In this document: positions 1-64,000 of the stretch, one piece after another
Position numbering within the stretch: the stretch's first letter is position 1
Layout: every line of letters starts with the position of its first letter
Source: Nitrospiraceae bacterium
Lineage (GTDB): Bacteria > Nitrospirota > Nitrospiria > Nitrospirales > Nitrospiraceae
Direction of reading: 5' to 3'
Assembly (NCBI GenBank): GCA_019637075.1
Contig: JAHBWI010000001.1
Coordinates: 248,001-312,000, forward strand
Length of the DNA stretch: 64,000 nt
The notes under the pieces: model-generated
Told to the model about the DNA's origin: nothing
What the model saw: the letters and a program-made list of their open reading frames with translations, nothing else
The model's database searches: none
Made by a program: the position numbers and the translations under genes

Positions 1-2
1 CC

Positions 3-1187
3 TACGCGGTGGTCTGCTACCAGACGGCCTATCTCAAGGCGCACTACCCGACCGAATTCATGGCCGCGCTCATGACCAGCGACATGGGCAACGCCGACAA
101 GATCGTGGGCTACTTCACCGAATGCCGCGGGCTCGGCATCCCGGTGTTGCCGCCCGACGTGAACCAGAGCCAGAAATACTTCGCGGTCGTGGACGGCGGC
201 ATCCGGTTCGGCCTCGCGGCGATCAAGAACGTGGGCGAAGGCGCGGTCGAATCCATCATCGAGATCCGGAACGAGACCGGCCCCTTCCGCTCGTTCTTCG
301 ATTTTTGCCGGCGCGCCGACATGCACAAGGTCAACAAGCGGATGATGGAAGGGCTGATCAAGGCCGGCGCGTTCGATTCGATGGGCGGCCGCCGTTCCCA
401 ATTCATCGCGGTACTCGACCAGGCGATGGAAGAAGGCGCGACGATTCAAAAAGAGCGGGCGATGGGGCAAACGAGCATCTTCGGCGACGAACTGCCGGGG
501 ACGACCCAGACCTTGGACGAGCCGAAACTGCCCGACGTGCCCGAGTGGAGCCAGGGCGACATGCTCAAGTACGAGCGGGAGCTGACGGGCTTCTACATCA
601 GCGCCCACCCGCTCGCGCGCTATGAAGCCGCCATCCGTCTCTTCGCCACCACGACGACCGAACAGGTGGGGAACGTTCAGGACGGCCGGGAGGTGAAGCT
701 CTGCGGAATCATCACGGCGGTGAAGAGCATGCTGACCAAAAAGGGCGACCGCATGGCCTACATCACGCTGGAGGATTTACACGGGATGGTAGAAGTGATA
801 GCCTTCCCCGACCTCTATCGGGAAAGCGCCGATCTGATCGTCCCCGAGCGAGTCGTGCGGCTCACGGGCACCGTGGATCGAGGCGAAAAGGGCACCAAGC
901 TGCGCGGCAGCAAGATCGAACCCTTGGCCGAACTACAGAACAAGAACATCTCCAAAGTCACCATCCGCCTGGCCGACAGCCCGGGCATGTCGACCCGATT
1001 GCCCATCCTGCGCCAGGTGTTCCAAAAATATCCGGGCTCCTCGAGCGTCTCCTTGGTCTTTGTGGTGAGTCCGACCCTGGAAGCCCAGACGGCTCCGCTC
1101 CCGGACGTGAAGATTACCCCCAGCGAACACTTCATGGCAGATATTGAGGAAGTGCTAGGCAAGGGCACTATTACTTTGGTATCCTGA
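3..1187 (+). CDS. dnaE: DNA polymerase III subunit alpha, C-terminal part (5' end outside window)
   Basis: This is the C-terminal third of the replicative polymerase catalytic subunit, which extends DNA at the fork as part of the Pol III holoenzyme. The reading frame is open from the first bases of the window (Tyr-Ala precede the first GTG), so the true start lies upstream. Visible parts are the end of the fingers domain (VCYQTAYLKAHYP), a helix-hairpin-helix region (GEGAVESIIEIR through LIKAGAFDSMGGRR) and an OB-fold domain (VKLCGIITAVKSMLTKKGDR, then AYITLEDLHGMVEVIAFP). It ends normally with TGA, 38 bases before accA. The dnaE-accA order is common in bacteria and suggests co-transcription. 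Confidence 0.95.
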   Translation, partial: YAVVCYQTAYLKAHYPTEFMAALMTSDMGNADKIVGYFTECRGLGIPVLPPDVNQSQKYFAVVDGGIRFGLAAIKNVGEGAVESIIEIRNETGPFRSFFDFCRRADMHKVNKRMMEGLIKAGAFDSMGGRRSQFIAVLDQAMEEGATIQKERAMGQTSIFGDELPGTTQTLDEPKLPDVPEWSQGDMLKYERELTGFYISAHPLARYEAAIRLFATTTTEQVGNVQDGREVKLCGIITAVKSMLTKKGDRMAYITLEDLHGMVEVIAFPDLYRESADLIVPERVVRLTGTVDRGEKGTKLRGSKIEPLAELQNKNISKVTIRLADSPGMSTRLPILRQVFQKYPGSSSVSLVFVVSPTLEAQTAPLPDVKITPSEHFMADIEEVLGKGTITLVS

Positions 1188-1225
1188 CCGGAATACTGGG
1201 TTGAACCCTTAATGGGGACGTCCAC

Positions 1226-2194
1226 ATGAGAGACTATCTCGATTTCGAAAAACCGATCCGCGAACTCGAAGAGAAAATCGAGAAGCTGGCTTCCGCCGAA
1301 TCGCCGAAGGCCGGCACCCAGGAAGAAATTCGCAAGCTGCGCGGGAAACTGGCGCAGGTCGAACACGAACTGTACAGCAGCCTCACGCCCTGGCAACGCA
1401 CGCAGTTGGCCCGCCATCCCCAACGGCCGACCACGCTGGACTACATCGGCGAACTCTGCCGGGATTTCATGGAATTGCACGGGGACCGCGGGTTCGGCGA
1501 CGACCGCGCCATCGTGGGCGGCTTTGCCCGCTTCAATGACCGATCGGTCATGATCATCGGCCACCAAAAGGGCAAAACGCTCAAGGAGCGGATGCAGCGC
1601 AACTTCGGCATGCCCAATCCCGAAGGTTACCGCAAGGCGCTCCGTCTGATGCGGCTGGCGGAAAAGTTCAACCGTCCGATCGTCACCTTCATCGACACCC
1701 CGGGGGCCTACCCCGGCATCGGCGCCGAGGAGCGCGGCCAGGCCGAAGCGATCGCCCGCAATCTTCTGGTCATGTCCCGATTGTCCGTGCCCATCATTTC
1801 CATCGTGATCGGCGAAGGCGGCAGCGGCGGAGCCCTGGCCCTGGGCGTGAGTGACCGGATTCTGATGCTGGAACATTCCGTCTACTCCGTGATTTCCCCC
1901 GAAGGCTGCGCCGCGATTTTGTACGACGATCCCGCCAAGGTGCCCGATGCCGCAGCCTCGTTGAAGATGACGGCCCAGGATCTCGTCGGCCTTGGAATCG
2001 TCGATGAAGTCATCCCGGAACCGCTCGGCGGTGCGCACCGCGAACCCCGCTCCGTGGCGGACCGCGTCGCCAAGGCCCTGACGAATCAGCTCTATCCCCT
2101 CTGCGATCTATCTACCGACCAACTCCTGAACCAACGAGACCAAAAGTTCCGCAGGATGGGTGTCGTCGGCGGGTTGGTGCCTGCAGCGAGCTAG
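1226..2194 (+). CDS. accA: Acetyl-CoA carboxylase carboxyltransferase subunit alpha
   Basis: This cytoplasmic subunit, with AccD, transfers the carboxyl group from biotin to acetyl-CoA to make malonyl-CoA, the first committed step of fatty acid synthesis. At 322 residues it matches the usual family length of about 320. An N-terminal helical region (LDFEKPIRELEEKIEKL) is followed by the crotonase-like carboxyltransferase core with FIDTPGAYPGIGAEERGQ and GEGGSGGALALGVSDR. The ATG is preceded by a GGGGA ribosome-binding site. It follows dnaE closely and probably shares its transcript. No clear intrinsic terminator follows it; the next 250 bases before the porin gene hold no gene I can support. 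Confidence 0.96.
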   Translation: MRDYLDFEKPIRELEEKIEKLASAESPKAGTQEEIRKLRGKLAQVEHELYSSLTPWQRTQLARHPQRPTTLDYIGELCRDFMELHGDRGFGDDRAIVGGFARFNDRSVMIIGHQKGKTLKERMQRNFGMPNPEGYRKALRLMRLAEKFNRPIVTFIDTPGAYPGIGAEERGQAEAIARNLLVMSRLSVPIISIVIGEGGSGGALALGVSDRILMLEHSVYSVISPEGCAAILYDDPAKVPDAAASLKMTAQDLVGLGIVDEVIPEPLGGAHREPRSVADRVAKALTNQLYPLCDLSTDQLLNQRDQKFRRMGVVGGLVPAAS

Positions 2195-2450
2195 CATTCC
2201 CACGCCCCGCTTCCGTTTGCGCCTTCGAACGGTCAGAGCGTTTCAACCCCAGTGAAATCCAGTACAGACTACGCCTAATTTTCGTCATCATCCCGCCTTG
2301 CTACACTGCCGCACTCTCGCGTCGAAGGGCGCTGGGTGAACACGCACGGAGTCGGTCTGTCCCGCTCGGTGCCGGCTGATTTCAATCCCATCTCGCGCCG
2401 CGGAGTTTCCAATCAACGTACCGGATTATTCAGGAGGAGGAAGGAGAGCT

Positions 2451-3710
2451 ATGTCTCAGCGACTCATGACAGCGTTTCTCGCGGGCCTGCTGTGCTTGGG
2501 CACTGCCGGGGCCGGTGTGGCCCGTGCGCAAAGCGCCGGGGGTGAAAGCAACCCAGCCCCGGGTACCCATTGGACCGACGACCTGCTGCGGCCCGACGAC
2601 AAGGGCATCCACCGGTTCTTTCCGCAGGACAGCTTCATTCGTGTCCGCGGCTGGATCGACGGCGGCTACACGTACAACGCCACGAGTCCACGCAGCCATT
2701 TCAACGGACCGTACAATGCGGTCGACCGCGACATCCCGCAGCTCAACCAGCTGTACCTCGTGTTCGACAAGCCCCTGACCGCGACGGGCAGCGATTGGGG
2801 CATCGGCGGCCGGATCGACGTGATGTACGGCTACGACTACTTTCTGACGCAAAGCAACGGCGTCGAGCGCCACGCGAACGGCACGCAGCGGTGGACTGAA
2901 GCCGGCCAACATTATGGTCTGGCGATTCCGCAAGCCTATGCCGAGATCGGCAACCAAAAGTTTTCCGTGAAGCTCGGCCACTTCTACACGATCATCGGGT
3001 ACGAGGGCGTGCCGGCCATCAACAACTTCTTTTATTCAAAGTCCTTCGCCTATCAATTCGCCGGCCCCTTCACCCACTGGGGCGGCTTGGCCACCTGGAA
3101 CCTCAACGAACGAGTCACCCTGCAGGGTGGCGTCGTGAACGGGTGGGATTCGTTGGATCGGACGAAAGAGACGGCGAGCGGCTTGGCCAGCATCAAGTAC
3201 ACGGCGCCGGAAAATCTCTGGTCCCTCCAACTCGCCATGGTGACCGGCAACGAACCGAGCGCCGTCGCCACGCAATTCGAGACGAGAACGCGGTACAGCC
3301 TCATCTTCACCGCCCATCCGGCCGAGCGCTGGGAGTACGTCTTCCATCACCACTATGCCTATCAGGACCAAGGCAAGTTGGACGGAGGCACGGCGCGTTG
3401 GTACGGGATCGACAACTACCTGTACTACCAGTTCGCGCAGCAATGGCGGGCCGGCTTGCGGTTCGAATGGATGCGTGACGAAGCCGGGACCAGAGTCGGC
3501 GGGAATCCGGTTCGCGGCAACCCCAACCTGGGTCCCTTCGCCGGATCCTTCTATTCGCTCAGCGCGGGCCTCAACTACCGGCCTCACCCGAACGTGCTGA
3601 TCCGGCCGGAAGTCCGAGCCGATTGGTTCGACGGGCAGCGGGCGCCCTACAACGACGGCCTGAACAAGAATCAGGTCTTGGCGGCGATCAACGCCAACTT
3701 GCAGTTCTAA
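2451..3710 (+). CDS. Outer-membrane beta-barrel porin (OmpL-like, beta-barrel porin-2 family)
   Basis: This is a 419-residue predicted outer-membrane beta-barrel. A signal peptide of about 26 residues ends in GVARA. The rest is rich in alternating aromatic and polar residues typical of strands, for example RVRGWIDGGYTYNATSPRSH, YGYDYFLTQSNG and LGHFYTIIGYEGV, and the chain ends in a terminal Phe (NLQF) as outer-membrane barrels usually do. The overall pattern resembles the OmpL-like porin-2 family, whose members act as outer-membrane pores of mostly unknown specificity. A strong AGGAGGAGGAAGGAG ribosome-binding site precedes the ATG, suggesting high expression. It is monocistronic: a long stem-loop follows and the next gene is convergent. 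Confidence 0.85.
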   Translation: MSQRLMTAFLAGLLCLGTAGAGVARAQSAGGESNPAPGTHWTDDLLRPDDKGIHRFFPQDSFIRVRGWIDGGYTYNATSPRSHFNGPYNAVDRDIPQLNQLYLVFDKPLTATGSDWGIGGRIDVMYGYDYFLTQSNGVERHANGTQRWTEAGQHYGLAIPQAYAEIGNQKFSVKLGHFYTIIGYEGVPAINNFFYSKSFAYQFAGPFTHWGGLATWNLNERVTLQGGVVNGWDSLDRTKETASGLASIKYTAPENLWSLQLAMVTGNEPSAVATQFETRTRYSLIFTAHPAERWEYVFHHHYAYQDQGKLDGGTARWYGIDNYLYYQFAQQWRAGLRFEWMRDEAGTRVGGNPVRGNPNLGPFAGSFYSLSAGLNYRPHPNVLIRPEVRADWFDGQRAPYNDGLNKNQVLAAINANLQF

Positions 3711-3723
3711 GCAGGTCTGCAGT

Positions 3724-3756
3724 CTCGCCGGATGGCCATCTCGACCATCCGGCGAG
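3724..3756. terminator. 12-bp perfect stem-loop between convergent genes
   Basis: Twelve bases (CTCGCCGGATGG) pair perfectly with their complement across a 9-base loop, 14 bases after the porin stop codon. No T-tract follows on either strand, so this could be a weak bidirectional terminator or an mRNA 3'-end stabilising hairpin for the porin and the convergent ferritin-like gene. Confidence 0.5.
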
Positions 3757-3802
3757 GCTCGCTGCTGGGAATCTGATCTTACGGAACCTTGTCCGGCTAG
3801 GA

Positions 3803-4414
3803 TCACTCGATCGGCAAGGTCAACAAGCCCAGGGCAGTGAATCGTGATTCGATAGCGGAGAGGATCCGCCCCGTGAGGTCGGCGCGATAGGGTGCCAAGC
3901 TCTCATCGCCGAGATAGCGCTCGACGGTCCTCGGCAGCCTTTTCCACCAAGCCCCCGCCGTCACCCGCGCCTGTTTTGCCCTTCCGCCCCCGGCCTCGAC
4001 GATCTTCCGCAATTCCCGCTCGAAAAACTCCACATGGACGAGTTCATCGTCCAGAATCTCCCCGAGATCCGGTCTGACCGTGGCCAGCAGCTTGGCGAAC
4101 TCGAGCCCCAAGGCTTCGTAGCCGAACAGCTGCACGGCCAGCGCCTCCCAGCTTGCCGGCACGCTGGGGAGATCCGTGCGTTCGCGCGGAGTCTTGTCGA
4201 GGATGAGTTCGAAACGGCGCAAATGCTCTTCCTCATCCGCCTCATGCCGGTCCAGGAAAGTCTGCACGTGACGGGGAATGTCGCGTAGCTTGGCGGATCG
4301 CACGGCCCACAGGGCCATCGCTTCGGCTTTCAAGAACCGTTCAAGGAGCGCTCGTTCACAAGCAGGAGGAAGCGAAAGCGGGCCGGCCTGGGGCGTGATC
4401 TCTGGCGTGGGCAT
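3803..4414 (-). CDS. Ferritin-like diiron domain protein
   Basis: This is a 203-residue protein with the four-helix ferritin-like (rubrerythrin-type) layout. Four candidate metal-ligand motifs are in the right order: Glu31, E61xxH64, Glu100 and E124xxH127. This is the classic diiron pattern E, ExxH, E, ExxH. No rubredoxin domain is present, so a role in iron or oxidative-stress handling, or as a diiron oxidase, is possible but not shown. I chose the ATG at 4414 because it lies just downstream of the stop of the small upstream gene (5-base spacing). A longer frame reaching 4501 would overlap that gene and adds only an Arg-rich, non-conserved-looking stretch. The porin on the other strand is convergent. 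Confidence 0.75.
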   Translation of the reverse strand: MPTPEITPQAGPLSLPPACERALLERFLKAEAMALWAVRSAKLRDIPRHVQTFLDRHEADEEEHLRRFELILDKTPRERTDLPSVPASWEALAVQLFGYEALGLEFAKLLATVRPDLGEILDDELVHVEFFERELRKIVEAGGGRAKQARVTAGAWWKRLPRTVERYLGDESLAPYRADLTGRILSAIESRFTALGLLTLPIE

Positions 4415-4419
4415 GAGGA

Positions 4420-4620
4420 TCAGGGTTCGGCAGGCGGATCGAGCGGGCCGGCCCACTCGCCTTTGGTGAGGCCGACTTCTTGCGACGCCCCATCGGGCCA
4501 TTGAAAATAGCCGACCTCATCGACGTACACGATCAAGGGCTCGGTGTCCCGTTCCAGTCCCCGCCACCAGTACCAACCGGACGCCTTCGGTTTCTGCTTT
4601 GTCCACATGAGTTGGACCAT
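4420..4620 (-). CDS. Small conserved-looking hypothetical protein (66 aa)
   Basis: This acidic 66-residue protein is rich in Trp and Gly (WYWWRGLERD, YFQWPDGASQEVG). I do not recognise the family. Support for it being real comes from its tight spacing to the ferritin-like gene (5 bases between its stop and that ATG) and from its compact, non-random composition with several aromatic residues. The two genes probably form a short operon. There is no signal peptide, membrane segment or cysteine motif. The function is unknown. Confidence 0.55.
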   Translation of the reverse strand: MVQLMWTKQKPKASGWYWWRGLERDTEPLIVYVDEVGYFQWPDGASQEVGLTKGEWAGPLDPPAEP

Positions 4621-4630
4621 AGCCTTGCAT

Positions 4631-4711
4631 CTCGTCGCTCGTATCTCGCGGGCCGGTCAGACGTGTAGGCCCTCGGTACGAAATGCGCTTCACGAGCGAC
4701 GCTTCACGATC
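4631..4711. repeat. Short dispersed repeat cluster (family A)
   Basis: This intergenic stretch before hrpB contains units such as CGTATCTCG, GCGCTTCACGAG and CGCTTCACGAT. They recur at 7331, 13047, 40215-40299 and 43695-43765. The units look like variants of a 9-10 base word (CTTCACGA / GTATCTCG) in both orientations. Confidence 0.6.
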
Positions 4712-4767
4712 CTCCTATACGTCATCATGTCTATGCTATAAGCTCTTCACCAAGGACGCACCCTACC

Positions 4768-7269
4768 ATGGACCGCTTACCAATAGAAGAGGTCTTGCCG
4801 GCGCTGCGCCGTTCCCTAGCGGCAGGCCGCAATCTCTTGCTCACCGCCGAGCCCGGCGCGGGCAAAACGACGCGCGTCCCCCTCGCGATCCTGAACGAGC
4901 CCTGGCTGGAGAATCGCAAGATCGTGATGCTGGAGCCTCGACGCTTGGCCACCCGCGCCGCGGCCACCTTCATGGCGCGGCAACTCGGCGAACCGGTCGG
5001 GCGCACGATCGGCTATCGCATTCGCCACGATACGAAGATCAGCCGGGCCACGCGGATTGAGGTGGTGACGGAAGGGATCCTCACGCGCCTGCTCCAGCAG
5101 GATCCGTCGCTGGAAACCTACGGTCTCGTCATCTTCGACGAATTTCACGAACGCAGCCTCCAGGCCGATCTGGGCCTGGCCTTGGCCCGCGAAGCCCAAC
5201 GCCTGTTTCGCCCGGACCTTCGACTGCTCGTCATGTCCGCCACATTGGATTGCGCGTCGGTGACCCAGGTCTTGTCGGACGCCGAGACGATGACCTGCCC
5301 CGGGCGGCAATTCCCGGTGACCACTCATCTTCTCGAACGGCCGGTGGAAGGACCGATCGAAGCCGCGGTCGTCCGAGCGATCACGCAGGCGCTCGCGCGC
5401 GACTCCGGCAGTCTTCTGGTCTTTCTGCCCGGCATGGCGGAGATCAAGCGGGTGGAGCGGCACCTGCTGGAGTCCGGGACCGATCAGGACATCGCAATCA
5501 CGCCGCTTCACGGGGATCTCCCCCAAGATGCTCAAGACGAAGCCATCCGCCCCGCTCCGACGGGACGCCGCAAGATCGTGCTCGCAACCTCGATCGCCGA
5601 AACCAGTCTCACGATCGAAGGCGTGCGCGTGGTGATCGACGCAGGCCTGATGCGCGTGCCACGCTTCGATCCCCGTAGCGGGCTCACCAGGCTCGAGACC
5701 TCGCGCGTCACCTTGGATGCGGCGGATCAACGACGCGGTCGCGCGGGCCGAACGGAACCCGGCTCCTGCTATCGCCTCTGGACGGCCGCCGAGCAACAGG
5801 CGTTCCTGCCGCACCGAGTCCCTGAAATTCTTGAAGCAGACTTGGCGCCGTTGGCCTTGGACCTGGCCGAATGGGGCGCCAACGATGCGGGCGAACTTTC
5901 GTGGCTCGACCCACCTCCTGCCGGCGCGTTGGCGCAGGCGCGCGAACTCCTCGCGCAATTGGGGGCGCTCGACGCGGAAGGCCGGCTCACGGCCCACGGT
6001 CGAGAACTGGCGCATGTGACGGTGCACCCACGCCTGGCCCACATGATGGTGAAGTCCGTTCCGCTCGGCTGGAAGCCGTTGGCCTGTGACGTGGCGGCGG
6101 TGCTCAGCGAGCGGGACCTCTTGCAGGGCGGACCGGGCCAGCGTCACAGCGATCTGAGGCTCCGACTCGAGGCGCTTCGCGGCACTCGCGATCATCCGGC
6201 AGGTGCGACCGTGAATCGGGCCGTGGCGCACCGAATCCAGCGGGCCGCGGAACAATGGCAGCGTCAATTGCCGGCTGGCCCTGCCGCCGCCCTCGCGCCG
6301 GACCTGATGGGCCCCCTGTTGGCCTTCGCCTATCCCGACCGCATCGCCCGGCGGTTGCCGGGTCCCGATCGTCGGTACCGCTTGGCCAACGGTCGAGGGG
6401 CGTCATTCCCCACGGTCGACGGCCTCTCCGAGGAACCGTTCCTGGTGATTGCCCATTTGGACGGCTCGGGCGATTGGGCCCGTGTGCAGCTTGCGGCTCC
6501 GATCACCGCAACTCAACTCGAACGCTACTGCACCGAGCAACTTCGTGTGGTCGATGTATTGGAGTGGGACGAGCGAACCGAAACCGTTCGCGCCAGGAGG
6601 CAGCGCCGGTTGGGGCAGCTCGTGCTGGAGGATCGCGGGCTCCCGGATCCGGACCCGGAACAGATTCTGGCGGCTCTCCTCTCGGGCATTACACGGGCCG
6701 GCACGAGTTCATTGGGCTGGACGCCGGAACTTCGTCAGTGGCAGGCGCGCGTCCAATTTCTCCATCGTCTCGATTCGACCTGGCCCGACGTGTCGGACGA
6801 GGCGCTGCTCAAGGATCTTCATCGCTGGCTCGGTCCCTTCCTGAGCGGTGCGACGAGTTTGGCGCAGGTGCGACGACTGGATTTGGCCCCGGCCCTCGAA
6901 AGCCTGCTGACCTGGCCGCAACGGCAAGAGTTGGAACGGATGGCGCCGACCCACCTGACCGTGCCGAGCGGCTCCCATATTCGGCTGGACTATGAAGCGG
7001 GCGCGTCGCCGGTGCTGGCGGTGCGGCTGCAGGAAATGTTCGGCTGTCAGGAGACACCGCGACTGGCCGGCGGCACGGTGCCGGTGATGGTACACCTGCT
7101 GTCGCCGGCGGGGCGACCGGTGCAGGTCACCAAGGACTTGGCTAACTTCTGGCGCGCGACGTACCTCGATGTGAAGAAAGAATTGCGCGGTCGGTATCCG
7201 AAACACCACTGGCCGGACGATCCCCTCACCGCTGTCCCGACGAGTCGCGCCAAGCGCAGACAAGGGTGA
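4768..7269 (+). CDS. hrpB: ATP-dependent helicase HrpB
   Basis: This is an 833-residue DEAH-type superfamily 2 helicase of the HrpB family (E. coli HrpB has about 810). Visible motifs in order are Walker A (GAGKTT, residues 30-35), motif II as DEFH (about residue 125), motif III SAT (about 157), a helicase C domain with FLPGMAEIKR, and motif VI QRRGRAGRTEPG (about 320). The HA2-like helical domain follows, then the HrpB-specific C-terminus ending in GRYPKHHWPDDPL and a basic tail. Its physiological substrate is not well established in any bacterium. The gene stands alone, with no operon partners on its strand, and follows a repeat-containing spacer. Confidence 0.95.
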   Translation: MDRLPIEEVLPALRRSLAAGRNLLLTAEPGAGKTTRVPLAILNEPWLENRKIVMLEPRRLATRAAATFMARQLGEPVGRTIGYRIRHDTKISRATRIEVVTEGILTRLLQQDPSLETYGLVIFDEFHERSLQADLGLALAREAQRLFRPDLRLLVMSATLDCASVTQVLSDAETMTCPGRQFPVTTHLLERPVEGPIEAAVVRAITQALARDSGSLLVFLPGMAEIKRVERHLLESGTDQDIAITPLHGDLPQDAQDEAIRPAPTGRRKIVLATSIAETSLTIEGVRVVIDAGLMRVPRFDPRSGLTRLETSRVTLDAADQRRGRAGRTEPGSCYRLWTAAEQQAFLPHRVPEILEADLAPLALDLAEWGANDAGELSWLDPPPAGALAQARELLAQLGALDAEGRLTAHGRELAHVTVHPRLAHMMVKSVPLGWKPLACDVAAVLSERDLLQGGPGQRHSDLRLRLEALRGTRDHPAGATVNRAVAHRIQRAAEQWQRQLPAGPAAALAPDLMGPLLAFAYPDRIARRLPGPDRRYRLANGRGASFPTVDGLSEEPFLVIAHLDGSGDWARVQLAAPITATQLERYCTEQLRVVDVLEWDERTETVRARRQRRLGQLVLEDRGLPDPDPEQILAALLSGITRAGTSSLGWTPELRQWQARVQFLHRLDSTWPDVSDEALLKDLHRWLGPFLSGATSLAQVRRLDLAPALESLLTWPQRQELERMAPTHLTVPSGSHIRLDYEAGASPVLAVRLQEMFGCQETPRLAGGTVPVMVHLLSPAGRPVQVTKDLANFWRATYLDVKKELRGRYPKHHWPDDPLTAVPTSRAKRRQG

Positions 7270-7330
7270 GAACGGGCAGCCGGCACACACGCGCCCTTCA
7301 GCCCCACGTGATTCTTTCTTCCCACCTCGG

Positions 7331-7358
7331 GATACGCTTCACGCATCACGAGATACGT
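7331..7358. repeat. Dispersed repeat, family A copy
   Basis: The sequence GATACGCTTCACGCATCACG followed by AGATACGTC lies between the convergent hrpB and CBS genes. It shares its words with the copies at 13047-13066 and in the two riboswitch arms. Confidence 0.6.
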
Positions 7359-7360
7359 CT

Positions 7361-7798
7361 TTAGGTCTCATCGACCGAAGGCCCCAGACCAAGCTGGGCC
7401 CGCAGCAAATCGTGCCGCGTGATGCTCCGCGTCACTTTCCCATTCTGCACGACCGGCAGGATCTGAAAGCCCATCTCGAAGAGCCGGGCCACGCTGGTGA
7501 GCGAGGTATCATCCTTCACCGCCACGAACGCGGAGTTCATGATGTCGCGGGCCTGCGCCGTCCGGAGGTCAGTGCCCCGATCGACTGCGCGGATGATGTC
7601 GCCCTCATTGATGAAGCCAAGAAATTCATAGTCTCGGCCGACGACCGGCGCGCCGCTGATGTGGCTCGTCACCATTTCAATGGCGACGTCCAGCGCGCTT
7701 TCGTCCGGTTTGAATCGGCGGGTCATCGTTCCGACGATGTCGCCCACCACGCGATACCCCTCAGCCGGATTGCCTTCCACGTTTGTCACGACCTTCAT
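7361..7798 (-). CDS. Tandem CBS-domain protein
   Basis: This 145-residue protein consists almost entirely of a CBS pair (Bateman module). The first CBS motif reads ALDVAIEMVTSHISGAPVVG with FINEGDIIRAVD; the second reads SLTSVARLFEMGFQILPVVQ with SITRHDLLRAQLG. Such modules usually bind adenine nucleotides or related ligands and regulate a partner protein. No catalytic domain is fused, so it is probably a stand-alone energy or ligand sensor. The start is either ATG 7798 or GTG 7801; GGGAGG lies just upstream and I prefer the ATG. No neighbour indicates the partner. Confidence 0.85.
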   Translation of the reverse strand: MKVVTNVEGNPAEGYRVVGDIVGTMTRRFKPDESALDVAIEMVTSHISGAPVVGRDYEFLGFINEGDIIRAVDRGTDLRTAQARDIMNSAFVAVKDDTSLTSVARLFEMGFQILPVVQNGKVTRSITRHDLLRAQLGLGPSVDET

Positions 7799-7869
7799 CA
7801 CACCCTCCCTGCAAGAAATAGGTTGAACCAGGTGCTTGCCGAACGTTCACTGCTCCATTCCCGCTTGTG

Positions 7870-8238
7870 CTAGGGCGATGGCGACGGGGTCCGCGGAGGC
7901 ATGGGAATGGGATCGGGTGGCGCGGGCGGCATCGGCACCGGCCGAGTGGGATTATCGGGTCGTGAGACATCGGGGTCCCGCCGCTTTCGCGTTTCCGGAT
8001 CCACCGTCATGCGCCGATCGACCTCCGGCGGCACCACCACCGAATCCGGCGACGGCAGGGTCTTGGGATGCTGCACGATTCCAGGATCGATGCTGGGGGG
8101 AGCGGTCGATGGGTTCTGCTCCGGTTGATTCCCGGTCGCCGGCGGCCTTGGCTCAGCCGCGGCGAGCATCGCCCCCATTGAGATACTCACCATCCACAAT
8201 AGGACTGCACCACAGAGCGACCGGAGCAGCCACCGCAT
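7870..8238 (-). CDS. Secreted proline-rich hypothetical protein
   Basis: This 122-residue protein has a typical signal peptide (RSLCGAVLLWMVSISMG, cleavage near AMLAAA). The mature part is low in complexity, with many Pro residues and charged spacers, ending PMPPRTPSPSP. It has no cysteines and no recognisable fold, and is probably an intrinsically disordered periplasmic or surface protein. A GGGGG stretch precedes the ATG. It is a minus-strand gene between the MoaD-like gene and the CBS gene, separated from both by more than 70 bases. The function is unknown. Confidence 0.55.
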   Translation of the reverse strand: MRWLLRSLCGAVLLWMVSISMGAMLAAAEPRPPATGNQPEQNPSTAPPSIDPGIVQHPKTLPSPDSVVVPPEVDRRMTVDPETRKRRDPDVSRPDNPTRPVPMPPAPPDPIPMPPRTPSPSP

Positions 8239-8426
8239 AGCGCCCCCGCGTTTGGTTCGATGAATGGAAGGAAACGGAACCTTGCCGGATGTGCCCTGGT
8301 TCAGTTGTTCACTGATTCCAGCGTAGAATCAGTTTCGAGGGAAGGCGACTGGGCGGAACCCTAGCCGGACGCTCCGCAGCGCCGAGCGAATCCGCATGGG
8401 ACCATCGGAACGAGGTGGCGGCGGAT

Positions 8427-8705
8427 TTAGGAAGGGATGTCGCGCGTGCCGTCGTAAGAAGCCCGGGATTGGTGGGACAGTTTCAGCACGTCGCCGTCCT
8501 TGACCAGCGAATCCAGCGTGCTCACCTTCTTATTCACGGTCACGATCAGTTCCCCCTGCTGGGCGATCGGCAACAGGGGCCCGAATTGTTCCGCTCGGCT
8601 GGCCAGGAGCTTCTTGACGGACATCGGCTCCTCTACATCGAGTTCCAAGTCCGTTTCAGGTACCCGGGCCTGAAGCGTCGGCCCCAGGATGAGAATTTTC
8701 ACCAT
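8427..8705 (-). CDS. MoaD/ThiS-like beta-grasp small protein
   Basis: This 92-residue protein resembles the ubiquitin-like sulfur carriers. It has a beta start (VKILILGPTL), a helix (SVKKLLASRAEQFGPLL), GELIVTVNKKVS, and the typical late motif LVKDGDVLKLSHQ, like the GDEV(A)FFPPVSGG region of MoaD. It does not end in Gly-Gly; about 15 extra residues follow and the chain ends DIPS. It therefore cannot act as a classical thiocarboxylate carrier unless it is processed. I chose ATG 8705 because GGGGAG sits at good spacing; the longer frame upstream is Arg/Trp-rich noise. It may be co-transcribed with the diheme cytochrome and FAD dehydrogenase upstream of it on the same strand. Confidence 0.6.
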   Translation of the reverse strand: MVKILILGPTLQARVPETDLELDVEEPMSVKKLLASRAEQFGPLLPIAQQGELIVTVNKKVSTLDSLVKDGDVLKLSHQSRASYDGTRDIPS

Positions 8706-8730
8706 GTCGTTGATCTCCCCAAATAAAAGA

Positions 8731-8762
8731 GCAGATGGCTGATGGCCTCTGCTTATAGCAGA
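8731..8762. repeat. Dispersed repeat, family B copy
   Basis: On the minus strand this reads TGCTATAAGC, four bases, then GCCATCAGCC. The same two words with a five-base gap occur at 12006-12031, and a half copy (TGCTATAAGC) occurs at 4734-4743. All three lie between genes. Confidence 0.5.
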
Positions 8763-8811
8763 AAGAAGGACGGTTGTGCTTCCTGCCGGGCGCCATCGGG
8801 CCGTTTGCGGA

Positions 8812-9054
8812 TTACGATTGCGCCCTTGCGTGGCAATGCAGACAGTCCTGTCGCTTCGGATGCTGCGTGGGCATGGGGCGAACAGCTCCCGGTTGATGGC
8901 ACTGCAGGCAATCCTTCTCATCCTTGATGGCCTGATGCTCCGCGGTCGCCGGCACCTTGGGATTACGATCCCGCGGACTCGGCAGAAGCGCCACCCCACC
9001 CACCACCGCGACGGCCAGCCCCACGAAAACAAGATCCACTTTGCGAAACGTCAT
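8812..9054 (-). CDS. Membrane-anchored diheme c-type cytochrome (80 aa)
   Basis: This 80-residue protein has an N-terminal hydrophobic segment (about residues 7-24) that should anchor it in the cytoplasmic membrane. Two heme c attachment motifs, CLQCH (49-53) and CLHCH (71-75), lie in a periplasmic tail with extra His residues (His40, His53, His65, His75) that could serve as axial ligands. It should carry electrons at the periplasmic face. Its ATG overlaps the TGA of the upstream FAD/Fe-S dehydrogenase by the ATGA arrangement, indicating translational coupling. The cytochrome may be the electron acceptor of that enzyme, which is inference from the overlap only. Confidence 0.85.
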   Translation of the reverse strand: MTFRKVDLVFVGLAVAVVGGVALLPSPRDRNPKVPATAEHQAIKDEKDCLQCHQPGAVRPMPTQHPKRQDCLHCHARAQS

Positions 9055-11894
9055 GCCGACGATCCTTTACCTTCCGCCGAGTGGCGCTCACCGGCTTCGT
9101 ACGCCTCCTGCAGAACCTGGGCAATATGTTTCACCGCCACCGTTCCCTGGAGACCGTTATTCAATTGAATCATGCAGGCGGGACAACTGGTCGCCACCGT
9201 ATCGGCCCCCGTCTGCTCGATATTGCGCCGCTTCCGCTCGAAGATCCGCTGCGAGGTCTCGTAATTCTTCACGATATACGTCCCCGCCCCACCGGCGCAA
9301 CGATCGGCATCCGTCATCTCGACGAACTCGGTGTCGGGAAGTCCGGACAGCACCTCACGCGGCTCCTTCGTGACGCCCGCGGCCCGCAGATGACAGGACG
9401 AATGGTACGTGATGCGGCGTTGGCCATCCATCGCCGCCCCTAACGGCGGCTTGTTCTCCGACTGCGCGACGAACTCGGCGATATGCACCACCTTGCGCTT
9501 CAATTCCTCGGCCGCTGTTTTGATCTCTTGATCGTCAAATAACTTCGAGTAATCCTTGAGCATGAGCGTACAGGACGCGCAGCCGGTCACGACCTTGTCG
9601 TAAGCCGCCAACGATTGCAGGTTGAAGCGGGCGTGTTCGCGGACGATGTCCATGTGGCCGTAGGTTTCGATGGGGGTCCCGGAACACCGCTGCGGCGGCA
9701 GCGCCGGCTCCACCCCGTGCTTGCGGAGGACGGCGATCACCGCATCTCCCACCCCATCGTCGAAGTACTTCGCGGCACAGCCATGAAAGTAGGCCACCCG
9801 CCCCGTTCCGGTCTCCCCCTGCCTCCGAGTGAGTTCCGGATAGCGCTCCTGGAGCCGGCGCGACGCCAGCCGGGGCAGCCGCAGATCGGCCGGAAACGCG
9901 GCGGTCGGCGCGATGCGCCGCAGCAAGGGCATGGCCATTCGCTCCAGCAACCTCCGGGACGGCCCTCGGTCCCACAGCCATTGCGTCTTGCCTAACACCT
10001 TAAGTATCGCTTCAAATATCGGAAGCCTCCGCTGCAGGTCGAACAGCCACCGAGTCCCTTGATTGGGCTGCTCCGCGCGGCGCCGCAGGATCAACTCCGA
10101 GACGTCGACGCCCGCCGGACAGATCGTTCGACAGGATTTGCAGTTGAGACAGGCCTCCACCACCCGCTGGGAATTGAGATAACTGTAGTCCTTCGAAGTC
10201 ACGACCTCGAACCAGCCGCGGCTGCTCATATCCTCCGACTGAAAGACGTCATAGACCGGGCAGACCGAATTGCATTTGGCGCAGGTAGCGCAAGACTTCG
10301 AGAGCCTGGTGTAGTCGATATGCTGCGTGAAGGGCGCGTCGCTGATCTTGACGCCGGGGTTCATGATATTGCCCGGATCGAAGGCCTGTTTGACCCGCAC
10401 GAACAGGTCATACAGCTCCTCGCCGAACATCTTGCGGACATACTCGGCCCGCACGCGCCCGTCGCCGTGTTCCCCGCAGATCGATCCGCCGAACCGGCCG
10501 AGCACCGCCTGGTGGATCTCATGGTAGGCCTCCACCATCTTGTCGAAGTCTTGCCGGTTGTTGACGTCCAGGAGCGGCACGATGTGCGCGTTGCCGTTGC
10601 CGATATGTCCGAAAATCGCGACCGGCACGCGACGACCGTGAAAATATTCCTCAAGGTACCGGATCAATTCGCTGATCCGCTCTGCCGGCACCACGACGTC
10701 ATCCACGAAGTTGATCGGCTTCTTGTGCGGATCGAAGCGATAGAGCGTCGGGTACAGCGCCTTCCGGGCTTTCCACAGTTGATCCCGCTGCTCCTTGTCG
10801 TAGGCCACCGTGAGCTCGCCGCAGAGACGGTACTGGCGGCAGGCGGCGGACATCCGGTCGGCGCGCTCGCGCAGGTCGGACGACTCGTCGAGCGTATCGA
10901 GCTCGGCCAATAATGTCGCGGCGGCATCGGCCGGGATGCCGTGTTTGCTGCGGCCGATCAGGTCCAGCGTGTTGGCATCCATGACTTCGAGCGCGCTGGG
11001 ACGCAACCGCAAGAGATGCGGAATCGCCTCGCCGACTTCCTCGAGATGCTTAAAGTGGATCAGCGCGGTGAGGGTGCCCTGCGGTTTCGGAACCAGCGTG
11101 AGCTTGGCCTCGCTCATGATGCCCAGCGTCCCCTCGCTGCCGACGAACAGTTTGGGCAAGTCGAGGACACCCCGGCTCAGCCCTTCGGCCAGACCAAAGA
11201 GGTTGTATCCGCAACTGTTCTTGCTCACCAACGGCCGCTTGGAATCGATCAGCGCCTGGTGCTCGCTGATGAGTTGCAAGAGGGGTTTGAGGGCGGAATG
11301 CTCTGACAGCATGCGCTCGCACGCCGGGTCGGCAAGACGCAGTGCCGAGGCGTCGAGCCAGGAACCGGACGGGAGGCAGATCCGCACCGCCGACACATTG
11401 TCCTTCACCGCTCCATAGACCAATGTGTGCGGGCCGGCCGAATTGTTGGCCAACATCCCGCCGAGTTTGCACATGTCCCCGCTCGAGGGGTCGGGACCGA
11501 ACAGAAGCCGACGCGAGGCCAGCTGCTTGTTGAGTTCGGCCAGCACGATACCGGGCTGGACACGCGCCCAACGCTCCGCTTCATTCACCTCGAGGATACG
11601 ATTGAGCTTCGAAACGTCGACGACCACCCCGACCCCGATGGCGGAGCCCGTGAGATTCGTCCCGGCGGCACGGGGCGTCACCGGGATGCCCCTCGCGGCG
11701 GCAAACCGGATGGTGGCTTCGATGTCGTCTTCGCATTCGGCCAGCACGACGGCTTGCGGCGTCATGCGATAGATGCTGGCGTCGACCGCATAGGCGGTAA
11801 GCGTCGGGAAATCGTTCTGCACTTTGGAGGAACCCAGCAATTGGCGAAGGTCCCGCACGACCGACGTGGATTTATCAGGAAGAACGAGCGTCAT
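9051..11894 (-). CDS. FAD-linked D-2-hydroxyacid dehydrogenase fused to Fe-S/CCG (GlcD-GlcF type) domains
   Basis: This 947-residue fusion oxidises a D-2-hydroxyacid (lactate, glycolate or 2-hydroxyglutarate are the usual substrates). The N-terminal half is a PCMH-type FAD-binding domain (TPRAAGTNLTGSAIG; SGDMCKLGGMLANNSAGPH) and an FAD-oxidase C domain (GHIGNGNAHIVPLL, GEHGDGRVRAEY, DPGNIMNPG). Two 4Fe-4S motifs follow, CATCAKCNSVCP (about 531) and CLNCKSCRTICP (about 578), then two CCG domains with cysteines in YFHGCAAKYF, GCASC, SSCHLRAAG and SCPACM. The architecture matches long D-lactate/D-2-hydroxyglutarate dehydrogenases. It overlaps the diheme cytochrome gene and is divergent from a 2-hydroxyacid dehydrogenase. 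The substrate cannot be read from the sequence. Confidence 0.9.
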   Translation of the reverse strand: MTLVLPDKSTSVVRDLRQLLGSSKVQNDFPTLTAYAVDASIYRMTPQAVVLAECEDDIEATIRFAAARGIPVTPRAAGTNLTGSAIGVGVVVDVSKLNRILEVNEAERWARVQPGIVLAELNKQLASRRLLFGPDPSSGDMCKLGGMLANNSAGPHTLVYGAVKDNVSAVRICLPSGSWLDASALRLADPACERMLSEHSALKPLLQLISEHQALIDSKRPLVSKNSCGYNLFGLAEGLSRGVLDLPKLFVGSEGTLGIMSEAKLTLVPKPQGTLTALIHFKHLEEVGEAIPHLLRLRPSALEVMDANTLDLIGRSKHGIPADAAATLLAELDTLDESSDLRERADRMSAACRQYRLCGELTVAYDKEQRDQLWKARKALYPTLYRFDPHKKPINFVDDVVVPAERISELIRYLEEYFHGRRVPVAIFGHIGNGNAHIVPLLDVNNRQDFDKMVEAYHEIHQAVLGRFGGSICGEHGDGRVRAEYVRKMFGEELYDLFVRVKQAFDPGNIMNPGVKISDAPFTQHIDYTRLSKSCATCAKCNSVCPVYDVFQSEDMSSRGWFEVVTSKDYSYLNSQRVVEACLNCKSCRTICPAGVDVSELILRRRAEQPNQGTRWLFDLQRRLPIFEAILKVLGKTQWLWDRGPSRRLLERMAMPLLRRIAPTAAFPADLRLPRLASRRLQERYPELTRRQGETGTGRVAYFHGCAAKYFDDGVGDAVIAVLRKHGVEPALPPQRCSGTPIETYGHMDIVREHARFNLQSLAAYDKVVTGCASCTLMLKDYSKLFDDQEIKTAAEELKRKVVHIAEFVAQSENKPPLGAAMDGQRRITYHSSCHLRAAGVTKEPREVLSGLPDTEFVEMTDADRCAGGAGTYIVKNYETSQRIFERKRRNIEQTGADTVATSCPACMIQLNNGLQGTVAVKHIAQVLQEAYEAGERHSAEGKGSSA

Positions 11895-12000
11895 GATGTG
11901 GTTACGATCGGCCGCATTCTAACAGGATGACGAAAACGACCGCCACTGAATCGAAGAGCCTCTGGCACAGACAGCCGACGTGGTCCTTTCCGGATCTCAG

Positions 12001-12031
12001 ACCATATGCTATAGGCTATACGCCATCAGCC
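12001..12031. repeat. Dispersed repeat, family B copy
   Basis: This copy reads ATGCTATAGGC-TATAC-GCCATCAGCC, sharing both 10-base words with the copy at 8731-8762. It lies in the 150-base divergent promoter region between the FAD dehydrogenase and the 2-hydroxyacid dehydrogenase, so it may overlap their control region. Confidence 0.5.
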
Positions 12032-12044
12032 CCGAGGGAAACCA

Positions 12045-13013
12045 ATGAGTCGTCCTCGTCTCTATATCTCACGCCGACTCCCCGACGCCGTCATGCGAGC
12101 AGCGCGCGAACGCTACGAGTTGATCCGGGAGCCAGGCGACGACCAGCCGACGCGAGACGCGCTCGCGAACGGGCTCCGTGAAGCCGACGCCGCCGTCTGC
12201 CTCCTCACGGATAAAGTCGATGACGAACTGCTCGCCGACGCTCCCCGGCTGAAGATCCTCGCAAACTATGCCGTCGGCTATAACAACATCGATCTCGCCT
12301 CCGCGGCGCGCCGTCACATCGTCGTCAGCAACACACCCGACGTCCTCACCGACGCGACGGCCGATTTGACCTGGGCCCTCATCTTGGCGGTCGCACGCCG
12401 GGTGACGGAAGGCGATGGGCTCGTCAGGAGCGGCGCCTGGACCGGCTGGGCGCCCACACAGCTGCTGGGGACCGATGTCTCGGGCGGCGTGCTGGGGATC
12501 GTCGGACTCGGGCGCATCGGGCAAGCCGTCGCGCGACGGGCGATTGGATTCGGAATGCGTGTCCGTTACGTGGCTCGCCGGCCGCAACCCGGCATCCCGC
12601 AGGAATGGGAACCGCGAACGCTGGGCGATCTGCTGCCTGAGGCGGATTTCCTTTCACTGCACGTACCGCTCACCGCAGAGACACGTCATGTGATCGGCGC
12701 CAAAGAACTGGCCGTCATGAAGTCGTCGGCATTCCTGATCAACACGAGCCGCGGGCCGGTCGTCGATGAATCGGCTCTGGTGACAGCCTTACGAGCCCAC
12801 ACCATCGCAGGGGCTGGCCTGGACGTCTTCGAGCAGGAACCAGCGATCGATCCGGGCCTGCGTCATCTGCCGCAAGTCGTGCTGCTCCCCCACCTGGGCT
12901 CGGCCACCCTGGCAACCAGGATCAAGATGGGCATGATCTGTCTGGAGAATATCGCAGCGGTGCTGGCTGGCCGACCGGCGCCGAATCGCGTGGGATACGC
13001 GCGTGGCTCGTGA
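12045..13013 (+). CDS. NAD(P)-dependent D-2-hydroxyacid dehydrogenase (glyoxylate/hydroxypyruvate reductase type)
   Basis: This 322-residue protein has the D-isomer-specific 2-hydroxyacid dehydrogenase fold. The substrate domain carries LKILANYAVGYNNIDL. The Rossmann domain carries GLGRIGQ (about residue 154). The catalytic Arg is in NTSRGPVVDE (about 234), the Glu in FEQEP (about 263) and the His in LLPHLGSAT (about 282). The set YNNIDL with LPHLGSAT is typical of glyoxylate/hydroxypyruvate reductases (GyaR/GRHPR). It should reduce a 2-oxoacid in the cytoplasm. The gene is divergent from the FAD/Fe-S dehydrogenase, which would run the opposite reaction into the respiratory chain; the two may form a balancing pair. 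Confidence 0.88.
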   Translation: MSRPRLYISRRLPDAVMRAARERYELIREPGDDQPTRDALANGLREADAAVCLLTDKVDDELLADAPRLKILANYAVGYNNIDLASAARRHIVVSNTPDVLTDATADLTWALILAVARRVTEGDGLVRSGAWTGWAPTQLLGTDVSGGVLGIVGLGRIGQAVARRAIGFGMRVRYVARRPQPGIPQEWEPRTLGDLLPEADFLSLHVPLTAETRHVIGAKELAVMKSSAFLINTSRGPVVDESALVTALRAHTIAGAGLDVFEQEPAIDPGLRHLPQVVLLPHLGSATLATRIKMGMICLENIAAVLAGRPAPNRVGYARGS

Positions 13014-13046
13014 CGGGTGAAGCGCCAAACGCCCGAAGGCGACGAA

Positions 13047-13066
13047 ATACGCTTCACGAGATACGT
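13047..13066. repeat. Dispersed repeat, family A copy
   Basis: The core ATACGCTTCACGAGATACGT lies between the convergent hydroxyacid dehydrogenase and TPR genes. The same words occur at 7331-7358 and in the riboswitch arms. Confidence 0.6.
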
Positions 13067-13078
13067 GGGAGTCGCTGG

Positions 13079-14995
13079 TCACCGTCCCGCGGGGCGGGCG
13101 GCTCCTTGCGCGGGATTGGGGAGCGGATGGGATGCGCCGTTCGACCCGTTGCTGCGGAGGGCCTCCAGGCGCTGAGGGACGTCGTGGAACGCCGGAATGG
13201 CCTGGTACACGCCGATCGCTCGATCGACCGACCCGACCTTCTCGTAGAGCAGCCCGAGTTCATACCGCACGATCTGCGCGTTGCCCCCGCGACAGCGTGA
13301 ATCCCCGAGCAGCTTCTCGAGGAGCTGAATAGCCTGATCCGATTGGCCCTGCTCTTTCAGGCACAGCGCCATCATCAAACAGGAATCGACGAAATAGCCT
13401 GAGTCCTTCATCGACAGCAAGAATTCTTCTTTGGCCTCGTCGAGCAAGCCCATGTCCTTGTAAGCCATCCCAAGCGAGTAGCGCGTCTCCGAATCGATCA
13501 TCTCGACAGCGGGAGGCGCAGGCGGTGCCACCGGCGGGGCGGAAGCAGGCGCTGGAGCCGCCTCGGCCATCACCGGCGGAGGGGATACCACCGGTGCAGG
13601 CGGCACGGAATCAGCCTTGGGTTGCGGCGATGCGGTGGATTGCGTGGCGACAGGCTTTGCCGAGACAGCTGCACCGGGAAGCGGGTCAATGAACCGGAAC
13701 GGCACCTCAGGCTCGAGCTTCGGGGCCTGCTCCGCGTTGACGGGCTCCGGGGCAGGCGCGGGAATCTCACTGACGGCTGCTGCCGGCGTCTCGGCCGGCG
13801 GTTCTACGGTGGCCGTCGGATCGAAGGACGGCGCCAACTTGCGGGCAATCGCGCTGCCCGGCGCCAAGGCCTGAATCTTTTCGTAGAGCTCGGCAGGTAA
13901 GGTCGGCATGCCCGGCTCCGGATGCTCCAGAAGAATTTCGACCGCCCGGCCGAAATGGTGAGCCGCCGTCGCTCCGTCACCCCGCTCTTCAAACAGTTCG
14001 CCGAACAGCTCCAGTATCGGGACCGAATTCGGCTCCACTTTCAAGAATTCCGTGATCAATGACTCGGCCAACGGGTAGTCCTGCGCGCGCAGCGCAGCGC
14101 CGGCGAGGAACCGATACTCGCCCAGAGCCACTTGCACGTTGCCCTGCAACAAATGCAATCGCGCCAACAATTGGCAAATCTGAGGGTTGCCGGGTTCACG
14201 GCTGAGCAACTGCGTGAGCATGGCCTCGGCCCCGGCGTATTGGCCCTCGTCGATGCGCCTCGTGGCTTCGGACAGGAGATCGGTTCCCTCACCGGTCTTG
14301 GCCTGAGCCGCAGCCGGCTTTGCAGCCTTCGCCAGGTTCAACGGCGCGTCCCCGCCCCCCCGCTGGAGCATGTCGATGATTTCCCGAGCCTCTGCGTTCT
14401 GAGGATCGAGCTTGAGCACGGCGAGGTAGGCGTCTTTGGCTTCGTCGTACCGATTCTGCGCGGAACGTTCACGGCCCAGCTGCAGATACACACGCACCGC
14501 CTCGTCACCCAAGTTTTCCTGGACACAGAGTTCGGCGACTTTGCGTTGCGCATCCAGGTTCGAGGGATCCTGCGAGACGATCTTGCGGTAGACATCCAGG
14601 GCTTCTTTGGTCCGCCCTTCCTTGAGATAGTGTTTCCCGAGCGTGAGGTAATCCTGCACGGCGCTGCTCAAGAGCCCGCGCTCGGCGTTGAGATCTCCCA
14701 GATGCCGGTAGATATCGTAGCGGGACGGGTCGACCTTCAGAATCTTCTTATAGGCGGCGATGGCTTTGAGCGTGGACCCTTCGGTCCGAAACGCGGCGGC
14801 GGCTTGCAAAAACGCGGTGATGGCTTCGCTGGTGGCGTTGCGCTTGAGTTGAAGATCCCCGATGGAGTTGAAGATGCTGCCGTCGGCCGGAGAGTCAGCC
14901 GTGAGCTTCTTCCATTCGGCGATGGCCGCGTCAAACTGACCTTTTGACGCGAACAATTGGGCGTTTTGCAGGACTGTTCGGCGGTCGACGGGCAC
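13079..14995 (-). CDS. Large TPR-repeat protein with Pro/Ala-rich linker
   Basis: This 638-residue protein has a long N-terminal array of tetratricopeptide repeats (residues about 5-370, e.g. GQFDAAIAEWKKLTADSP, EGRTKEALDVYRKIVSQDP, NRYDEAKDAYLAVLKLDP). A low-complexity Pro/Ala/Glu linker (about 395-510) follows, then two or more C-terminal TPRs (SLGMAYKDMGLLDEAKEEF, LGLLYEKVGSVDRAIGVYQ). It has no signal peptide. TPR arrays are protein-binding scaffolds. C-terminal repeats of the form MGLLDEAKEEF are often seen in large TPR proteins next to type IV pilus or gliding genes, but no such gene adjoins here. The GTG start has GGGGGA at good spacing. Confidence 0.8.
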   Translation of the reverse strand: MPVDRRTVLQNAQLFASKGQFDAAIAEWKKLTADSPADGSIFNSIGDLQLKRNATSEAITAFLQAAAAFRTEGSTLKAIAAYKKILKVDPSRYDIYRHLGDLNAERGLLSSAVQDYLTLGKHYLKEGRTKEALDVYRKIVSQDPSNLDAQRKVAELCVQENLGDEAVRVYLQLGRERSAQNRYDEAKDAYLAVLKLDPQNAEAREIIDMLQRGGGDAPLNLAKAAKPAAAQAKTGEGTDLLSEATRRIDEGQYAGAEAMLTQLLSREPGNPQICQLLARLHLLQGNVQVALGEYRFLAGAALRAQDYPLAESLITEFLKVEPNSVPILELFGELFEERGDGATAAHHFGRAVEILLEHPEPGMPTLPAELYEKIQALAPGSAIARKLAPSFDPTATVEPPAETPAAAVSEIPAPAPEPVNAEQAPKLEPEVPFRFIDPLPGAAVSAKPVATQSTASPQPKADSVPPAPVVSPPPVMAEAAPAPASAPPVAPPAPPAVEMIDSETRYSLGMAYKDMGLLDEAKEEFLLSMKDSGYFVDSCLMMALCLKEQGQSDQAIQLLEKLLGDSRCRGGNAQIVRYELGLLYEKVGSVDRAIGVYQAIPAFHDVPQRLEALRSNGSNGASHPLPNPAQGAARPAGR

Positions 14996-15120
14996 GACTG
15001 TCCCCCACTCGGACTGTGAGGTTAAACGCTAACAGTCTGCCAAATCTTTGTCAAACAAATGGGAAAAAGCTCCGCGGGGGAGAATGAGAATGTACAACCG
15101 GTTTGAGGAGGGAGCACGCA

Positions 15121-15151
15121 GCGACCTCCCCGTTCCGATGGAGGAGGTCGC
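15121..15151 (-). terminator. 9-bp stem-loop downstream of the cold-shock gene
   Basis: GCGACCTCC pairs perfectly with GGAGGTCGC across a 13-base loop, 22 bases after the cold-shock stop. There is no T-tract, so it may act as a weak terminator or as a 3' stability element. Confidence 0.45.
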
Positions 15152-15172
15152 CGTGAGTCGGCTGAGAAGATC

Positions 15173-15391
15173 TTAGGATGCGGTGATCAACATCTTGAGT
15201 ACGTTCGCCGCCTGCGGCCCTTTGGCTCCCTGAACAATATCGAACTCCACGTTCTCGCCTTCCTTCAGAGTCTTGAATCCGTCACCCTGCAGAGCCGAGT
15301 AATGGACGAACACGTCCTCCCCGCTGTCGAGTCGGATAAAACCGAATCCCTTTCGGTCATTGAACCACTTCACCGTTCCTTTGGTCTTCAC
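15173..15391 (-). CDS. Cold-shock protein (CspA family)
   Basis: This 72-residue single cold-shock domain binds single-stranded RNA/DNA. The RNP1 motif (KGFGFI) and RNP2 motif (VFVHYSAL) are intact, and the start ([19 protein letters not shown]) is typical. It starts with GTG after a strong GGAGGA site. The nearest good -35 (TTGACA at 15588-15593, minus strand) would give a 5' leader of roughly 165 bases, similar to the long, temperature-responsive leaders of cspA-type mRNAs. The neighbours are unrelated: the TPR gene lies downstream and lptF is divergent. Confidence 0.95.
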
Positions 15392-15564
15392 ACAGTCCTC
15401 CTTTCCTTAACGCACATACGCAGAACACGCCCACCCGGCTGCCGAATCACCGACAATGATGGCAAGAGAAAAGGAATACGGAGAGGCGAGCGCGAGAGGC
15501 TCCTGCGGGGCGTTAAGTCGATAAACAAGCCGACCCATCATGACCTGCTGAAAAGTGCGCAGCC

Positions 15565-15593
15565 ATGTACCATGCATCCGCAAAACTTGTCAA
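15565..15593 (-). promoter_or_regulatory. Possible sigma-70 promoter for the cold-shock gene
   Basis: A perfect TTGACA (15588-15593, minus strand) is followed after 17 bases by GTACAT, a poor -10. If used, it gives a leader of about 165 bases. The poor -10 keeps confidence low. Confidence 0.3.
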
Positions 15594-15625
15594 GCAGATA
15601 GTTTCGCAAACGGGCGTCCGGTCTG

Positions 15626-15654
15626 TTTACAAGCCCTACCGACTCTTCTATAGT
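15626..15654 (+). promoter_or_regulatory. Sigma-70-type promoter of the lptFG-fabF-acp-lpxD operon
   Basis: TTTACA at 15626-15631, a 17-base spacer, and TATAGT at 15649-15654: five of six consensus matches in each box and ideal spacing. Transcription should start near 15661. This lies downstream of the GTG at 15653, so it rules that codon out as the lptF start and supports GTG 15683. Confidence 0.7.
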
Positions 15655-15682
15655 GCACTCAACTCGGACCGCGACGACCTTC

Positions 15683-16768
15683 GTGCTGCACACCATCCTC
15701 GATCGCTACATTTTTCGCGAACTCCTCTCCCCGTTCAGCATCAGCCTGGGCGCCCTCTGCTTCGTCATGCTCACGAAGGAGCTGTTACGCCTGGTGGAAT
15801 TGCTGGTGACCAAGGGCGTGGGGTTCCTCTCCGTGCTCAAGGTCTTCGCGCACCTGCTGCCGTCGTTCCTCGTCCTGACGCTGCCGATCGCCGGCATCAT
15901 CGCGTCGATTACGGCCTTCGGGCGCCTGTCCTTCGACAAGGAGCTCGTCGCCATGCGGGCCGCCGGACTCAGCCTGCTCCGGCTCTCACGGCCCGTCTTC
16001 CTCTTTGCCGCGCTCGTCTGCGGCATGACGATGGTCCTGGCCCAATGGGGACAGCCCTGGAGCAACGTCAATCTGAAAAAGGTCGCGCTGAACCTGCTGC
16101 GTGACGAACTCGTGCTCGAGCTCGACAAGGGCGTCTTCAACGAAGCCATCCCGAAAATGGTGATTTACGTCCCTGATGCGCAAGGCGGCGGAACCGGCAA
16201 GGGGATCTTCGTCTCCGACGAGCGGAACGCAGCCGATCCTCGCATCATCGTGGCGCAACAGTACCTCGTGATGACCGATCCCGCGACAAGCCAAGTGGCC
16301 TTGCGATTGACGAACGGGGTCATTCATAGCCAGCCGCAGGACGCGGAGCAGTACCAGAAGATTTCGTTTGCGACGTACGATCTCAAGCTCAGCTTGAGTA
16401 CCAGCCTCTACGGGGCCGAGGAGCGGACCCCGGTCGAGGTGATTCGCGCCAAATTGGATCAGTCCGGTTGGACCGATACCGCCGCGCTCCGGCGCTTGAT
16501 GGAATATTACAAAGACCTGGCGTTTCCCACCGCCTCGTTGGTGTTCTGCATTCTCGGCGTGCCGGTGGGCATCGTATCGAAACGCTCCGGTCGCATCGGC
16601 GGGTTTGCGGTCGGCGTGATCGTGGTGATCGCGTACTACGTGCTCAACGTCGCCTGCGAGTTTCTCGTGACGACGCTCCTGATCCCGCCTTTCGCCGGGG
16701 CTTGGCTCCCGAACCTGGTCTTTGCGATCGTGACGGTCATTTGGTTTTATCGCATGAGCCGCCAGTAA
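15683..16768 (+). CDS. lptF: LPS export ABC permease LptF
   Basis: This is one of the two permeases that, with LptB, extract LPS from the inner membrane for transport to the outer membrane. The protein (361 residues from the chosen GTG) begins ILDRYIFRELL, the typical N-terminus of YjgP/YjgQ permeases. It has three N-terminal membrane segments, a periplasmic beta-jellyroll region (about residues 120-260) and three C-terminal membrane segments. A longer frame starts at GTG 15653, but a strong promoter places the transcript start near 15661, so GTG 15683 is preferred. No strong ribosome-binding site is visible and the leader is only about 22 bases. It is the first gene of an operon with lptG one base downstream. 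Confidence 0.9.
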   Translation: MLHTILDRYIFRELLSPFSISLGALCFVMLTKELLRLVELLVTKGVGFLSVLKVFAHLLPSFLVLTLPIAGIIASITAFGRLSFDKELVAMRAAGLSLLRLSRPVFLFAALVCGMTMVLAQWGQPWSNVNLKKVALNLLRDELVLELDKGVFNEAIPKMVIYVPDAQGGGTGKGIFVSDERNAADPRIIVAQQYLVMTDPATSQVALRLTNGVIHSQPQDAEQYQKISFATYDLKLSLSTSLYGAEERTPVEVIRAKLDQSGWTDTAALRRLMEYYKDLAFPTASLVFCILGVPVGIVSKRSGRIGGFAVGVIVVIAYYVLNVACEFLVTTLLIPPFAGAWLPNLVFAIVTVIWFYRMSRQ

Positions 16769-16769
16769 C

Positions 16770-17864
16770 ATGATGACCATTCTGTTTCGATACCTGCTGC
16801 GCGAATATCTCAAGATTTTTTCGATGTGCTTTTCGGGGCTCATGACCGTGTATCTGGTCATCGACTTCTTCGAAAAGGTGCGGCGGTTCCTGCGCTACGA
16901 CGCCCATGCACTGGACGTGCTTGCCTATTTCGTCCTGAAGATGCCGGCGATTTCGTATCAGATCGCCCCCTTGGCGGTGCTGATGGCCACGTTGCTGACG
17001 ATCGGGCTGTTGTCCCGCAGTCACGAGATCACGGCGATGCGGGCCTGCGGCATCAGCCTCTACTGGATTACCTCCCCGTTCCTATTTCTCGGGACGGTGC
17101 TCGCCCTAATCTTATTGTTGTTCAGCTCCATCGTGATTCCGCTGTCGCTGGCGGAAGCGGACTCGATCAAGGCGACCAAGATTGAAAAGCGCACCGCTCC
17201 CGTTTCTTTGAAGGCTCCGCAGCCATGGGTACGCCTGGGTGCGCAAACGCTGATGAACATCGACAGTATCGAGCCGGGCGGGACGGTCCTGCGCGACGTA
17301 CGGGTCTTTCACCTCACCCCAGCCTTTCAACTCGAGGAGATCACCGAGGCCCGCCGCGCCGTGTATGGCCCGAGCGGCTGGACGCTGCATGACGGCAACC
17401 GCCGGGTCTTTCACCAGGACGGCACCCTCTCGGTCAACTCGTTTGCCGTTGAACCGCTGCCGCTCGCACAGATTCCCGACGACTTCACCACCTGGCTGGA
17501 ATTGGACTCCGAAACGATGACGTTGAAAGACATCCGCGGCTATGTCGACCGGCTGCAGCAAAACGGGACAACCATGCCTCGGCTGATTACCGACTACTAT
17601 GCCAGGCTGGCGTTTCCCTTTGTGACCCTGATCATGGTGTTGGTCGGCATCGCGCTCAGCCTGCGCCGCACCGGCGTACGCGGCAGTGGAATGGCGATGG
17701 GGATCGGCCAGGCGATGGCGGTCGGGTTTTTCTATTGGTCGGCCCACTCGGTCGCGGTCGCCCTCGGGCGAGGCGGCGCGCTGTCGCCGATGCTGGCCGG
17801 CTGGATGGCCAATCTCGTCTTTCTGACATTCGGCTGTTATCTGATGTTGAAGGTCCGCTATTGA
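16770..17864 (+). CDS. lptG: LPS export ABC permease LptG
   Basis: This is the partner permease of LptF in the LptB2FG LPS extractor. The 364-residue protein begins ILFRYLLREYLKIF and has the same layout of three membrane segments, a periplasmic jellyroll and three membrane segments. The strongly hydrophobic C-terminal part includes FVTLIMVLVGIALSLRR and ends FLTFGCYLMLKVRY. The ATG follows the lptF stop by one base, and a second in-frame ATG follows directly. Tandem lptF-lptG is the common bacterial arrangement. lptB and lptC are not in the window. Confidence 0.93.
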   Translation: MMTILFRYLLREYLKIFSMCFSGLMTVYLVIDFFEKVRRFLRYDAHALDVLAYFVLKMPAISYQIAPLAVLMATLLTIGLLSRSHEITAMRACGISLYWITSPFLFLGTVLALILLLFSSIVIPLSLAEADSIKATKIEKRTAPVSLKAPQPWVRLGAQTLMNIDSIEPGGTVLRDVRVFHLTPAFQLEEITEARRAVYGPSGWTLHDGNRRVFHQDGTLSVNSFAVEPLPLAQIPDDFTTWLELDSETMTLKDIRGYVDRLQQNGTTMPRLITDYYARLAFPFVTLIMVLVGIALSLRRTGVRGSGMAMGIGQAMAVGFFYWSAHSVAVALGRGGALSPMLAGWMANLVFLTFGCYLMLKVRY

Positions 17865-17969
17865 GCGGCGCGGCTGTGCCCCGCAAGCGGATCGCGGGTC
17901 CGTCATTGACTGTCACGGTGCCTTCCGGTAAGTAAGAACGATTGGCCGCAGGGAGGCGGCATCCGGACT

Positions 17970-19220
17970 ATGTCCGCACGCGTTGTCATCACAGGGCTCG
18001 GGGTCGTGTCGCCGATCGGCATCGGTGTGCCGCAATTTTGGAAGGCGGCGCTGGAGGGGCACTCCGGCATCTCGGCCATCACGTCCTTCGAACCGTTTCC
18101 GCTCGAGGGCTACCGTTCCCGGGTCGCCGGGCAAATCCGCGACTTCTCCCCCGATCAGCATCTTCCGGCCGGCCAGGGTGACCGCGTCGACCGCTATGCC
18201 CAGTTCGCGCTCGTCGCGGCCAATGAAGCTCTCGCCGATTCCGGGTTGGCCATGGACAAGGAGCCGGCCCATCGTGTCGGGGTCATCGTCGGCGCCGGCA
18301 TGGGCGGCATGGTCATGGGCGAGCGGGAAATCACGCAGCTCTACGAACAACAACGCCCCCACCGCGTGCACCCGAATTTCATTCCCGTCATTACCTTGAA
18401 CAGCGCATCCGGCATCGTGGCCATGGCGTACGGGGCCAAGGGCCCCAACCTCACGATCTCGACCGCCTGCTCATCCAGCGCCCATGCCTTAGGACAGGCG
18501 TTGCAATGTATTCGAGCCGGGACGGCCGACGCGGTCATCGTGGTCGGCGCGGACGCCAGCATTACCCCGCTCGTGTTCGCCGGTTTTTGCTCGCTTCGCG
18601 CCCTCTCGACCAAGTATAACGATCAGCCCCAGCGGGCTTCGCGCCCGTTCGATCGGGGCCGCGATGGGTTCGTGATGGGCGAAGGCGCAGGGGCCTTGAT
18701 CCTGGAATCGCTGGCTCACGCCAAGAAGCGCAAAGCCCGGCTCTACGCGGAAGTCGCGGGCTATGCCGCGACCAGCGAAGCCTATCACATGGTGATTCCG
18801 CGCGAGGACGGAGCGGAGGTCGCGACCACCATGCGACTGGCCCTGGACGATGCGGGCGTCACCCCGGCACAGGTCGACTACATCAACGCCCACGCCACCT
18901 CGACCACCGTGGGCGACGCCGTCGAGGTGAAAGCCATCCGGCAGCTCTTCAAATCGAAGGCGGACAAGCTCGCCGTGAGCGCGACTAAATCGCTGGTGGG
19001 TCATACCTTGGGGGCCGCCGGTTCCCTGGCCGGCGTCGTAGCCGCGCTGTCGTTGGAGACCGGCCACATCCACGGCACGCTGAATCTTGAGGATCCGGAC
19101 CCGGCCTGTCACTTGGCGGGCTTGTCCCGGGATTCGCGGACGGGGAAACCGAAGGTCGCGATGGTGAATGCGTTCGGGTTCGGAAGCAACAACGCCGCCG
19201 TCGTGCTGAAGAAAATCTAA
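17970..19220 (+). CDS. fabF: Beta-ketoacyl-ACP synthase II (FabF type)
   Basis: This 416-residue condensing enzyme elongates acyl-ACP with malonyl-ACP. The catalytic triad is present: Cys in STACSSSAHALG (about 166), His in NAHATSTTVGDAVE (about 307) and His in KSLVGHTLGAAGS (about 343); the C-terminus carries NAFGFGSNNAAVVLKK. The length is normal. It follows lptG by about 105 bases and is followed by an ACP gene and lpxD. It may therefore be a dedicated synthase for lipid A acyl chains rather than the housekeeping FabF, which usually sits with fabD/fabG. That role is inference from context. Confidence 0.92.
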   Translation: MSARVVITGLGVVSPIGIGVPQFWKAALEGHSGISAITSFEPFPLEGYRSRVAGQIRDFSPDQHLPAGQGDRVDRYAQFALVAANEALADSGLAMDKEPAHRVGVIVGAGMGGMVMGEREITQLYEQQRPHRVHPNFIPVITLNSASGIVAMAYGAKGPNLTISTACSSSAHALGQALQCIRAGTADAVIVVGADASITPLVFAGFCSLRALSTKYNDQPQRASRPFDRGRDGFVMGEGAGALILESLAHAKKRKARLYAEVAGYAATSEAYHMVIPREDGAEVATTMRLALDDAGVTPAQVDYINAHATSTTVGDAVEVKAIRQLFKSKADKLAVSATKSLVGHTLGAAGSLAGVVAALSLETGHIHGTLNLEDPDPACHLAGLSRDSRTGKPKVAMVNAFGFGSNNAAVVLKKI

Positions 19221-19289
19221 GCGCGCGAAGCGATCGACGCCGCGAGTCCCAAATCGAGACGCGGCAATGAGGGAGTGAAATATCGGGCT

Positions 19290-19595
19290 ATGGCCAAGAC
19301 AGCGAACGTATCGGACAAAATCCTCGCGGCGCTCGCGGATTATCTGAAGCGCGATGCGGCCTCGATCAAGCCGAGTCACCACCTGCGCGAGGACTTGGGG
19401 TTGGATTCGATGGCGGTCATCGAACTTTTATACCGGATCGAAGAGGCCTTCAATCTACAGATCCCGGACCAGGATCTCGTCGGTCTGACTACGGTCGGTC
19501 AGGTGATCGCCTACGTCGAAGACCGCGTGACGCCGCCCGCTCCCGTCGCCGCGAAGAAAGCCGCGCCTCGGTCGAGCAAGGGAAAGAAGGCGTAG
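19290..19595 (+). CDS. Acyl carrier protein with lysine-rich C-terminal tail
   Basis: This 101-residue carrier protein has the phosphopantetheine serine in LGLDSMAVIELLYR (Ser40), preceded by HHLREDLG and followed by the helix III region LVGLTTVGQVIAYVED. Ordinary AcpP is about 78 residues and very acidic. Here about 20 extra residues (PPAPVAAKKAAPRSSKGKKA) form a basic Pro/Ala/Lys tail. A GTG at 19275 would add five residues, but GGGAG lies too close to it, so I prefer ATG 19290. It sits 4 bases before lpxD and after fabF, suggesting a specialised carrier for lipid A acyl chains, comparable in idea to AcpXL of rhizobia. Confidence 0.88.
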   Translation: MAKTANVSDKILAALADYLKRDAASIKPSHHLREDLGLDSMAVIELLYRIEEAFNLQIPDQDLVGLTTVGQVIAYVEDRVTPPAPVAAKKAAPRSSKGKKA

Positions 19596-19599
19596 CCCG

Positions 19600-20679
19600 A
19601 TGGGAACCGACCGTACGGCCGTCACCCTCGGACAAATACACCGCATCACCGGAGGAGAACTCATCGGCTCTCCGGATGGCACGGTCACCGGCGTCGCCAG
19701 CCTCGAGCAGGCCGGTCCCAACGACTTGGCCTTTCTTGCGTCCGAACGATTTCAACAGATTGCCCGAACCACAAAGATCGGCGCATTGCTCGTACGCCAA
19801 CGCCTGGCCGACTGCGCCAACCCCCAGGTGGTGGTGGCCAACCCCGCCTATGCCTTTGCCCGCGTCACGCAGGAACTGTTCGTACGGCGTCCGCGGTCCC
19901 GCGGCCTGTCATCCCAACTTGTGCGCGGCGAGCAGGTGACGATCGGCGCAGACGTGTCGATCTGGCCCGGTGTCACATTGGGCGATCGGGTGACGATCGG
20001 CGCGCGGGTGACACTCTATCCGGGCGTGTTTGTCGGCGACGATTCGACCATCGGCGACGATTCGGTACTCTACCCGAATGTCGTGGTGCGGGAAGGCTGC
20101 CGCCTCGGCGCGCGCGTCATCATTCACAGCGGCACGGTCATCGGCAGCGACGGGTTCGGCTATGTCCAGCACGAAGGCCGGCATCAGAAGATCCCGCAAT
20201 TGGGCGGCGTCATCCTCGAGGACGATGTGGAACTCGGCGCCAATGTCGCCGTGGACCGGGCGACATTCGGCAATACCATTATCAAGCGCGGCACGAAGGT
20301 CGACAACCTGGTGCAGATCGCTCACAACGTCGTCGTCGGCGAACATAATATCCTGGTCGCCCAGGTCGGCATCGCCGGCAGCACTACGCTCGGACGCTAC
20401 GTCATGGTCGGCGGTCAAGTCGGGATTGCGGATCACCTGCAGATCGGGGATCAGGTCATGATCGCCGCCAAGTCCGGAGTCACCAGAAGCCTGGAGCCGA
20501 ACCAAATCGTCTCCGGCGCACCGGTCATGCCGCATACGACGTTTCTGAAAGCTCAGGCGGTGATTCCCCAGCTCCCGGAGATGCGGCAACGAATTCGTGA
20601 GTTGGAAGAACGGCTGGCGAGAATCGAACAGTCGGCCACGCAGCCGGCCAAGAAAACACAGGCGCGGAAGAAGAAGTAG
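19600..20679 (+). CDS. lpxD: UDP-3-O-acylglucosamine N-acyltransferase LpxD
   Basis: This cytoplasmic enzyme transfers a 3-hydroxyacyl chain from ACP to the amino group of UDP-3-O-acyl-glucosamine, the third step of lipid A synthesis. The 359-residue protein has the N-terminal uridine-binding domain (LEQAGPNDLAFLASERF), a long left-handed beta-helix of hexapeptide repeats (e.g. SIWPGVTLGDRVTIGARVTL) and the catalytic His in QIAHNVVVGEHN (about residue 242). A coiled C-terminal helix and a Lys-rich tail end the protein. It is the last gene of the lptFG-fabF-acp-lpxD operon; the next gene is convergent and only 9 bases away. Confidence 0.95.
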   Translation: MGTDRTAVTLGQIHRITGGELIGSPDGTVTGVASLEQAGPNDLAFLASERFQQIARTTKIGALLVRQRLADCANPQVVVANPAYAFARVTQELFVRRPRSRGLSSQLVRGEQVTIGADVSIWPGVTLGDRVTIGARVTLYPGVFVGDDSTIGDDSVLYPNVVVREGCRLGARVIIHSGTVIGSDGFGYVQHEGRHQKIPQLGGVILEDDVELGANVAVDRATFGNTIIKRGTKVDNLVQIAHNVVVGEHNILVAQVGIAGSTTLGRYVMVGGQVGIADHLQIGDQVMIAAKSGVTRSLEPNQIVSGAPVMPHTTFLKAQAVIPQLPEMRQRIRELEERLARIEQSATQPAKKTQARKKK

Positions 20680-20688
20680 GCCTCTCCC

Positions 20689-21219
20689 CTAACGCCCAAC
20701 CTTGATCACGCTTCTCCAGAAAAACAGTTTCGCCCAGAAAAACCCGGCCCAGGGCATCAGGTAGCTCCCGACCGTGTCCACGGCGCCGTATTCGATGCAG
20801 AGCGCCGAGGCGCCCACGATCACACCCGTGGCTGCGAGATAGGCCAACGGCACCCAGACTGGTCCCGCAGAGGGCGCAGCACTCGGGGTAGCCCGGCGTT
20901 TTGAGCGCGATTCACGCCCGGTAGACGCGGGCCGCATTCGGTACGCATACACTTCCGGATGCTCCCGCAAAATCCATTGCTGATATTTGGTCTGCGCCCA
21001 ACCGAACAACCCGCCGAGGAATAAGAGACCGGAGCTTTGAAAGAAGGTCGCCCAGGTATAGGAATTGGTGGTGACCAACTGATACCCGAGAGCGCCGGTG
21101 CCGCCGACCATGCAAATCAGGCCGAGGATTCCGGCAGGGAAGAGAATATAGGCCTTCACATAATCCGTGGCCTTCTCCGCCTGCCCTAGCGTCTCTTTGA
21201 ATGTCACCAGCTTTGGCAT
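20689..21219 (-). CDS. Conserved-looking four-helix membrane protein
   Basis: This 176-residue inner-membrane protein has hydrophobic segments at about 23-45 (AYILFPAGILGLICMVGG), 58-75 (FFQSSGLLFLGGLFGWAQ), 123-145 and 150-170, with a basic Arg/Ser linker between the second and third. I do not recognise the family. I chose ATG 21219 because the longer frame upstream is Arg-rich and unlike a protein. It is convergent with lpxD. No partner gene indicates a function. Confidence 0.65.
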   Translation of the reverse strand: MPKLVTFKETLGQAEKATDYVKAYILFPAGILGLICMVGGTGALGYQLVTTNSYTWATFFQSSGLLFLGGLFGWAQTKYQQWILREHPEVYAYRMRPASTGRESRSKRRATPSAAPSAGPVWVPLAYLAATGVIVGASALCIEYGAVDTVGSYLMPWAGFFWAKLFFWRSVIKVGR

Positions 21220-21711
21220 CGTTCGCCGCCTGCGCCGCCTCGTTCGCGTTGTGCCTCGCCGGCCGTGCCGGCGCGACCCGCATGGTCGTACAATCGAGCC
21301 TTGATCCGCAAGTAGAAAGGCAGGGGCCGCGCTCGATGTTTTCCTTTCCATGAAGGAACGCAGCGGCCGACGTACATTCTTGCGCGCGAATGTTTCGTGT
21401 GTGACTCGCGTTGGGACGACGCGGCGCTCAACGCCGTGCTCCCGCTCCAGCCTTGCATATGCGAACCGGCACATCAGCATAGCCGCTCCTGATCAGGAGT
21501 TTCCATTGCTCAAGTGCGCATCGCTAGTGGCAGCGCACCGGGCCGCCGGTGGGCGCGCCCGAAACGATTTCCACTGTCCACAGGAACTGTGGATGGCCTG
21601 TGCGCAACCGTGTGGATAGGGTGGTTCGCGAGCGATGAACGAGGGACTCGAGCGGTCTGCCTAAGGAATAGGCGGGATGAATTCTGATATTTCAGCAAGA
21701 TACATCGGAAC
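21220..21711. other. 492-base gene-poor spacer with DnaA-box-like words
   Basis: I see no convincing gene here; a plus-strand frame at 21350-21619 has no ribosome-binding site and odd composition. Around 21573-21625 there are three DnaA-box-like words on the plus strand in about 50 bases, including TGTGGATGG and TGTGGATAG, the latter one mismatch from TGTGGATAA. TCCACAG and CTGTGGA also form a small dyad. The promoter of the membrane protein should lie near 21220-21330. Confidence 0.4.
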
Positions 21712-23796
21712 TCACGCGAGCGGGAGGATTTCGAAAATCGCCGTTCGTTCCAGCCTGCCGATGTCGACCCACTGCCGAGCGAGCGGCACCAACGCCGCCA
21801 GCCGTTCCTGGACGGCAGCCAGTCGTTCGTCAACGGCGGCGGGGCGATTCTGTGTGGTCACCTGCAAAAAGCTCCGTAGCCCGTGAAGAAACATCGTGAT
21901 GTTCACAGCGGCGACCCGATCCGCCGCGTTATATAAGCCGTCGATGTCCTGTAGCACCGACGCAAGGGCCTGAGGGTGCGGCCCCGTCCCCTCCGAGTCG
22001 CTGCGGATGTTACTCAGCGTAGCCACGAGAGCGGGCACCCGCGCTTCCATTTGCGCCAAAAAATATTCATCCTGCTCATCGAGATCCTTCAAGATCCGTC
22101 CGATCGCACGCGCGTCTGCGACGGGAACCCCGCGCGCCGCCTCTTCCTCCGCCCGCTGGATCACGGTCTCGAGCACGTCGCGGCGCGGTTGTTCCGAGCG
22201 CCCCCGGGCATCGTGCAGTTGCCGCAGCGCGTCCAAAATCGGCAACGCGGTCGCCAGAGCGGGCTCGCCTACCTGGACGTTACTCTCCTCGCCGGCCTCG
22301 ACCGGCGGCATTGGAACTGACACCGGAGCCGGCTCGTGAGCACCGGATGGCGCGCTCGCTGCTTCCGGCGAGGGCGGCGCCTCTTCCTGTCGCGGCCCGA
22401 GCTCATGCACCAATCCCATGATCCGGGTCAGCCCCTCGCGAAGCGACGTCAGGTGATGAGATGCAACCGCACGTTCGTGTTTACCGGCCGCTTGCAACAG
22501 CGGTAAGAGATTGGTGGCCATCTCCTCGAGCGCTGTGAGCCCGACGGTGGCCGCGGACCTGGCAAGATTCGTCACACCCTGCAACATGAGATTCGCCAGC
22601 TTGGCCCGACGCGGCTGCTCGATGGTCCGATCCATGCGCTCGAGAGCCGTCTGTATCTGATTCAGCCATTCACGTGCTTCAAGTGCGAACAATCCCAGGA
22701 TCTCCCTCCGCACTTCGCCCGCATTCTGCACGGCCGTTTCGGCCGTCGACTCGGACGAATCCGGCTCTTTCCGATCCACCGCCGTCTGAATGACATCGGC
22801 GATCGCATCAAGACTTTCCAGGAGTGCGGAGAATTGATCCGTGGCGCTGCCGCTCGAACGAGGGGCGCCGCCCCCAGGCTTCTCGGACGACTCAAACGAC
22901 ACACGCTCGACCGCCGGAGGATCGAGGGTCTCGACGATCGATACCAGCGGAAGCGTTGCCAGGTCCAGGATTCGAGCCGCACCGCCGAGTGCGTCGTCTC
23001 CGTCCACGCGTACGGACGGGCGTGACGGATAGCGGGGGTTGATCTTGGTCACGACCCCCTGTTCGCCGCCGCTCAATCTCACGATCGTGCCCAACGGGTA
23101 GATGGACAGTTGCTCGACCAACGCCTTCATGATCTCCCGCGGGAAGGCCGTGCGTTCGGTGACCAGCAGTTCACGCACGGCTTCGTGCGGCAACAGGCGG
23201 CGGCGATAGGGTCGCGGGCTGACGAGCGCGTCGAAGATATCCACCAACCCGATGATCTGAGCCAGCTCGTTGATTTCCCGCCCCTTCAGTTTGTTCGGGT
23301 AACCTTGCCCCTTGCCCCGCTCATGCGCCTGCAACACGACTTCCCCGAGCCACGCGTATTCGGGCCCGAACTGCGCGACGATCTCCGCCCCCACACGCGG
23401 GTGATTCTCCACCACCGTCCGCTCCTCCGTGGTCAACCGGGCGGATTTGCTCAATAACTGCTGCGGGATGGCAAAGATACCGACGTCATGGAGCAGGCCG
23501 GCCAACGCGAGGCGGCGAAGTTCATAGCCGTAGTAGCCGAGCCCTATCCCGACCTTGGTCCCCAAGATTCCGACGTTGATCAAGTTCGTCACCAGCGGTG
23601 GACCGGGTGGACTCGACAGCGCCTCCACAACCAATTGGTCGTTGTCTTGGATGGCATCCACGAGTTCCGCCGCGAGACGAGTGAGCTCGGCCAGATCAAT
23701 GCGCTGGTGTTGCTCGACTGCTCCGGCGACCCGCATCAAGGCGGATTCGACTTTGCGATAGTAGCCCTGTTCCGACGTATCCATCGATCCTGACAT
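21712..23796 (-). CDS. HD-GYP phosphodiesterase fused to a degenerate HPt-like module
   Basis: The N-terminal half of this 695-residue protein is an HD-GYP domain that should hydrolyse cyclic di-GMP. It shows LLHDVGIFAIP (HD at about 102), ENHPRVGAEIVAQFG, QAHERGKGQGYPNKLKGREI and the GLVDIFDALVSPRPYR region. The C-terminal half (about 363-695) closely follows the whole 315-residue protein encoded at 24739-25686, including REILGLFALEAREWLNQIQ, SAATVGLTALEEMATNLLP and a shared C-terminus (LHGLRSFLQVTTQNRP). The first part resembles an HPt domain with the phosphate-accepting His replaced. I chose ATG 23796 because it follows the ATPase stop by 22 bases. It is the last gene of the chemosensory operon and probably its c-di-GMP output. 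Confidence 0.88.
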   Translation of the reverse strand: MSGSMDTSEQGYYRKVESALMRVAGAVEQHQRIDLAELTRLAAELVDAIQDNDQLVVEALSSPPGPPLVTNLINVGILGTKVGIGLGYYGYELRRLALAGLLHDVGIFAIPQQLLSKSARLTTEERTVVENHPRVGAEIVAQFGPEYAWLGEVVLQAHERGKGQGYPNKLKGREINELAQIIGLVDIFDALVSPRPYRRRLLPHEAVRELLVTERTAFPREIMKALVEQLSIYPLGTIVRLSGGEQGVVTKINPRYPSRPSVRVDGDDALGGAARILDLATLPLVSIVETLDPPAVERVSFESSEKPGGGAPRSSGSATDQFSALLESLDAIADVIQTAVDRKEPDSSESTAETAVQNAGEVRREILGLFALEAREWLNQIQTALERMDRTIEQPRRAKLANLMLQGVTNLARSAATVGLTALEEMATNLLPLLQAAGKHERAVASHHLTSLREGLTRIMGLVHELGPRQEEAPPSPEAASAPSGAHEPAPVSVPMPPVEAGEESNVQVGEPALATALPILDALRQLHDARGRSEQPRRDVLETVIQRAEEEAARGVPVADARAIGRILKDLDEQDEYFLAQMEARVPALVATLSNIRSDSEGTGPHPQALASVLQDIDGLYNAADRVAAVNITMFLHGLRSFLQVTTQNRPAAVDERLAAVQERLAALVPLARQWVDIGRLERTAIFEILPLA

Positions 23797-23818
23797 GCGT
23801 TCCCTCGCCCGTGGTCGT

Positions 23819-24733
23819 TTATCCGATGTTCGCGGCTTCCCGCACGGTGCTCTCGTCGATTTCCGACATCCGTCCCAGGGAGCCCAGCAACAGACAGAGG
23901 TCGCACAGCGTGTTGATGAGTCGGCACACCCCCCGTCCTTGCTCGTGGATCCGACTGACTGCCTCCTTGGAGAAAATCGGCCGGCTGGCGCCGGCAACCA
24001 GGAGGCGCGCGTTCATATAGGCCCTTGTGTCTTCAAGGGTAAATGTGGCCAGGTGGTAGCGAATGGCGATGCGCTGGCTGAGTTGAGGGATGCGATCGAC
24101 CTTTTGCCGCAACTCCGGCTGTCCCATCAATACTAAGGTCACGAGGAACGCATCGTTGGTCTGGAAGTTGAGCAAGAGCCGCAACTCCTCGAAGAGTCGC
24201 CGGCTCTCGATAGCCTGCGCCTCATCGATAACGATCACGGTATCGACCTGCTTGTGATGATTGGCCAAGAGATGCTCGTTCAATCGATGCAGAAGGCGGA
24301 CCTTGGACCCGCCAGCCGAGATCCCCAGTTGGCTCAGAACTTCGCAGAGAAAATCCTTGGAGGAGAAGGACGGGTTTGCGATCAAGGCTACGTCGTACCG
24401 GGATTCGGGCAGGTTCAGCACCAACGCCCGGCTCAGCAAGGTCTTACCGCAACCGATTTCTCCGGTGAGCATGACCGCGCCCTTCCGAGCCTGAATGCCG
24501 TACAGCAGTCGCTGCCTCGCCGACTCATGTCCAGGGGTGGCGACGTAAAATCGGGGGTCGGGCACGTTGTCGAAAGGCCGGCAGCGCAATCCCCAGTATT
24601 GCTCATATGCGAATTCGGATTCTTGGAGCGGTATGAGGACCGCTGCAGGCAGTGGAGGCCGGCCGGCCGACGCACCTGAATGCACGTCCGCCCCGTCTGT
24701 GGAAGGATCTGAGAACTGAGATGCCGGTATCAT
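23819..24733 (-). CDS. ExeA/MshM-like AAA ATPase
   Basis: This 304-residue AAA+ ATPase is of the ExeA/GspA type. The N-terminal motif (YEQYWGLRCRPFDNVPDPRF) is typical, followed by Walker A GEIGCGKT (about 90), Walker B VIVIDEAQ (about 165), LMGQPELRQKVDRIPQLSQR and a C-terminal lid (RGVCRLINTLCDLCLL). Relatives energise assembly of secretins, MSHA pili or EPS machines. No peptidoglycan-binding domain is fused here. I chose ATG 24733 because it starts 5 bases after the upstream stop. Its place inside a chemosensory operon is unusual and suggests that it acts on the envelope machine (perhaps type IV pili) that the pathway controls. Confidence 0.85.
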   Translation of the reverse strand: MIPASQFSDPSTDGADVHSGASAGRPPLPAAVLIPLQESEFAYEQYWGLRCRPFDNVPDPRFYVATPGHESARQRLLYGIQARKGAVMLTGEIGCGKTLLSRALVLNLPESRYDVALIANPSFSSKDFLCEVLSQLGISAGGSKVRLLHRLNEHLLANHHKQVDTVIVIDEAQAIESRRLFEELRLLLNFQTNDAFLVTLVLMGQPELRQKVDRIPQLSQRIAIRYHLATFTLEDTRAYMNARLLVAGASRPIFSKEAVSRIHEQGRGVCRLINTLCDLCLLLGSLGRMSEIDESTVREAANIG

Positions 24734-24738
24734 GTCGA

Positions 24739-25686
24739 TCAGGCGGCCGGGAGCAGCTGGCTCATCGCTTCGCGTTCGCTGCGGCCCGATGCGGCCCATT
24801 CCTGTGCCAACGTAAGCACGCCTCTGATCTTGCCTTCGACCGCCTCGAATCGCTGAGCGGCAATGCTCGGTCGGCGTTGTGCCAGGATTGAGAGAAAGCT
24901 CTGTAATCCGTTGAGAAAGGTCACCATGGCGGTCGCATTGGCGTGCTTGGCGCCGTTGTGCAGCGACTCGATCTGCCTGATGGTGGCGTCCATCGATGGC
25001 TTGGAGTCCAAGACAGCCATACCCTCCTGCCGGAGCCGACCGAGGTAATGGGCGATCGCCGGCAATTCCTGCTGGACGGTGAGAAGGTACTGTTCATCCG
25101 CGCTCTGAGTGTCTGCGAGGATCTGCTGGTAGTCCTTCGAAACGATTTGTCCGTTTCCCTGCCTGGCTTCTTGTTCCAATCGTCGCATGACGTGAGGGAT
25201 CAGACTGCGCGTCACGCGGTGATCCGCAACCTCACGGTCGTGCAAGTCTCGCAAGGAGTTTAGAAGGACCAGGAGATCCGCGGCCTTATCCTGCGGGGGC
25301 GCCGCTTTCTCCACCACTCCCAAGCCAAGCTCCAACCCGGTCGCAGTGGTTACCGAGGCGACCACCAATCGGAACTGTCCACGCACGGTGGCGTAATCCT
25401 GCTTGGTCGCGGTCGTACGATCTTTAATGGTATCGATGAAAGGCAACAGCGCGAAGGTGGTGCGTTCCACTTCCGAGAGGCTGACCGTAGCGGCCGACCC
25501 GCCGAGACTCGTGATGCCTCGCACGATCACATCGACCAACTGCGCGTGGCGGTCGGCCGGAGCCTGGCTCTCGAGCTCCGTGATCGCCGAATGTATCTGG
25601 AGAAGCCACTCCTGCGCTTCCTGCCCGAACAGGTCGATCAGTTCTCTTTGAAAATCGTCTTCGGTCTGTTCAGGTTCGGTCGCCAC
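24739..25686 (-). CDS. Pseudo-HPt protein (histidine-less), stand-alone copy
   Basis: This 315-residue all-helical protein is homologous over nearly its full length to the C-terminal half of the HD-GYP protein two genes downstream. Near the N-terminus GITSLGGSAATVSLSEVERT lines up with AHTLKGSAYTVGFQSIGDLT of the CheA HPt domains in the same operon. The phosphorylated His falls on Thr59 and the conserved Lys on Gly, so it should not accept phosphate. The C-terminal region (MVTFLNGLQSFLSILAQRRP) is shared with the HD-GYP protein but not with HPt domains I know. The GTG start has AGAGGA upstream. It may be a docking or adaptor domain within the pathway. Confidence 0.75.
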   Translation of the reverse strand: MATEPEQTEDDFQRELIDLFGQEAQEWLLQIHSAITELESQAPADRHAQLVDVIVRGITSLGGSAATVSLSEVERTTFALLPFIDTIKDRTTATKQDYATVRGQFRLVVASVTTATGLELGLGVVEKAAPPQDKAADLLVLLNSLRDLHDREVADHRVTRSLIPHVMRRLEQEARQGNGQIVSKDYQQILADTQSADEQYLLTVQQELPAIAHYLGRLRQEGMAVLDSKPSMDATIRQIESLHNGAKHANATAMVTFLNGLQSFLSILAQRRPSIAAQRFEAVEGKIRGVLTLAQEWAASGRSEREAMSQLLPAA

Positions 25687-25738
25687 CGGGCATTCCTCTG
25701 CGCTGGCCGGGGATGGTTGTGGAGTCGGAGCGGGACGA

Positions 25739-27223
25739 CTAGCGCTTGCCGCTACCGAGCTGAGACGCCAGGCCCGCGATCTCAGCCAGCTTTCGCGCCA
25801 TGTCTTCCAAACGACGGTTGGAGAGATCCGCCATTTGCTCCGCTTCGTTGGCCCGCTTGGCTAACTGAGTCGACCGCTCGCGCTCGCTGGTTAAGACCGC
25901 ATCCAGATCACGGGCCTTCTGCACGGCCTGCTCAAGATCCTGCACCTGCGCTAAGAGCGCGGCGGCGGTATTCCGTTCGGTCGCCAACGTCGTTTCGAGT
26001 TCAGCCAATCGCGCGCGGCCCTGCTCCAGCGCTTCTTCCAACTCGGGCACTCTGGCAACGGCGGACTCGAGGTCGGCCACTCGCCCGATCAAAGCCTCCG
26101 AACGGTCGCGCTCGGCTTCCAACTTGCCGTCCAATTCCTTCGCTCTTTGTTCCGTCTGTTCCAGTGAGGAGAGCTGCTGCACCAACTGAGTCGCCGCATC
26201 CCGCTCCGCCGATAGCGTCGCTTCCAACTCGACAATTTTTGACGCTTGCCTGGCGCTGTCCGCAACCTTGGCCGACAGTTCGTCGGCTCGCTGCCGTTCT
26301 TCCGCCAAGCTGGACTCGAGTTCCGGCACACGCTCCGCCTGCCTGCTTGCTTCGGACAGTTGCTCGGCCATCGTCGCGCGTTGCGCCCGTTCCTCCGCCA
26401 ATCCCGATTCCAAGTCCTTCGTGCGTCCGAGCAGCTCGGAAGTCTGTGCGCGCTGCTCGTCGAGCGCCGCTTGAGCTTCTTGAAGACGCCGCCCGCCCTC
26501 CTGCCGCTCCCGATCGAGTTCCTGTTCCAACTCGGTGATACGCGCAGCACGCTCGGCCATCGCCGCTTCGAGCGCCTGGTCGGCCTGAGGGGCCGCGAGT
26601 TCGATCGATTGCGCCGCAGGAACGGGCGCCGCCACAGCAGGTTCCGGCTCGGTAACAGCCAACTTGATGGGTTCCGGTTCCGGCTCGACATGGACACGGA
26701 TCGGTTCCTCTTCCCGCGCGCCCCATACCGGCTTCGCGGCCGAGATCGTCGGTTCGGACAACTCCGGGTCCGGCTGGCTCGCCGCGCGAACGGGTTCCTC
26801 TACGACAGGCTCATGGGCCAAGGCAGGCGCCGGCATCGCGGCGGCCGCCTTCGGCTGTCGCTTCGCCAACAGGTCAAGAACGCGGTCTTTCAGCGACGTC
26901 CCCTGAAACGGCTTTTTCAGCACACCATCAGCCTTACAGGATTCCGCTTGCCGCGACACTTCGTCGTTGACGATACCGGAAATCAGCAGCACGGGTATTT
27001 CGGAGAGATTCGGCTGCATCCGCACGAAGGAACAGACTTCATATCCGCTCTTGTCCGGCATGATGACGTCGGACACGATGAGGTCGGGTCGATCCTTACT
27101 CAGGATGGCCAAGGCTTCCGATCCGTTGGCCGCCAAGGTCACGCCCATTCCCGCCTCGGTCAGGAGACGTTCAGCCACCTTGCGGACCGCAATGCTGTCG
27201 TCGGCGATCAGTATCTTAGGCAT
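25739..27223 (-). CDS. Response-regulator receiver with long coiled coil (FrzS/AglZ-like layout)
   Basis: Residues 1-122 of this 494-residue protein form a receiver domain: acidic pair Asp8/Asp9, phosphorylation site Asp52 in VSDVIMPDKSGYEV, and the conserved Lys in LKKPF. A Pro/Ala/Glu-rich linker (about 123-205) leads to a long coiled coil (about 205-475) made of Glu/Arg/Leu heptads, e.g. AEERQRADELSAKVADSAR. There is no output enzyme domain. The layout resembles FrzS and AglZ of Myxococcus, which localise motility complexes at cell poles. Here it sits between CheW and the pseudo-HPt gene, so a localisation or scaffold role for this pathway is plausible; the homology to FrzS itself is not shown. 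Confidence 0.85.
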   Translation of the reverse strand: MPKILIADDSIAVRKVAERLLTEAGMGVTLAANGSEALAILSKDRPDLIVSDVIMPDKSGYEVCSFVRMQPNLSEIPVLLISGIVNDEVSRQAESCKADGVLKKPFQGTSLKDRVLDLLAKRQPKAAAAMPAPALAHEPVVEEPVRAASQPDPELSEPTISAAKPVWGAREEEPIRVHVEPEPEPIKLAVTEPEPAVAAPVPAAQSIELAAPQADQALEAAMAERAARITELEQELDRERQEGGRRLQEAQAALDEQRAQTSELLGRTKDLESGLAEERAQRATMAEQLSEASRQAERVPELESSLAEERQRADELSAKVADSARQASKIVELEATLSAERDAATQLVQQLSSLEQTEQRAKELDGKLEAERDRSEALIGRVADLESAVARVPELEEALEQGRARLAELETTLATERNTAAALLAQVQDLEQAVQKARDLDAVLTSERERSTQLAKRANEAEQMADLSNRRLEDMARKLAEIAGLASQLGSGKR

Positions 27224-27247
27224 GGCACTCCTCTTTCAGCACAGGTC

Positions 27248-27727
27248 TCATGGATTCAGGCGAGAGGGGGCAACCCCCAACGTCGTCAGATTGATTAACG
27301 GAAACTCCTCATCCTCCGCGATACAGGTCCCCGCGATGTCGGGATCGGGCCCCACTTGGTAGCGAATGGCGGAACGCTCCACCATATGCAGCGCGGGCAC
27401 GACGTTATCGATCCGAATCGCGATCGGCCCGTCGACATGTTTGGCCATCAAACACAACGGTTCTGTCTCGGGCATGGGGCGCCGCAACTTCGCCGCCAGG
27501 TCGAATACCGGCAAACAGTCCTTTTGGTGCCGAACCAAACCCGCGATGAACGGCGTCTCGCTCGGGACCGGGCTTGATCCCGGCCAGGGCATCACACCGC
27601 CGACTTCGTCCGTTCTTGCCGCAAGCCGCATCCCACCGACTGAAAACACGATCAACCCCTGGGTGCGCATAGCCGCAGCCTGTTGCGCGTGGGCCCGTAA
27701 CTGGCTTCGGAGTTGTGAGCGCAACAT
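27248..27727 (-). CDS. CheW-domain coupling protein
   Basis: This 159-residue CheW-type protein has an N-terminal helix (RSQLRSQLRAHAQQ) and a CheW fold with GLIVFSVGGMRLAARTDEVG, PFIAGLVRHQKDCLPVFDLA and a divergent C-terminus. It should couple receptor and kinase. I chose ATG 27727 because it follows the upstream stop by 16 bases and begins a sensible helix; the longer frame is a shadow of the upstream gene. It is the third CheW-like protein of the operon, so the arrays may be mixed or one copy may act on the receiver/coiled-coil protein. Confidence 0.82.
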   Translation of the reverse strand: MLRSQLRSQLRAHAQQAAAMRTQGLIVFSVGGMRLAARTDEVGGVMPWPGSSPVPSETPFIAGLVRHQKDCLPVFDLAAKLRRPMPETEPLCLMAKHVDGPIAIRIDNVVPALHMVERSAIRYQVGPDPDIAGTCIAEDEEFPLINLTTLGVAPSRLNP

Positions 27728-27743
27728 GGTTCGACTCTTGCCC

Positions 27744-28286
27744 CTACTCTCTCGCCCCGACGGCGGCCAATTGCGGCAGGGTGAGGCTGGGTGTGGCTCC
27801 TTTGTCCCCAGTCTGCCGACCCAGAGTTCCCAAGACATCTTTGCCCGCCGGAAGCTCCAATACCCAGTACGGATTGGCAATGAGCGCGATATAGTCCGGA
27901 TCCATGAAGAAACCGATAAGGCGCTCCCGCTCGGCTCCGCGAAAATGAGGCGGCATCGGACGGATTTCATGCCGGGCCACGTCTACCAAGCCCATCACCT
28001 GCTCGACGAGAAATGCCCGCGAGCGCTCATCGTTGCCGTAAAGAATAATCCTGGAATCACTGTTGAGCGTGGGGGTGCTCCGCGTCAGCCGTTCCGCCAG
28101 GTTGGTCCGATCGTACGCCATGCCGGCCCATGCGACCGTCGGACCGTTTCCTGCTTCACTCAGCGTCACGATTCCGCGGACCCAATCCGAAGGGAACGCA
28201 ATCAGTGGGGCACCGATTCTCGCCACCAAAAACCTGATCGATTGGGCCGCCGCCGGCCCGACCGCTCTGTATGTTCGAAGTCCCAT
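27744..28286 (-). CDS. Divergent CheW-like protein
   Basis: This 180-residue protein has a weak CheW-like pattern: an early strand pair (SIRFLVARIGAPLIAFPSDW with VRGIVTLSE), a middle region (ILYGNDERSRAFLVEQVMGL) and a late strand pair (FMDPDYIALIANPYWVLELP). It lacks the well-conserved NLRG/PV motif region of ordinary CheW. It is directly downstream of cheA and 16 bases before another CheW gene. It may be a CheW-like adaptor comparable to the ChpC or ChpE-position genes of Chp systems, but the assignment is tentative. Confidence 0.65.
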   Translation of the reverse strand: MGLRTYRAVGPAAAQSIRFLVARIGAPLIAFPSDWVRGIVTLSEAGNGPTVAWAGMAYDRTNLAERLTRSTPTLNSDSRIILYGNDERSRAFLVEQVMGLVDVARHEIRPMPPHFRGAERERLIGFFMDPDYIALIANPYWVLELPAGKDVLGTLGRQTGDKGATPSLTLPQLAAVGARE

Positions 28287-28334
28287 GCTTCAGTGGTATT
28301 CTGCCAGTGAAGGCCGCAATCACCAACGAGTTCG

Positions 28335-31300
28335 TTATTTCCTGACACCGGCCTCACGGCCGACCCATTTCTGGACTTCTTGAATCAACGCCCGTTCCTC
28401 GACCGGCTTGGCAATGTAACCTGAGGCACCGACGTTGATGGCCATCTGCCGATGCTTTTCCCCGGCTCGGGTGGTCATCACCAAGATCGGCGTCGTTTGC
28501 GTCAAGGGTCTGGCCCGAAGCGCTTGAATGACCTCGTACCCGTTTAGCTTGGGCATTTCGAGGTCGGTAATGATCAGCTGATAGGCCTGCGTCGCAGCCT
28601 TGCGGCATCCCTCTTCGCCGTCCACCGCCGTCTCCACCACGTACCCGGCTGATTCCAGCATCCTGCCGACGAACTTTCTGATGCTCAACGAGTCGTCGAT
28701 CAACAGGAGCGGCATCTGTTTCGAGGGCGCAGCCTCAGAGATCGGTTGGTCGATTTCCTCATGCGCCAGTTGCGGGATGGAGCCGTCGCCGATCGGCAAG
28801 GCCTCTTGGTATTCGCGCGCCGTCAACCGACTCACGTCGAGGACCAGTACCACGCGTCCTTCCGGGTCGATCGTGGCGCCGCCGAACACCGACCGCTCGA
28901 ACGGCTTCAACGATCCGAGCGACTTGATGACGATTTCCTGCCGGCCGAGCAATTCGTCGACCGCACAGCCCAACGGTCCTGTGGAGGTGCGGACGATCAC
29001 GACCGGGGATCCACCATCGACGATGCCGGCTTCGCGTCGGATCAGGTTCGACAACGGATAGACTTCGATCGCTTCGTCTCCGATCTGCATCACCGACCGA
29101 TCGCCCATCCGCTGCAGCGTCGAGGTCGTCGGCATCGTGACTTCGCGGACACTGGGAAGCGGGATCGCATAGCGCTCATTGGCGACCCGCACCATCAGGG
29201 CGGTCGCGATCAACAGGGTCAGCGGCAGATGCATCGTGAATTTGGTGCCCAGCCCTCGAACCGATTCCACTTCGATGTGGCCGTTCATCGTTTCGATGAC
29301 GCGTTTCACCACATCCATACCGACGCCTCGCCCGGCCTGATCCCCGACGGCTTCGGCGGTGGAGAAGCCCGGAAGGAAGATGAACTTGATCACTTCGCTG
29401 TCAGGCAAGGTGTCCGCGACATCCTGCCGAATCAGACCCAACTTGACCGCTTTGGCTTTGATTCGAGCGATGTCCAGGCCGGCGCCGTCATCCTCTACTT
29501 CGATGACGACCGAGTTACCGCGATGCGCCGCATGGAGATACACCGTACCTGCCGCCGGTTTGCCCTGCGCCACGCGCGCGGCCGCCGGTTCAATGCCATG
29601 GAACACCGCGTTTCTGACCAAATGCACCAAGGGATCGACCAAGCGCTCGACGACGCCGGTATCGATTTCCGTGTGTTCACCCGACGTGACCAGATTGACT
29701 TCCTTGCCCGTCGCGCGGGCCATTTCACGGGCGGCGCGGCGGAATCGCGTAAACGGCGTCCCGATGGGCACCATGCGGGCACGCGCGACTTCATCCCGCA
29801 TGCCGAGCGTCAATTGCTGGAGCTGGCCCATGTCATCCTGCGCACGTCGGATGGAGCCGCTGAGCTGCGACATGGATTCCGTAATGTCGGCGGTCACTTC
29901 GCTGATACGCCGGGCGAGGATGTTGAAATCGTCGTACTTGTCGAATTCCAGGCTGCCGAAATCCTGGACACCCGGAACACCGGACTGGGCCGGCTCACCG
30001 GACGCCTCGGGTGCCGGCTGAAAGGAAAACGTGTGCTTGTCTTCAAAGGTCCGAACCGCATCGATCAAGCGGTTCTTGTTCGCCAGCACCTGAGAGGCCA
30101 ACCCTTCCAACGTCCTCAGCCGCTGCTCCAATCGTCCACGGTCGATGACCAATTCGCCGACCAGATTGAGGAGGCGTTCCAACCGGTCTCGGCTGACACG
30201 GATAACCTCGCGCTCCTCCGCGGCCCTACCGTCCATCGTTTTGGCGGTCTCCGCCGCCTCCGGCTCGGGCGCAGGTTCGGCTACCGCGCGCTCGGTCGCG
30301 ACCGGCGCGTTGCTGGGTTCGGAAACGCTGACGGCGGTCGGATGACTCAGTTGCTTGAGTTCCTGCAGCGATGCCGCAAACCGCTGTCTGGTTCGCGTCA
30401 CCATCGAGGGGTCCCGCCGCATGAGCGTCCGAATCACGTCGATGGCGCGCAACAACAAGTCCGTATGCCCTGGCTGCACCCTCATCGACCCATCCCGCAC
30501 CGCGCCCATAAAATCTTCGATATGGTGCGTCAGGTCGCCGATGGACTGGAATCCAACGGTGTAGGCAGAGCCTTTCAAGGTATGGGCCGTACGAAACACC
30601 TGGTGAATGATCTCAGGGTTCGACGATTCCTTCTCGAGCCTAAGGAGCGAGGCCTCGAGTTGTTCGAGGTATTCTTGCGCTTCCGGAGCGAAATAGGAGA
30701 TGACTTCGGGATCCAACGTCGGAATCAAGTAGGCTTGCGTCAGTGGCTCATCCGGAGAGGAGTTGGCTGGCACCGTTGCTTCCGCCGCCGGAGACACAAC
30801 GGCAGGAGCCACGGGCTCCGTGGCGACGCTAGCAGCCGGCTGCGGAACCGGAGTCGCCTCTGGCTCCTGCGACAGGCCTTCTTCCAAGCCTCGAAGCGCC
30901 CGGATCATGTCCGGCACGTCTCGCCTCAATTGCGGCAGCAGTTCTTCATTACGGCGCATAAGCGCGCGAATCACCTGCACCGCTCGCTGGAGGCAGGGAA
31001 ACCAGGCAGGCGCGATACCGGCACGCCCCTCGCGCACGGCGATCATGCAGGTTTCGATCGGATGGGCCACATCCCCCACGACTTGAAACCCGACCGTATA
31101 CGCGGAGCCTTTGAGGGTGTGTGAGACACGATACAGCTGATGGATCGTGTCCGGGTCCTGCAGGTTACCTTCCAACCGAGAAAGCAGCGTGAGGATCGTC
31201 TCGAGATACTCCTCGGCTTCCGGAGCGAAATACGACAGCACTTCGGCGTCCAACACGGGAACCAGATAGTCGTCGGTGGGCACACCCTCGCCGGAAATAT

Positions 31301-31709
31301 CGGCTCCAAGCAGTCCCTCACAGCGGGCGACGAATCCTTCCGCCGCCGAAAGATCATCGGTTCCACCCTTGGCGATGACGTCGATTTGTCGACGGAAGGA
31401 CGCCGCCGCATCCCGCAGGAGGTCCACAAGGTCGGCCCACCGGTCGGATGGAATGCGGTCGATGTGCTCGAGTGTATCCTCGAGCAACGCCCCGAGCTTC
31501 CCGAGCCCCGGGAAGCCGTACAGGAGGGCCGCTCCCTTCAGCTTATGACCGACGGTGTGATAATCGGCCAGGTCCGCCGGTTCCGGAATCGCCTTGTCTT
31601 TCGGATGCAAGGCCGTCCAGAACCGGCCCATGTCGTCGCTGGCTTCCGCGACGAAAATGTTGACCAGCTGGTCACGATCGAAATCAGAGCTCATTGCGCC
31701 ACTCGACAT
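28335..31709 (-). CDS. Hybrid chemotaxis histidine kinase CheA/ChpA type with three HPt domains and a receiver
   Basis: The domain order in this 1124-residue kinase is HPt1 (His55 in VGHKLKGAALLYG), HPt2 (SHTLKGSAYTVGF, about 195), HPt3 (AHTLKGSAYTVGF, about 373), a dimerisation helix pair (DRLERLLNLVGELVIDRGRL), an ATPase domain (LVHLVRNAVFHGIEP; DDGAGLDIARIK; GRGVGMDVVKRV), a CheW domain, and a C-terminal receiver (LLIDDSLSIRKFVG; Asp in ITDLEMPKLNG; Lys in IAKPVEE). Multi-HPt CheA kinases with a fused receiver are typical of type IV pilus (Chp) systems. HPt2 and HPt3 are near copies around the active His. ATG 31709 and 31694 are both possible starts. All catalytic motifs look intact. Confidence 0.95.
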   Translation of the reverse strand: MSSGAMSSDFDRDQLVNIFVAEASDDMGRFWTALHPKDKAIPEPADLADYHTVGHKLKGAALLYGFPGLGKLGALLEDTLEHIDRIPSDRWADLVDLLRDAAASFRRQIDVIAKGGTDDLSAAEGFVARCEGLLGADISGEGVPTDDYLVPVLDAEVLSYFAPEAEEYLETILTLLSRLEGNLQDPDTIHQLYRVSHTLKGSAYTVGFQVVGDVAHPIETCMIAVREGRAGIAPAWFPCLQRAVQVIRALMRRNEELLPQLRRDVPDMIRALRGLEEGLSQEPEATPVPQPAASVATEPVAPAVVSPAAEATVPANSSPDEPLTQAYLIPTLDPEVISYFAPEAQEYLEQLEASLLRLEKESSNPEIIHQVFRTAHTLKGSAYTVGFQSIGDLTHHIEDFMGAVRDGSMRVQPGHTDLLLRAIDVIRTLMRRDPSMVTRTRQRFAASLQELKQLSHPTAVSVSEPSNAPVATERAVAEPAPEPEAAETAKTMDGRAAEEREVIRVSRDRLERLLNLVGELVIDRGRLEQRLRTLEGLASQVLANKNRLIDAVRTFEDKHTFSFQPAPEASGEPAQSGVPGVQDFGSLEFDKYDDFNILARRISEVTADITESMSQLSGSIRRAQDDMGQLQQLTLGMRDEVARARMVPIGTPFTRFRRAAREMARATGKEVNLVTSGEHTEIDTGVVERLVDPLVHLVRNAVFHGIEPAAARVAQGKPAAGTVYLHAAHRGNSVVIEVEDDGAGLDIARIKAKAVKLGLIRQDVADTLPDSEVIKFIFLPGFSTAEAVGDQAGRGVGMDVVKRVIETMNGHIEVESVRGLGTKFTMHLPLTLLIATALMVRVANERYAIPLPSVREVTMPTTSTLQRMGDRSVMQIGDEAIEVYPLSNLIRREAGIVDGGSPVVIVRTSTGPLGCAVDELLGRQEIVIKSLGSLKPFERSVFGGATIDPEGRVVLVLDVSRLTAREYQEALPIGDGSIPQLAHEEIDQPISEAAPSKQMPLLLIDDSLSIRKFVGRMLESAGYVVETAVDGEEGCRKAATQAYQLIITDLEMPKLNGYEVIQALRARPLTQTTPILVMTTRAGEKHRQMAINVGASGYIAKPVEERALIQEVQKWVGREAGVRK

Positions 31710-31745
31710 CCGAGCGGTAGCGAGTCCCCGCTCTCTTAGAGTCTG

Positions 31746-33620
31746 CTACGCCAGCTTGAACTGCGCGACCGAGGAGTTCAGGCCTTCGGCAAGTTTCGCC
31801 ATGTCCTCGATCGTGAGTCGTGTCGAGTCCGTTTGCTTTTGCGTCGCGACGGCGCCGCCGGTGAACTCCTTAATGGCGCGTCCGACCTTTTCCGTCGAAG
31901 CCGTCTGCTCGGCGGCGGCGCTGGCGATGTTCTGAGCCAGCTCGGCGGACCGTTTCGCGATGTCTGAAATTTCCGCGAACACGTCACCGGTTCGAAGGGC
32001 CGACGCGGATCCCGCTTCCACGGCCTGGGTTTCGTGCTCCATCGCGACGACCGCGTCCTGCGTTTCCGTCTGAATGACCTTCACGAGGTCCGCGATTTCG
32101 CGTGTGGCTTGGGTCGAACTTTCGGCCAGCTTTCTGACCTGGTCGGCGACGACGGCGAATCGAGCACCCGCCTCACCGGCGCCGGCCGCCTCGATGGCGG
32201 CGTTCAGCGCGAGGAGGTTTGTTTGATTGGCGATGTCTCGAATCGTCGACACGATTTGGGAAATTTCGAGCGACCGGTCGCCGAGGCCCTTTACCTGTTT
32301 CGACATACGTTGCACCGCTGAACGGATGCTCTGCATGTCGCGCACCGTTTCTTGCACCGCCACGTTGCCTCGTTCCGTTGCCGACAACACCTGCTTGGCG
32401 GATTCAGACGAAGCGCCGGCCGTAGTGGCCACTTGACGCATACCGGCGGCCAGCTGTTCGACCGCGCCCAACGTACGCACGGATTCTTCCGCCTGGCTGC
32501 GCGCCGTGCCGGACATGGTACCGGCCGAATCGCGGAGCGTACCGGCTGACTTGTTGACTCGATCAGCCGCTTCACGCACCTGTTTCAACAACTGCCCGAA
32601 CCGGGCGATCATCAGGTTGAAACCGTCGGCCAAGTTACCGAACATGTCGGCGGTGACCTCACCGCGCTTCGTCAAGTCTCCCTTACCGACATCGGACACC
32701 AACACCAGGAATTGCATCAACCGCTTTTGCATGAGGTCGCGCTCTTCCTCCGTGGACACAAGGGCCGTAATACGGTCAAGCATGGAGTTGAACGCTTTGG
32801 CCATCTGACCCAACTCGTCCTGGGATTGGATCTTCGCGCGGGCCTGGAGGTTACCGCTGGCGGCCTGCGTCGCGACGTTGGCGATGTGCGCGATCCCGCG
32901 AGACAGGAAGGAAGCAAGGAGGTACCCGACGAAGATACCCAAGCCCACCGCAACGACACCGCCGGCGACAAGAATCATCGTACCGTTGGTCGCCAATGCC
33001 TGGGCGTCTTCGTTCAGGTCCTTCGCCACGTCTTCGAGCGTCGTGACCTGCTCGTTGTGGCGCTTGATGGCATTTTCGAAAGACGGCGTCAAGTTCACCG
33101 TCAAGGCCAAGACACCGAGGGCGCGCATCTGCTCGGCTTGTCCCGAGGTGAGGTTCTTTTTATCGAAGCTGTCCGCCATCGCGCTCAAGGCGCCGTCGGC
33201 TTCCTGGAAATACTTCCTCAACGCCGGCTCGAACAAAGCAAGGTCCTTGGCCTCATCGCGGCCGGCCCGCGACACGCGAAGGTTGATGGACTTGTAGTCA
33301 GCCACGGACTTCTCGATTTCCGCCTTCAAGGGAGGCAACTTCGCGACGTCCTGAGCAAAGTCGGCCTGCTTCGTGGCGGACGACAAGTCCAGCAGGATCT
33401 GGTGATGCTTCGTCAACGCGGTTCCCATCTGAGCGAAGTCCGCAAGCGGCACCGTGTAGTCGTTGTACGACGTTTGGGATTGGCTGCTGAGCTGGCGCAG
33501 GGTGAACACACCGACGGCCGCCATAATCAAGATGATGAGGCTGACCACACCGAAGCTGACCAGCAGCTTCGACTGTGTTTTCATATCTTGGAATCGAGTC
33601 ATTACGCCTTGCGCAACCAT
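31746..33620 (-). CDS. Methyl-accepting chemotaxis protein (PilJ-like, 4-helix-bundle sensor)
   Basis: In this 624-residue receptor, the first membrane helix lies at about 17-37 ([20 protein letters not shown]). A periplasmic all-helical sensor of about 170 residues, like the 4HB_MCP family, follows, then a second membrane helix (about 210-235, [20 protein letters not shown]). HAMP and further HAMP-like linker segments lead to the signalling domain with the conserved hairpin tip ([21 protein letters not shown]). I chose ATG 33620 because GGAGGA lies six bases before it. The receptor sits between CheW and CheA as pilJ does in Chp operons. No heme or PAS motif is present; a secreted heme c protein is encoded three genes upstream. 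Confidence 0.93.
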
Positions 33621-33716
33621 GAGCACTCCTCCTTGTTCTAGGCGCTTGTTTGTGTCAGCCGGTCGATGGCGCCCGCTCCGGCCTCACGCGCCCCAGAAGA
33701 TTCGAACCGTCGTTCC

Positions 33717-34262
33717 CTAACTTGCCCGCGGTGTCGTACCGCCCCCATCGGCTTGAGCGAAAATTTGCGACACGTCCAGCACACCTCCCAGGCGATCGTC
33801 CAGGCGGAGCACGGAAGACACGAAAGGCCTGGCTCCGGCCGGACCGGCCTGCATGGCCGGCAACACGCTGTCGCGCGACACGGTTCGAATTTCAGGAACG
33901 TGATCCACCAGCATCCCGAGGTACCGCGACCCCTGCCGTACGACCACCGCGAAGGACAACGCGCCCTCCTGCTCGGTCAGGCCGAGACTGGATCGCAGGT
34001 CGAGGAGCGGAATGACCGTTCCCCGAAGATTGGTCACCCCCGTCAGCATGGTGGGCATGCCGGGCACCGTCGTCACGGCTTCCACCTCGAACACTTCGCT
34101 GATGTTGCGCAAGTCGATCGCGAACAACTCCCCGCCCAACGCCAGGACGCACACCCGAAGCGTGCCCTCCGCCGAAGCGGCCGGCGCGCCCGTGGTGTGC
34201 GCGATACCTGAGGCTTGGGTGGGTGCGAGCGCGTGCGTCTGCGGTGTCGGACCGTCAGTCAT
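33717..34262 (-). CDS. CheW coupling protein (PilI-like)
   Basis: This 181-residue protein has a disordered N-terminus of about 33 residues, a complete CheW domain (VCVLALGGELFAIDLRNISE; GVTNLRGTVIPLLDLRSSLG; LGMLVDHVPEIRTVSRDSV) and a C-terminal segment FVSSVLRLDDRLGGVLDVS. The NLRG motif and the receptor/kinase contact regions look intact, so this is the best candidate for the main coupling protein of the cluster. Its ATG lies 3 bases from the stop of the response regulator, which indicates translational coupling. Confidence 0.93.
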   Translation of the reverse strand: MTDGPTPQTHALAPTQASGIAHTTGAPAASAEGTLRVCVLALGGELFAIDLRNISEVFEVEAVTTVPGMPTMLTGVTNLRGTVIPLLDLRSSLGLTEQEGALSFAVVVRQGSRYLGMLVDHVPEIRTVSRDSVLPAMQAGPAGARPFVSSVLRLDDRLGGVLDVSQIFAQADGGGTTPRAS

Positions 34263-34265
34263 GGA

Positions 34266-34628
34266 TTAATTCAGCACCCGTTTCACGGCGGCCAGAAGAT
34301 CCTCCGCCTTAAAGGGCTTCACGACGTAGCCGTTCGCCCCCTGCTGCTGTCCCCAGAACTTGTCGCTTTCCTGTCCCTTCGACGTGCACAACACGATCGG
34401 AATGTTCTTGAAGCGATCGTCGCTCTTCAGGTCACGGCAGGTCTGGAATCCATTGCGTCCCGGCATCACGACATCCATGACGATGAGGTCGGGCTTGTCG
34501 ACCGACAACTTCTCCTCAAGCTTGTCCGTGTTCGGGTACGACACCACCGTGTGATTCGCCGACTTCAGATAACCCTCGATCATCTGCAGTTCAGCGTACG
34601 AATCATCGACGACAACGATCTTGCTCAT
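34266..34628 (-). CDS. Single-domain response regulator (PilG/PilH-like)
   Basis: This 120-residue receiver domain stands alone: Asp8/Asp9, phosphorylation site Asp52 in IVMDVVMPGRNGFQ, Thr/Ser83-84 region LCTSKGQ and Lys104 in VVKPFKAED. The motif WGQQQGANGYVVKPF is characteristic of the PilH/PilG type regulators of twitching motility. It probably receives phosphate from the three-HPt kinase. It is placed at the 5' end of the operon, directly before CheW. Confidence 0.93.
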   Translation of the reverse strand: MSKIVVVDDSYAELQMIEGYLKSANHTVVSYPNTDKLEEKLSVDKPDLIVMDVVMPGRNGFQTCRDLKSDDRFKNIPIVLCTSKGQESDKFWGQQQGANGYVVKPFKAEDLLAAVKRVLN

Positions 34629-34697
34629 GAGTCCATCCTCCCCTTCGATTCAGCTACGCACAGTGACGGTGAATGACGATGCGCGGAGCACGATCCC

Positions 34698-35432
34698 CTA
34701 GCGCATCGGAATGACGATGCTGATGGCGCCGGCGAGGTCGCCTTCCTTCCAACCTTCTTTTTTCATGCCCGTAACGTCACGTTCCCCCTTCGGATTGCCG
34801 TGGCAATTCAGACAGGTCGACGTGGCATACTCGGGGTCCATCATCCGAAGCACCGGCTTGCCGTCCAACATCGTGGCTTTGCTGTACGGTTGCCCCTTCG
34901 GGTGACGACTATCGGCAAAAATCCGCAGCACTTCCGACTCGAAATCGTCTGGCTTGTTGCCTGGATATCGGTAGTCCGCACCCGTCAGCTTTACGCGGAT
35001 GCCGGTCTTCCGATAGAAATGCTCTCCGGACTTCCGAGCGAACGAGGCCGGGAGAAAGCCCTTGAATCCGACGCCCTGCTTGTTAATGACCGGTTGCGCT
35101 TCATCGACGACTTCCTTTTCCGCTTCCACCATGGCGAGGAACAAGGCGGCCTGCGGCACGCTGCTCGGGCGGCTGAGATCGATCTTCGTCGCCTTGCGGA
35201 ACCGATCGATGACTTGATTGGCCACGTAGTCGCCCGTAAACCCCTTGTCGGCCTTGGCCGAATCATTGATGGCGGCCTGGTTTTCCGACACGACGCCTCG
35301 ACCGACTTGAAGCAGCTTAATCAGCAATTCAGCCGTTTCAACCTCGGTATTGGCCGATGCGGGAGCAGCCATACTCAAACCGATTGCCATAATCGCGGCT
35401 GCGATAGATCCCCGTAAGCAGTGCTTCGACAT
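34698..35432 (-). CDS. Secreted heme c protein with DUF3365 (Tll0287-like) domain
   Basis: This 244-residue periplasmic protein has a signal peptide of 27 residues ending in APASA. The rest fits a DUF3365/Tll0287-like sensor domain: an N-terminal helix pair, GVGFKGFLPASFARKSGEHF and TGIRVKLTGADYRYPGNKPD, followed by a single heme c site CLNCH (about residue 209) in ATSTCLNCHGNPKG. In many bacteria this domain is the extracytoplasmic sensor of receptors or kinases; here it is free. A strong AAGGAGGCGGGC site precedes ATG 35432, which settles the start. It is the first gene of the chemosensory operon and a plausible redox or ligand partner of the chemoreceptor, which is inference. Confidence 0.85.
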   Translation of the reverse strand: MSKHCLRGSIAAAIMAIGLSMAAPASANTEVETAELLIKLLQVGRGVVSENQAAINDSAKADKGFTGDYVANQVIDRFRKATKIDLSRPSSVPQAALFLAMVEAEKEVVDEAQPVINKQGVGFKGFLPASFARKSGEHFYRKTGIRVKLTGADYRYPGNKPDDFESEVLRIFADSRHPKGQPYSKATMLDGKPVLRMMDPEYATSTCLNCHGNPKGERDVTGMKKEGWKEGDLAGAISIVIPMR

Positions 35433-35500
35433 GCCCGCCTCCTTGTGCGTGGTGACGCCCATCCCCTTCCGATCCCGGACGTACGGATGACTCCCTGTCA

Positions 35501-35528
35501 AAGATAGCGCAATTATTCTGGTTGACAA
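35501..35528 (-). promoter_or_regulatory. Likely sigma-70 promoter of the chemosensory operon
   Basis: On the minus strand TTGTCA (35523-35528) is followed after 16 bases by TATCTT (35501-35506), a five-of-six -35 and a four-of-six -10. The start site would be near 35494, giving a leader of about 62 bases before the DUF3365 gene. Confidence 0.5.
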
Positions 35529-35846
35529 TTTCGTCGCAGGAGCGGGCCCTCAAGGCACGCCTCAACCTCTGCGGGTCGCTGCAGGATTAGTGCCGAAAGG
35601 ACAATCTCGAACGTGACGCGAAAATCGGTGGGGAAGAGTAGAAGAAAACTGCGGTTTATCCAGCGATTAGGTAAACCTATCGACTATAGCCACTATGGTC
35701 AGCCATAGCAGCCCGATCAACCTGTTTGTTCAAAATTTCGACAGAAGCGCCAAAGAATGGTCGTTGCCGTGCAGAAACTGACTAGACGCGAACGCAAGCG
35801 ACGAGGCGTGAGGGAAATGACCGACGGAGCACGAGGCCGGAGTCGA
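35529..35846. other. Spacer upstream of the chemosensory operon, with small dyads
   Basis: No gene is supported here. The stretch around 35660-35710 is AT-richer than its surroundings and contains CTATGG-TCAG-CCATAG and TAGG-TAAA-CCTA dyads, which could be operator sites or small hairpins. It also separates the operon from the cobalamin genes that end at 35847. Confidence 0.35.
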
Positions 35847-36449
35847 TCACGCGCCTGCTCCTTCCCGGCCGGCATTTCGTTGCCATAAGAGTTCCGGTTC
35901 ATGCAACGCCTTCGAAATCCAACGAGCCAACACGAACAACGCATCACTCAGCCGATTGAGATAAACCACCAAGGCAGGATCGACCTGCTCTTCCCGTGCC
36001 AACCGCACACAGTCCCGCTCCGCACGTCGGCAGACCGTGCGGGCCTGATGGAGCAGGCTACCGATCTTCCCTCCCCCGGGCAGGATGAATTCCTTCAAGG
36101 GGGTCAATTCTTCCTGGCAGGCATCCATGAGCCGCTCCAGCCGCTCCACATCCTCCGGTGTCACGGCCGGCATGTTCGGAAAAGACTGACCCGGCGCGGT
36201 GGCAAGCAGGCTCCCGACATCGAACAGTTTGTGCTGGACCCATCCCAGTTCCCGGTCAAGGCGCGCAACGGCCTCGGACCTCCCGATCCGCTCCGCGGCG
36301 AAGGCACGTACGACCCCGACCGAAGCATTCAATTCGTCGACCGTCCCGTAGGCTTCCACACGCAGGCTGTCTTTCCACACCTGCTGCCCTCCGGCCAACC
36401 TGGTCTGCCCCGCGTCACCGGTCTTGGTATACACCTTGGTGATTCTCAT
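35847..36449 (-). CDS. pduO: Cob(I)alamin adenosyltransferase, PduO type
   Basis: This 200-residue enzyme transfers the adenosyl group of ATP to cob(I)alamin or corrinoid precursors. The N-terminal ATP-binding motif TKTGDAGQTRLAGG and the conserved ERAERDCVRLAR-type helix (ARTVCRRAERDCVRL) with YLNRLSDALFVLARW identify the PduO family. Its start overlaps the end of cobQ by 35 bases, so the two are translationally coupled. It is the last gene of the riboswitch-led TonB receptor-cobQ-pduO operon. Confidence 0.93.
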   Translation of the reverse strand: MRITKVYTKTGDAGQTRLAGGQQVWKDSLRVEAYGTVDELNASVGVVRAFAAERIGRSEAVARLDRELGWVQHKLFDVGSLLATAPGQSFPNMPAVTPEDVERLERLMDACQEELTPLKEFILPGGGKIGSLLHQARTVCRRAERDCVRLAREEQVDPALVVYLNRLSDALFVLARWISKALHEPELLWQRNAGREGAGA

Positions 36450-38028
36450 GCCTCATTCCTTTCCGCATCACGAATTCGCGTAGACGATCCAACTGAAGAT
36501 GCCGCTGGAGGTGGTCGGCCCACCGATCGAGTTCCGTGTGCCGGGCCTGATCGACGCCAGCCGAGCAGGCTGGATCGAGCGGCATCAAACCCTTGCGGCC
36601 GCGGGCATGGTTCAACCATGCTCGCCGGAATTCCCCCTGGTCGAACAACCCGTGCAGATACGTCCCCCACACCAATCCGTCCTCGCGCATCGCACCGTCC
36701 AACTCATAATCCGGCTCGTCACCGGAACGTCCCTCTCGGAATGCGCCCTCCGAGGACCGATCGAGACGAAAACACGGAGCGTGGCCCTGTCGATCCGTCC
36801 GGCCCATGTGAATCTGATAGCCCATGATCGGCAACGGTTCAACTCCCGGCAGGCCCAGGCACTTCGCCGTCACTCGCTCCGTGATTTTCGTCCGTCCCAG
36901 CCTGGTGGTGATCTCCAGCAATTCAAATCCGGTCCCCGCCCCACCCGTTTCGACCGCGTCGGGATCCACAATGCGGCGACCAAGCATCTGGTAGCCGCCG
37001 CAAATCCCGATCAGTTCTCCCCCCGCATCCACGTGATCGAGCAGTCTCGCCCCCCAACCTCGCGCGCGCAGGTCTTCCAGATCGTGAAGCGTCGTCTTGG
37101 TCCCGGGCAGGATGATGACGTCGGCATCCATGGTTTCCTCGGGCGTGGCCACATACCTGAGACTCACGTCCCGTTCATCGGCCAGGGCATTGAAGTCCGT
37201 GAAGTTGCTCAGGTGCGGCAGCAACACTACCGCGATATTCACCCGTTCCCGCGAGAACGGCGGCGCGGGGCGCGACCGAAGGTCCAGATGGTCTTCCTGA
37301 TCTAGGCCGAGATCCTTGAGGTAGGGCACCACACCCAACACGGGAATGCCGGTGCGCGCTTCCAACATGCGAACCCCGTCCGTGAACAACGTCAGATCTC
37401 CACGAAACTTGTTCACGATCAAGCCCCGGACCCTGGCTCGTTCCTCCGGCGCCAACAAATCCAGGGTCCCGATCAGTTGAGCAAAGACTCCCCCTCGGTC
37501 GATATCCCCGACCAATAAGACAGCTGCATCGGCCATGGCCACGACCGGCCAGTTGACCAAGTCCTTCTCGCGTAGGTTGATTTCCGCCGCGCTCCCAGCC
37601 CCTTCGATGACGACAGCCTCATACCGGTCCGCCAGCCGCCGGTAGGCGCTCTCGACATGGGGGCGAAGCCGGTTGATTCCACCGGCGGTGAAATACGCCT
37701 CCGCGTCGGTCTTGCCGTATACCCGCCCGGACAGCACGATCTGAGACCGGCCCTCCGCTTCCGGCTTCAGCAAAATCGGATTCATATCGACGTGCGGCGG
37801 GATCCGACACGCCTCGGCCTGCAGTGCCTGGGCCCGTCCGATCTCCGCTCCGTCAGGGGTCACGGAGGAATTCAACGACATATTCTGGGCCTTGAACGGC
37901 GCGACACGGACCCCGGCCCTCGCAAGGATCCGGCACAATCCGGCTACAATGAGCGATTTGCCCACGTCGGACCCTGTGCCGAGTACCGCGACTGCCGGTG
38001 TCGCGCTCGATGTCGGCCACGTCGTCAT
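36415..38028 (-). CDS. cobQ: Cobyric acid synthase
   Basis: This 537-residue enzyme amidates four side chains of adenosylcobyrinic acid a,c-diamide, using glutamine and ATP. The N-terminal dethiobiotin-synthetase-like domain starts VAVLGTGSDVGKS and includes PFKAQNMSLNSSVTPDGAEI and VIEGAGSAAEINL. The C-terminal glutamine amidotransferase domain has the nucleophile Cys in GICGGYQMLG and the catalytic His in TYLHGLF. Length and motifs are normal. It starts 3 bases after the TonB receptor stop and overlaps pduO. The other cobalamin synthesis genes are not in the window, so this locus looks like salvage plus late steps. Confidence 0.96.
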   Translation of the reverse strand: MTTWPTSSATPAVAVLGTGSDVGKSLIVAGLCRILARAGVRVAPFKAQNMSLNSSVTPDGAEIGRAQALQAEACRIPPHVDMNPILLKPEAEGRSQIVLSGRVYGKTDAEAYFTAGGINRLRPHVESAYRRLADRYEAVVIEGAGSAAEINLREKDLVNWPVVAMADAAVLLVGDIDRGGVFAQLIGTLDLLAPEERARVRGLIVNKFRGDLTLFTDGVRMLEARTGIPVLGVVPYLKDLGLDQEDHLDLRSRPAPPFSRERVNIAVVLLPHLSNFTDFNALADERDVSLRYVATPEETMDADVIILPGTKTTLHDLEDLRARGWGARLLDHVDAGGELIGICGGYQMLGRRIVDPDAVETGGAGTGFELLEITTRLGRTKITERVTAKCLGLPGVEPLPIMGYQIHMGRTDRQGHAPCFRLDRSSEGAFREGRSGDEPDYELDGAMREDGLVWGTYLHGLFDQGEFRRAWLNHARGRKGLMPLDPACSAGVDQARHTELDRWADHLQRHLQLDRLREFVMRKGMRHENHQGVYQDR

Positions 38029-38031
38029 AGG

Positions 38032-40125
38032 TCAGAAGGTTTCGAAGCGATAGCTGAGGCCGCCGTAGAGCGCGATGCCCGGCGCGGGCATCACGAAACG
38101 CTCGAGGGCGCCGCCTCCCGTCAGGACGTTCGATGAAATAATACCCATGGTCGAGTACTTTTGGTCGAGCAAATTGTTGACCATCAGGAACCCGGTCAAG
38201 CGCCCGCCCGGCACCGCCCGCTCATAGGCAATGCGGCTGTTCAGCATGAAATAGCCGGGCAAGCGCGGCTGAACGTTACTTTCGTCGTTCAAGAAAAACT
38301 GCGTGCTCACGTACAACCCGATCAGGGACACGGTCAGACCATCGACGGGGTGCATGTTGGCGGTCAGACTCAGGCGATGCTTCGGTACCTGCGGCAAACT
38401 GTCACCGACCTCCACCCTTCTCGCAGAATCCAGATTGAAGGCCGTGCGGTACTCAGCCTCGGTAAATGTGTAGTTCAGGATCCCGTCCACATATTGATTG
38501 AATCTCGCCTTCAAAGTTCCCTCGACGCCACGCCGGCGGGTCTGATCGACGTTACGGTTCTGGCCGTCTCCGAAACTGAAATCGCACAAACGACACGTGA
38601 ACAGAATCTCATCCCGCGTGTCGATCTGAAATACCGAGACAGCCCCTTCTCCCCAGGTCCCGATCGACTGCCTGACCCCGATCTCATAGTTCTTGGTCTT
38701 CACCGGCCGCAGATTCGGATTTGACCCGAACGGCCCGAGCGCAAAGAGCTCGTTGATCGTGGGCACGCGAAATCCTTCGCTGTAGTTGAAATACAGGCTC
38801 GTCGCCGGCGTGAGCAGATAGGTCACGCCACCTCGACTAGTCGTACGGCTGAACCGCTTCGCCCCGTCGTTCGTGGGCGTGATGTTATCTCCGAAGCCGA
38901 TCTGGTCGTGATCATACCGGGCGCCACCGGTCAGAATGAGGTGTGGCGTCAGGTGAAACGTGTCCTGGACATAGAGTCCCGCACTGTCCTGATTGGTCGA
39001 ACCCAGGTTGGAAAACGGAAACCCTGAGAACGATCCCAGCAACCGGTTCCCAAAATCGTTTCTGGTGTATTCGCTGCCGAGCACCAGCAGGTTGCGGAAA
39101 CCCAGCGGCGAGGACTCCTGCGTCAGCTGGGCGGTGCCACCCTTGGATTCGGTCTTGTTGTAGCTCGTGCTGAGTGACGTCTGACCGACCGTAAACAGGT
39201 CCTGCTGGAGGTGCCGATAGAAGCCATTGACGTTCAGCGCAAAACCGAACGGCAGTGCCTGGCGGCCGGTGAACCGCACCACGTTGGTTTCCTTGTCGTC
39301 GAAATCACCGGGCGTGAAATTGGCGCGCCGATTGAAGGCGGCCAGACTCAGCGGCAACGAACCGGCTTGCAGCAGATGACTCTGCACATACGTATAGGAG
39401 AGGGCGAGGTCGGTATTCTCCGTCGGTCGATACCCGATCTTCCCGAAGAGGCGGGAAATCCTGGCATCGGATTGGTCCCGAAATCCGTCTTCCGTCTCCC
39501 GGCTGAACGTAGCAAAGTAGTCGAACTTCCCGATCGGCCCACTGGCCGTCAAGTTGTACCGTTGCCGGTTGAAGCTGCCGAAGGTCGTCTCACCGGCGAC
39601 CTGCCGTTTCTCGGCGCCGCGCTTCGTGATGATGTTGATGACACCGCCGAGCGCGTTCTTGCCGTAAATCGCGGCATTGCCCGGGAGAATTTCAATCCGC
39701 TCGATCGATTCGACCGGGATGAGGTCGAAATTGACGACGTTGAAATCCGGTTCGTTGATGCGCTGCCCGTCCACGAAGACCACGGTCGAGGGCACCGGTT
39801 GGCCGTTGAACCCGCGCATATCGATACTCTGCTGGAAGGCATTGCCGACCTGATCGTACATAACGATGCCGGTCGACCATTGCACGGCCTCCTGTACCGT
39901 CTTGGCACCGGTCTTCTTGATGTCCTCGGAGGTGATGACGGTAACTTTGGCGGGCAATTCCCGGGCTTCGATCGGCGTATCCGGCAGTCGCGTACTGGAC
40001 ACGACGACCTCCTTGGCCTCAATGGGGGCTTCCTCCTGCGCAAACACCGCAGATCCCCACACTCCCGGAAAACACAGCATAACAGCGGACAGACGTAACC
40101 CAAACGTCGCGTACTTCACAGTCAC
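38032..40125 (-). CDS. TonB-dependent outer-membrane receptor, probable cobalamin/corrinoid receptor (BtuB-like)
   Basis: The signal peptide of this 697-residue protein ends near SAVFA. A TonB-box-like stretch (KEVVVSSTR) is followed by a plug domain (ELPAKVTVITSEDIKKTGAK; SIDMRGFNGQPVPSTVVFVD; IEILPGNAAIYGKNALGGVI) and a 22-strand barrel ending GLSYRFETF with a terminal Phe. A cobalamin riboswitch lies directly upstream and cobQ-pduO directly downstream, so corrinoid uptake is the likely job. A longer frame reaches 40245, but it translates the riboswitch, including the B12 box; GTG 40125 (or 40119) behind AAGGGAAGG is therefore the start. Confidence 0.92.
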   Translation of the reverse strand: MTVKYATFGLRLSAVMLCFPGVWGSAVFAQEEAPIEAKEVVVSSTRLPDTPIEARELPAKVTVITSEDIKKTGAKTVQEAVQWSTGIVMYDQVGNAFQQSIDMRGFNGQPVPSTVVFVDGQRINEPDFNVVNFDLIPVESIERIEILPGNAAIYGKNALGGVINIITKRGAEKRQVAGETTFGSFNRQRYNLTASGPIGKFDYFATFSRETEDGFRDQSDARISRLFGKIGYRPTENTDLALSYTYVQSHLLQAGSLPLSLAAFNRRANFTPGDFDDKETNVVRFTGRQALPFGFALNVNGFYRHLQQDLFTVGQTSLSTSYNKTESKGGTAQLTQESSPLGFRNLLVLGSEYTRNDFGNRLLGSFSGFPFSNLGSTNQDSAGLYVQDTFHLTPHLILTGGARYDHDQIGFGDNITPTNDGAKRFSRTTSRGGVTYLLTPATSLYFNYSEGFRVPTINELFALGPFGSNPNLRPVKTKNYEIGVRQSIGTWGEGAVSVFQIDTRDEILFTCRLCDFSFGDGQNRNVDQTRRRGVEGTLKARFNQYVDGILNYTFTEAEYRTAFNLDSARRVEVGDSLPQVPKHRLSLTANMHPVDGLTVSLIGLYVSTQFFLNDESNVQPRLPGYFMLNSRIAYERAVPGGRLTGFLMVNNLLDQKYSTMGIISSNVLTGGGALERFVMPAPGIALYGGLSYRFETF

Positions 40126-40404
40126 CTTCCCTTTGGCTCGAAGGGCGGAACGAACCGAATCAGCAGCCGGATCTCCTGACTTGCGGATCTGCGTGTCCTC
40201 TGCGCCTTCCCAATCGGATCGTCGTACGTATCTCGCAAATCGCATTTCGTAGGAGCCATGCTCCTACGCTTCACGAATCACGTTTCACGTTTCACGCACC
40301 AACCAGTGGCACTGTGCAGAGTTACTCCCCGCTGACAGTGGCGGCACCGTGATGGATTTGCACCATCTTCCCCTGCTGCTGTCCTTCTCTAGAAACGCGC
40401 CTCC
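40126..40404 (-). promoter_or_regulatory. Cobalamin riboswitch 2 (controls TonB receptor-cobQ-pduO)
   Basis: Read on the minus strand, the conserved core has GGGGAAGATGGTGCAAATCC and GGTGCCGCCACTGT (40335-40374). The B12 box is AAGTCAGGAGATCCGGCTG (40164-40182). Between core and box lies an enlarged arm (about 40210-40300) built of family A repeats plus the hairpin TAGGAGC-CAT-GCTCCTA. After the B12 box, CCCTT can pair with AAGGG of the ribosome-binding site (loop of about seven bases), and no T-tract follows. Control is therefore probably translational. Cobalamin should repress the operon. Confidence 0.88.
40215..40299 (-). repeat. Family A repeats inside riboswitch 2
   Basis: Words such as GTGAAACGT (twice), GTGATTCGT, GTGAAGCGT and CGAGATACGTACGAC lie on the minus strand in the variable arm between riboswitch core and B12 box. 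They match the intergenic copies at 4631, 7331 and 13047. Confidence 0.65.
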
Positions 40405-40432
40405 ATGATCGTTGCGGTACCCCTCATGTCAA
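40404..40432 (-). promoter_or_regulatory. Possible promoter of the riboswitch 2 operon
   Basis: A perfect TTGACA (40427-40432, minus strand) lies directly after the hairpin at 40434-40460. A weak -10 (GATCAT or ATCATG) follows after 16-17 bases. The position just upstream of the riboswitch core supports it; the -10 is poor. Confidence 0.4.
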
Positions 40433-40433
40433 A

Positions 40434-40460
40434 GACGGGGATCGGTACCGAATCCCCGTC
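40434..40460 (-). terminator. Intrinsic-terminator-like hairpin after btuD
   Basis: GACGGGGAT and ATCCCCGTC flank an inner palindrome CGGTACCG and are followed on the minus strand by TTTG, 37 bases after the btuD stop. The stem is strong and the T-run short; it should end the btuFCD transcript before the next promoter. Confidence 0.55.
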
Positions 40461-40496
40461 CATCTTCACCCGGGGGGTATGCCCGCCGGGCACTGT

Positions 40497-41360
40497 TCAT
40501 ATCGTCGGGCCCGGCAATCCGATGCGCGGCTGCCCCGTCTCGGGATGCAGATCAACCAACACCGGGCAACCGAACGCCTTGCTCAAGGTCGAGGCCTGCA
40601 GGATCGCCGTGGGTCGGTCCGGTCCCACAGCCTGCCCACCGTCGAGCAGCAACAGGCGATCGCAATACTGACCGGCCAGGTTCAAATCGTGCGAAACCAT
40701 GACAATCGTGAGCTGCTTGTCCCGCCTGATGCGGCAAAGCAGACGACACATCTCCAACTGGTGATGCAGATCAAGAAATGCGGTCGGTTCATCCAGCAGC
40801 AGCACATGACTTTCCTGGGCCAGCGCGCGAGCGAGGCACACTCGTTGCCGCTCGCCGGCCGACAGGGCGTCGATCGGACGGTCGGCCAGAGGCAAGAGTT
40901 CGAGATCCGCCATGGCCTGGGTTGCTTTCTCATAGTCTTCAGTCGATTCCCAGCCTGGGAGCCAGAAGGTGCCGGCGGGACGATGCGGAAACCGACCCAT
41001 CAGCACCATATCCCGCACGGAGTAGGAAAACGGGGCGGCGACATCCTGCGGGACGTAGGCGACCAGCCGAGCGAGTTCCCGCCGACCGATCGTGGAGAGG
41101 TCCCGCTCCAGCAGCCTGATGCGCCCCTGTGTCGGGTGCAGTAGTCCGGCCAGGCAGCGCAAGAGCGTGCTCTTGCCCACACCGTTGGGACCAATAATCC
41201 CCAGGATCTCGCCACGCATGACGCTAAAGGAGAGGTTCCGCCAGACCGCCTCCAGCGGCGAGAGATCAGCCCCCCCACGGTCGACGCCGTAGGAGAATCC
41301 GACTCGTTCGAGTGCAAACACCAAGTTCGTGGCGACGAGGTTGGGTGGGCGGTGTGGCAT
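40497..41360 (-). CDS. btuD: Cobalamin/iron-siderophore-type ABC transporter ATPase (BtuD-like)
   Basis: This 287-residue ATPase is of the FecE/BtuD class. Walker A is IIGPNGVGKST, the Q-loop is VAYVPQDVAAPF, the signature is LSAGERQRVCLARAL (Ala instead of the usual Gly in LSGGE), Walker B is VLLLDEPTAFLDLHHQ and the switch His is in MVSHDLNLAGQYCD. About 35 extra N-terminal residues precede the core, with an insert before the first strand. It follows the permease gene by 3 bases. The cobalamin assignment rests on the riboswitch at the head of the operon; the fold alone cannot separate vitamin B12 from siderophore transport. Confidence 0.9.
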   Translation of the reverse strand: MPHRPPNLVATNLVFALERVGFSYGVDRGGADLSPLEAVWRNLSFSVMRGEILGIIGPNGVGKSTLLRCLAGLLHPTQGRIRLLERDLSTIGRRELARLVAYVPQDVAAPFSYSVRDMVLMGRFPHRPAGTFWLPGWESTEDYEKATQAMADLELLPLADRPIDALSAGERQRVCLARALAQESHVLLLDEPTAFLDLHHQLEMCRLLCRIRRDKQLTIVMVSHDLNLAGQYCDRLLLLDGGQAVGPDRPTAILQASTLSKAFGCPVLVDLHPETGQPRIGLPGPTI

Positions 41361-41363
41361 CGT

Positions 41364-42497
41364 TTAGCCTTGCGCGGGCGTGGGCCGAGCCAGCAGAAAG
41401 ACAAAGATTGGTCCGCCGATGAGCGCCGTCATCACACCGACCGGCAGTTCTGATGGGGCCAGCACCACACGGGCTGCGGCATCCGACAACATCAGAAAAC
41501 AGCCGCCGATCAGCCACGAGGCAGGAACAAGGAGTCGTTGATCGTTGCCGAACAGGAGCCGCACGACATGGGGCACGATCATGCCGACGAACCCGATCAT
41601 GCCGCTCACAGACACCATCGCCCCGGTGAGGAGCGCCGTGATGCAGAACAATCGGCGTTTGAGTTGCTCGACATTGAGCCCCAGTGACGCAGCCGACTCT
41701 TCTCCAAGGGCCAACAGATTCAACGCGTGAGTATCACGCAGCAGCGCGAGGCTTCCGATGAGAGCCGTCATCGCCAGGATGCCCATCATCCGCACGTCCG
41801 GGGGCATCAGCGTCCCCATCAGCCAAGACATCACCCGGTAGAGGGCGGACGGATCCAGAATCGACGTCACGAACAAGATCATGGCCGAAAGGATTGCATT
41901 CACGATCACACCGGCCAAGAGCAAGGTATGCACGGGCAGACGACCGTGCAGAGAGGCAATGCGGTAGACCAAGGCCACTGCGGCGAGTCCGCCGGCGGAG
42001 GCCCACAAGGGTAGAACCATCCAGGTGAGGAGCGTCTGGCCAAGACCAAACGCCGTCGCCAACGAGGCGCCGAGCGCTGCGCCGCTGGACACCCCGAGCA
42101 CGTAAGGGTCAGCCAAGGGGTTCCGAAGCAACGCCTGTAAGGCCGCTCCTGCCACGGACAGACAGCCGCCGACCAGCAAGGCCAACAGGATCCGTGGAAG
42201 GCGCACTTGCCAGAGGATGGTCGCGTGAAGGGCCTGAGACGTCTCGAGGGACGCCCCAGCATCCGATCGACCCCAGAGCAGCGTGAACGTGTCCGAGAGG
42301 CGAAGCGGCTGGGCGCCCAGGTGCAGGCACAAGATGGCGGTGAGCAGCGTCATCAGGGCCAGCGCCGTGAGAATCAGCCAGCGACGGCGTTGCGCAAGGC
42401 GCTGCCACGTGGACGCCATCGCTTGGACCTGAGCGGCCTCCCCTGCAACGAGACTGGGCAGCGCCATCGCGGACGGCGCAGAGCTGGAGCGCGACAT
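41364..42497 (-). CDS. btuC: ABC transporter permease, FecCD/BtuC family
   Basis: This 377-residue membrane protein has about ten hydrophobic helices of the BtuC/FecCD class. Conserved stretches include LPRILLALLVGGCLSVAGAA, NPLADPYVLGVSSGAALGAS, ALGEESAASLGLNVEQLKRR and GMIGFVGMIVPHVVRLLFG. It dimerises to form the substrate channel with two BtuD subunits. The N-terminus carries about 45 mostly polar residues before the first helix, so a slightly later start is possible. It begins 3 bases after the btuF stop, indicating coupling. Confidence 0.92.
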   Translation of the reverse strand: MSRSSSAPSAMALPSLVAGEAAQVQAMASTWQRLAQRRRWLILTALALMTLLTAILCLHLGAQPLRLSDTFTLLWGRSDAGASLETSQALHATILWQVRLPRILLALLVGGCLSVAGAALQALLRNPLADPYVLGVSSGAALGASLATAFGLGQTLLTWMVLPLWASAGGLAAVALVYRIASLHGRLPVHTLLLAGVIVNAILSAMILFVTSILDPSALYRVMSWLMGTLMPPDVRMMGILAMTALIGSLALLRDTHALNLLALGEESAASLGLNVEQLKRRLFCITALLTGAMVSVSGMIGFVGMIVPHVVRLLFGNDQRLLVPASWLIGGCFLMLSDAAARVVLAPSELPVGVMTALIGGPIFVFLLARPTPAQG

Positions 42498-42500
42498 CGG

Positions 42501-43526
42501 TTAGGGTGTCCCCGTTCGAGAGGAAGACCTAAAAACCTCGGGATGAATGTGTTTCGCCAACTGCTCGAGCCCATCGACAATCCGTGGGCCGGGACGATCG
42601 ACCAATTCGCTGTCGATTCGATAGAGACGATGCTGTCGAACGGCCGACAGCTGCGGCCAGCGCAACCACTGGGCTTGCTCGGATTCCGGGATCCCCTCCG
42701 CTGCACCGACCGGGAACATCAGAATGTCGGGATTTTGAGCCAACACCTCTTCCAGCGAAATGCGCGGATAGGCCTGAGCAGCCGTCGCGGCGATATTTGC
42801 TCCCCCAGCGGCATCCAACATCTGGTGGATGAAACTTCCCGGCCCCACGGTCATCAACGGATTGCCGTTGAGCACATAGAACACCTTGGGACGCGTGAGA
42901 TTCTGCGTCTGCTCGCGCACCGCTCGGATGCGTTGTCGAAGTCCGGCCACGAGATCGGTGGCCGCCGTGGACCGGTTTAGAATCCGTCCGAGCGTGTTGA
43001 GTTGCGTCAGGATGTCTTCGAGCGTCTTGGCTTGAAGGACATAGGTCGAGATCTTCAGCTCGTCCAACTTGGCCAATACCGTAGGATCCAGAAACGCATG
43101 CGGCACCAAGACCAGATCGGGCTGCGCCGCAATGATGGCCTCGAGGCTGAGTTTGAGGCCGCCGATCTTCGGCTTCAGACGAGCCTCAGCCGGGTAATCG
43201 CAAAATTCAGTGACCGCGACGATGTGCTCTCCGGCACCCAGCGCGAACAACATTTCGGTGACGCTCGGGGCCAGCGAGACGATGCGAGTCGGCGCCTTCG
43301 CGAGATACAGCTTGCGACCGAGATCATCGACGAACGTTCGCGGAGCGATGTTCGCCATGAACGGCATCCCGGTCAAAATACCCTGTTGGCGTCGTTTCAT
43401 ACTTTGGTGATCAATAGGGGCGTCCACCGAGCCGGCGCCCAACGAAGGGGCAGCCCACAAGCCGATCAGCAGCGCCAGCCCAATCCAGCGCCACCGGCCA
43501 AGCTTCCTGTCTGCACAGGTCCACAA
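42501..43526 (-). CDS. btuF: Periplasmic cobalamin-binding protein (BtuF-like)
   Basis: This is a class III periplasmic binding protein: TRIVSLAPSVTEMLFALGAG, the Cys-Asp-Tyr motif FCDYPAEA, a long linker helix and VLNGNPLMTVGPGSFIHQML in the second lobe. It should deliver cobalamin to BtuCD. A longer frame starts at ATG 43580, but that codon lies in a hairpin followed by a T-run, the riboswitch expression platform. A TTG near 43526 has GGGGA eight bases upstream and gives 341 residues with a good signal peptide (RWRWIGLALLIGLWAAPSLG). I therefore prefer TTG, though an unusual start codon leaves doubt. Confidence 0.88.
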   Translation of the reverse strand: MWTCADRKLGRWRWIGLALLIGLWAAPSLGAGSVDAPIDHQSMKRRQQGILTGMPFMANIAPRTFVDDLGRKLYLAKAPTRIVSLAPSVTEMLFALGAGEHIVAVTEFCDYPAEARLKPKIGGLKLSLEAIIAAQPDLVLVPHAFLDPTVLAKLDELKISTYVLQAKTLEDILTQLNTLGRILNRSTAATDLVAGLRQRIRAVREQTQNLTRPKVFYVLNGNPLMTVGPGSFIHQMLDAAGGANIAATAAQAYPRISLEEVLAQNPDILMFPVGAAEGIPESEQAQWLRWPQLSAVRQHRLYRIDSELVDRPGPRIVDGLEQLAKHIHPEVFRSSSRTGTP

Positions 43527-43568
43527 ATAAAAAATCCCCAAGGGCCACCACGGCACCCTGAGGATTAC
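43525..43568 (-). terminator. Riboswitch-controlled terminator in the btuF leader
   Basis: On the minus strand AATCCTCAGGG pairs with CCTTGGGGATT (11 pairs including G-T), with a short inner GCC/GGC stem, and is followed directly by a run of about six T then ATTT. This is a classic intrinsic terminator lying between the B12 box and btuF. It also contains GGGGA, the probable btuF ribosome-binding site, so it could block both elongation and initiation. Confidence 0.65.
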
Positions 43569-43606
43569 CCGCCGCTTCATCCTCGACTATTCCCCAGCCC
43601 TCGAGG

Positions 43607-43850
43607 GAATAATGGGTCGTTCCCCGGGCAGGTCTTCTGGCTCGTGGGCTGCACCTACTCCCCGCGCCTTCCCGGCGAACCGTCATTCGTCTCTCGTACA
43701 ACGTATCTCGCCCGAGAACTGGCGCTTCACGCTGCACGAACGACACGTCACGATTCGACCAGTGGCATCGGCGGGTTTCGTTCCCACTTACAGCGGCGGG
43801 ACCGCGAGGGATTTACACCCTCTTCCCTTTGACCCGAGGCGATGTTCGAA
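43607..43850 (-). promoter_or_regulatory. Cobalamin riboswitch 1 (controls btuF-btuC-btuD)
   Basis: Read on the minus strand, the core has GGGAAGAGGGTGTAAATCCC and GGTCCCGCCGCTGT (43791-43828), followed by GATGCCACTGG. The B12 box reads GAGCCAGAAGACCTGCC (about 43629-43645). The enlarged arm between them (43695-43765) consists of family A repeat words. A TATTCCC/GGGAATA hairpin lies just after the box, then the T-run terminator. Cobalamin binding should favour termination. Confidence 0.9.
43695..43765 (-). repeat. Family A repeats inside riboswitch 1
   Basis: Minus-strand words CGAATCGTGACGTGTCG, GCAGCGTGAAGCGCC and GGGCGAGATACGTTGTACG lie in the variable arm of the riboswitch. They are close in sequence and order to the repeat words in riboswitch 2. 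Confidence 0.6.
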
Positions 43851-43856
43851 CGCCGA

Positions 43857-43886
43857 ACTCTAGGAGAGGGTCACAAACCTTGTCAA
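43857..43886 (-). promoter_or_regulatory. Promoter of the btuFCD operon
   Basis: A perfect TTGACA (43881-43886, minus strand), an 18-base spacer and TAGAGT (43857-43862, four of six). The predicted start near 43850 coincides with the beginning of the riboswitch, which supports the call. Confidence 0.6.
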
Positions 43887-44123
43887 GTTCATTTTTGTCG
43901 CCCGCGCTGGTCCTACGCTGAGCAGGCCACGCCCCTTTGCGCGCTCGCCAGCGGGAAATGCGGCAGATCCAGCCCATTTTATAGAGGCACGGCCCTTGCT
44001 CAAATTACCCGAGAGGCATCAGCGGCCTGCCGGATCGTCCGGTGAGCCACCGTACCTCCCACTCCCCGACCCGACAACCCCATCCCGGTGCCTCGACTGG
44101 GAATCCTTGGAGTACAAGCCGGC

Positions 44124-45554
44124 ATGCGAAACCTCATTATCAGTCTCATCGTCATTGCCGTGTTTCTGGAAATCTCCGGCTTGATCTGGTCGGCAAAGGA
44201 CGAAGGTCCCAGCGAGACCTATGTCCGTCTGAGTCAGCCACCGGACCGACGCATCGAAAACCCGCTTCGCAACGGATACTTCCTGCTCCTCGGCTTCGCC
44301 TCGTCTTCCGAGACTGACCCGATCCAGACCGGCTTCGACATCTGGCGCGAAGCCGAGGGCAGGCGCGGGCATCGCCACTTCGATTACTCAAAACCCAGTC
44401 GGACCAACCTCCGCATCCTGGTAGAAACCGCCGAAGCGTTTCCTGCCTGGCAGGCAACGGACCCCGTGGCTGAGTTCCAAAAGCCCGATGCCCTGTTTCG
44501 AATCACCATCGACCGCTATGCGGTACTCACCCGGCGCTACGCGCAATTCCTCGGGATGCCGTTCGAGGACTGGGGTTTCGGCCGCATCGGCACCCCTCGT
44601 TTCGATGAACTGCTGACCGTGCACCGGCTGTATGTCGCGGAAGGATTTGCGCGGCAGTTCCGTACCGGCGTGGAGCGACTCCAACAGGACATTCTGGTCT
44701 GGCGGATGATCTTGAAAGAGGCCCGCACCCCCACGCTCAAAACCCTGGCCGCCGTGATGATCGACGACGACGTCACCCTGCTGGCAAAACTGGCCACCCA
44801 GCCGAGGCCTGATCCGATTTTGCTTTCCGCGATCCAGTCGGTCGGCCGCCCCCTGACTCCGGAAGAATATTCCCTGCGGTGGCCAATGCAACACCAGTTC
44901 GTGCTGGGCACGGCCCGGTCCAGTTCTTTGCGGCTGGATCTCAACGGCGGCGAGGCCGAAGCGCGCGTAAATCAGGCGTGGGTCGCCCGCAGGGCGGCGC
45001 TGGTCCCGAACGCGTTCGTCAAGGTTGAGCACCCTGCGATGAAAACCCTGCTCGGCATGACGCTGGAATCGCAACGGCTGTGGGACACCTATGCCGCCTA
45101 TTACGACGTCACGATCAAAGCCGAGGAATCCGTGCGCAGCCCGTTGCCGAAGCTCGAAGACGTGGCGCGCAGTTCGAAGCGCACGCTGCTCGAAACGTTG
45201 CTCCGCCCGCTGGAGTTTGAACCGGACTGGGATCAGTTCGTCCAACGGCTGATCGAAACGGACGCGCGGCTGCGCCTCGTGACCCTGCAGGTACTCCTGC
45301 GGCAACCAAGTGTGATGAAAACGGTGCCCGGTAGGCTGGCGGAAGTGGGACCGGCCTACTACGATCCCTTTACCGGCCTTCCGATGTTGTGGAGTGAAAC
45401 ACAGGGCAAGGTCTATAGCATCGGCAAGGATCGCATCGACGACGGGGGAGACGCGAATTTGGATATCAGCGCCCCGGTGGTGTTGGCCCCGAGCGCCCCG
45501 GTTCCGATTCGGACCACACTGCCTGCAGCCGGCCGTGCCGGCCGCTCGATCTAA
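44124..45554 (+). CDS. Membrane-anchored conserved protein with GspG-like C-terminal motif
   Basis: This 476-residue protein has one N-terminal membrane helix (RNLIISLIVIAVFLEISGLI) followed by a long, mostly helical periplasmic domain without recognisable enzyme motifs. Near the C-terminus the stretch YYDPFTGLPMLWSETQGKVY, then SIGKDRIDDGG, closely resembles the C-terminal calcium-loop region of type II secretion major pseudopilins (GspG). There is no prepilin peptidase site at the N-terminus. I chose ATG 44124 because it starts the membrane helix; GTG 44088 is an alternative. The gene stands alone. It may be a secretion- or envelope-associated protein; the function is unknown. Confidence 0.65.
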   Translation: MRNLIISLIVIAVFLEISGLIWSAKDEGPSETYVRLSQPPDRRIENPLRNGYFLLLGFASSSETDPIQTGFDIWREAEGRRGHRHFDYSKPSRTNLRILVETAEAFPAWQATDPVAEFQKPDALFRITIDRYAVLTRRYAQFLGMPFEDWGFGRIGTPRFDELLTVHRLYVAEGFARQFRTGVERLQQDILVWRMILKEARTPTLKTLAAVMIDDDVTLLAKLATQPRPDPILLSAIQSVGRPLTPEEYSLRWPMQHQFVLGTARSSSLRLDLNGGEAEARVNQAWVARRAALVPNAFVKVEHPAMKTLLGMTLESQRLWDTYAAYYDVTIKAEESVRSPLPKLEDVARSSKRTLLETLLRPLEFEPDWDQFVQRLIETDARLRLVTLQVLLRQPSVMKTVPGRLAEVGPAYYDPFTGLPMLWSETQGKVYSIGKDRIDDGGDANLDISAPVVLAPSAPVPIRTTLPAAGRAGRSI

Positions 45555-45588
45555 CCCACCACCGTTTCTGATACCTCCCAGCCGCTCG

Positions 45589-45846
45589 TCAGCTCTTGTA
45601 GTAGAGCTTCAGCCCCAGAATCCCGAGGTTGAGCACCAGCGTGACGACGTTGGCGAGAATGATCGGCAGTTGGCCCAGCAGAAGCCCATAGATCAGCCAC
45701 AGCGCGACGCCGGAGATGAAAATCAGGAGCATGCCGAGCGATACATCCTTCGCGGAACGAGTCCGCCAGGTATGCCGAAGCTGAGGCAGAAAGGCGATGG
45801 TCGTCAGGGTTCCGGCCAGGAGGCCCACCAGCGTCACCCAATCCAT
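45589..45846 (-). CDS. SemiSWEET sugar transporter
   Basis: This 85-residue membrane protein has three helices, the size and pattern of bacterial SemiSWEETs, which dimerise to move sugars across the inner membrane. The PQ motif lies in the first helix (IAFLPQLRHTWRTRSAKDVS) and helix 2 begins LGMLLIFISGVALWLIYG, followed by the conserved Asn in ILANVVTLVLNLGILGLKLY. I chose ATG 45846 because AAGGA lies seven bases before it; ATG 45870 would add eight polar residues. The substrate is unknown. It is convergent with the anchored protein gene. Confidence 0.9.
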   Translation of the reverse strand: MDWVTLVGLLAGTLTTIAFLPQLRHTWRTRSAKDVSLGMLLIFISGVALWLIYGLLLGQLPIILANVVTLVLNLGILGLKLYYKS

Positions 45847-45931
45847 TTGATCATCCTTGGAGTCCACCATGCATGACGAATAGAGAGAAGTCGAGGTTGG
45901 CCTTCGGGCAGGTCAATGAATGGCATCCGGC

Positions 45932-45961
45932 TTGTCATCACAGGCGACGCTATGGTAGCAT
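45932..45961 (+). promoter_or_regulatory. Likely promoter of rpmB
   Basis: TTGTCA (45932-45937), an 18-base spacer and TAGCAT (45956-45961): five and four of six matches. It lies about 50 bases before the rpmB start codon. Confidence 0.45.
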
Positions 45962-46012
45962 GCGCAAAATTTGAGCACTAGTCCGTCAAGAACGTAACAA
46001 AGGAGTAGGGTC

Positions 46013-46204
46013 GTGGCATTTATCTGTGATGTGTGCGGGAAGGGTCATCAGTCGGGCAACAATGTAAGCCACGCCAACAATAAGACCAGGCGCGTCTTCC
46101 GTCCGAACCTCCAGCGCGTGAAAGCCACGGTGAAGGGCACGACGATGCGCATTCGCGTGTGCACGCGTTGCCTCCGATCGGGACTGGTGAAAAAGGCCGT
46201 CTAG
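46013..46204 (+). CDS. rpmB: 50S ribosomal protein L28
   Basis: This 63-residue large-subunit protein begins [20 protein letters not shown], then [13 protein letters not shown] and ends [14 protein letters not shown]. Both CxxC pairs (CDVC, CTRC) are present, so this is the zinc-binding (C+) form of L28. It starts with GTG after AAAGGAG at good spacing. It is monocistronic; L33, often its partner, is not adjacent. In bacteria with both zinc and zinc-free L28 copies, the C+ form is the zinc-replete one; whether a second copy exists here cannot be seen. Confidence 0.96.
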
Positions 46205-46258
46205 ACTCCGCTCCTCTCGCCCGTCGAATTCTCAGCCGACTTACTTTCTCATCGCAAT

Positions 46259-46282
46259 GCCTGGGTATGGGCGCACCCAGGC
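46259..46282 (+). terminator. 8-bp stem-loop after rpmB
   Basis: GCCTGGGT pairs perfectly with ACCCAGGC across an 8-base loop, 54 bases after the rpmB stop. No T-tract follows, so terminator function is uncertain. Confidence 0.35.
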
Positions 46283-46449
46283 TCCCTCCACAACGAAACA
46301 GAACACACGAAACCGTTTCCTCCTCCCTCGGACAAGGGTGAGGATCGGCTACGTGTGTGCGCAGGGCTCTGTTCGGAGTACAATGGGACGAAAATCGTGG
46401 CAGGAAGGGAGCGGCAACCGCGTAGTCGAGTCACCGGGGAGGACGGCTG

Positions 46450-46818
46450 ATGAAGCTCAGATCATATATGGGAGTATTGGCGGTGGGATGTGCGCTTGCC
46501 GCTTGCGGGTCTTTGCAAAGCCGGGAGGCGGCCTATCTCAATGAATCGCGTGGACGAGCCACGCAAACCGAGGTACGCGAGCACCTGGGTGCCCCGCAGA
46601 CGACAAGGACGGTCGAGAGCGGTGATACGATCTGGATCTATGAAAAACGGGAACAGCAGGCCGGAAACCGATACAGCGCCCCCGGCACCTGGTGCGAGCA
46701 ATTTCTGCTCACCTTCGACAAACAGTCGGTACTCCAACAGTGGACGCAGCGCACGGATTTCCAAGGCGGAGAAGTCATGCCGGCGGTGTGTTTTCCGGAC
46801 TCCGCCACGTCAAAGTAG
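46450..46818 (+). CDS. BamE/SmpA-like outer-membrane lipoprotein
   Basis: This 122-residue lipoprotein has a signal peptide with lipobox LAAC (lipidated Cys19). The mature part has the BamE/OmlA-like pattern: RGRATQTEVREHLGAPQTTR, then a strand pair DTIWIYEKREQQ and FLLTFDKQSVLQQW. BamE-like proteins assist barrel assembly in the outer membrane, but many paralogues of this fold have unknown roles. GGGGAGGA precedes the ATG. The 245 bases between rpmB and this gene hold only the stem-loop. It is convergent with the exopolysaccharide export genes. Confidence 0.82.
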   Translation: MKLRSYMGVLAVGCALAACGSLQSREAAYLNESRGRATQTEVREHLGAPQTTRTVESGDTIWIYEKREQQAGNRYSAPGTWCEQFLLTFDKQSVLQQWTQRTDFQGGEVMPAVCFPDSATSK

Positions 46819-46833
46819 CATTGATGGGCACGC

Positions 46834-47601
46834 CTAGAAGAAGCTGCGCTGAACCACGATAATGTCTTCCGGCAGGATGGCTCCTTGAAGGTCCAACGAG
46901 ATCGTCTCATCGCGGCCCTCCACCTTACGAATGACCTTGGCTTTAGAAGTTGAGGCCTTGTCTGTAAACCCACCGGCCATTGTCACGGCCTTATGCAGCG
47001 TGAGATCTTTTTCATAGGGATAGTCTCCTGCACGGTGCACTTCGCCGTTGATGTAAAACTTCTTGGCTGGCGCAACCGTTACCAGATCATCTGGTCTGAT
47101 CACGGCATCTGATTGAAACGACAGCAGCGTCGCGCCCGCCACTCCTGGTCGAGTCACCGTAATGACCTGTTTGTCTGCTTTCTCTGAGAATCCTCCCGCC
47201 AACGCGATGGCCTTCTGGACCGTGAGCCCCTCCTCGTAGGGGTAACCGCCCGGCGTCTTCACCTCACCCCCAACGTAAAAGTTTCGATGCCGCGCGATGA
47301 TTACCGTCACCTTGGGGTGTCGGACATATCCCGCTTCCAGCTTGATCATCAGCTGCTGCTGCAGCTCTTGAGCGGTGAGGCCATCCACCTTCAACACCCC
47401 GAGCAAGGGATAGGTAATGTGACCGTTGCCCTCGATCTTTGTTTCGATGGACAGGTCCTCTTCGCCATACACCAAGATCCGCAGCACGTCGTTGGGACCC
47501 AATCGATACCCTTCGTGGCCACCCGGCTGCGTTGTAGCCGCAGAGAAACCACTCGCGGTGATCCACATAGCCAACAACCAGCAAACAAACCTGATGTTCA
47601 T
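46834..47601 (-). CDS. Polysaccharide export protein with two SLBB domains
   Basis: This 255-residue periplasmic/outer-membrane protein has a signal peptide (FVCWLLAMWITASGFSA), a polysaccharide export domain (GYRLGPNDVLRILVYGEEDL ... ITYPLLGVLKVDGLT) and two SLBB repeats (RNFYVGGEVKTPGGYPYEEG; KKFYINGEVHRAGDYPYEKD). It ends IIVVQRSFF. It is a short relative of the five-repeat protein encoded just upstream; the last repeats of the two are nearly the same. I chose ATG 47601, which has GGAG seven bases upstream. It belongs to the Wza-like family that forms the exit channel for exopolysaccharide. Confidence 0.9.
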   Translation of the reverse strand: MNIRFVCWLLAMWITASGFSAATTQPGGHEGYRLGPNDVLRILVYGEEDLSIETKIEGNGHITYPLLGVLKVDGLTAQELQQQLMIKLEAGYVRHPKVTVIIARHRNFYVGGEVKTPGGYPYEEGLTVQKAIALAGGFSEKADKQVITVTRPGVAGATLLSFQSDAVIRPDDLVTVAPAKKFYINGEVHRAGDYPYEKDLTLHKAVTMAGGFTDKASTSKAKVIRKVEGRDETISLDLQGAILPEDIIVVQRSFF

Positions 47602-47669
47602 GGAGATACTCCGTCCAAGATACCGCATCGCGTACCATTTCATGTTCATATTCCGAGGCCCCTACTTTT

Positions 47670-49136
47670 CTAGAAAAAACTCCGTGGGACCACGATAATG
47701 TCTTCCGGCAGCAGCGGCCCATCTAAGGTGGCAGGAAGAGATTCCTCGCGCCCGTTCATTTTGCGGAGAATCTTGGCGCTGCCGATCGACGCCTTATCCG
47801 TGACACCGCCTGCCATCGTGATGGCTTTGTGAACCGTCAGGTTCCGCTCATACGGGTAGTCACCGGCTCGCTTGACTTCACCATCGACGTACACTTTTTT
47901 CAGGGTCGGGATAAGCACAAAATCACCTGGTTCGAGAAGCGCGTCGTCACTGACTTCAAGTTGGCGAGGCACACCATCGACCAGACGAGTAATGACGATG
48001 GTCCCGCGCTCGGCCTTGTCCGTCCGGCCGCCGGCCAGGCTCAGGGCCTTGTGCACCGTAAGTCCCTTCTCATAGAGGTAGCGCCCCGGCGCCTTCACCT
48101 CTCCGCTCACAAAGAACTTCTGCCCCTCCGCCACCACCACGATGTCGTCCGGCAGGACCAGCGAATCCAATTGGACCGCCACCGTGTCTTCCGGTCCCTC
48201 AACCCGGCGTAAGATCTGCAGCAGGCCCCGCTCGGCCTTCTCCGTCAGGCCGCCCGCCATGGCCAGCACCCGATGCACGGTCACGCCCTCTTGGTACGGG
48301 TAGCCCCCCGGGGTCTTCACTTCGCCGCTCACATACACCCGCCGATGCTCCTGCTCCACCACCAGAATGTCATCCGGTTGCACCGCGGCGTCGGCCCCAG
48401 CCGTCAGGGTCTCCGCCACACCGTTCATCACCCGCGTCACCTTCACCGGCCCCTTGTCCCCCTTCTCCGTCCGGCCGCCGGCCAGGCTCAGGGCCTTGTG
48501 CACCGTAAGTCCTTTCTCATAGAGGTAGCGCCCCGGCGTCTTTACCTCTCCGCTCACGAAGAACTTCTGCCCTTCCGCCACCACTACAGTGTCGTCCGGC
48601 AGGACAGGCGACTCCAGGTTCGCAGGAATCGTTTCCTCTCGCCCATTGGCCTTCCGCTTGATCACAATGTTGTGCCGATCCGCTTTTTCCGTTAGCCCCC
48701 CGCCGAGCGTAACCACCTTCCCTACGGTCAGCCCTTCCTCAAAAGGATACCCGCCCGGGGATTTGACTTCCCCGCTCACAAATAAGTTCCGGTGTTTCAG
48801 AACTCGTACCGTGACCTGAGGGTTTCGTACGTAACCGGAAGCCAACCGCTCGGTCAGCACCCGCTGCAATTCGCCGATCGTTTTCCCTGCCGCCGGTAGA
48901 GATCCCACAAGCGGCAATTGAATGTTGCCTTGTCCATCGATCCTTGTCTCTCCGGAGAGATCATCTTCGCCGAACACTTGAACACGAAGTTGATCGTTAG
49001 GACCGAGCACATACTGCGCGGGCGGCTGTGCCGCAGGCTCTTGGGCTTCACCGGAGGACGATGTAAGGCCGGCCGCAAACAACAGCCCGGTCACCAGCAT
49101 GAACAGTATGATTCTGCGCCCTATTTGTATGACCAT
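47670..49136 (-). CDS. Polysaccharide export protein with five tandem SLBB domains
   Basis: This 488-residue protein has a signal peptide, a polysaccharide export domain (YVLGPNDQLRVQVFGEDDLS) and five consecutive SLBB repeats of about 75 residues. Each starts like FVSGEVKTPGRYLYEKGLTV and ends like PDDIVVVAEG. Wza has two SLBB-type domains, so this version would form a much longer periplasmic tube. Repeats 2 and 4 are nearly identical even at the DNA level (48021-48158 and 48468-48606). ATG 49136 has GGAGGAACAGCC directly upstream and overlaps the dehydratase stop by 16 bases. It is probably the main export channel of the cluster. Confidence 0.92.
   Translation of the reverse strand: MVIQIGRRIILFMLVTGLLFAAGLTSSSGEAQEPAAQPPAQYVLGPNDQLRVQVFGEDDLSGETRIDGQGNIQLPLVGSLPAAGKTIGELQRVLTERLASGYVRNPQVTVRVLKHRNLFVSGEVKSPGGYPFEEGLTVGKVVTLGGGLTEKADRHNIVIKRKANGREETIPANLESPVLPDDTVVVAEGQKFFVSGEVKTPGRYLYEKGLTVHKALSLAGGRTEKGDKGPVKVTRVMNGVAETLTAGADAAVQPDDILVVEQEHRRVYVSGEVKTPGGYPYQEGVTVHRVLAMAGGLTEKAERGLLQILRRVEGPEDTVAVQLDSLVLPDDIVVVAEGQKFFVSGEVKAPGRYLYEKGLTVHKALSLAGGRTDKAERGTIVITRLVDGVPRQLEVSDDALLEPGDFVLIPTLKKVYVDGEVKRAGDYPYERNLTVHKAITMAGGVTDKASIGSAKILRKMNGREESLPATLDGPLLPEDIIVVPRSFF
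48021..48606. repeat. Near-identical intragenic direct repeats in the SLBB exporter
   Basis: Two copies of about 138 bases (48021-48158 and 48468-48606) encode SLBB repeats 4 and 2. By eye they differ at about eight positions, and the first roughly 58 bases are identical. Such conservation of silent positions suggests recent duplication or gene conversion. Confidence 0.75.
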
Positions 49137-51040
49137 GGCTGTTCCTCCACAGTGTGAACCTGTCCGGAAGGCTGACGAATCGCAAACGTAGAGGCCGCGA
49201 CGAGATCCGGCTGAAACGTGGGGACGAGGCGACAAATGGACTCGATCACAGACCGGTGGTCTTGCGAGTGGGCGAATCTTTCCAATGCCGCAACTTGTAA
49301 GATCAACTCTTTCTGGTCCGGCAAGGCACCGGGGGTGACGCGCTGGATCTTTTCCACGAACGAAGGTGCGACTGTTTCACCCGCACCGACGAGCTCTTCG
49401 TATAGCTTTTCACCGGGCCTGAGACCGACAAATGTAATAGGAATTTCGTCATCCGGCATATAGCCGGACAGCCGAATCAGGTTGCGGGCCAATTCTACGA
49501 CCTTGATCTGCTCTCCCATGTCGAGAATATACGTAGCTCCGGACTCGGCCTGAGCCGCAGCCTGCAGCACCAACTGCACGGCCTCGGAGATCAACATGAA
49601 ATACCGTCGAACTTCCGGATGCGTGACGGTCACCGGCCCTCCGGCCTTAATCTGTTCCAGGAACAGCGGCACCACGCTACCGTTGCTGCCGAGCACGTTC
49701 CCAAATCGCACCGTGGCAAAGCAGGTCTGACTGGCCTGGCCGATGTCCTGCACGAGCATTTCAGCCACTCGCTTCGTGGCGCCCATGACGCTCGTCGGAT
49801 TTACGGCTTTGTCCGTCGAGACCATAATGAACTGTCGCACCTTATGCCGATCTGCCAACCGAGAGACGAGCCTCGTTCCACCGACATTGTTCTTGACTGC
49901 CTCGCAGGGACTTGCTTCCATGAGGGGCACGTGCTTGTGCGCCGCCGCATGGAGCACGATATCCGGGCGGTAGTGCCCCATGACCGAGGACAGGCGCGCT
50001 TCGTCGGTGATGTCACCGATAATGGCCGCAATGCTCTTGCCGTATCCCAAATGAATCAATTCATTTCGGATTGCGTAGAGATTATTTTCGTACCGCTCGT
50101 ACAAGACCAGTGTAGTCGGTTCACAGGCGACAATCTGTCTGCATAGCTCGGAACCGATCGACCCTCCGGCGCCGGTCACCATGACGCACTTCCCGGCGAA
50201 ATGGCCGCGAATTCCCGCCTTATCGATATCAACCGGCTTTCGCTTCAACAGGTCTTCCACACCCAGGTCACGGACTTGGCTCAATTCAATACGGCCATTG
50301 AGGAGTCGACGGAGGTTGGGAATGATTTTGATGGTGGCGCGATAGGGCGACAAGGCTCTGACCAACGATCGCAAGACAGTCGGTTCCACCTCTGGAATAG
50401 CCACGAGCACCACGTGGGGCGCCTGCTTATTCATAATCTCCGCCAATTGCGCACTGGTCCCTAAGACACGCACCCCGTGAATCCGACGCCCACTTTTCGT
50501 CGGATCGTCGTCGACGAAACCAATCGGGTGATAGCCCTCAAAGGGCCTCCCGCGGAGGTCCCGCAGGATTGCCTCACCGGCATCACCAGCGCCATAGATC
50601 AATACTCGTCGGCTTCCTCGATGCCAGGCAAATTCTCGACTCAATCGAGGGCCTATGCGCATTCCCCCGACAAGCAAGATCATGAGCAACGCATCGATGA
50701 TATAGACCGACCTGGGATAGGCGGCGAGCCCCAATCCCCACCGAATCGTCACAAAAAACAGCAGACTGCTGCACAACGTCCCCAACCCGAGATTCCTCAG
50801 GTCCCACATACTGGTATACCGCCACAGGCTTTCGTATGAACGGAAATAGACCAGGAATCCGGCACGGAAGGCCAAGAGAAGCGGCAGTGTCTGAAGCTGT
50901 AGCGAGACCGCCCAGTCCGGGATTGTGCCGTCGAATCTCAACCAGAATGCCCCCCAATTGGCGGCAAGCGCCAGCAATAGATGGAGCGCAATGACCGAAG
51001 GTCGTTCAAATGATACACGTAGATGTCGCATAGGCCTCAT
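49121..51040 (-). CDS. Membrane-bound UDP-sugar 4,6-dehydratase (WbpM/CapD/PglF type)
   Basis: Four membrane helices (about residues 8-135) in this 639-residue protein lead to two Rossmann domains. The first, CoA-binding-like, has VLIYGAGDAGEAIL. The second is the catalytic SDR domain with MVTGAGGSIGSELC, VLHAAAHKHVPLME, and the active site STDKAVNPTSVMGATKR, where Met replaces the usual Tyr as in FlaA1/WbpM enzymes. It should convert a UDP-N-acetylhexosamine to its 4-keto-6-deoxy form, which the DegT-type aminotransferase encoded nearby could aminate. The start could be ATG 51040 or 51031. It overlaps the exporter gene by 16 bases. Confidence 0.93.
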   Translation of the reverse strand: MRPMRHLRVSFERPSVIALHLLLALAANWGAFWLRFDGTIPDWAVSLQLQTLPLLLAFRAGFLVYFRSYESLWRYTSMWDLRNLGLGTLCSSLLFFVTIRWGLGLAAYPRSVYIIDALLMILLVGGMRIGPRLSREFAWHRGSRRVLIYGAGDAGEAILRDLRGRPFEGYHPIGFVDDDPTKSGRRIHGVRVLGTSAQLAEIMNKQAPHVVLVAIPEVEPTVLRSLVRALSPYRATIKIIPNLRRLLNGRIELSQVRDLGVEDLLKRKPVDIDKAGIRGHFAGKCVMVTGAGGSIGSELCRQIVACEPTTLVLYERYENNLYAIRNELIHLGYGKSIAAIIGDITDEARLSSVMGHYRPDIVLHAAAHKHVPLMEASPCEAVKNNVGGTRLVSRLADRHKVRQFIMVSTDKAVNPTSVMGATKRVAEMLVQDIGQASQTCFATVRFGNVLGSNGSVVPLFLEQIKAGGPVTVTHPEVRRYFMLISEAVQLVLQAAAQAESGATYILDMGEQIKVVELARNLIRLSGYMPDDEIPITFVGLRPGEKLYEELVGAGETVAPSFVEKIQRVTPGALPDQKELILQVAALERFAHSQDHRSVIESICRLVPTFQPDLVAASTFAIRQPSGQVHTVEEQPWSYK

Positions 51041-51077
51041 GAAAGTGGGTGCGTAGTGCAGGATGACTGCGCGCTGC

Positions 51078-51746
51078 TCAGTGAGATGACGCGTGACGAA
51101 GGGACAACAGATACTCGTAGGCCGGTGGGGATAGTCGCGACGCCAAGGCCCCAAGGACGCTGGGCCCCAAACTGACGAGTTCATGCCCGTAGCGTGCGAA
51201 CTGGGCGGTGCCCGATGTGGAGGCCCCGAGGATCTCCACCTCGATACCGCTCCCGGCAAATACAATGGCAAAGATTGCAGCTGTCCGAAGCGCGTGATAA
51301 TCGGAGGTGACGACCGTGGCGCGCTTCACATGCCCATCGCTCAGGACCCGTCGCATCACAACCGCCTCATCCACCGTATTGCGAACCCCGGTCCTACAGG
51401 CTGCCTCCAGTGCTCCCGACTTGAGACAGGCGGGGTCGGTGAGTGTAGAGAGGATGCGCGGAGCATACCCCTGACCGATGAGCGCATTGGCAAAATTCCA
51501 TCGCTCTGGCTCGCCTGCAAGCACCACCACCACGTCCGCCCGAGGCCGCGGACCCGACAGTTCTTCGTTCGCGCGAAGCGGAACCCACAGTTGAGTATGA
51601 ATGGCCCAGTAGACTCCAGCGATGAGCAGACACAGCACAATCGACAGTCCAAGATCCGAACGGAGCGCCTGCCGAAGCCAACCGTGACTCGCCAGCGGCG
51701 CCGCTTTGTCGATGGCTATAGACTTTGGTATTTGACTAGCTGGCAT
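51078..51746 (-). CDS. YdcF/SanA-like DUF218 membrane protein
   Basis: This 222-residue protein has one N-terminal membrane helix (LGLSIVLCLLIAGVYWAIH) and a periplasmic or cytoplasmic DUF218 domain: ADVVVVLAGEPERWNFANAL, STLTDPACLKSG and VVTSDYHALRTAAIFA. DUF218 proteins occur often in envelope and exopolysaccharide loci; the reaction is unknown. I chose ATG 51746 because it starts 8 bases after the aminotransferase stop and has AGG at good spacing. The conserved TSDYH motif is intact. Confidence 0.82.
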   Translation of the reverse strand: MPASQIPKSIAIDKAAPLASHGWLRQALRSDLGLSIVLCLLIAGVYWAIHTQLWVPLRANEELSGPRPRADVVVVLAGEPERWNFANALIGQGYAPRILSTLTDPACLKSGALEAACRTGVRNTVDEAVVMRRVLSDGHVKRATVVTSDYHALRTAAIFAIVFAGSGIEVEILGASTSGTAQFARYGHELVSLGPSVLGALASRLSPPAYEYLLSLRHASSH

Positions 51747-51754
51747 TGCCAAAC

Positions 51755-52873
51755 CTACCCTAGCAACCCTTCTACGGCTCGGCATACGGTATCGAGCTGA
51801 TCCATCGTCATATGAGAATAGAGCGGGAGCGCCAGCCCTTCTCGACTGGCCTTCTCCGTACGAGGCAGCGTGGCACTCACGCGAATTGCGAAGCCCTGAA
51901 ACACGGTCTGCTCGTGAATCGGCGGATAAAAGTATCGCTTGGTTTGAATTCCCGATTCATAGAGCGCTGCATAGACTTCATCCCGACTCCGTTTAGCTGA
52001 ATCGCTGATGAACAACACGAAGTAATTTCCGCTGGTGGTGCGGTTTGCCGGCAGGTCCTGCACCCAACAGCCAGGAAGTCCTCCAAGCCGCTCGCGATAC
52101 ACTTCGATTCGAGCCATGCGAGCCTTGCCCCACTCATGGAGCTGCCGAAGGGACCAGAGCCCTACGGCTGCATGCAATTCGCTCATTCGCGCGGACAATC
52201 CAAGCGAAGTCATGTCCTCCAGATGGACCAGATCCCGGCCATAGTCGCGCATAGAACGAAGCCTGTCTGCGAGGGCTGCGTCGTTGGTCGTGACGATCCC
52301 CCCTTCGACGGCTGTCACGACTTTGGTGGGACTGAGAGAAAACACTTCGCAGGCGCCCCACGCGCCAAGCGGCTGTCCACGGTAGGTGGCGCCTAAGCCC
52401 TGCGCGCTATCGAAGTAGACCGGCAGGCCGTGACGCCGGCCGATATCCAGCAGGGCGTCGATGTCCGGCGGCAGACCGTAAATCGACACGGCACAGATGG
52501 CGACCGTCTTGGATGTAATGTTGCGTTCGACGTCCTCAGGATCTAGCGTGCAAGTGCCAGGCATGCAATCGCAGAACACCGGGACAAGCCCGTTCCACAG
52601 CAACGCCTGAGCCGTCGCGGTAAACGTGAAGGACGGAACGATCACCTCCCCGCCGGCCGGGAGTCCCAATGCGCGAGGGACCAGGATCAACCCGCTCGTG
52701 CAAGACGACATCGCCACCGCGTGCGCCGCTCCGGTTTGGCGGCAGGCCTCGGCTTCCAAAGCCTTCACCATGGTGCCGTTGGTGACCGTTCCGGCTTCCC
52801 AGGATGGGCGGATGAGGTCGATGAGCTGATCGAGTGGGGGCAGCGTGGGACGGATGATGGGCATAGTGACCAT
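51755..52873 (-). CDS. DegT/DnrJ/EryC1-type sugar aminotransferase
   Basis: This 372-residue PLP enzyme aminates keto-sugar nucleotides. It begins IRPTLPPLDQLIDLIRPSWE. The substrate/PLP region includes AMSSCTSGLILVPRALGLP, VIVPSFTFTATAQAL and VYFDSAQGLGATYRG, and the PLP lysine is in FSLSPTKVVTAVEGG. GAGGAG lies seven bases before ATG 52873, which decides the start. It is the natural partner of the 4,6-dehydratase downstream and would give a 4-amino-4,6-dideoxy sugar; the NeuD-like and GNAT-like genes could acylate it. The 401 bases upstream contain no gene on this strand, so a separate promoter is expected. Confidence 0.92.
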   Translation of the reverse strand: MVTMPIIRPTLPPLDQLIDLIRPSWEAGTVTNGTMVKALEAEACRQTGAAHAVAMSSCTSGLILVPRALGLPAGGEVIVPSFTFTATAQALLWNGLVPVFCDCMPGTCTLDPEDVERNITSKTVAICAVSIYGLPPDIDALLDIGRRHGLPVYFDSAQGLGATYRGQPLGAWGACEVFSLSPTKVVTAVEGGIVTTNDAALADRLRSMRDYGRDLVHLEDMTSLGLSARMSELHAAVGLWSLRQLHEWGKARMARIEVYRERLGGLPGCWVQDLPANRTTSGNYFVLFISDSAKRSRDEVYAALYESGIQTKRYFYPPIHEQTVFQGFAIRVSATLPRTEKASREGLALPLYSHMTMDQLDTVCRAVEGLLG

Positions 52874-53274
52874 AAGACGACTCCTCAGGTTTGGGCGCTG
52901 ATATGCGGAATGGTGGAAACAGGAGCGCACGGAATTCGTGACAGTAACCAATGAAGGGAAAACCGTGGATCTTGCTTAGAGAGCGTCGGGCACGATTCGA
53001 ACGGAGGACGGGTGACGTGCTAAAGCCCTTGCGAGATAAGTCGTTGCGTCACTACAGCGACCGACACAACGCTCGCTCTAGGCAACTGTGGCCATGGAAT
53101 GGAGCTTGATACCAGCCAACTCCCGCACGGCCCCGACGCAAAGGAGGTGTCGCATGAAATCAAGACGGCTCGGTTCTGCAATGCAACTGAGTCACTCAGA
53201 ACTTCGAAGTTTCCCGATCGAAATACGCGTGACCCCAATGGGCCGATCGCAAAAGAAGCATTCGGGGTCTTGAG
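52874..53274. other. 401-base break in the polysaccharide cluster
   Basis: This is the largest gap in the minus-strand cluster. It holds a small plus-strand ORF (53154-53273) and, on the minus strand near 52990, the tRNA T-loop word GTTCGAATC in a degenerate tRNA-like 3' context (only part of the T-stem pairs). No insertion sequence is seen. It may be an old integration or recombination junction. Confidence 0.4.
53154..53273 (+). CDS. Possible small protein (39 aa) with a very strong ribosome-binding site
   Basis: The ATG is preceded by AAAGGAGGTGTCGC, a near-perfect ribosome-binding site at ideal spacing. The 39-residue product (MKSRRLGSAMQLSHSELRSF, then a polar tail ending KKHSGS) is basic and resembles nothing I know. 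It is on the strand opposite to the cluster and ends one base before the stop of the convergent acyltransferase. It could be a real small protein or a decayed 5' remnant of a lost gene. Confidence 0.3.
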   Translation: MKSRRLGSAMQLSHSELRSFPIEIRVTPMGRSQKKHSGS

Positions 53275-54348
53275 TCAGGAACGGTAGGCGGGGAAAAAGC
53301 CGGGATCAGGGAGCCACCCCGGTGTCGTTCGACGTTCCCAGGCGATACGTTGCTCCACCAGGCTCTGGTACCGGGCCGGATCAAGGATGCGGGTGCCAAC
53401 GGCAAATTCTACCGCGCTAGTGGGGGCGAAGCGCTGTTTGTAGCGAAGCAAGCTGTCCTTCCCCGCATATCCGCCTCCGAGCACAACAAACTGTTTACCG
53501 TTCATCGCGGCCCAAACATTCACCGCATGCCGAAGCAACGGATTTGCGCGGACCGGCAGACCGGCTTCGAGGGTCCCCCCGAGAAACGAATACACGTGAT
53601 CCTCCGACTGCAAAAGCATTTCGCTCGACACAACCTGCTGCTGATAAATTCCGTGCACAAGCATAGCCTGTCGAGGCAACCCAGCCAGCAGACGTTCGAA
53701 GAACGGTCGTGCAAAAAAATACATGGGGAGAGCATCCAATCGCTTCATCGTCGAGTGGTACACGGAGAGAAACTCATCCAGACGCCGACACTCCAGATCA
53801 ATCTCGACGCTGACCCCTGCCCGCTCGGCTTGCCGTACATTCTCTCGCGCAGTCTTCTCATAGCTCCGGAGCAGGCTTTGCCCATCACCCTTTACTGGCA
53901 CGATCACACAGGGTCCCTTGACCACCACATCGCCATGAAACGGAATCAACTCTTCCTTAAAGAGCGAAAAGCGGGTGAAGAGCGCCACGGCACGGACGGA
54001 ATGAGTCCACGCATCGAATCCTTGCCAAAATTCCTCGGCGGAATAGGTTCCCCATCCGAATGGGCCGCCATATCCATAAGGTGAAGTGAGATCACTTATG
54101 CCTTCAGCGTCTTCTACCCACGACTCCCCCTTGAGCGACCGCACGATGAGCGGAAAAAGAATGCCTCCATCCGCCCGATTCTGACAAGCACATATAGTTT
54201 GATCCCCCGGTCCTGCGAACAACTCCGCATAACCAGGATGGGCGACAACGTCGCGCCGGGACCAGGTCTGCCAGGCTGCAAGCCACTGGGCTCGCTGCGC
54301 AGGGACAGCGGCATCAAGGACTGTGAAGCCGTCTCGCTCCAGAATCAT
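53275..54348 (-). CDS. FemAB/GNAT-like acyltransferase
   Basis: This 357-residue protein has two GNAT-like halves in the FemAB manner: an N-terminal half (YAELFAGPGDQTICACQ; SPYGYGGPFGWGTYS) and a C-terminal half with LRSYEKTARENVRQAERAGV, FLSVYHSTMKRLDALPMYFF, FLGGTLEAGLPVRANPLLRH and FVVLGGGYAGKDSLLRYKQR. Relatives in exopolysaccharide loci transfer acyl or aminoacyl groups to sugars or peptides. ATG 54348 is preferred; the longer frame begins at TTG and overlaps the PhyH gene. Together with the NeuD-like gene it could acylate the amino sugar made in this cluster. Confidence 0.8.
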   Translation of the reverse strand: MILERDGFTVLDAAVPAQRAQWLAAWQTWSRRDVVAHPGYAELFAGPGDQTICACQNRADGGILFPLIVRSLKGESWVEDAEGISDLTSPYGYGGPFGWGTYSAEEFWQGFDAWTHSVRAVALFTRFSLFKEELIPFHGDVVVKGPCVIVPVKGDGQSLLRSYEKTARENVRQAERAGVSVEIDLECRRLDEFLSVYHSTMKRLDALPMYFFARPFFERLLAGLPRQAMLVHGIYQQQVVSSEMLLQSEDHVYSFLGGTLEAGLPVRANPLLRHAVNVWAAMNGKQFVVLGGGYAGKDSLLRYKQRFAPTSAVEFAVGTRILDPARYQSLVEQRIAWERRTTPGWLPDPGFFPAYRS

Positions 54349-54365
54349 GGTTGTGGATGGACTCT

Positions 54366-55283
54366 CTAAACGGTCGGAGGAGAGACAGGCCAAATCGTCG
54401 GAAATACAGCGGGATCGGAATAATCCGGGGTCCCGTCACTTTGTTTGGCTGCGAGGTCATCTAAGAAGATATGCCAGGGAATGCCCTTCTCGTTTCTGTA
54501 CAGACGGAAGCGGTTCGCTTCATCCTGGAGATGTACCGCAAATGCCACTCGAGCACGGCCGCTGGTATTCGGACCGCTGCCATGAATCAATCGACAGTGA
54601 TGCACACTGAGTTCTCCGCGGCGCAGCGTCATCGGAACCGTTTTGAACGGTGCATGCTGAGGAAAGCGTCTCTCCAATTCCCCAAGGTCCTTACAGCGAA
54701 AGGTGCGCAAATGGTCGGTGCCTGACCATCGGTGACTACCTTCGACATACAGCAAGGGGCCCATGTCGAGCGTGCAGTCCTGAAAGGGAATCCACATCGT
54801 CAAGAGCGCCTCGGACGTGCATGTCTGCCAATACGCCAGGTCGGTATGCCAGCCGACGACGGACTCGTTGTCCTGCAAGTCGCCCGGCTTGTCCACCACT
54901 GTGTCAGCAAAATATCGGACGCGTGTGCTTCCGGTAAGTCGCGCAGCGATGGCACCGAGGATCGGATGAAGGGCGAGTTTCCGCACATCCACATTCTGAA
55001 GCGCGACAACCTCCGCATTTCGCACCATCGCACCATCATTCGGCTTCCAATCAGAAAATCCACTCGTCGCAGGAAGGATGTAATCCCGCGCTCCGGAAAA
55101 ATGTCGCTGAATTCCCGCATAGGCAAGGTCCAACACTTCGTCCGGCAAGACCCGCTTCGAGCGATACCATCCGCACCGTTGATAGGATCGTACATCTTCG
55201 CTCGACGGCAAGAAAGCATCGATGCCCGCATCGGAGGTCATGACGTCACCATCTCCATTTGGTCCGGATCGAATCGGTGTCAT
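54366..55283 (-). CDS. Phytanoyl-CoA dioxygenase (PhyH) family oxygenase
   Basis: This 305-residue Fe(II)/2-oxoglutarate oxygenase has the metal triad HxD in GWHTDLAYWQ and a distal His in CRLIHGSGPNTSGRARVA, with the 2-oxoglutarate Arg in the same segment (SGRARVAF). Central residues DMGPLLYVEGSHRWSG fit the family. Substrates in such loci are unknown; hydroxylation of a sugar-linked acyl chain or of a modified sugar is possible. Its ATG overlaps the NeuD-like stop as ATGA, so it is translationally coupled to that gene. All three metal ligands are present, so it should be active. Confidence 0.88.
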   Translation of the reverse strand: MTPIRSGPNGDGDVMTSDAGIDAFLPSSEDVRSYQRCGWYRSKRVLPDEVLDLAYAGIQRHFSGARDYILPATSGFSDWKPNDGAMVRNAEVVALQNVDVRKLALHPILGAIAARLTGSTRVRYFADTVVDKPGDLQDNESVVGWHTDLAYWQTCTSEALLTMWIPFQDCTLDMGPLLYVEGSHRWSGTDHLRTFRCKDLGELERRFPQHAPFKTVPMTLRRGELSVHHCRLIHGSGPNTSGRARVAFAVHLQDEANRFRLYRNEKGIPWHIFLDDLAAKQSDGTPDYSDPAVFPTIWPVSPPTV

Positions 55284-55900
55284 GGACGGATCAAAGAACC
55301 TGAGGGTAAATCCTGAGTAACTGCGACACCAGCGCCGACAATGGATTCCTCCCCCACAACAATCCTTTCCCGAAGCACCGCATTACTTCCGATGAAGGAG
55401 CGTTGCCGGACAGTTGCACCTCCATTGATGATGGCGCCGGTAGAAATATGGCAATGATCTTCAATAACGGCATCATGCTCGACTAGCGCTCGCGTATTGA
55501 TGATGCAGTTTCCTCCGACGGTCGCTCCTGCGTTGACCACCGCATGGTGCATCACAATGGTTCCCTCCCCGAGCTTGGCATTGCGCGCCACATGTGCCAA
55601 AGGAGAGACAACCGTCGGCAAGTTCACTCCAAGTTCCTTCAGTACCGCATAGACACGAAACCGCGGCTCCCACAGTTTGATCTGCCCTATCGTGACGAGA
55701 AAGTTGGGGCACGTCCGCGCTAAGATCGGCAAATCTTCCTCATGCCCGAGCAATGGATACTCCCCCAGCAAGCGATGCACTTCATTCTTCTCATCCACGA
55801 TGCCGAGCACATTGAAGCCGCCATGCAGCTCAATCACGTCGAGGCACGAGAGACAATGCCCACCTCCGCCAATCAGAATGAGGTCTTGTTTGGTAGCCAT
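55280..55900 (-). CDS. Sugar O/N-acyltransferase, NeuD/PglD type
   Basis: This 206-residue enzyme has an N-terminal UDP-sugar-binding fold (DLILIGGGGHCLSCLDVIEL) and a C-terminal left-handed beta-helix of hexapeptides (AKLGEGTIVMHHAVVNAGAT; IINTRALVEHDAVIEDHCHI). The catalytic His is in NTRALVEHD. PglD-type enzymes acetylate UDP-4-amino-4,6-dideoxy sugars, which fits the dehydratase and aminotransferase in this cluster. ATG 55900 is chosen; GTG 55924 is an alternative, and neither has a clear ribosome-binding site. The stop overlaps the PhyH gene start. Confidence 0.9.
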   Translation of the reverse strand: MATKQDLILIGGGGHCLSCLDVIELHGGFNVLGIVDEKNEVHRLLGEYPLLGHEEDLPILARTCPNFLVTIGQIKLWEPRFRVYAVLKELGVNLPTVVSPLAHVARNAKLGEGTIVMHHAVVNAGATVGGNCIINTRALVEHDAVIEDHCHISTGAIINGGATVRQRSFIGSNAVLRERIVVGEESIVGAGVAVTQDLPSGSLIRP

Positions 55901-55940
55901 GTCTGCTGATTCGGACGGAGTCACAGTCTAAGAATACTGC

Positions 55941-56552
55941 CTATGGGGAGACACGATCGGACGGCGCACCTTTGAAAGTACCTTCCCAGGATGGATCGTC
56001 GGGGTGCACGATCCCGTCTCGCCGCAGAACTTTTGCGGGCGTCATCAGAAGAATTTTACAGTCTAACCAGAAGGAGTGGTGGTCCACATACCAGAGGTCT
56101 AACAGGAATCGTTGGTTCCAATCCGCGGAGTTTCGACCATTCACCTGGGCCCAGCCGGTCAGACCGGGTGGCACCAAATGCCGGCGATGTTGCTCTCGGC
56201 TGTAATGAGCCAAATATTCCATCAAAAGCGGGCGAGGGCCGACGAGGCTCATGTCACCCTTTAGGACGTTGAGCAATTCCGGTAATTCATCCAAGCTCGT
56301 ACTTCGCAGCCACTTCCCAAACCGAGTCAGGCGGGCGGAATCCGGCAAGAGCCGCCCCTCTGCGTCACGCGCATCAGTCATCGTGCGGAATTTGTAGAGT
56401 GTAAAGGGCTTGCCATACAGGCCGGGCCGGCGCTGGCTGAAAAGCACGGGCCATCCATGCGCCACGAGCACGATGATTGAAAGCACCAACAGCAAAGGCA
56501 GCAGCACAGGCAAGGCCGCAACAGTGAGGACGAGGTCACATACCCGTTTCAT
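55941..56552 (-). CDS. Initiating sugar-phosphate transferase (PglC-like)
   Basis: This 203-residue monotopic phosphoglycosyl transferase links the first sugar-1-phosphate to undecaprenyl phosphate. It has a re-entrant N-terminal helix (LPVLLPLLLVLSIIVLVAHG) and the core motifs LYKFRTMTDARD, LRSTSLDELPELLNVLKGDM (Asp-Glu catalytic dyad) and SLVGPRPLLMEY, with VPPGLTGWAQVNGRN. The size equals that of PglC, which uses diNAcBac-like sugars; this fits a cluster that encodes a 4,6-dehydratase, an aminotransferase and a PglD-like acyltransferase. It lies between the glycosyltransferase and NeuD-like genes. Confidence 0.93.
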   Translation of the reverse strand: MKRVCDLVLTVAALPVLLPLLLVLSIIVLVAHGWPVLFSQRRPGLYGKPFTLYKFRTMTDARDAEGRLLPDSARLTRFGKWLRSTSLDELPELLNVLKGDMSLVGPRPLLMEYLAHYSREQHRRHLVPPGLTGWAQVNGRNSADWNQRFLLDLWYVDHHSFWLDCKILLMTPAKVLRRDGIVHPDDPSWEGTFKGAPSDRVSP

Positions 56553-56618
56553 GACAGATGCACGCCCACCCTGCGTGATGCGGCATTCAATTCACGCCGA
56601 TTCGTCAGCATGGACACG

Positions 56619-57866
56619 TCAACCTTCCAATCCGCTTTTGGACGTGCGGAGCTGTTCGGCATCCTGCCATCTCCACCGCCGATCATGACTGTCACATCCG
56701 GGGGGCGTGTCGAGCCCTCGTGATTCCAAGGCCTGGACATATTCCTCATAGATTGCCCGGCACATGGCTTTGGGGTTGAAATCCTGCAACACCCACGCAC
56801 GGGCCGCCTCACCATGACGCTGCCGAAGAAGCGGATCGCGGAGGTATCGATGCACCCCTCCGGCTAATACCTCCGCAGCGTAGGGGGCAACCAGAGTCCC
56901 GGTCAGGCCATCCTGCACGGCATCCTGGCAGCCGGTCACGCGTGTTGCGACGATAGGCAGTGCCATGGAGGCAGCTTCCAATAAGACCACGGGAAATCCC
57001 TCGCGGTGCGTCGGCAAGACCAAGATGTCCATTGCGCGGTACAGCGGAGGGGTATTCCAGTCCTCTCCCACAACACACACCCGTCGATCCGATCGCAGTC
57101 GCGCCAAGACGGCAGCAGGAGGCGGATCATTGGGCTCTTCCGGCCCGACCAACATCAAGTGAAGAGTCGGATAGGCTTCCCGCAACAACCGCCAAGCCGC
57201 CTCCAACTCCACTAACCCTTTGGCCTTGGCAAGACGTCCAATGAATCCGATAACGAGCGCATCGACTGGAATACCCAGCCGCCGGCGGGTGCTCGCTCGT
57301 ACGTCACTGCCCGCTCGCTCCGGGTTGAACTGCTGAGCCGCGTCAACACCGTTGCAACTGCCGCGGAGCAGGACTTTGATCTTGGAGGGGGGACAGAGTC
57401 GGAGGGAGATCGCTGCGGCCCGAACAGAGGGACTCACGCATAAAATGTCTGTGGCCAACCGGCAGGACCAGCGTTCCGTGATCATGAGCAATCGACGTTT
57501 GAGACCGGTAGCCGTCAAGAATGGGAGGCCATGCATGTGGTAAACCCGAATAGGAACACGGGCCAGCCTTGCCGCCAGCATTCCCAATAAGCCGCCTTTC
57601 GGGGTGTGAGCATGAACGATCTGAGGCTGCAGCCTACGAAGATACCGCCACAACCGTCTCAAGGCCCCCACGTCCTGCAATGGCGTAATGCGACGAGGCA
57701 TCTCCACCCCGTATACCGGGCAGCCCTCCGATCGCCCGAACTCTGCCAAGACTTCTCCGGGTGAAGAAACGGCATGAGTGTCGATACCGTGCGCACGCAT
57801 GAAGGCCGGCTGCCCTGAGACGAACCTCAAGGACTGCGGTACTGTGGTGATATGAACCAGTTTCAT
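56619..57866 (-). CDS. GT4 family glycosyltransferase
   Basis: This 415-residue GT-B enzyme of the GT4 type has an N-terminal acceptor domain (HITTVPQSLRFVSGQ; IVHAHTPKGGLLGMLAARLA; VYHMHGLPFLTATGLKRRLL) and a C-terminal donor domain (IGFIGRLAKAKGLVELEAAW; ILVLPTHREGFPVVLLEAAS with the E-x7-E motif). It resembles transferases that act directly after PglC, such as PglA. The ATG overlaps the upstream stop as ATGA; the longer frame lies inside that gene. It acts at the cytoplasmic membrane face on lipid-linked sugars. Confidence 0.92.
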   Translation of the reverse strand: MKLVHITTVPQSLRFVSGQPAFMRAHGIDTHAVSSPGEVLAEFGRSEGCPVYGVEMPRRITPLQDVGALRRLWRYLRRLQPQIVHAHTPKGGLLGMLAARLARVPIRVYHMHGLPFLTATGLKRRLLMITERWSCRLATDILCVSPSVRAAAISLRLCPPSKIKVLLRGSCNGVDAAQQFNPERAGSDVRASTRRRLGIPVDALVIGFIGRLAKAKGLVELEAAWRLLREAYPTLHLMLVGPEEPNDPPPAAVLARLRSDRRVCVVGEDWNTPPLYRAMDILVLPTHREGFPVVLLEAASMALPIVATRVTGCQDAVQDGLTGTLVAPYAAEVLAGGVHRYLRDPLLRQRHGEAARAWVLQDFNPKAMCRAIYEEYVQALESRGLDTPPGCDSHDRRWRWQDAEQLRTSKSGLEG

Positions 57867-59125
57867 CTCAAAGGCTCCTCGGCCACAGAAGACCGATCTT
57901 GGACGCTCGGCGATACTGTCCGACCGCGGGTATGTGTCACTGTTCGAGCCCGTTCGGTTTCGCCACGAATCCATTCGTAAAACGTCACGCGCGCTTTCCT
58001 GAGCACGGTTTCGTGATACTCCTTCGCGCGGAGAAGATTACGCTCACCCATCCGCACGAGACGCCCTGGCTCCTCGATACAACGGGCAATCATCCGTGAC
58101 AGCGCCCGTGCGTCATTCGGCGCCACAAGGTCATCCGGGTGCAACAACTCCGGAATGCCGCCCACAGTCGATCCGATACAAGGCAAGCCTCTCGCCATCG
58201 CCTCGATCAATGCGCGAGGCAGTCCCTCGGAACGGGACGGAAGCACAAACACATCCGAGCGGTCGAGTTCGTCTCTCACGGCCTCACCGGATGGCAATTC
58301 CCCGGCAAACCGCACCCGAGCACCCATTCCAAGCGTTCTCGCTTGGGCTTCGAGTTGGGCTCGGAACTGTCCGTCCCCAACCAATACGAGTTGAAGATTC
58401 ATGCCTTGCGCCACACAATCCGAGACCGCAGCAATGAGTACATCCTGCGCCTTGTAGAGTTGTGCGAGCGTGCCGACACTGACCAGCCGGATGGGCTCGT
58501 TCGTCCTTGAGGGTACGCGGGCTTCATCCCGATAGGCAGAATCCGGCAACTCGACATCGGAGTAACTTGCGACCATCGCGCCGGGCCTGGCAGGATATCG
58601 CCGTTGCAGTGCTTCACGCGTTACGTAAGCCACACCATTGGCCCTGACGCATAGTCGTGCCAGTTGTCGATAGAACCATACCCGCATAAATGGCCTGAGC
58701 GGGTGGCTTACCGAGCCAGGCACAAAAAACTCCCACGGATCTCCTATCACTTCCACGCCAAACGGACGCCCCTGACTTTTGAGCAACCGTCCCATGCTGC
58801 TGCTCGTCGGGGATGCGGCCCTTAGAATTACGGCTTCGGCCGAACGCGCGGTGTGTTTGAGGATCTGCACAATATTGCCTCGGCATCGAACATATTGCTT
58901 CGGGCCGAGATAGTACGGCAGAGCCACGAATCGGACACTCGGCCCGTCAGCTCGTTTCCATCCGTCAGGTACCGCCTCTACGTTCAATACGCGGGACAGC
59001 ACCTCCACTTCATCAAAAACCTCCAGGTAACGCAGGAAAAATCCATACGCGTATTGAGCGCAGGTCCATACCGCACCATCCGGGGTACGGTGAAATCGAT
59101 GTTCGGTAGTGACAGTTACTTTCAT
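57863..59125 (-). CDS. GT4 family glycosyltransferase
   Basis: This 420-residue GT-B glycosyltransferase opens with an acceptor domain (TEHRFHRTPDGAVWTCAQYA) and has a donor-binding half with RLVSVGTLAQLYKAQDVLI, FAGELPSGEAVRDELDRSDV and FVLPSRSEGLPRALIEAMAR (E-x7-E). The last 30 residues are polar and probably disordered. It overlaps the next gene by 4 bases. The sugar specificity cannot be inferred. Confidence 0.92.
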   Translation of the reverse strand: MKVTVTTEHRFHRTPDGAVWTCAQYAYGFFLRYLEVFDEVEVLSRVLNVEAVPDGWKRADGPSVRFVALPYYLGPKQYVRCRGNIVQILKHTARSAEAVILRAASPTSSSMGRLLKSQGRPFGVEVIGDPWEFFVPGSVSHPLRPFMRVWFYRQLARLCVRANGVAYVTREALQRRYPARPGAMVASYSDVELPDSAYRDEARVPSRTNEPIRLVSVGTLAQLYKAQDVLIAAVSDCVAQGMNLQLVLVGDGQFRAQLEAQARTLGMGARVRFAGELPSGEAVRDELDRSDVFVLPSRSEGLPRALIEAMARGLPCIGSTVGGIPELLHPDDLVAPNDARALSRMIARCIEEPGRLVRMGERNLLRAKEYHETVLRKARVTFYEWIRGETERARTVTHTRGRTVSPSVQDRSSVAEEPLR

Positions 59126-59170
59126 CGTGCTGACTGTAAGGTGGGAGACGGCCGGCTCGAGGCTAGACCT

Positions 59171-60319
59171 CTATGCGCCGGCGGGCAGCATGCTTGAGGA
59201 GTACAGCCGTTCTAATTGCGGAAGAGCACGCTGAAGGTTGTACGCAGTATTCTTGACATCTCTTAACGCCTGCGACGGAGACGGATTGTGGCCCCGTTCA
59301 TCGGCCGCCAGAATTTCGTCGGCCCAGACTCCGGCTGAATCGGACAAGGCCCGTCGGCACACCAATCCGGGAACCAGATCTGCTTCCCTGGTGATCACAT
59401 CAGAAACTATGCAGGGAAGGCCTGCCGCCTGGGCCTCGATCATCACCACCGGAAGCCCTTCGTACAGAGAAGGCAAGACGAACACGTTCATCACGTTCAT
59501 CATAAGTCGATTGACGTCAGTGCGGGCCCCTAAGACCTTTACATGGCCAGATAGGCCGCGCTTCAGTATCTGTCGCTCCACATCCGGGCGGAGCGGCCCG
59601 TCTCCGACCAGGAGCATGCAAACGTCCCGTCGCCGAACAGCAAGCTCCGCCGCAATATCGAGAAGAAAACCGTGATTCTTTTGTTCTGCAAACCGTCCGA
59701 CATGGCCTACGATCAACTTTCCTTCGGGAATTCCGAGTTCGCGACGCATCGCGGCCGATATACGAGGCGCGTCAAACGCCGTCAAATCAATGCTGCAAGG
59801 AAGCGTCATCCAAGGTTCGCCAGAATGCTCAGCCTGTCCGAACAGCGCGCCGGCGGCGTTGGTCGAACACGCTACGCGATGCGTGGCATATTGGGCGATC
59901 CAATGTTTGGTCACCCTGAGATACTGACGACGGAAGACCCCTGCGGCAAGATCAAGGGACGTCGTATCGTTATGGCTGTGAGCGATCCGAATCGGAATAC
60001 CTTGCCGCGCCGCAATTCGAAGAATCAGCCCACTGTAATGGTGCACGTGGCTATGGATCACGTCGTACGGCGCGCGAGCGCGTAAAATTCGTCGTAAGCC
60101 CTGCGAGTAAGTCCACGGCCGCCCAGGCCCCAAGCACGGAATCACGTCCGATCCTAGGCCGGCGATCTCTTCATCATAGGAGGCCGGCTTGTCCGTATGG
60201 ACAAGAAAATCCATGCGGAATCTCGTTCGGTCGATATTTCTCAGGACATTCATGAGCCAGGTTTCGACCCCGCCCCGATTCATGGCGCCCACAACATGCA
60301 GAATGCGAATACGACTCAT
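59171..60319 (-). CDS. GT4 family glycosyltransferase (EpsF-like)
   Basis: The N-terminus of this 382-residue GT-B enzyme (ILHVVGAMNRGGVETWLMNV) is the hallmark of EpsF-like transferases, followed by IHSHVHHYSGLILRIAARQG, IVGHVGRFAEQKNHGFLLDI and FVLPSLYEGLPVVMIEAQAA (E-x7-E). The product should extend the lipid-linked repeat unit. It ends 45 bases before the next glycosyltransferase and follows the polymerase gene by 15 bases, so it is part of the same transcript. Confidence 0.93.
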   Translation of the reverse strand: MSRIRILHVVGAMNRGGVETWLMNVLRNIDRTRFRMDFLVHTDKPASYDEEIAGLGSDVIPCLGPGRPWTYSQGLRRILRARAPYDVIHSHVHHYSGLILRIAARQGIPIRIAHSHNDTTSLDLAAGVFRRQYLRVTKHWIAQYATHRVACSTNAAGALFGQAEHSGEPWMTLPCSIDLTAFDAPRISAAMRRELGIPEGKLIVGHVGRFAEQKNHGFLLDIAAELAVRRRDVCMLLVGDGPLRPDVERQILKRGLSGHVKVLGARTDVNRLMMNVMNVFVLPSLYEGLPVVMIEAQAAGLPCIVSDVITREADLVPGLVCRRALSDSAGVWADEILAADERGHNPSPSQALRDVKNTAYNLQRALPQLERLYSSSMLPAGA

Positions 60320-60334
60320 TTCGATGGCATGGTC

Positions 60335-61891
60335 CTATATGGAAGCTGCCGAAGGACCGTCAACTCGATCCCGCAACATGGGCCGATCCGTGACAAACGC
60401 CGTTGCTCTTGTCCGTCGATAGACCAAATAGAGGATGAACCAATAGGGCACCAGGCACTCCCAAAATATCGGTCGGACAATGAGGTGACTTTCAGCACGA
60501 GCGACGAACAACACGAAGGACATGAGAATAGCTTGGAGCGCCAGCTTGAGCGCATCAGGAAATCGAAGCGACCAGCACACGAATGCGGACAACAGGTAAC
60601 CCATCACCGACATCGCCAACGGGGCACCGATCGACGAAAAGTTGAGATACGCTTCGGCTATCATCGAATATCCAAACGTAAAGCCCGTATTGGCCGCATA
60701 CGGATCGATCTCTTTCATCAACCAGTACGACGGTAGGCCTGCCTGGATCGCAGGATGAAGATCCCAAAACAGATTCGGAAACACCGTAGTAAGCGCAACC
60801 ACATACCCCATTCCCCACTCATGGGGGCGGACTGCCGGAACCAGGTTCATGGTATGGACCACGGTCAGAAGGGTTCCTCCCATCTCCGTCAACGCAAGCA
60901 CGAGGGGGTTATCCATGGTTGCATAGGCCTGCTGGAGCGACTCGAGCGTGCCTCCAATAGAGAAGGCGCGACTTCGAACGGCAGCAAGTCCGGGGATCAG
61001 CAGGAGAGCGGAGAAGCCGGCCAGCGCCACGACCCACATACGAATGGGGCGGATTGCGGCAGAATGTAGCCACAAGAGCGCTACCAATCCCCGGACTCCG
61101 ACATTCCGGATACCCAACAGAAAATAGCTTATGGCAGGACCTGCAATAGCCAGCCATGCCACGATGACGTTCATCCGCATGCCCTTGCTCCCTGAAAGCA
61201 GCAGCAGCGCGCCGGGAACCAAGAACATGCTAAGGATCTTGGTCCATGCGTCGATCCCGGTCGCCGATTTGGCCAGGTAGAACTGTCCGCCATAACCGAA
61301 TGTCTGAATCGCCGATGCATCGAGATATAACTCGTAAAGAGCAGGAGCCACACTTATCAGGACGAGAATCAAGCCGACCTGCCTGACCACATCGGCAATT
61401 TCTTGTCGATGCCAAACTGTTTCGACGGAGCCTCGATATCGCGACGCGTTGAGAAGCGCTCCCGTATGAAACCCAAGGAGGCACCAAATGACCAGCGTGA
61501 GAGCCGCTCGAATTTCGTAGGCCGGAAACTGCCCGTTTAACATTCCACGGGGAAGCAGTCCGAATACATTGAGCAAGGCTTGGCCGCCAGAAAATAGCAG
61601 CAGGGTCGTGAAGAAGAAGCTGTAGAGATCGACCAGATGCCCAATCGCCGCCCGCCAAGACCAAAATACCCACAAAGCAAACAGCCCCAAGAATACCGAC
61701 AGCGCGTCGATGGACTGTTCATCAGATAGCTCATAGACGTCTGTCATGGCCAGTTGAACCAAGAACAGCCCGAGCCAGGCGCATTGACCCAGCACCAGAT
61801 GCATTTTTGACGTTCCGTCACTGCGCCGGAACGCCTCCTCAACCGATGGTATCAAGTTATCTGACCGCTTCATGTAGCGCTGATCGGACAT
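60335..61891 (-). CDS. Exopolysaccharide/O-antigen polymerase (Wzy-like)
   Basis: This 518-residue integral membrane protein has about 11-12 hydrophobic helices and a large loop in the second half (VHTMNLVPAVRPHEWGMGYV to MKEIDPYAANTGFTFGYSMI). The position and the Arg/His/Glu-containing loop fit oligosaccharide repeat-unit polymerases, a family with very low sequence conservation. The PhyH, GT and flippase neighbours make Wzy the natural reading. It should join lipid-linked repeat units at the periplasmic face. The start is the upstream ATG (MSDQRY); a Met at residue 7 is an alternative. Confidence 0.82.
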   Translation of the reverse strand: MSDQRYMKRSDNLIPSVEEAFRRSDGTSKMHLVLGQCAWLGLFLVQLAMTDVYELSDEQSIDALSVFLGLFALWVFWSWRAAIGHLVDLYSFFFTTLLLFSGGQALLNVFGLLPRGMLNGQFPAYEIRAALTLVIWCLLGFHTGALLNASRYRGSVETVWHRQEIADVVRQVGLILVLISVAPALYELYLDASAIQTFGYGGQFYLAKSATGIDAWTKILSMFLVPGALLLLSGSKGMRMNVIVAWLAIAGPAISYFLLGIRNVGVRGLVALLWLHSAAIRPIRMWVVALAGFSALLLIPGLAAVRSRAFSIGGTLESLQQAYATMDNPLVLALTEMGGTLLTVVHTMNLVPAVRPHEWGMGYVVALTTVFPNLFWDLHPAIQAGLPSYWLMKEIDPYAANTGFTFGYSMIAEAYLNFSSIGAPLAMSVMGYLLSAFVCWSLRFPDALKLALQAILMSFVLFVARAESHLIVRPIFWECLVPYWFILYLVYRRTRATAFVTDRPMLRDRVDGPSAASI

Positions 61892-61923
61892 CGCCGCAAC
61901 AGACGCGGCGCCTTGCGGGTGAG

Positions 61924-63234
61924 CTATCGACTGGCAGTCTCTTCCACGGCCACTTTTTCAACGGACCCGGCGTAGAAACTCGGCAAGCCCTGACGCTGGA
62001 GGCGACGCACGGATTCACCGGCAAGACAGGCGAACGAGAGCATCAACTGAAATGCCCATGACAATCCCAGAGACCACACCGCCCCCCGGATGCCGAATCG
62101 AGGAATGAGCAGGTACGCGGTCGACAGGCCCACGAGGGCCACACAGGCGAACTGCACGGATTGGCTCATGATAATGCGAGCGGCCGTCATCCCGAAACCC
62201 ATCACTGACGCAAGATGCGAAACAGCGGCTGCGCCCATGACCCACACGAATACACCGGATTCGTCGCTAAACTGCTTTCCATACAACAGCCCGAGGAACC
62301 ATTCCCCGGCAAACCAGGCGAGAGCGATTCCCAATGTGCCCCAGGCAGCGGCGAGGAGCCCAAATCCGAGTAAGAGTCTATTGAACGAACTCACCGCTCC
62401 GGCTGCCCATTCCCGAGACAATCGAGGAGTGACCGTTTGTCCGACGGAGTTCACCAACATGCCCGCCGCCACCCCCACATACACCATACCGGCGTACAGG
62501 CCCAAAGCTCGCTCCCCCCAGTAAGACTCAACGACATATCGAGGGATACTCGTATTCAGCGATAGCAGCATGCTCCCAATGCCTAGCGGCACGGCCAGAC
62601 CAGCAAGCCTCCGAAGTCTGGACCAGTCGATGCCGTCGTACAGCGGCCGCGCATGGACCGGCCTACCCAGGACCACCCGCCCATTTGGCAGATCATAGAC
62701 GCCCAACACCGCAACCCAAGCCAACACGAGCCCGCACACAGCCCCCAACAGGGTCCCGGAAATCATAAATCCCACTGTAAATGCGATGATCGAGACGATT
62801 CCCTTCAGAGCCAAGGAGCGAGCAATGAGCGCCATACGCTCGTGCTTCTGGAGAAGACCGAAGTAGACATCGCTCACGGATTCGACGGCCTTAGCGACTC
62901 CAACGGCCATCACAATCGCTGCCGTTTGCAGCCGATACTGCAGAGCGAGGACCGCGATCACCAGAAGCGCAATGCACGTCGCACTCAACCGAAGACGCAA
63001 GTACTCGTCGAAGGTAAATTGGTCACGGGCATCCGTCGACTGGAGAGGCCGCAATCCGAGATTCGCAAAAATGACCACCGGCGCGGTGACCGCCAGTGCA
63101 AGGGCATACTGACCGACCATTTCCGTTGTGCCGAGACGGGCGAGCACCATCAACACTGCCCATTGGCATAACGCATACGTCGCATCTCCAAGCCCGGTCC
63201 AGATTGCGGCTCGCCCAAGAGACGTACGCATCAT
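61924..63234 (-). CDS. Polysaccharide repeat-unit flippase (Wzx/MATE-like)
   Basis: This 436-residue membrane protein has about 12-14 helices. The N-terminus AAIWTGLGDATYALCQWAVL followed by LARLGTTEMVGQYALALAV is typical of polysaccharide flippases of the MOP superfamily. It should turn the undecaprenyl-linked repeat unit to the periplasmic side for the polymerase encoded next to it. The frame is open from TTG 63243, but ATG 63234 with GAGGA upstream is preferred. It lies between the BY-kinase and polymerase genes. Confidence 0.92.
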   Translation of the reverse strand: MMRTSLGRAAIWTGLGDATYALCQWAVLMVLARLGTTEMVGQYALALAVTAPVVIFANLGLRPLQSTDARDQFTFDEYLRLRLSATCIALLVIAVLALQYRLQTAAIVMAVGVAKAVESVSDVYFGLLQKHERMALIARSLALKGIVSIIAFTVGFMISGTLLGAVCGLVLAWVAVLGVYDLPNGRVVLGRPVHARPLYDGIDWSRLRRLAGLAVPLGIGSMLLSLNTSIPRYVVESYWGERALGLYAGMVYVGVAAGMLVNSVGQTVTPRLSREWAAGAVSSFNRLLLGFGLLAAAWGTLGIALAWFAGEWFLGLLYGKQFSDESGVFVWVMGAAAVSHLASVMGFGMTAARIIMSQSVQFACVALVGLSTAYLLIPRFGIRGAVWSLGLSWAFQLMLSFACLAGESVRRLQRQGLPSFYAGSVEKVAVEETASR

Positions 63235-63279
63235 CTCCCGCAATCCTCACATACCGGACGAGCTACCTGCACGGGAGCC

Positions 63280-64000
63280 CTATTGCTGTGGCGCATGGAC
63301 CAGGCTGGCTTGAGCATACCGGTAGTAACGGGACATATGAGGGGTTGCAGCCTTTTGCAGAACGGCTCCCAGGATGGTCCCCCCGGCTTTGGTAATCTTC
63401 TGCGCGGCAAGTTGACACATATTCCGATCGGCCTGTCCTGCTCCGACCACGATCACCACTCCGTCGACTTGACTGCCGAGGATAGCGGCATCGCTGAAGA
63501 GTCCGACCGGCGGAGTGTCGATGATCACGAAATACCCCTGTGCTCGGCACTGGGCGAGCAACCCTCGCATCCGCACCGTCGACAGCAACTCCGACGGATA
63601 CGCCGTCGCCTTTCCGGGGGGAATCAAGTACAGATTCGGCTGTCCATTGTGATGCACTATTTCTTCAAAGGTGACCTCGCCCTCCAGATAGTCGGTCAAT
63701 CCCTTCGGCTGCGCGTCGGTCAATTCCAGCAGATTGGGACGACGGTGATTCCTGAGATCCGCATCGATCAACAAGACCTGCATGCTTTCGAGCTGAGCCA
63801 TGGCGATCGCGAGGTTGACCGCCAGCGTACTCTTGCCGTCGCTAGGCCCCGGGCTCGTAATCAGCAGCGCCCCATCCCGCTGAACCCTGCCGGAGAGCAG
63901 AATACTCGCACGAATCGATCGAAAAGCCTCGACGGCAGGCATCGCGTGCGGTCCATCGATCACCAACCGGTCAGGCCCGGTCTGGGATGGAATGAACGGG
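63280..64000 (-). CDS. Bacterial tyrosine kinase (BY-kinase, Wzc/CpsD-like) C-terminal domain, 5' end outside window
   Basis: The frame is open to the window edge, so only the C-terminal kinase part (about 240 residues) is seen. Motifs are EAFRSIRASILLSG, Walker A SPGPSDGKSTLAVNLA, Walker A' VLLIDADLRNHRRPNL and Walker B YFVIIDTPPVG. The C-terminus HMSRYYRYAQASLVHAPQQ has only a short tyrosine cluster (YYRY), in contrast to the longer clusters of Wzc. BY-kinases control chain length and export together with the Wza-like channel, here the SLBB proteins. The missing upstream part probably contains the Wzz-type membrane domain. Confidence 0.92.
   Translation of the reverse strand, partial: PFIPSQTGPDRLVIDGPHAMPAVEAFRSIRASILLSGRVQRDGALLITSPGPSDGKSTLAVNLAIAMAQLESMQVLLIDADLRNHRRPNLLELTDAQPKGLTDYLEGEVTFEEIVHHNGQPNLYLIPPGKATAYPSELLSTVRMRGLLAQCRAQGYFVIIDTPPVGLFSDAAILGSQVDGVVIVVGAGQADRNMCQLAAQKITKAGGTILGAVLQKAATPHMSRYYRYAQASLVHAPQQ

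Follow-up and report, generated by a model that had tools for sequence, protein, structure and literature searches.

The locus raises the question of what an HPt-like protein does in a chemosensory operon once its phosphorylatable His is gone. The window (the whole stretch of 64,000 nucleotides from a Nitrospiraceae bacterium that was analysed) contains such an operon, and the operon genes and domains discussed below are all on the minus strand. An ORF with a GTG start (24739..25686) encodes a stand-alone tandem pseudo-HPt protein of 315 aa (P0001), and a copy of the module lies within an HD-GYP protein (21715..22728). Residues 7-315 of P0001 align by BLASTP with residues 424-761 of the HD-GYP ORF, which are its last 338 residues, at 28% identity and an E-value of 3e-39; the alignment includes the segments FLNGLQSFL (P0001) and FLHGLRSFL (HD-GYP protein). 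This bears out the preliminary description of the locus, which had claimed homology between the 315-aa protein and the HD-GYP protein's C-terminal half over nearly the whole length of both. The genome has just these two copies of the module, and the next match is CheA itself. We propose, with a probability of roughly 0.58, that the tandem dead-HPt protein is a phosphorylation-independent docking protein of what is probably a pilus-type (Pil-Chp-type) chemosensory array. The HPt descent of the first domain (D1), the erased site, the tandem arrangement (the second domain, D2, less firmly), membership in the operon and co-occurrence with PilT are well supported by sequence comparison and structure prediction.

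D1 (residues 9-117; 25336..25662) is, judged from profiles and models, a descendant of a CheA-P1-type HPt domain, a four-helix bundle without the phospho-His. Residues 15-89 of P0001 align with the third HPt domain of the neighbouring CheA (E 1e-6). The Pfam Hpt family (PF01627) scores 20.8 bits on P0001 against a curated cut-off of 24.6 (E 4.8e-4), and it is matched by 20 of 21 relatives at E-values up to 1, the best being 9.6e-14. The family profile retrieves the CheA P1 structures 2ld6 (E 2.7e-7) and 1tqg (E 5.9e-7). The AlphaFold2 model of P0001 has a mean pLDDT of 87 and places the D1 helices at residues 9-39, 44-67, 71-85 and 95-116. VIA-align superposes D1 on 1tqg with a Z of 12.7 and 2.4 A over 104/105 residues, and further CheA P1 chains and AHP1 are also among the structural matches. 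The predicted fold is therefore that of an HPt domain, as the preliminary description had expected. Scores similar to those of these HPt matches are also reached by designed bundles and other helical proteins; since helical bundles score high generally, the homology of D1 to HPt domains rests on the profile evidence. The closest His-bearing relatives found are the N-terminal HPt domains of CheA-receiver hybrids in other Nitrospirota, which have a similar opening (EE.FQK.LL..F..EA). Weak phylum-wide matches outside the order were rejected as family members: all seven that were read have His at the position, and the five long ones are CheA-receiver hybrids. Weak profile matches to GH123_cat, BrxD, DUF7553 and others were judged to be due to chance.

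The His of the HPt motif HTLKGSA is replaced by Thr in both copies, which corresponds to T59 in P0001 (codon 25510..25512, placed by alignment) and to T476 of the HD-GYP ORF (codon 22570-22572). The Lys of the motif is replaced by Gly in the stand-alone protein and by Ala in the HD-GYP copy. The N-terminal part had been described beforehand as aligning with the HPt domains of the neighbouring CheA with exactly these changes, which agrees with the match to the third HPt domain. As a reference we used His48, Lys51, His67 and Glu70, the hydrogen-bonded site of Salmonella CheA P1. All four residues are replaced in 72/72 stand-alone proteins. The His48 position holds Thr in 64, Ala in three, Met in three and Ser in two, and never His; the Lys51 position is Gly (70) or Ala (2), the His67 position Phe (69), Val (2) or Ile (1), and the Glu70 position Leu (57), Ile (12), Phe (2) or Val (1). 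The 38 HD-GYP copies have T/N/S/G/A, A/G, S/T/F/L and L/F at the same four positions, with His in 0/38 and with Asn, Gly or Ala at the phospho-His position in 12/38. The HPt domains of the neighbouring CheA proteins, picked by a motif containing the His and Lys, retain Glu70 in 117/117. Since His occupies the position in 0/72 and 0/38, its loss is not due to chance. The phosphorylatable His that defines a Pfam Hpt domain is absent from the first domain of every stand-alone and HD-GYP copy. The claim of an HPt-derived module, not phosphorylatable at the usual site and present twice in one operon, thus stands on the profile, the predicted fold and these homologues.

Residues 57-67 around the former site are the best conserved stretch of D1 (mean 0.92 vs 0.74 for D1). 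The Gly after the Lys position is kept in 71/72 stand-alone proteins, whereas it is Arg or Lys in 35/38 HD-GYP copies. Since the site residues are gone while this stretch is the best conserved and the Gly is kept, D1 appears to have a conserved face without the relay chemistry. The change of the interface Gly suggests that the HD-GYP copy may bind something else.

The preliminary description also treated each copy as a single module with a shared C-terminal segment, and this part did not hold. The FLNGLQSFL segment sits where helix C of an HPt would be, within a second HPt-like bundle, and each copy is very likely two HPt-fold domains in tandem, with D2 less firmly assigned than D1. D2 (residues 183-309; 24760..25140) is a probable, more degenerate HPt-like bundle with Glu240 at the His position, and its assignment comes from the model and from a Pfam match in the relative L101. 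Residues 135-315 modelled alone with 78 sequences have a pLDDT of 89, and residues 191-299 superpose on 1tqg with a Z of 11.4 and 2.2 A over 105/105 residues; further CheA P1 chains, ArcB and plant HPts are also listed among the matches. D2 of L101 matches Pfam Hpt with 31.8 bits (cut-off 24.6; E 1.7e-7), and four further relatives match over the same bundle with E-values of 0.003-0.005. Compared profile to profile, D1 and D2 align in the expected register over the greater part of the bundle, without reaching significance (E 0.15), and a D2-only profile searched against solved structures gave no HPt structure at a significant E-value. An HMM of the local CheA HPts scored D2 at 11.7 bits at best vs 9.1 for shuffled and 8.8 for reversed sequences, and its mean was no better than reversed. 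That comparison is therefore no proof for D2, and the L101 match and the fold carry the claim. The D2 His position is mostly Ala, Glu or Asp in relatives, and His is found there in 1/48 stand-alone and 1/30 HD-GYP-copy sequences.

The pseudo-HPt gene is a fixed member of a chemosensory operon. The operon begins with a single-domain CheY-like receiver of 120 aa (34266..34628) upstream of CheW (33717..34262); a receiver is in the same place in the loci L160-L163. These are followed by an MCP with a 4HB sensor and HAMP (31746..33626), a hybrid CheA kinase that has a receiver and three HPt domains with the His (28335..31709), a CheW-like protein (27744..28286) and a second CheW-like protein (27248..27970 as an ORF, with the true start probably further in). 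The next gene encodes a receiver and long coiled-coil (RR/coiled-coil) protein (25739..27223), a candidate docking partner that adjoins the pseudo-HPt in 78/79 loci. Its receiver-then-long-coiled-coil architecture recalls AglZ of Myxococcus, and the protein is the obvious output candidate of the operon. Between the pseudo-HPt and HD-GYP genes lies a gene for an AAA_22-type AAA ATPase, a relative of the XrtA/PEP-CTERM ATPase (ORF limits 23819..24799, with the true start probably inside); 39/79 loci have this gene, and it is missing from the others. The order CheW-MCP-CheA-CheW-CheW-RR/coiled coil-pseudoHPt-(AAA)-HD-GYP recurs across the 79 Nitrospirota loci. With domain-only queries, the sole loci without the CheA core are L074 and nine that have <3 kb upstream, and the sole loci without the HD-GYP domain are L101 and three whose downstream DNA is short or absent. 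Among the top 80 of the 127 genome stretches that match, the named relatives are Nitrospira, which marks the window as part of a Nitrospira-type genome; with the search covering these 80, carriers may also exist outside Nitrospirota. Adjoining the operon, 34698-35528 encodes a protein that looks secreted and has one haem motif of the CxxCH type (CLNCH).

The genomic context suggests that the operon is a Pil-Chp-type (type IV pilus) chemosensory system. In a comparison of 61 related genomes (32 carriers and 29 non-carriers), PilT was found in 31/32 carriers vs 15/29 non-carriers at an E-value below 1e-80 (Fisher p 4e-5, shared ancestry uncorrected). The sole carrier without a PilT match is a genome that is 80% complete and in 580 contigs. 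FliG was found in 16/32 carriers vs 8/29 non-carriers (Fisher p 0.11, shared ancestry uncorrected), so the flagellar switch is undetectable in half of the 32 carriers. The genome studied here (G000) encodes PilT (499 bits), and CheY, CheW, MCP and a multi-HPt CheA-receiver hybrid are all within one operon, which is a Pil-Chp-type layout. The co-occurrence with PilT, the carriers without FliG and this layout together point to a Pil-Chp-type system. Since PilT is also present in 15/29 non-carriers, the link to the pilus is not exclusive.

The second copy forms the C-terminus of an HD-GYP protein (21712..23796). ATG 23796 is its most likely start rather than TTG 23997, because the latter would overlap the AAA gene. 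The HD-GYP domain is degenerate in 68/68 sequences compared. All 68 retain the HD pair, but Leu or Ile replaces the Lys of HDxGK, and Ala or Val replaces the first His of the HH motif. Judged from these residues, the protein may not hydrolyse c-di-GMP. The fused module is absent from 26/68 HD-GYP neighbours compared. In L160-L163, four loci that are more distant, the pseudo-HPt is present and nothing matches the HD-GYP half; therefore, the stand-alone gene looks older than the fusion. In a quick tree, 37/39 HD-GYP copies form one clade (support 100), and the remaining two (L062 and L087) each group with stand-alone copies from the lineage to which they belong. A single origin of the HD-GYP fusion is possible on this tree. 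The pseudo-HPts of L075 (titled Candidatus Omnitrophota) and L042 (Nitrosospira) branch inside Nitrospira clades, and these are probably mis-binned or mislabelled contigs.

In the proposed docking mechanism, D1 most likely retains the receiver-facing HPt surface (helix B, TNLGGSAAT), and this face would hold a CheY-like receiver without taking phosphate. Candidate receivers are the neighbouring RR/coiled-coil protein, the CheY at the head of the operon and the receiver of CheA. D2 might offer a further surface for looser contacts. The fused module, found in many Nitrospira, may bring the degenerate HD-GYP protein to the same place as a derived tether. We infer the receiver binding, the scaffold role, the HD-GYP tether, the partners and the direction of effect. 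A docking or decoy role had been put forward in the preliminary description and is plausible. Docking is supported because CheA and the receiver protein are constant neighbours of the gene, and because FimL, described as a homologue of the ChpA N-terminus whose two HPt-like domains both have Gln at the acceptor site (PMC3019171), recruits the PilG receiver to the poles together with ChpA (PMC10519157). Placement of PilG and of the pili in A. baylyi also requires FimL (PMC9596432). As a tentative and rather unlikely extension, the free scaffold and the HD-GYP-fused tandem, with up to four pseudo-HPts, would form a phosphorylation-blind array branch that couples receiver position to c-di-GMP sensing with no phosphate passing.

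Loss of the His may instead have produced a decoy or inhibitor, in which the real CheA HPts face competition from the pseudo-HPts for the kinase domain or receivers, so that the phosphorelay is damped. The plant pseudo-HPt AHP6, with Asn for His, is thought to compete with real HPts in this way (PMC7402358), and within the operon three real HPt domains stand beside as many as four pseudo-HPts. For FimL, which is nearer in setting, the reported role is that of a recruiter and not an inhibitor, though its overexpression inhibits cAMP production (PMC3019171). Decoy and docking are hard to tell apart by sequence, and we consider the decoy unlikely. It is slightly less probable again that the HPt fold is merely ancestral and that the four-helix bundles were re-used, with the conserved face binding a partner outside two-component signalling, such as the pilus machinery, a polar hub, the AAA ATPase or the HD-GYP protein. 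The hydrophobic or small residues of the site (F78, L81), the far drift of D2 and the changed interface Gly of the HD-GYP copy would fit such re-use; however, apart from L074, every locus with sufficient flanking DNA keeps the gene in a chemosensory operon, and the residues surrounding the former His still form an HPt-like motif.

Thr59 could also be a phosphate acceptor itself, since threonine and serine Xpt domains have been named in ChpA (PMC12632253) and Thr is found in 64/72 stand-alone proteins. The conserved acceptor Thr expected of such a domain is absent, with Ala or Met in 6/72 stand-alone proteins and with the replacements in 12/38 HD-GYP copies given above, and the Lys, second His and Glu are lost. 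In the published account, phosphate has not been demonstrated on the non-His Xpt domains of ChpA (PMC12632253). Thr phosphotransfer was rejected because the Thr is variable and its supporting residues are gone, and we regard it as very improbable. Docking remains the preferred reading. It suggests that pseudo-HPt docking proteins, so far mainly FimL in gammaproteobacteria, are a fixed part of Nitrospira pilus-type chemosensing. The free and HD-GYP-fused forms are a natural pair for asking what a dead HPt does, and they bear on why ChpA retains HPt-type domains not seen carrying phosphate.

The term "undescribed" that was initially given to the domain family overstates the case at the level of the concept, because His-less HPt relatives are already known: FimL and ChpA's inactive Xpt domains in type IV pilus chemosensing, and AHP6 in plants. 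A described Nitrospira version of the pseudo-HPt tandem was not found in the open-licence literature. CheA P1 and Pfam Hpt have the fold and motif frame in common with D1, but the four phosphorylation-site residues are all lost here. Five of the nine Xpt domains of ChpA are reported in phosphotransfer and the rest are possible scaffolds of HPt fold (PMC12632253); these are in cis within the kinase, whereas the protein here is separate. AHP6 of Arabidopsis is a stand-alone HPt without the His, as here (PMC7402358), but it is a plant protein of the cytokinin pathway with Asn for His and no reported tandem, and the likeness is of kind and not of claimed ancestry. FimL of Pseudomonas aeruginosa and Acinetobacter baylyi is, like the protein here, a separate pilus chemosensory protein with two HPt-like domains without the acceptor His (PMC3019171, PMC9596432). 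This trait is present in P0001 as T59 in D1 and E240 in D2, the latter domain being assigned from predicted fold and the Pfam match of one relative. In FimL both sites are Gln and the gene lies apart from the pil-chp operon, whereas the Nitrospira protein has Thr and Glu, is encoded in the operon and is also copied onto the HD-GYP protein. Likened by the published description of FimL, the Nitrospira protein probably "works like" FimL but is not said to be FimL. It is a Nitrospirota variant of a known concept that is also duplicated onto a degenerate HD-GYP protein.
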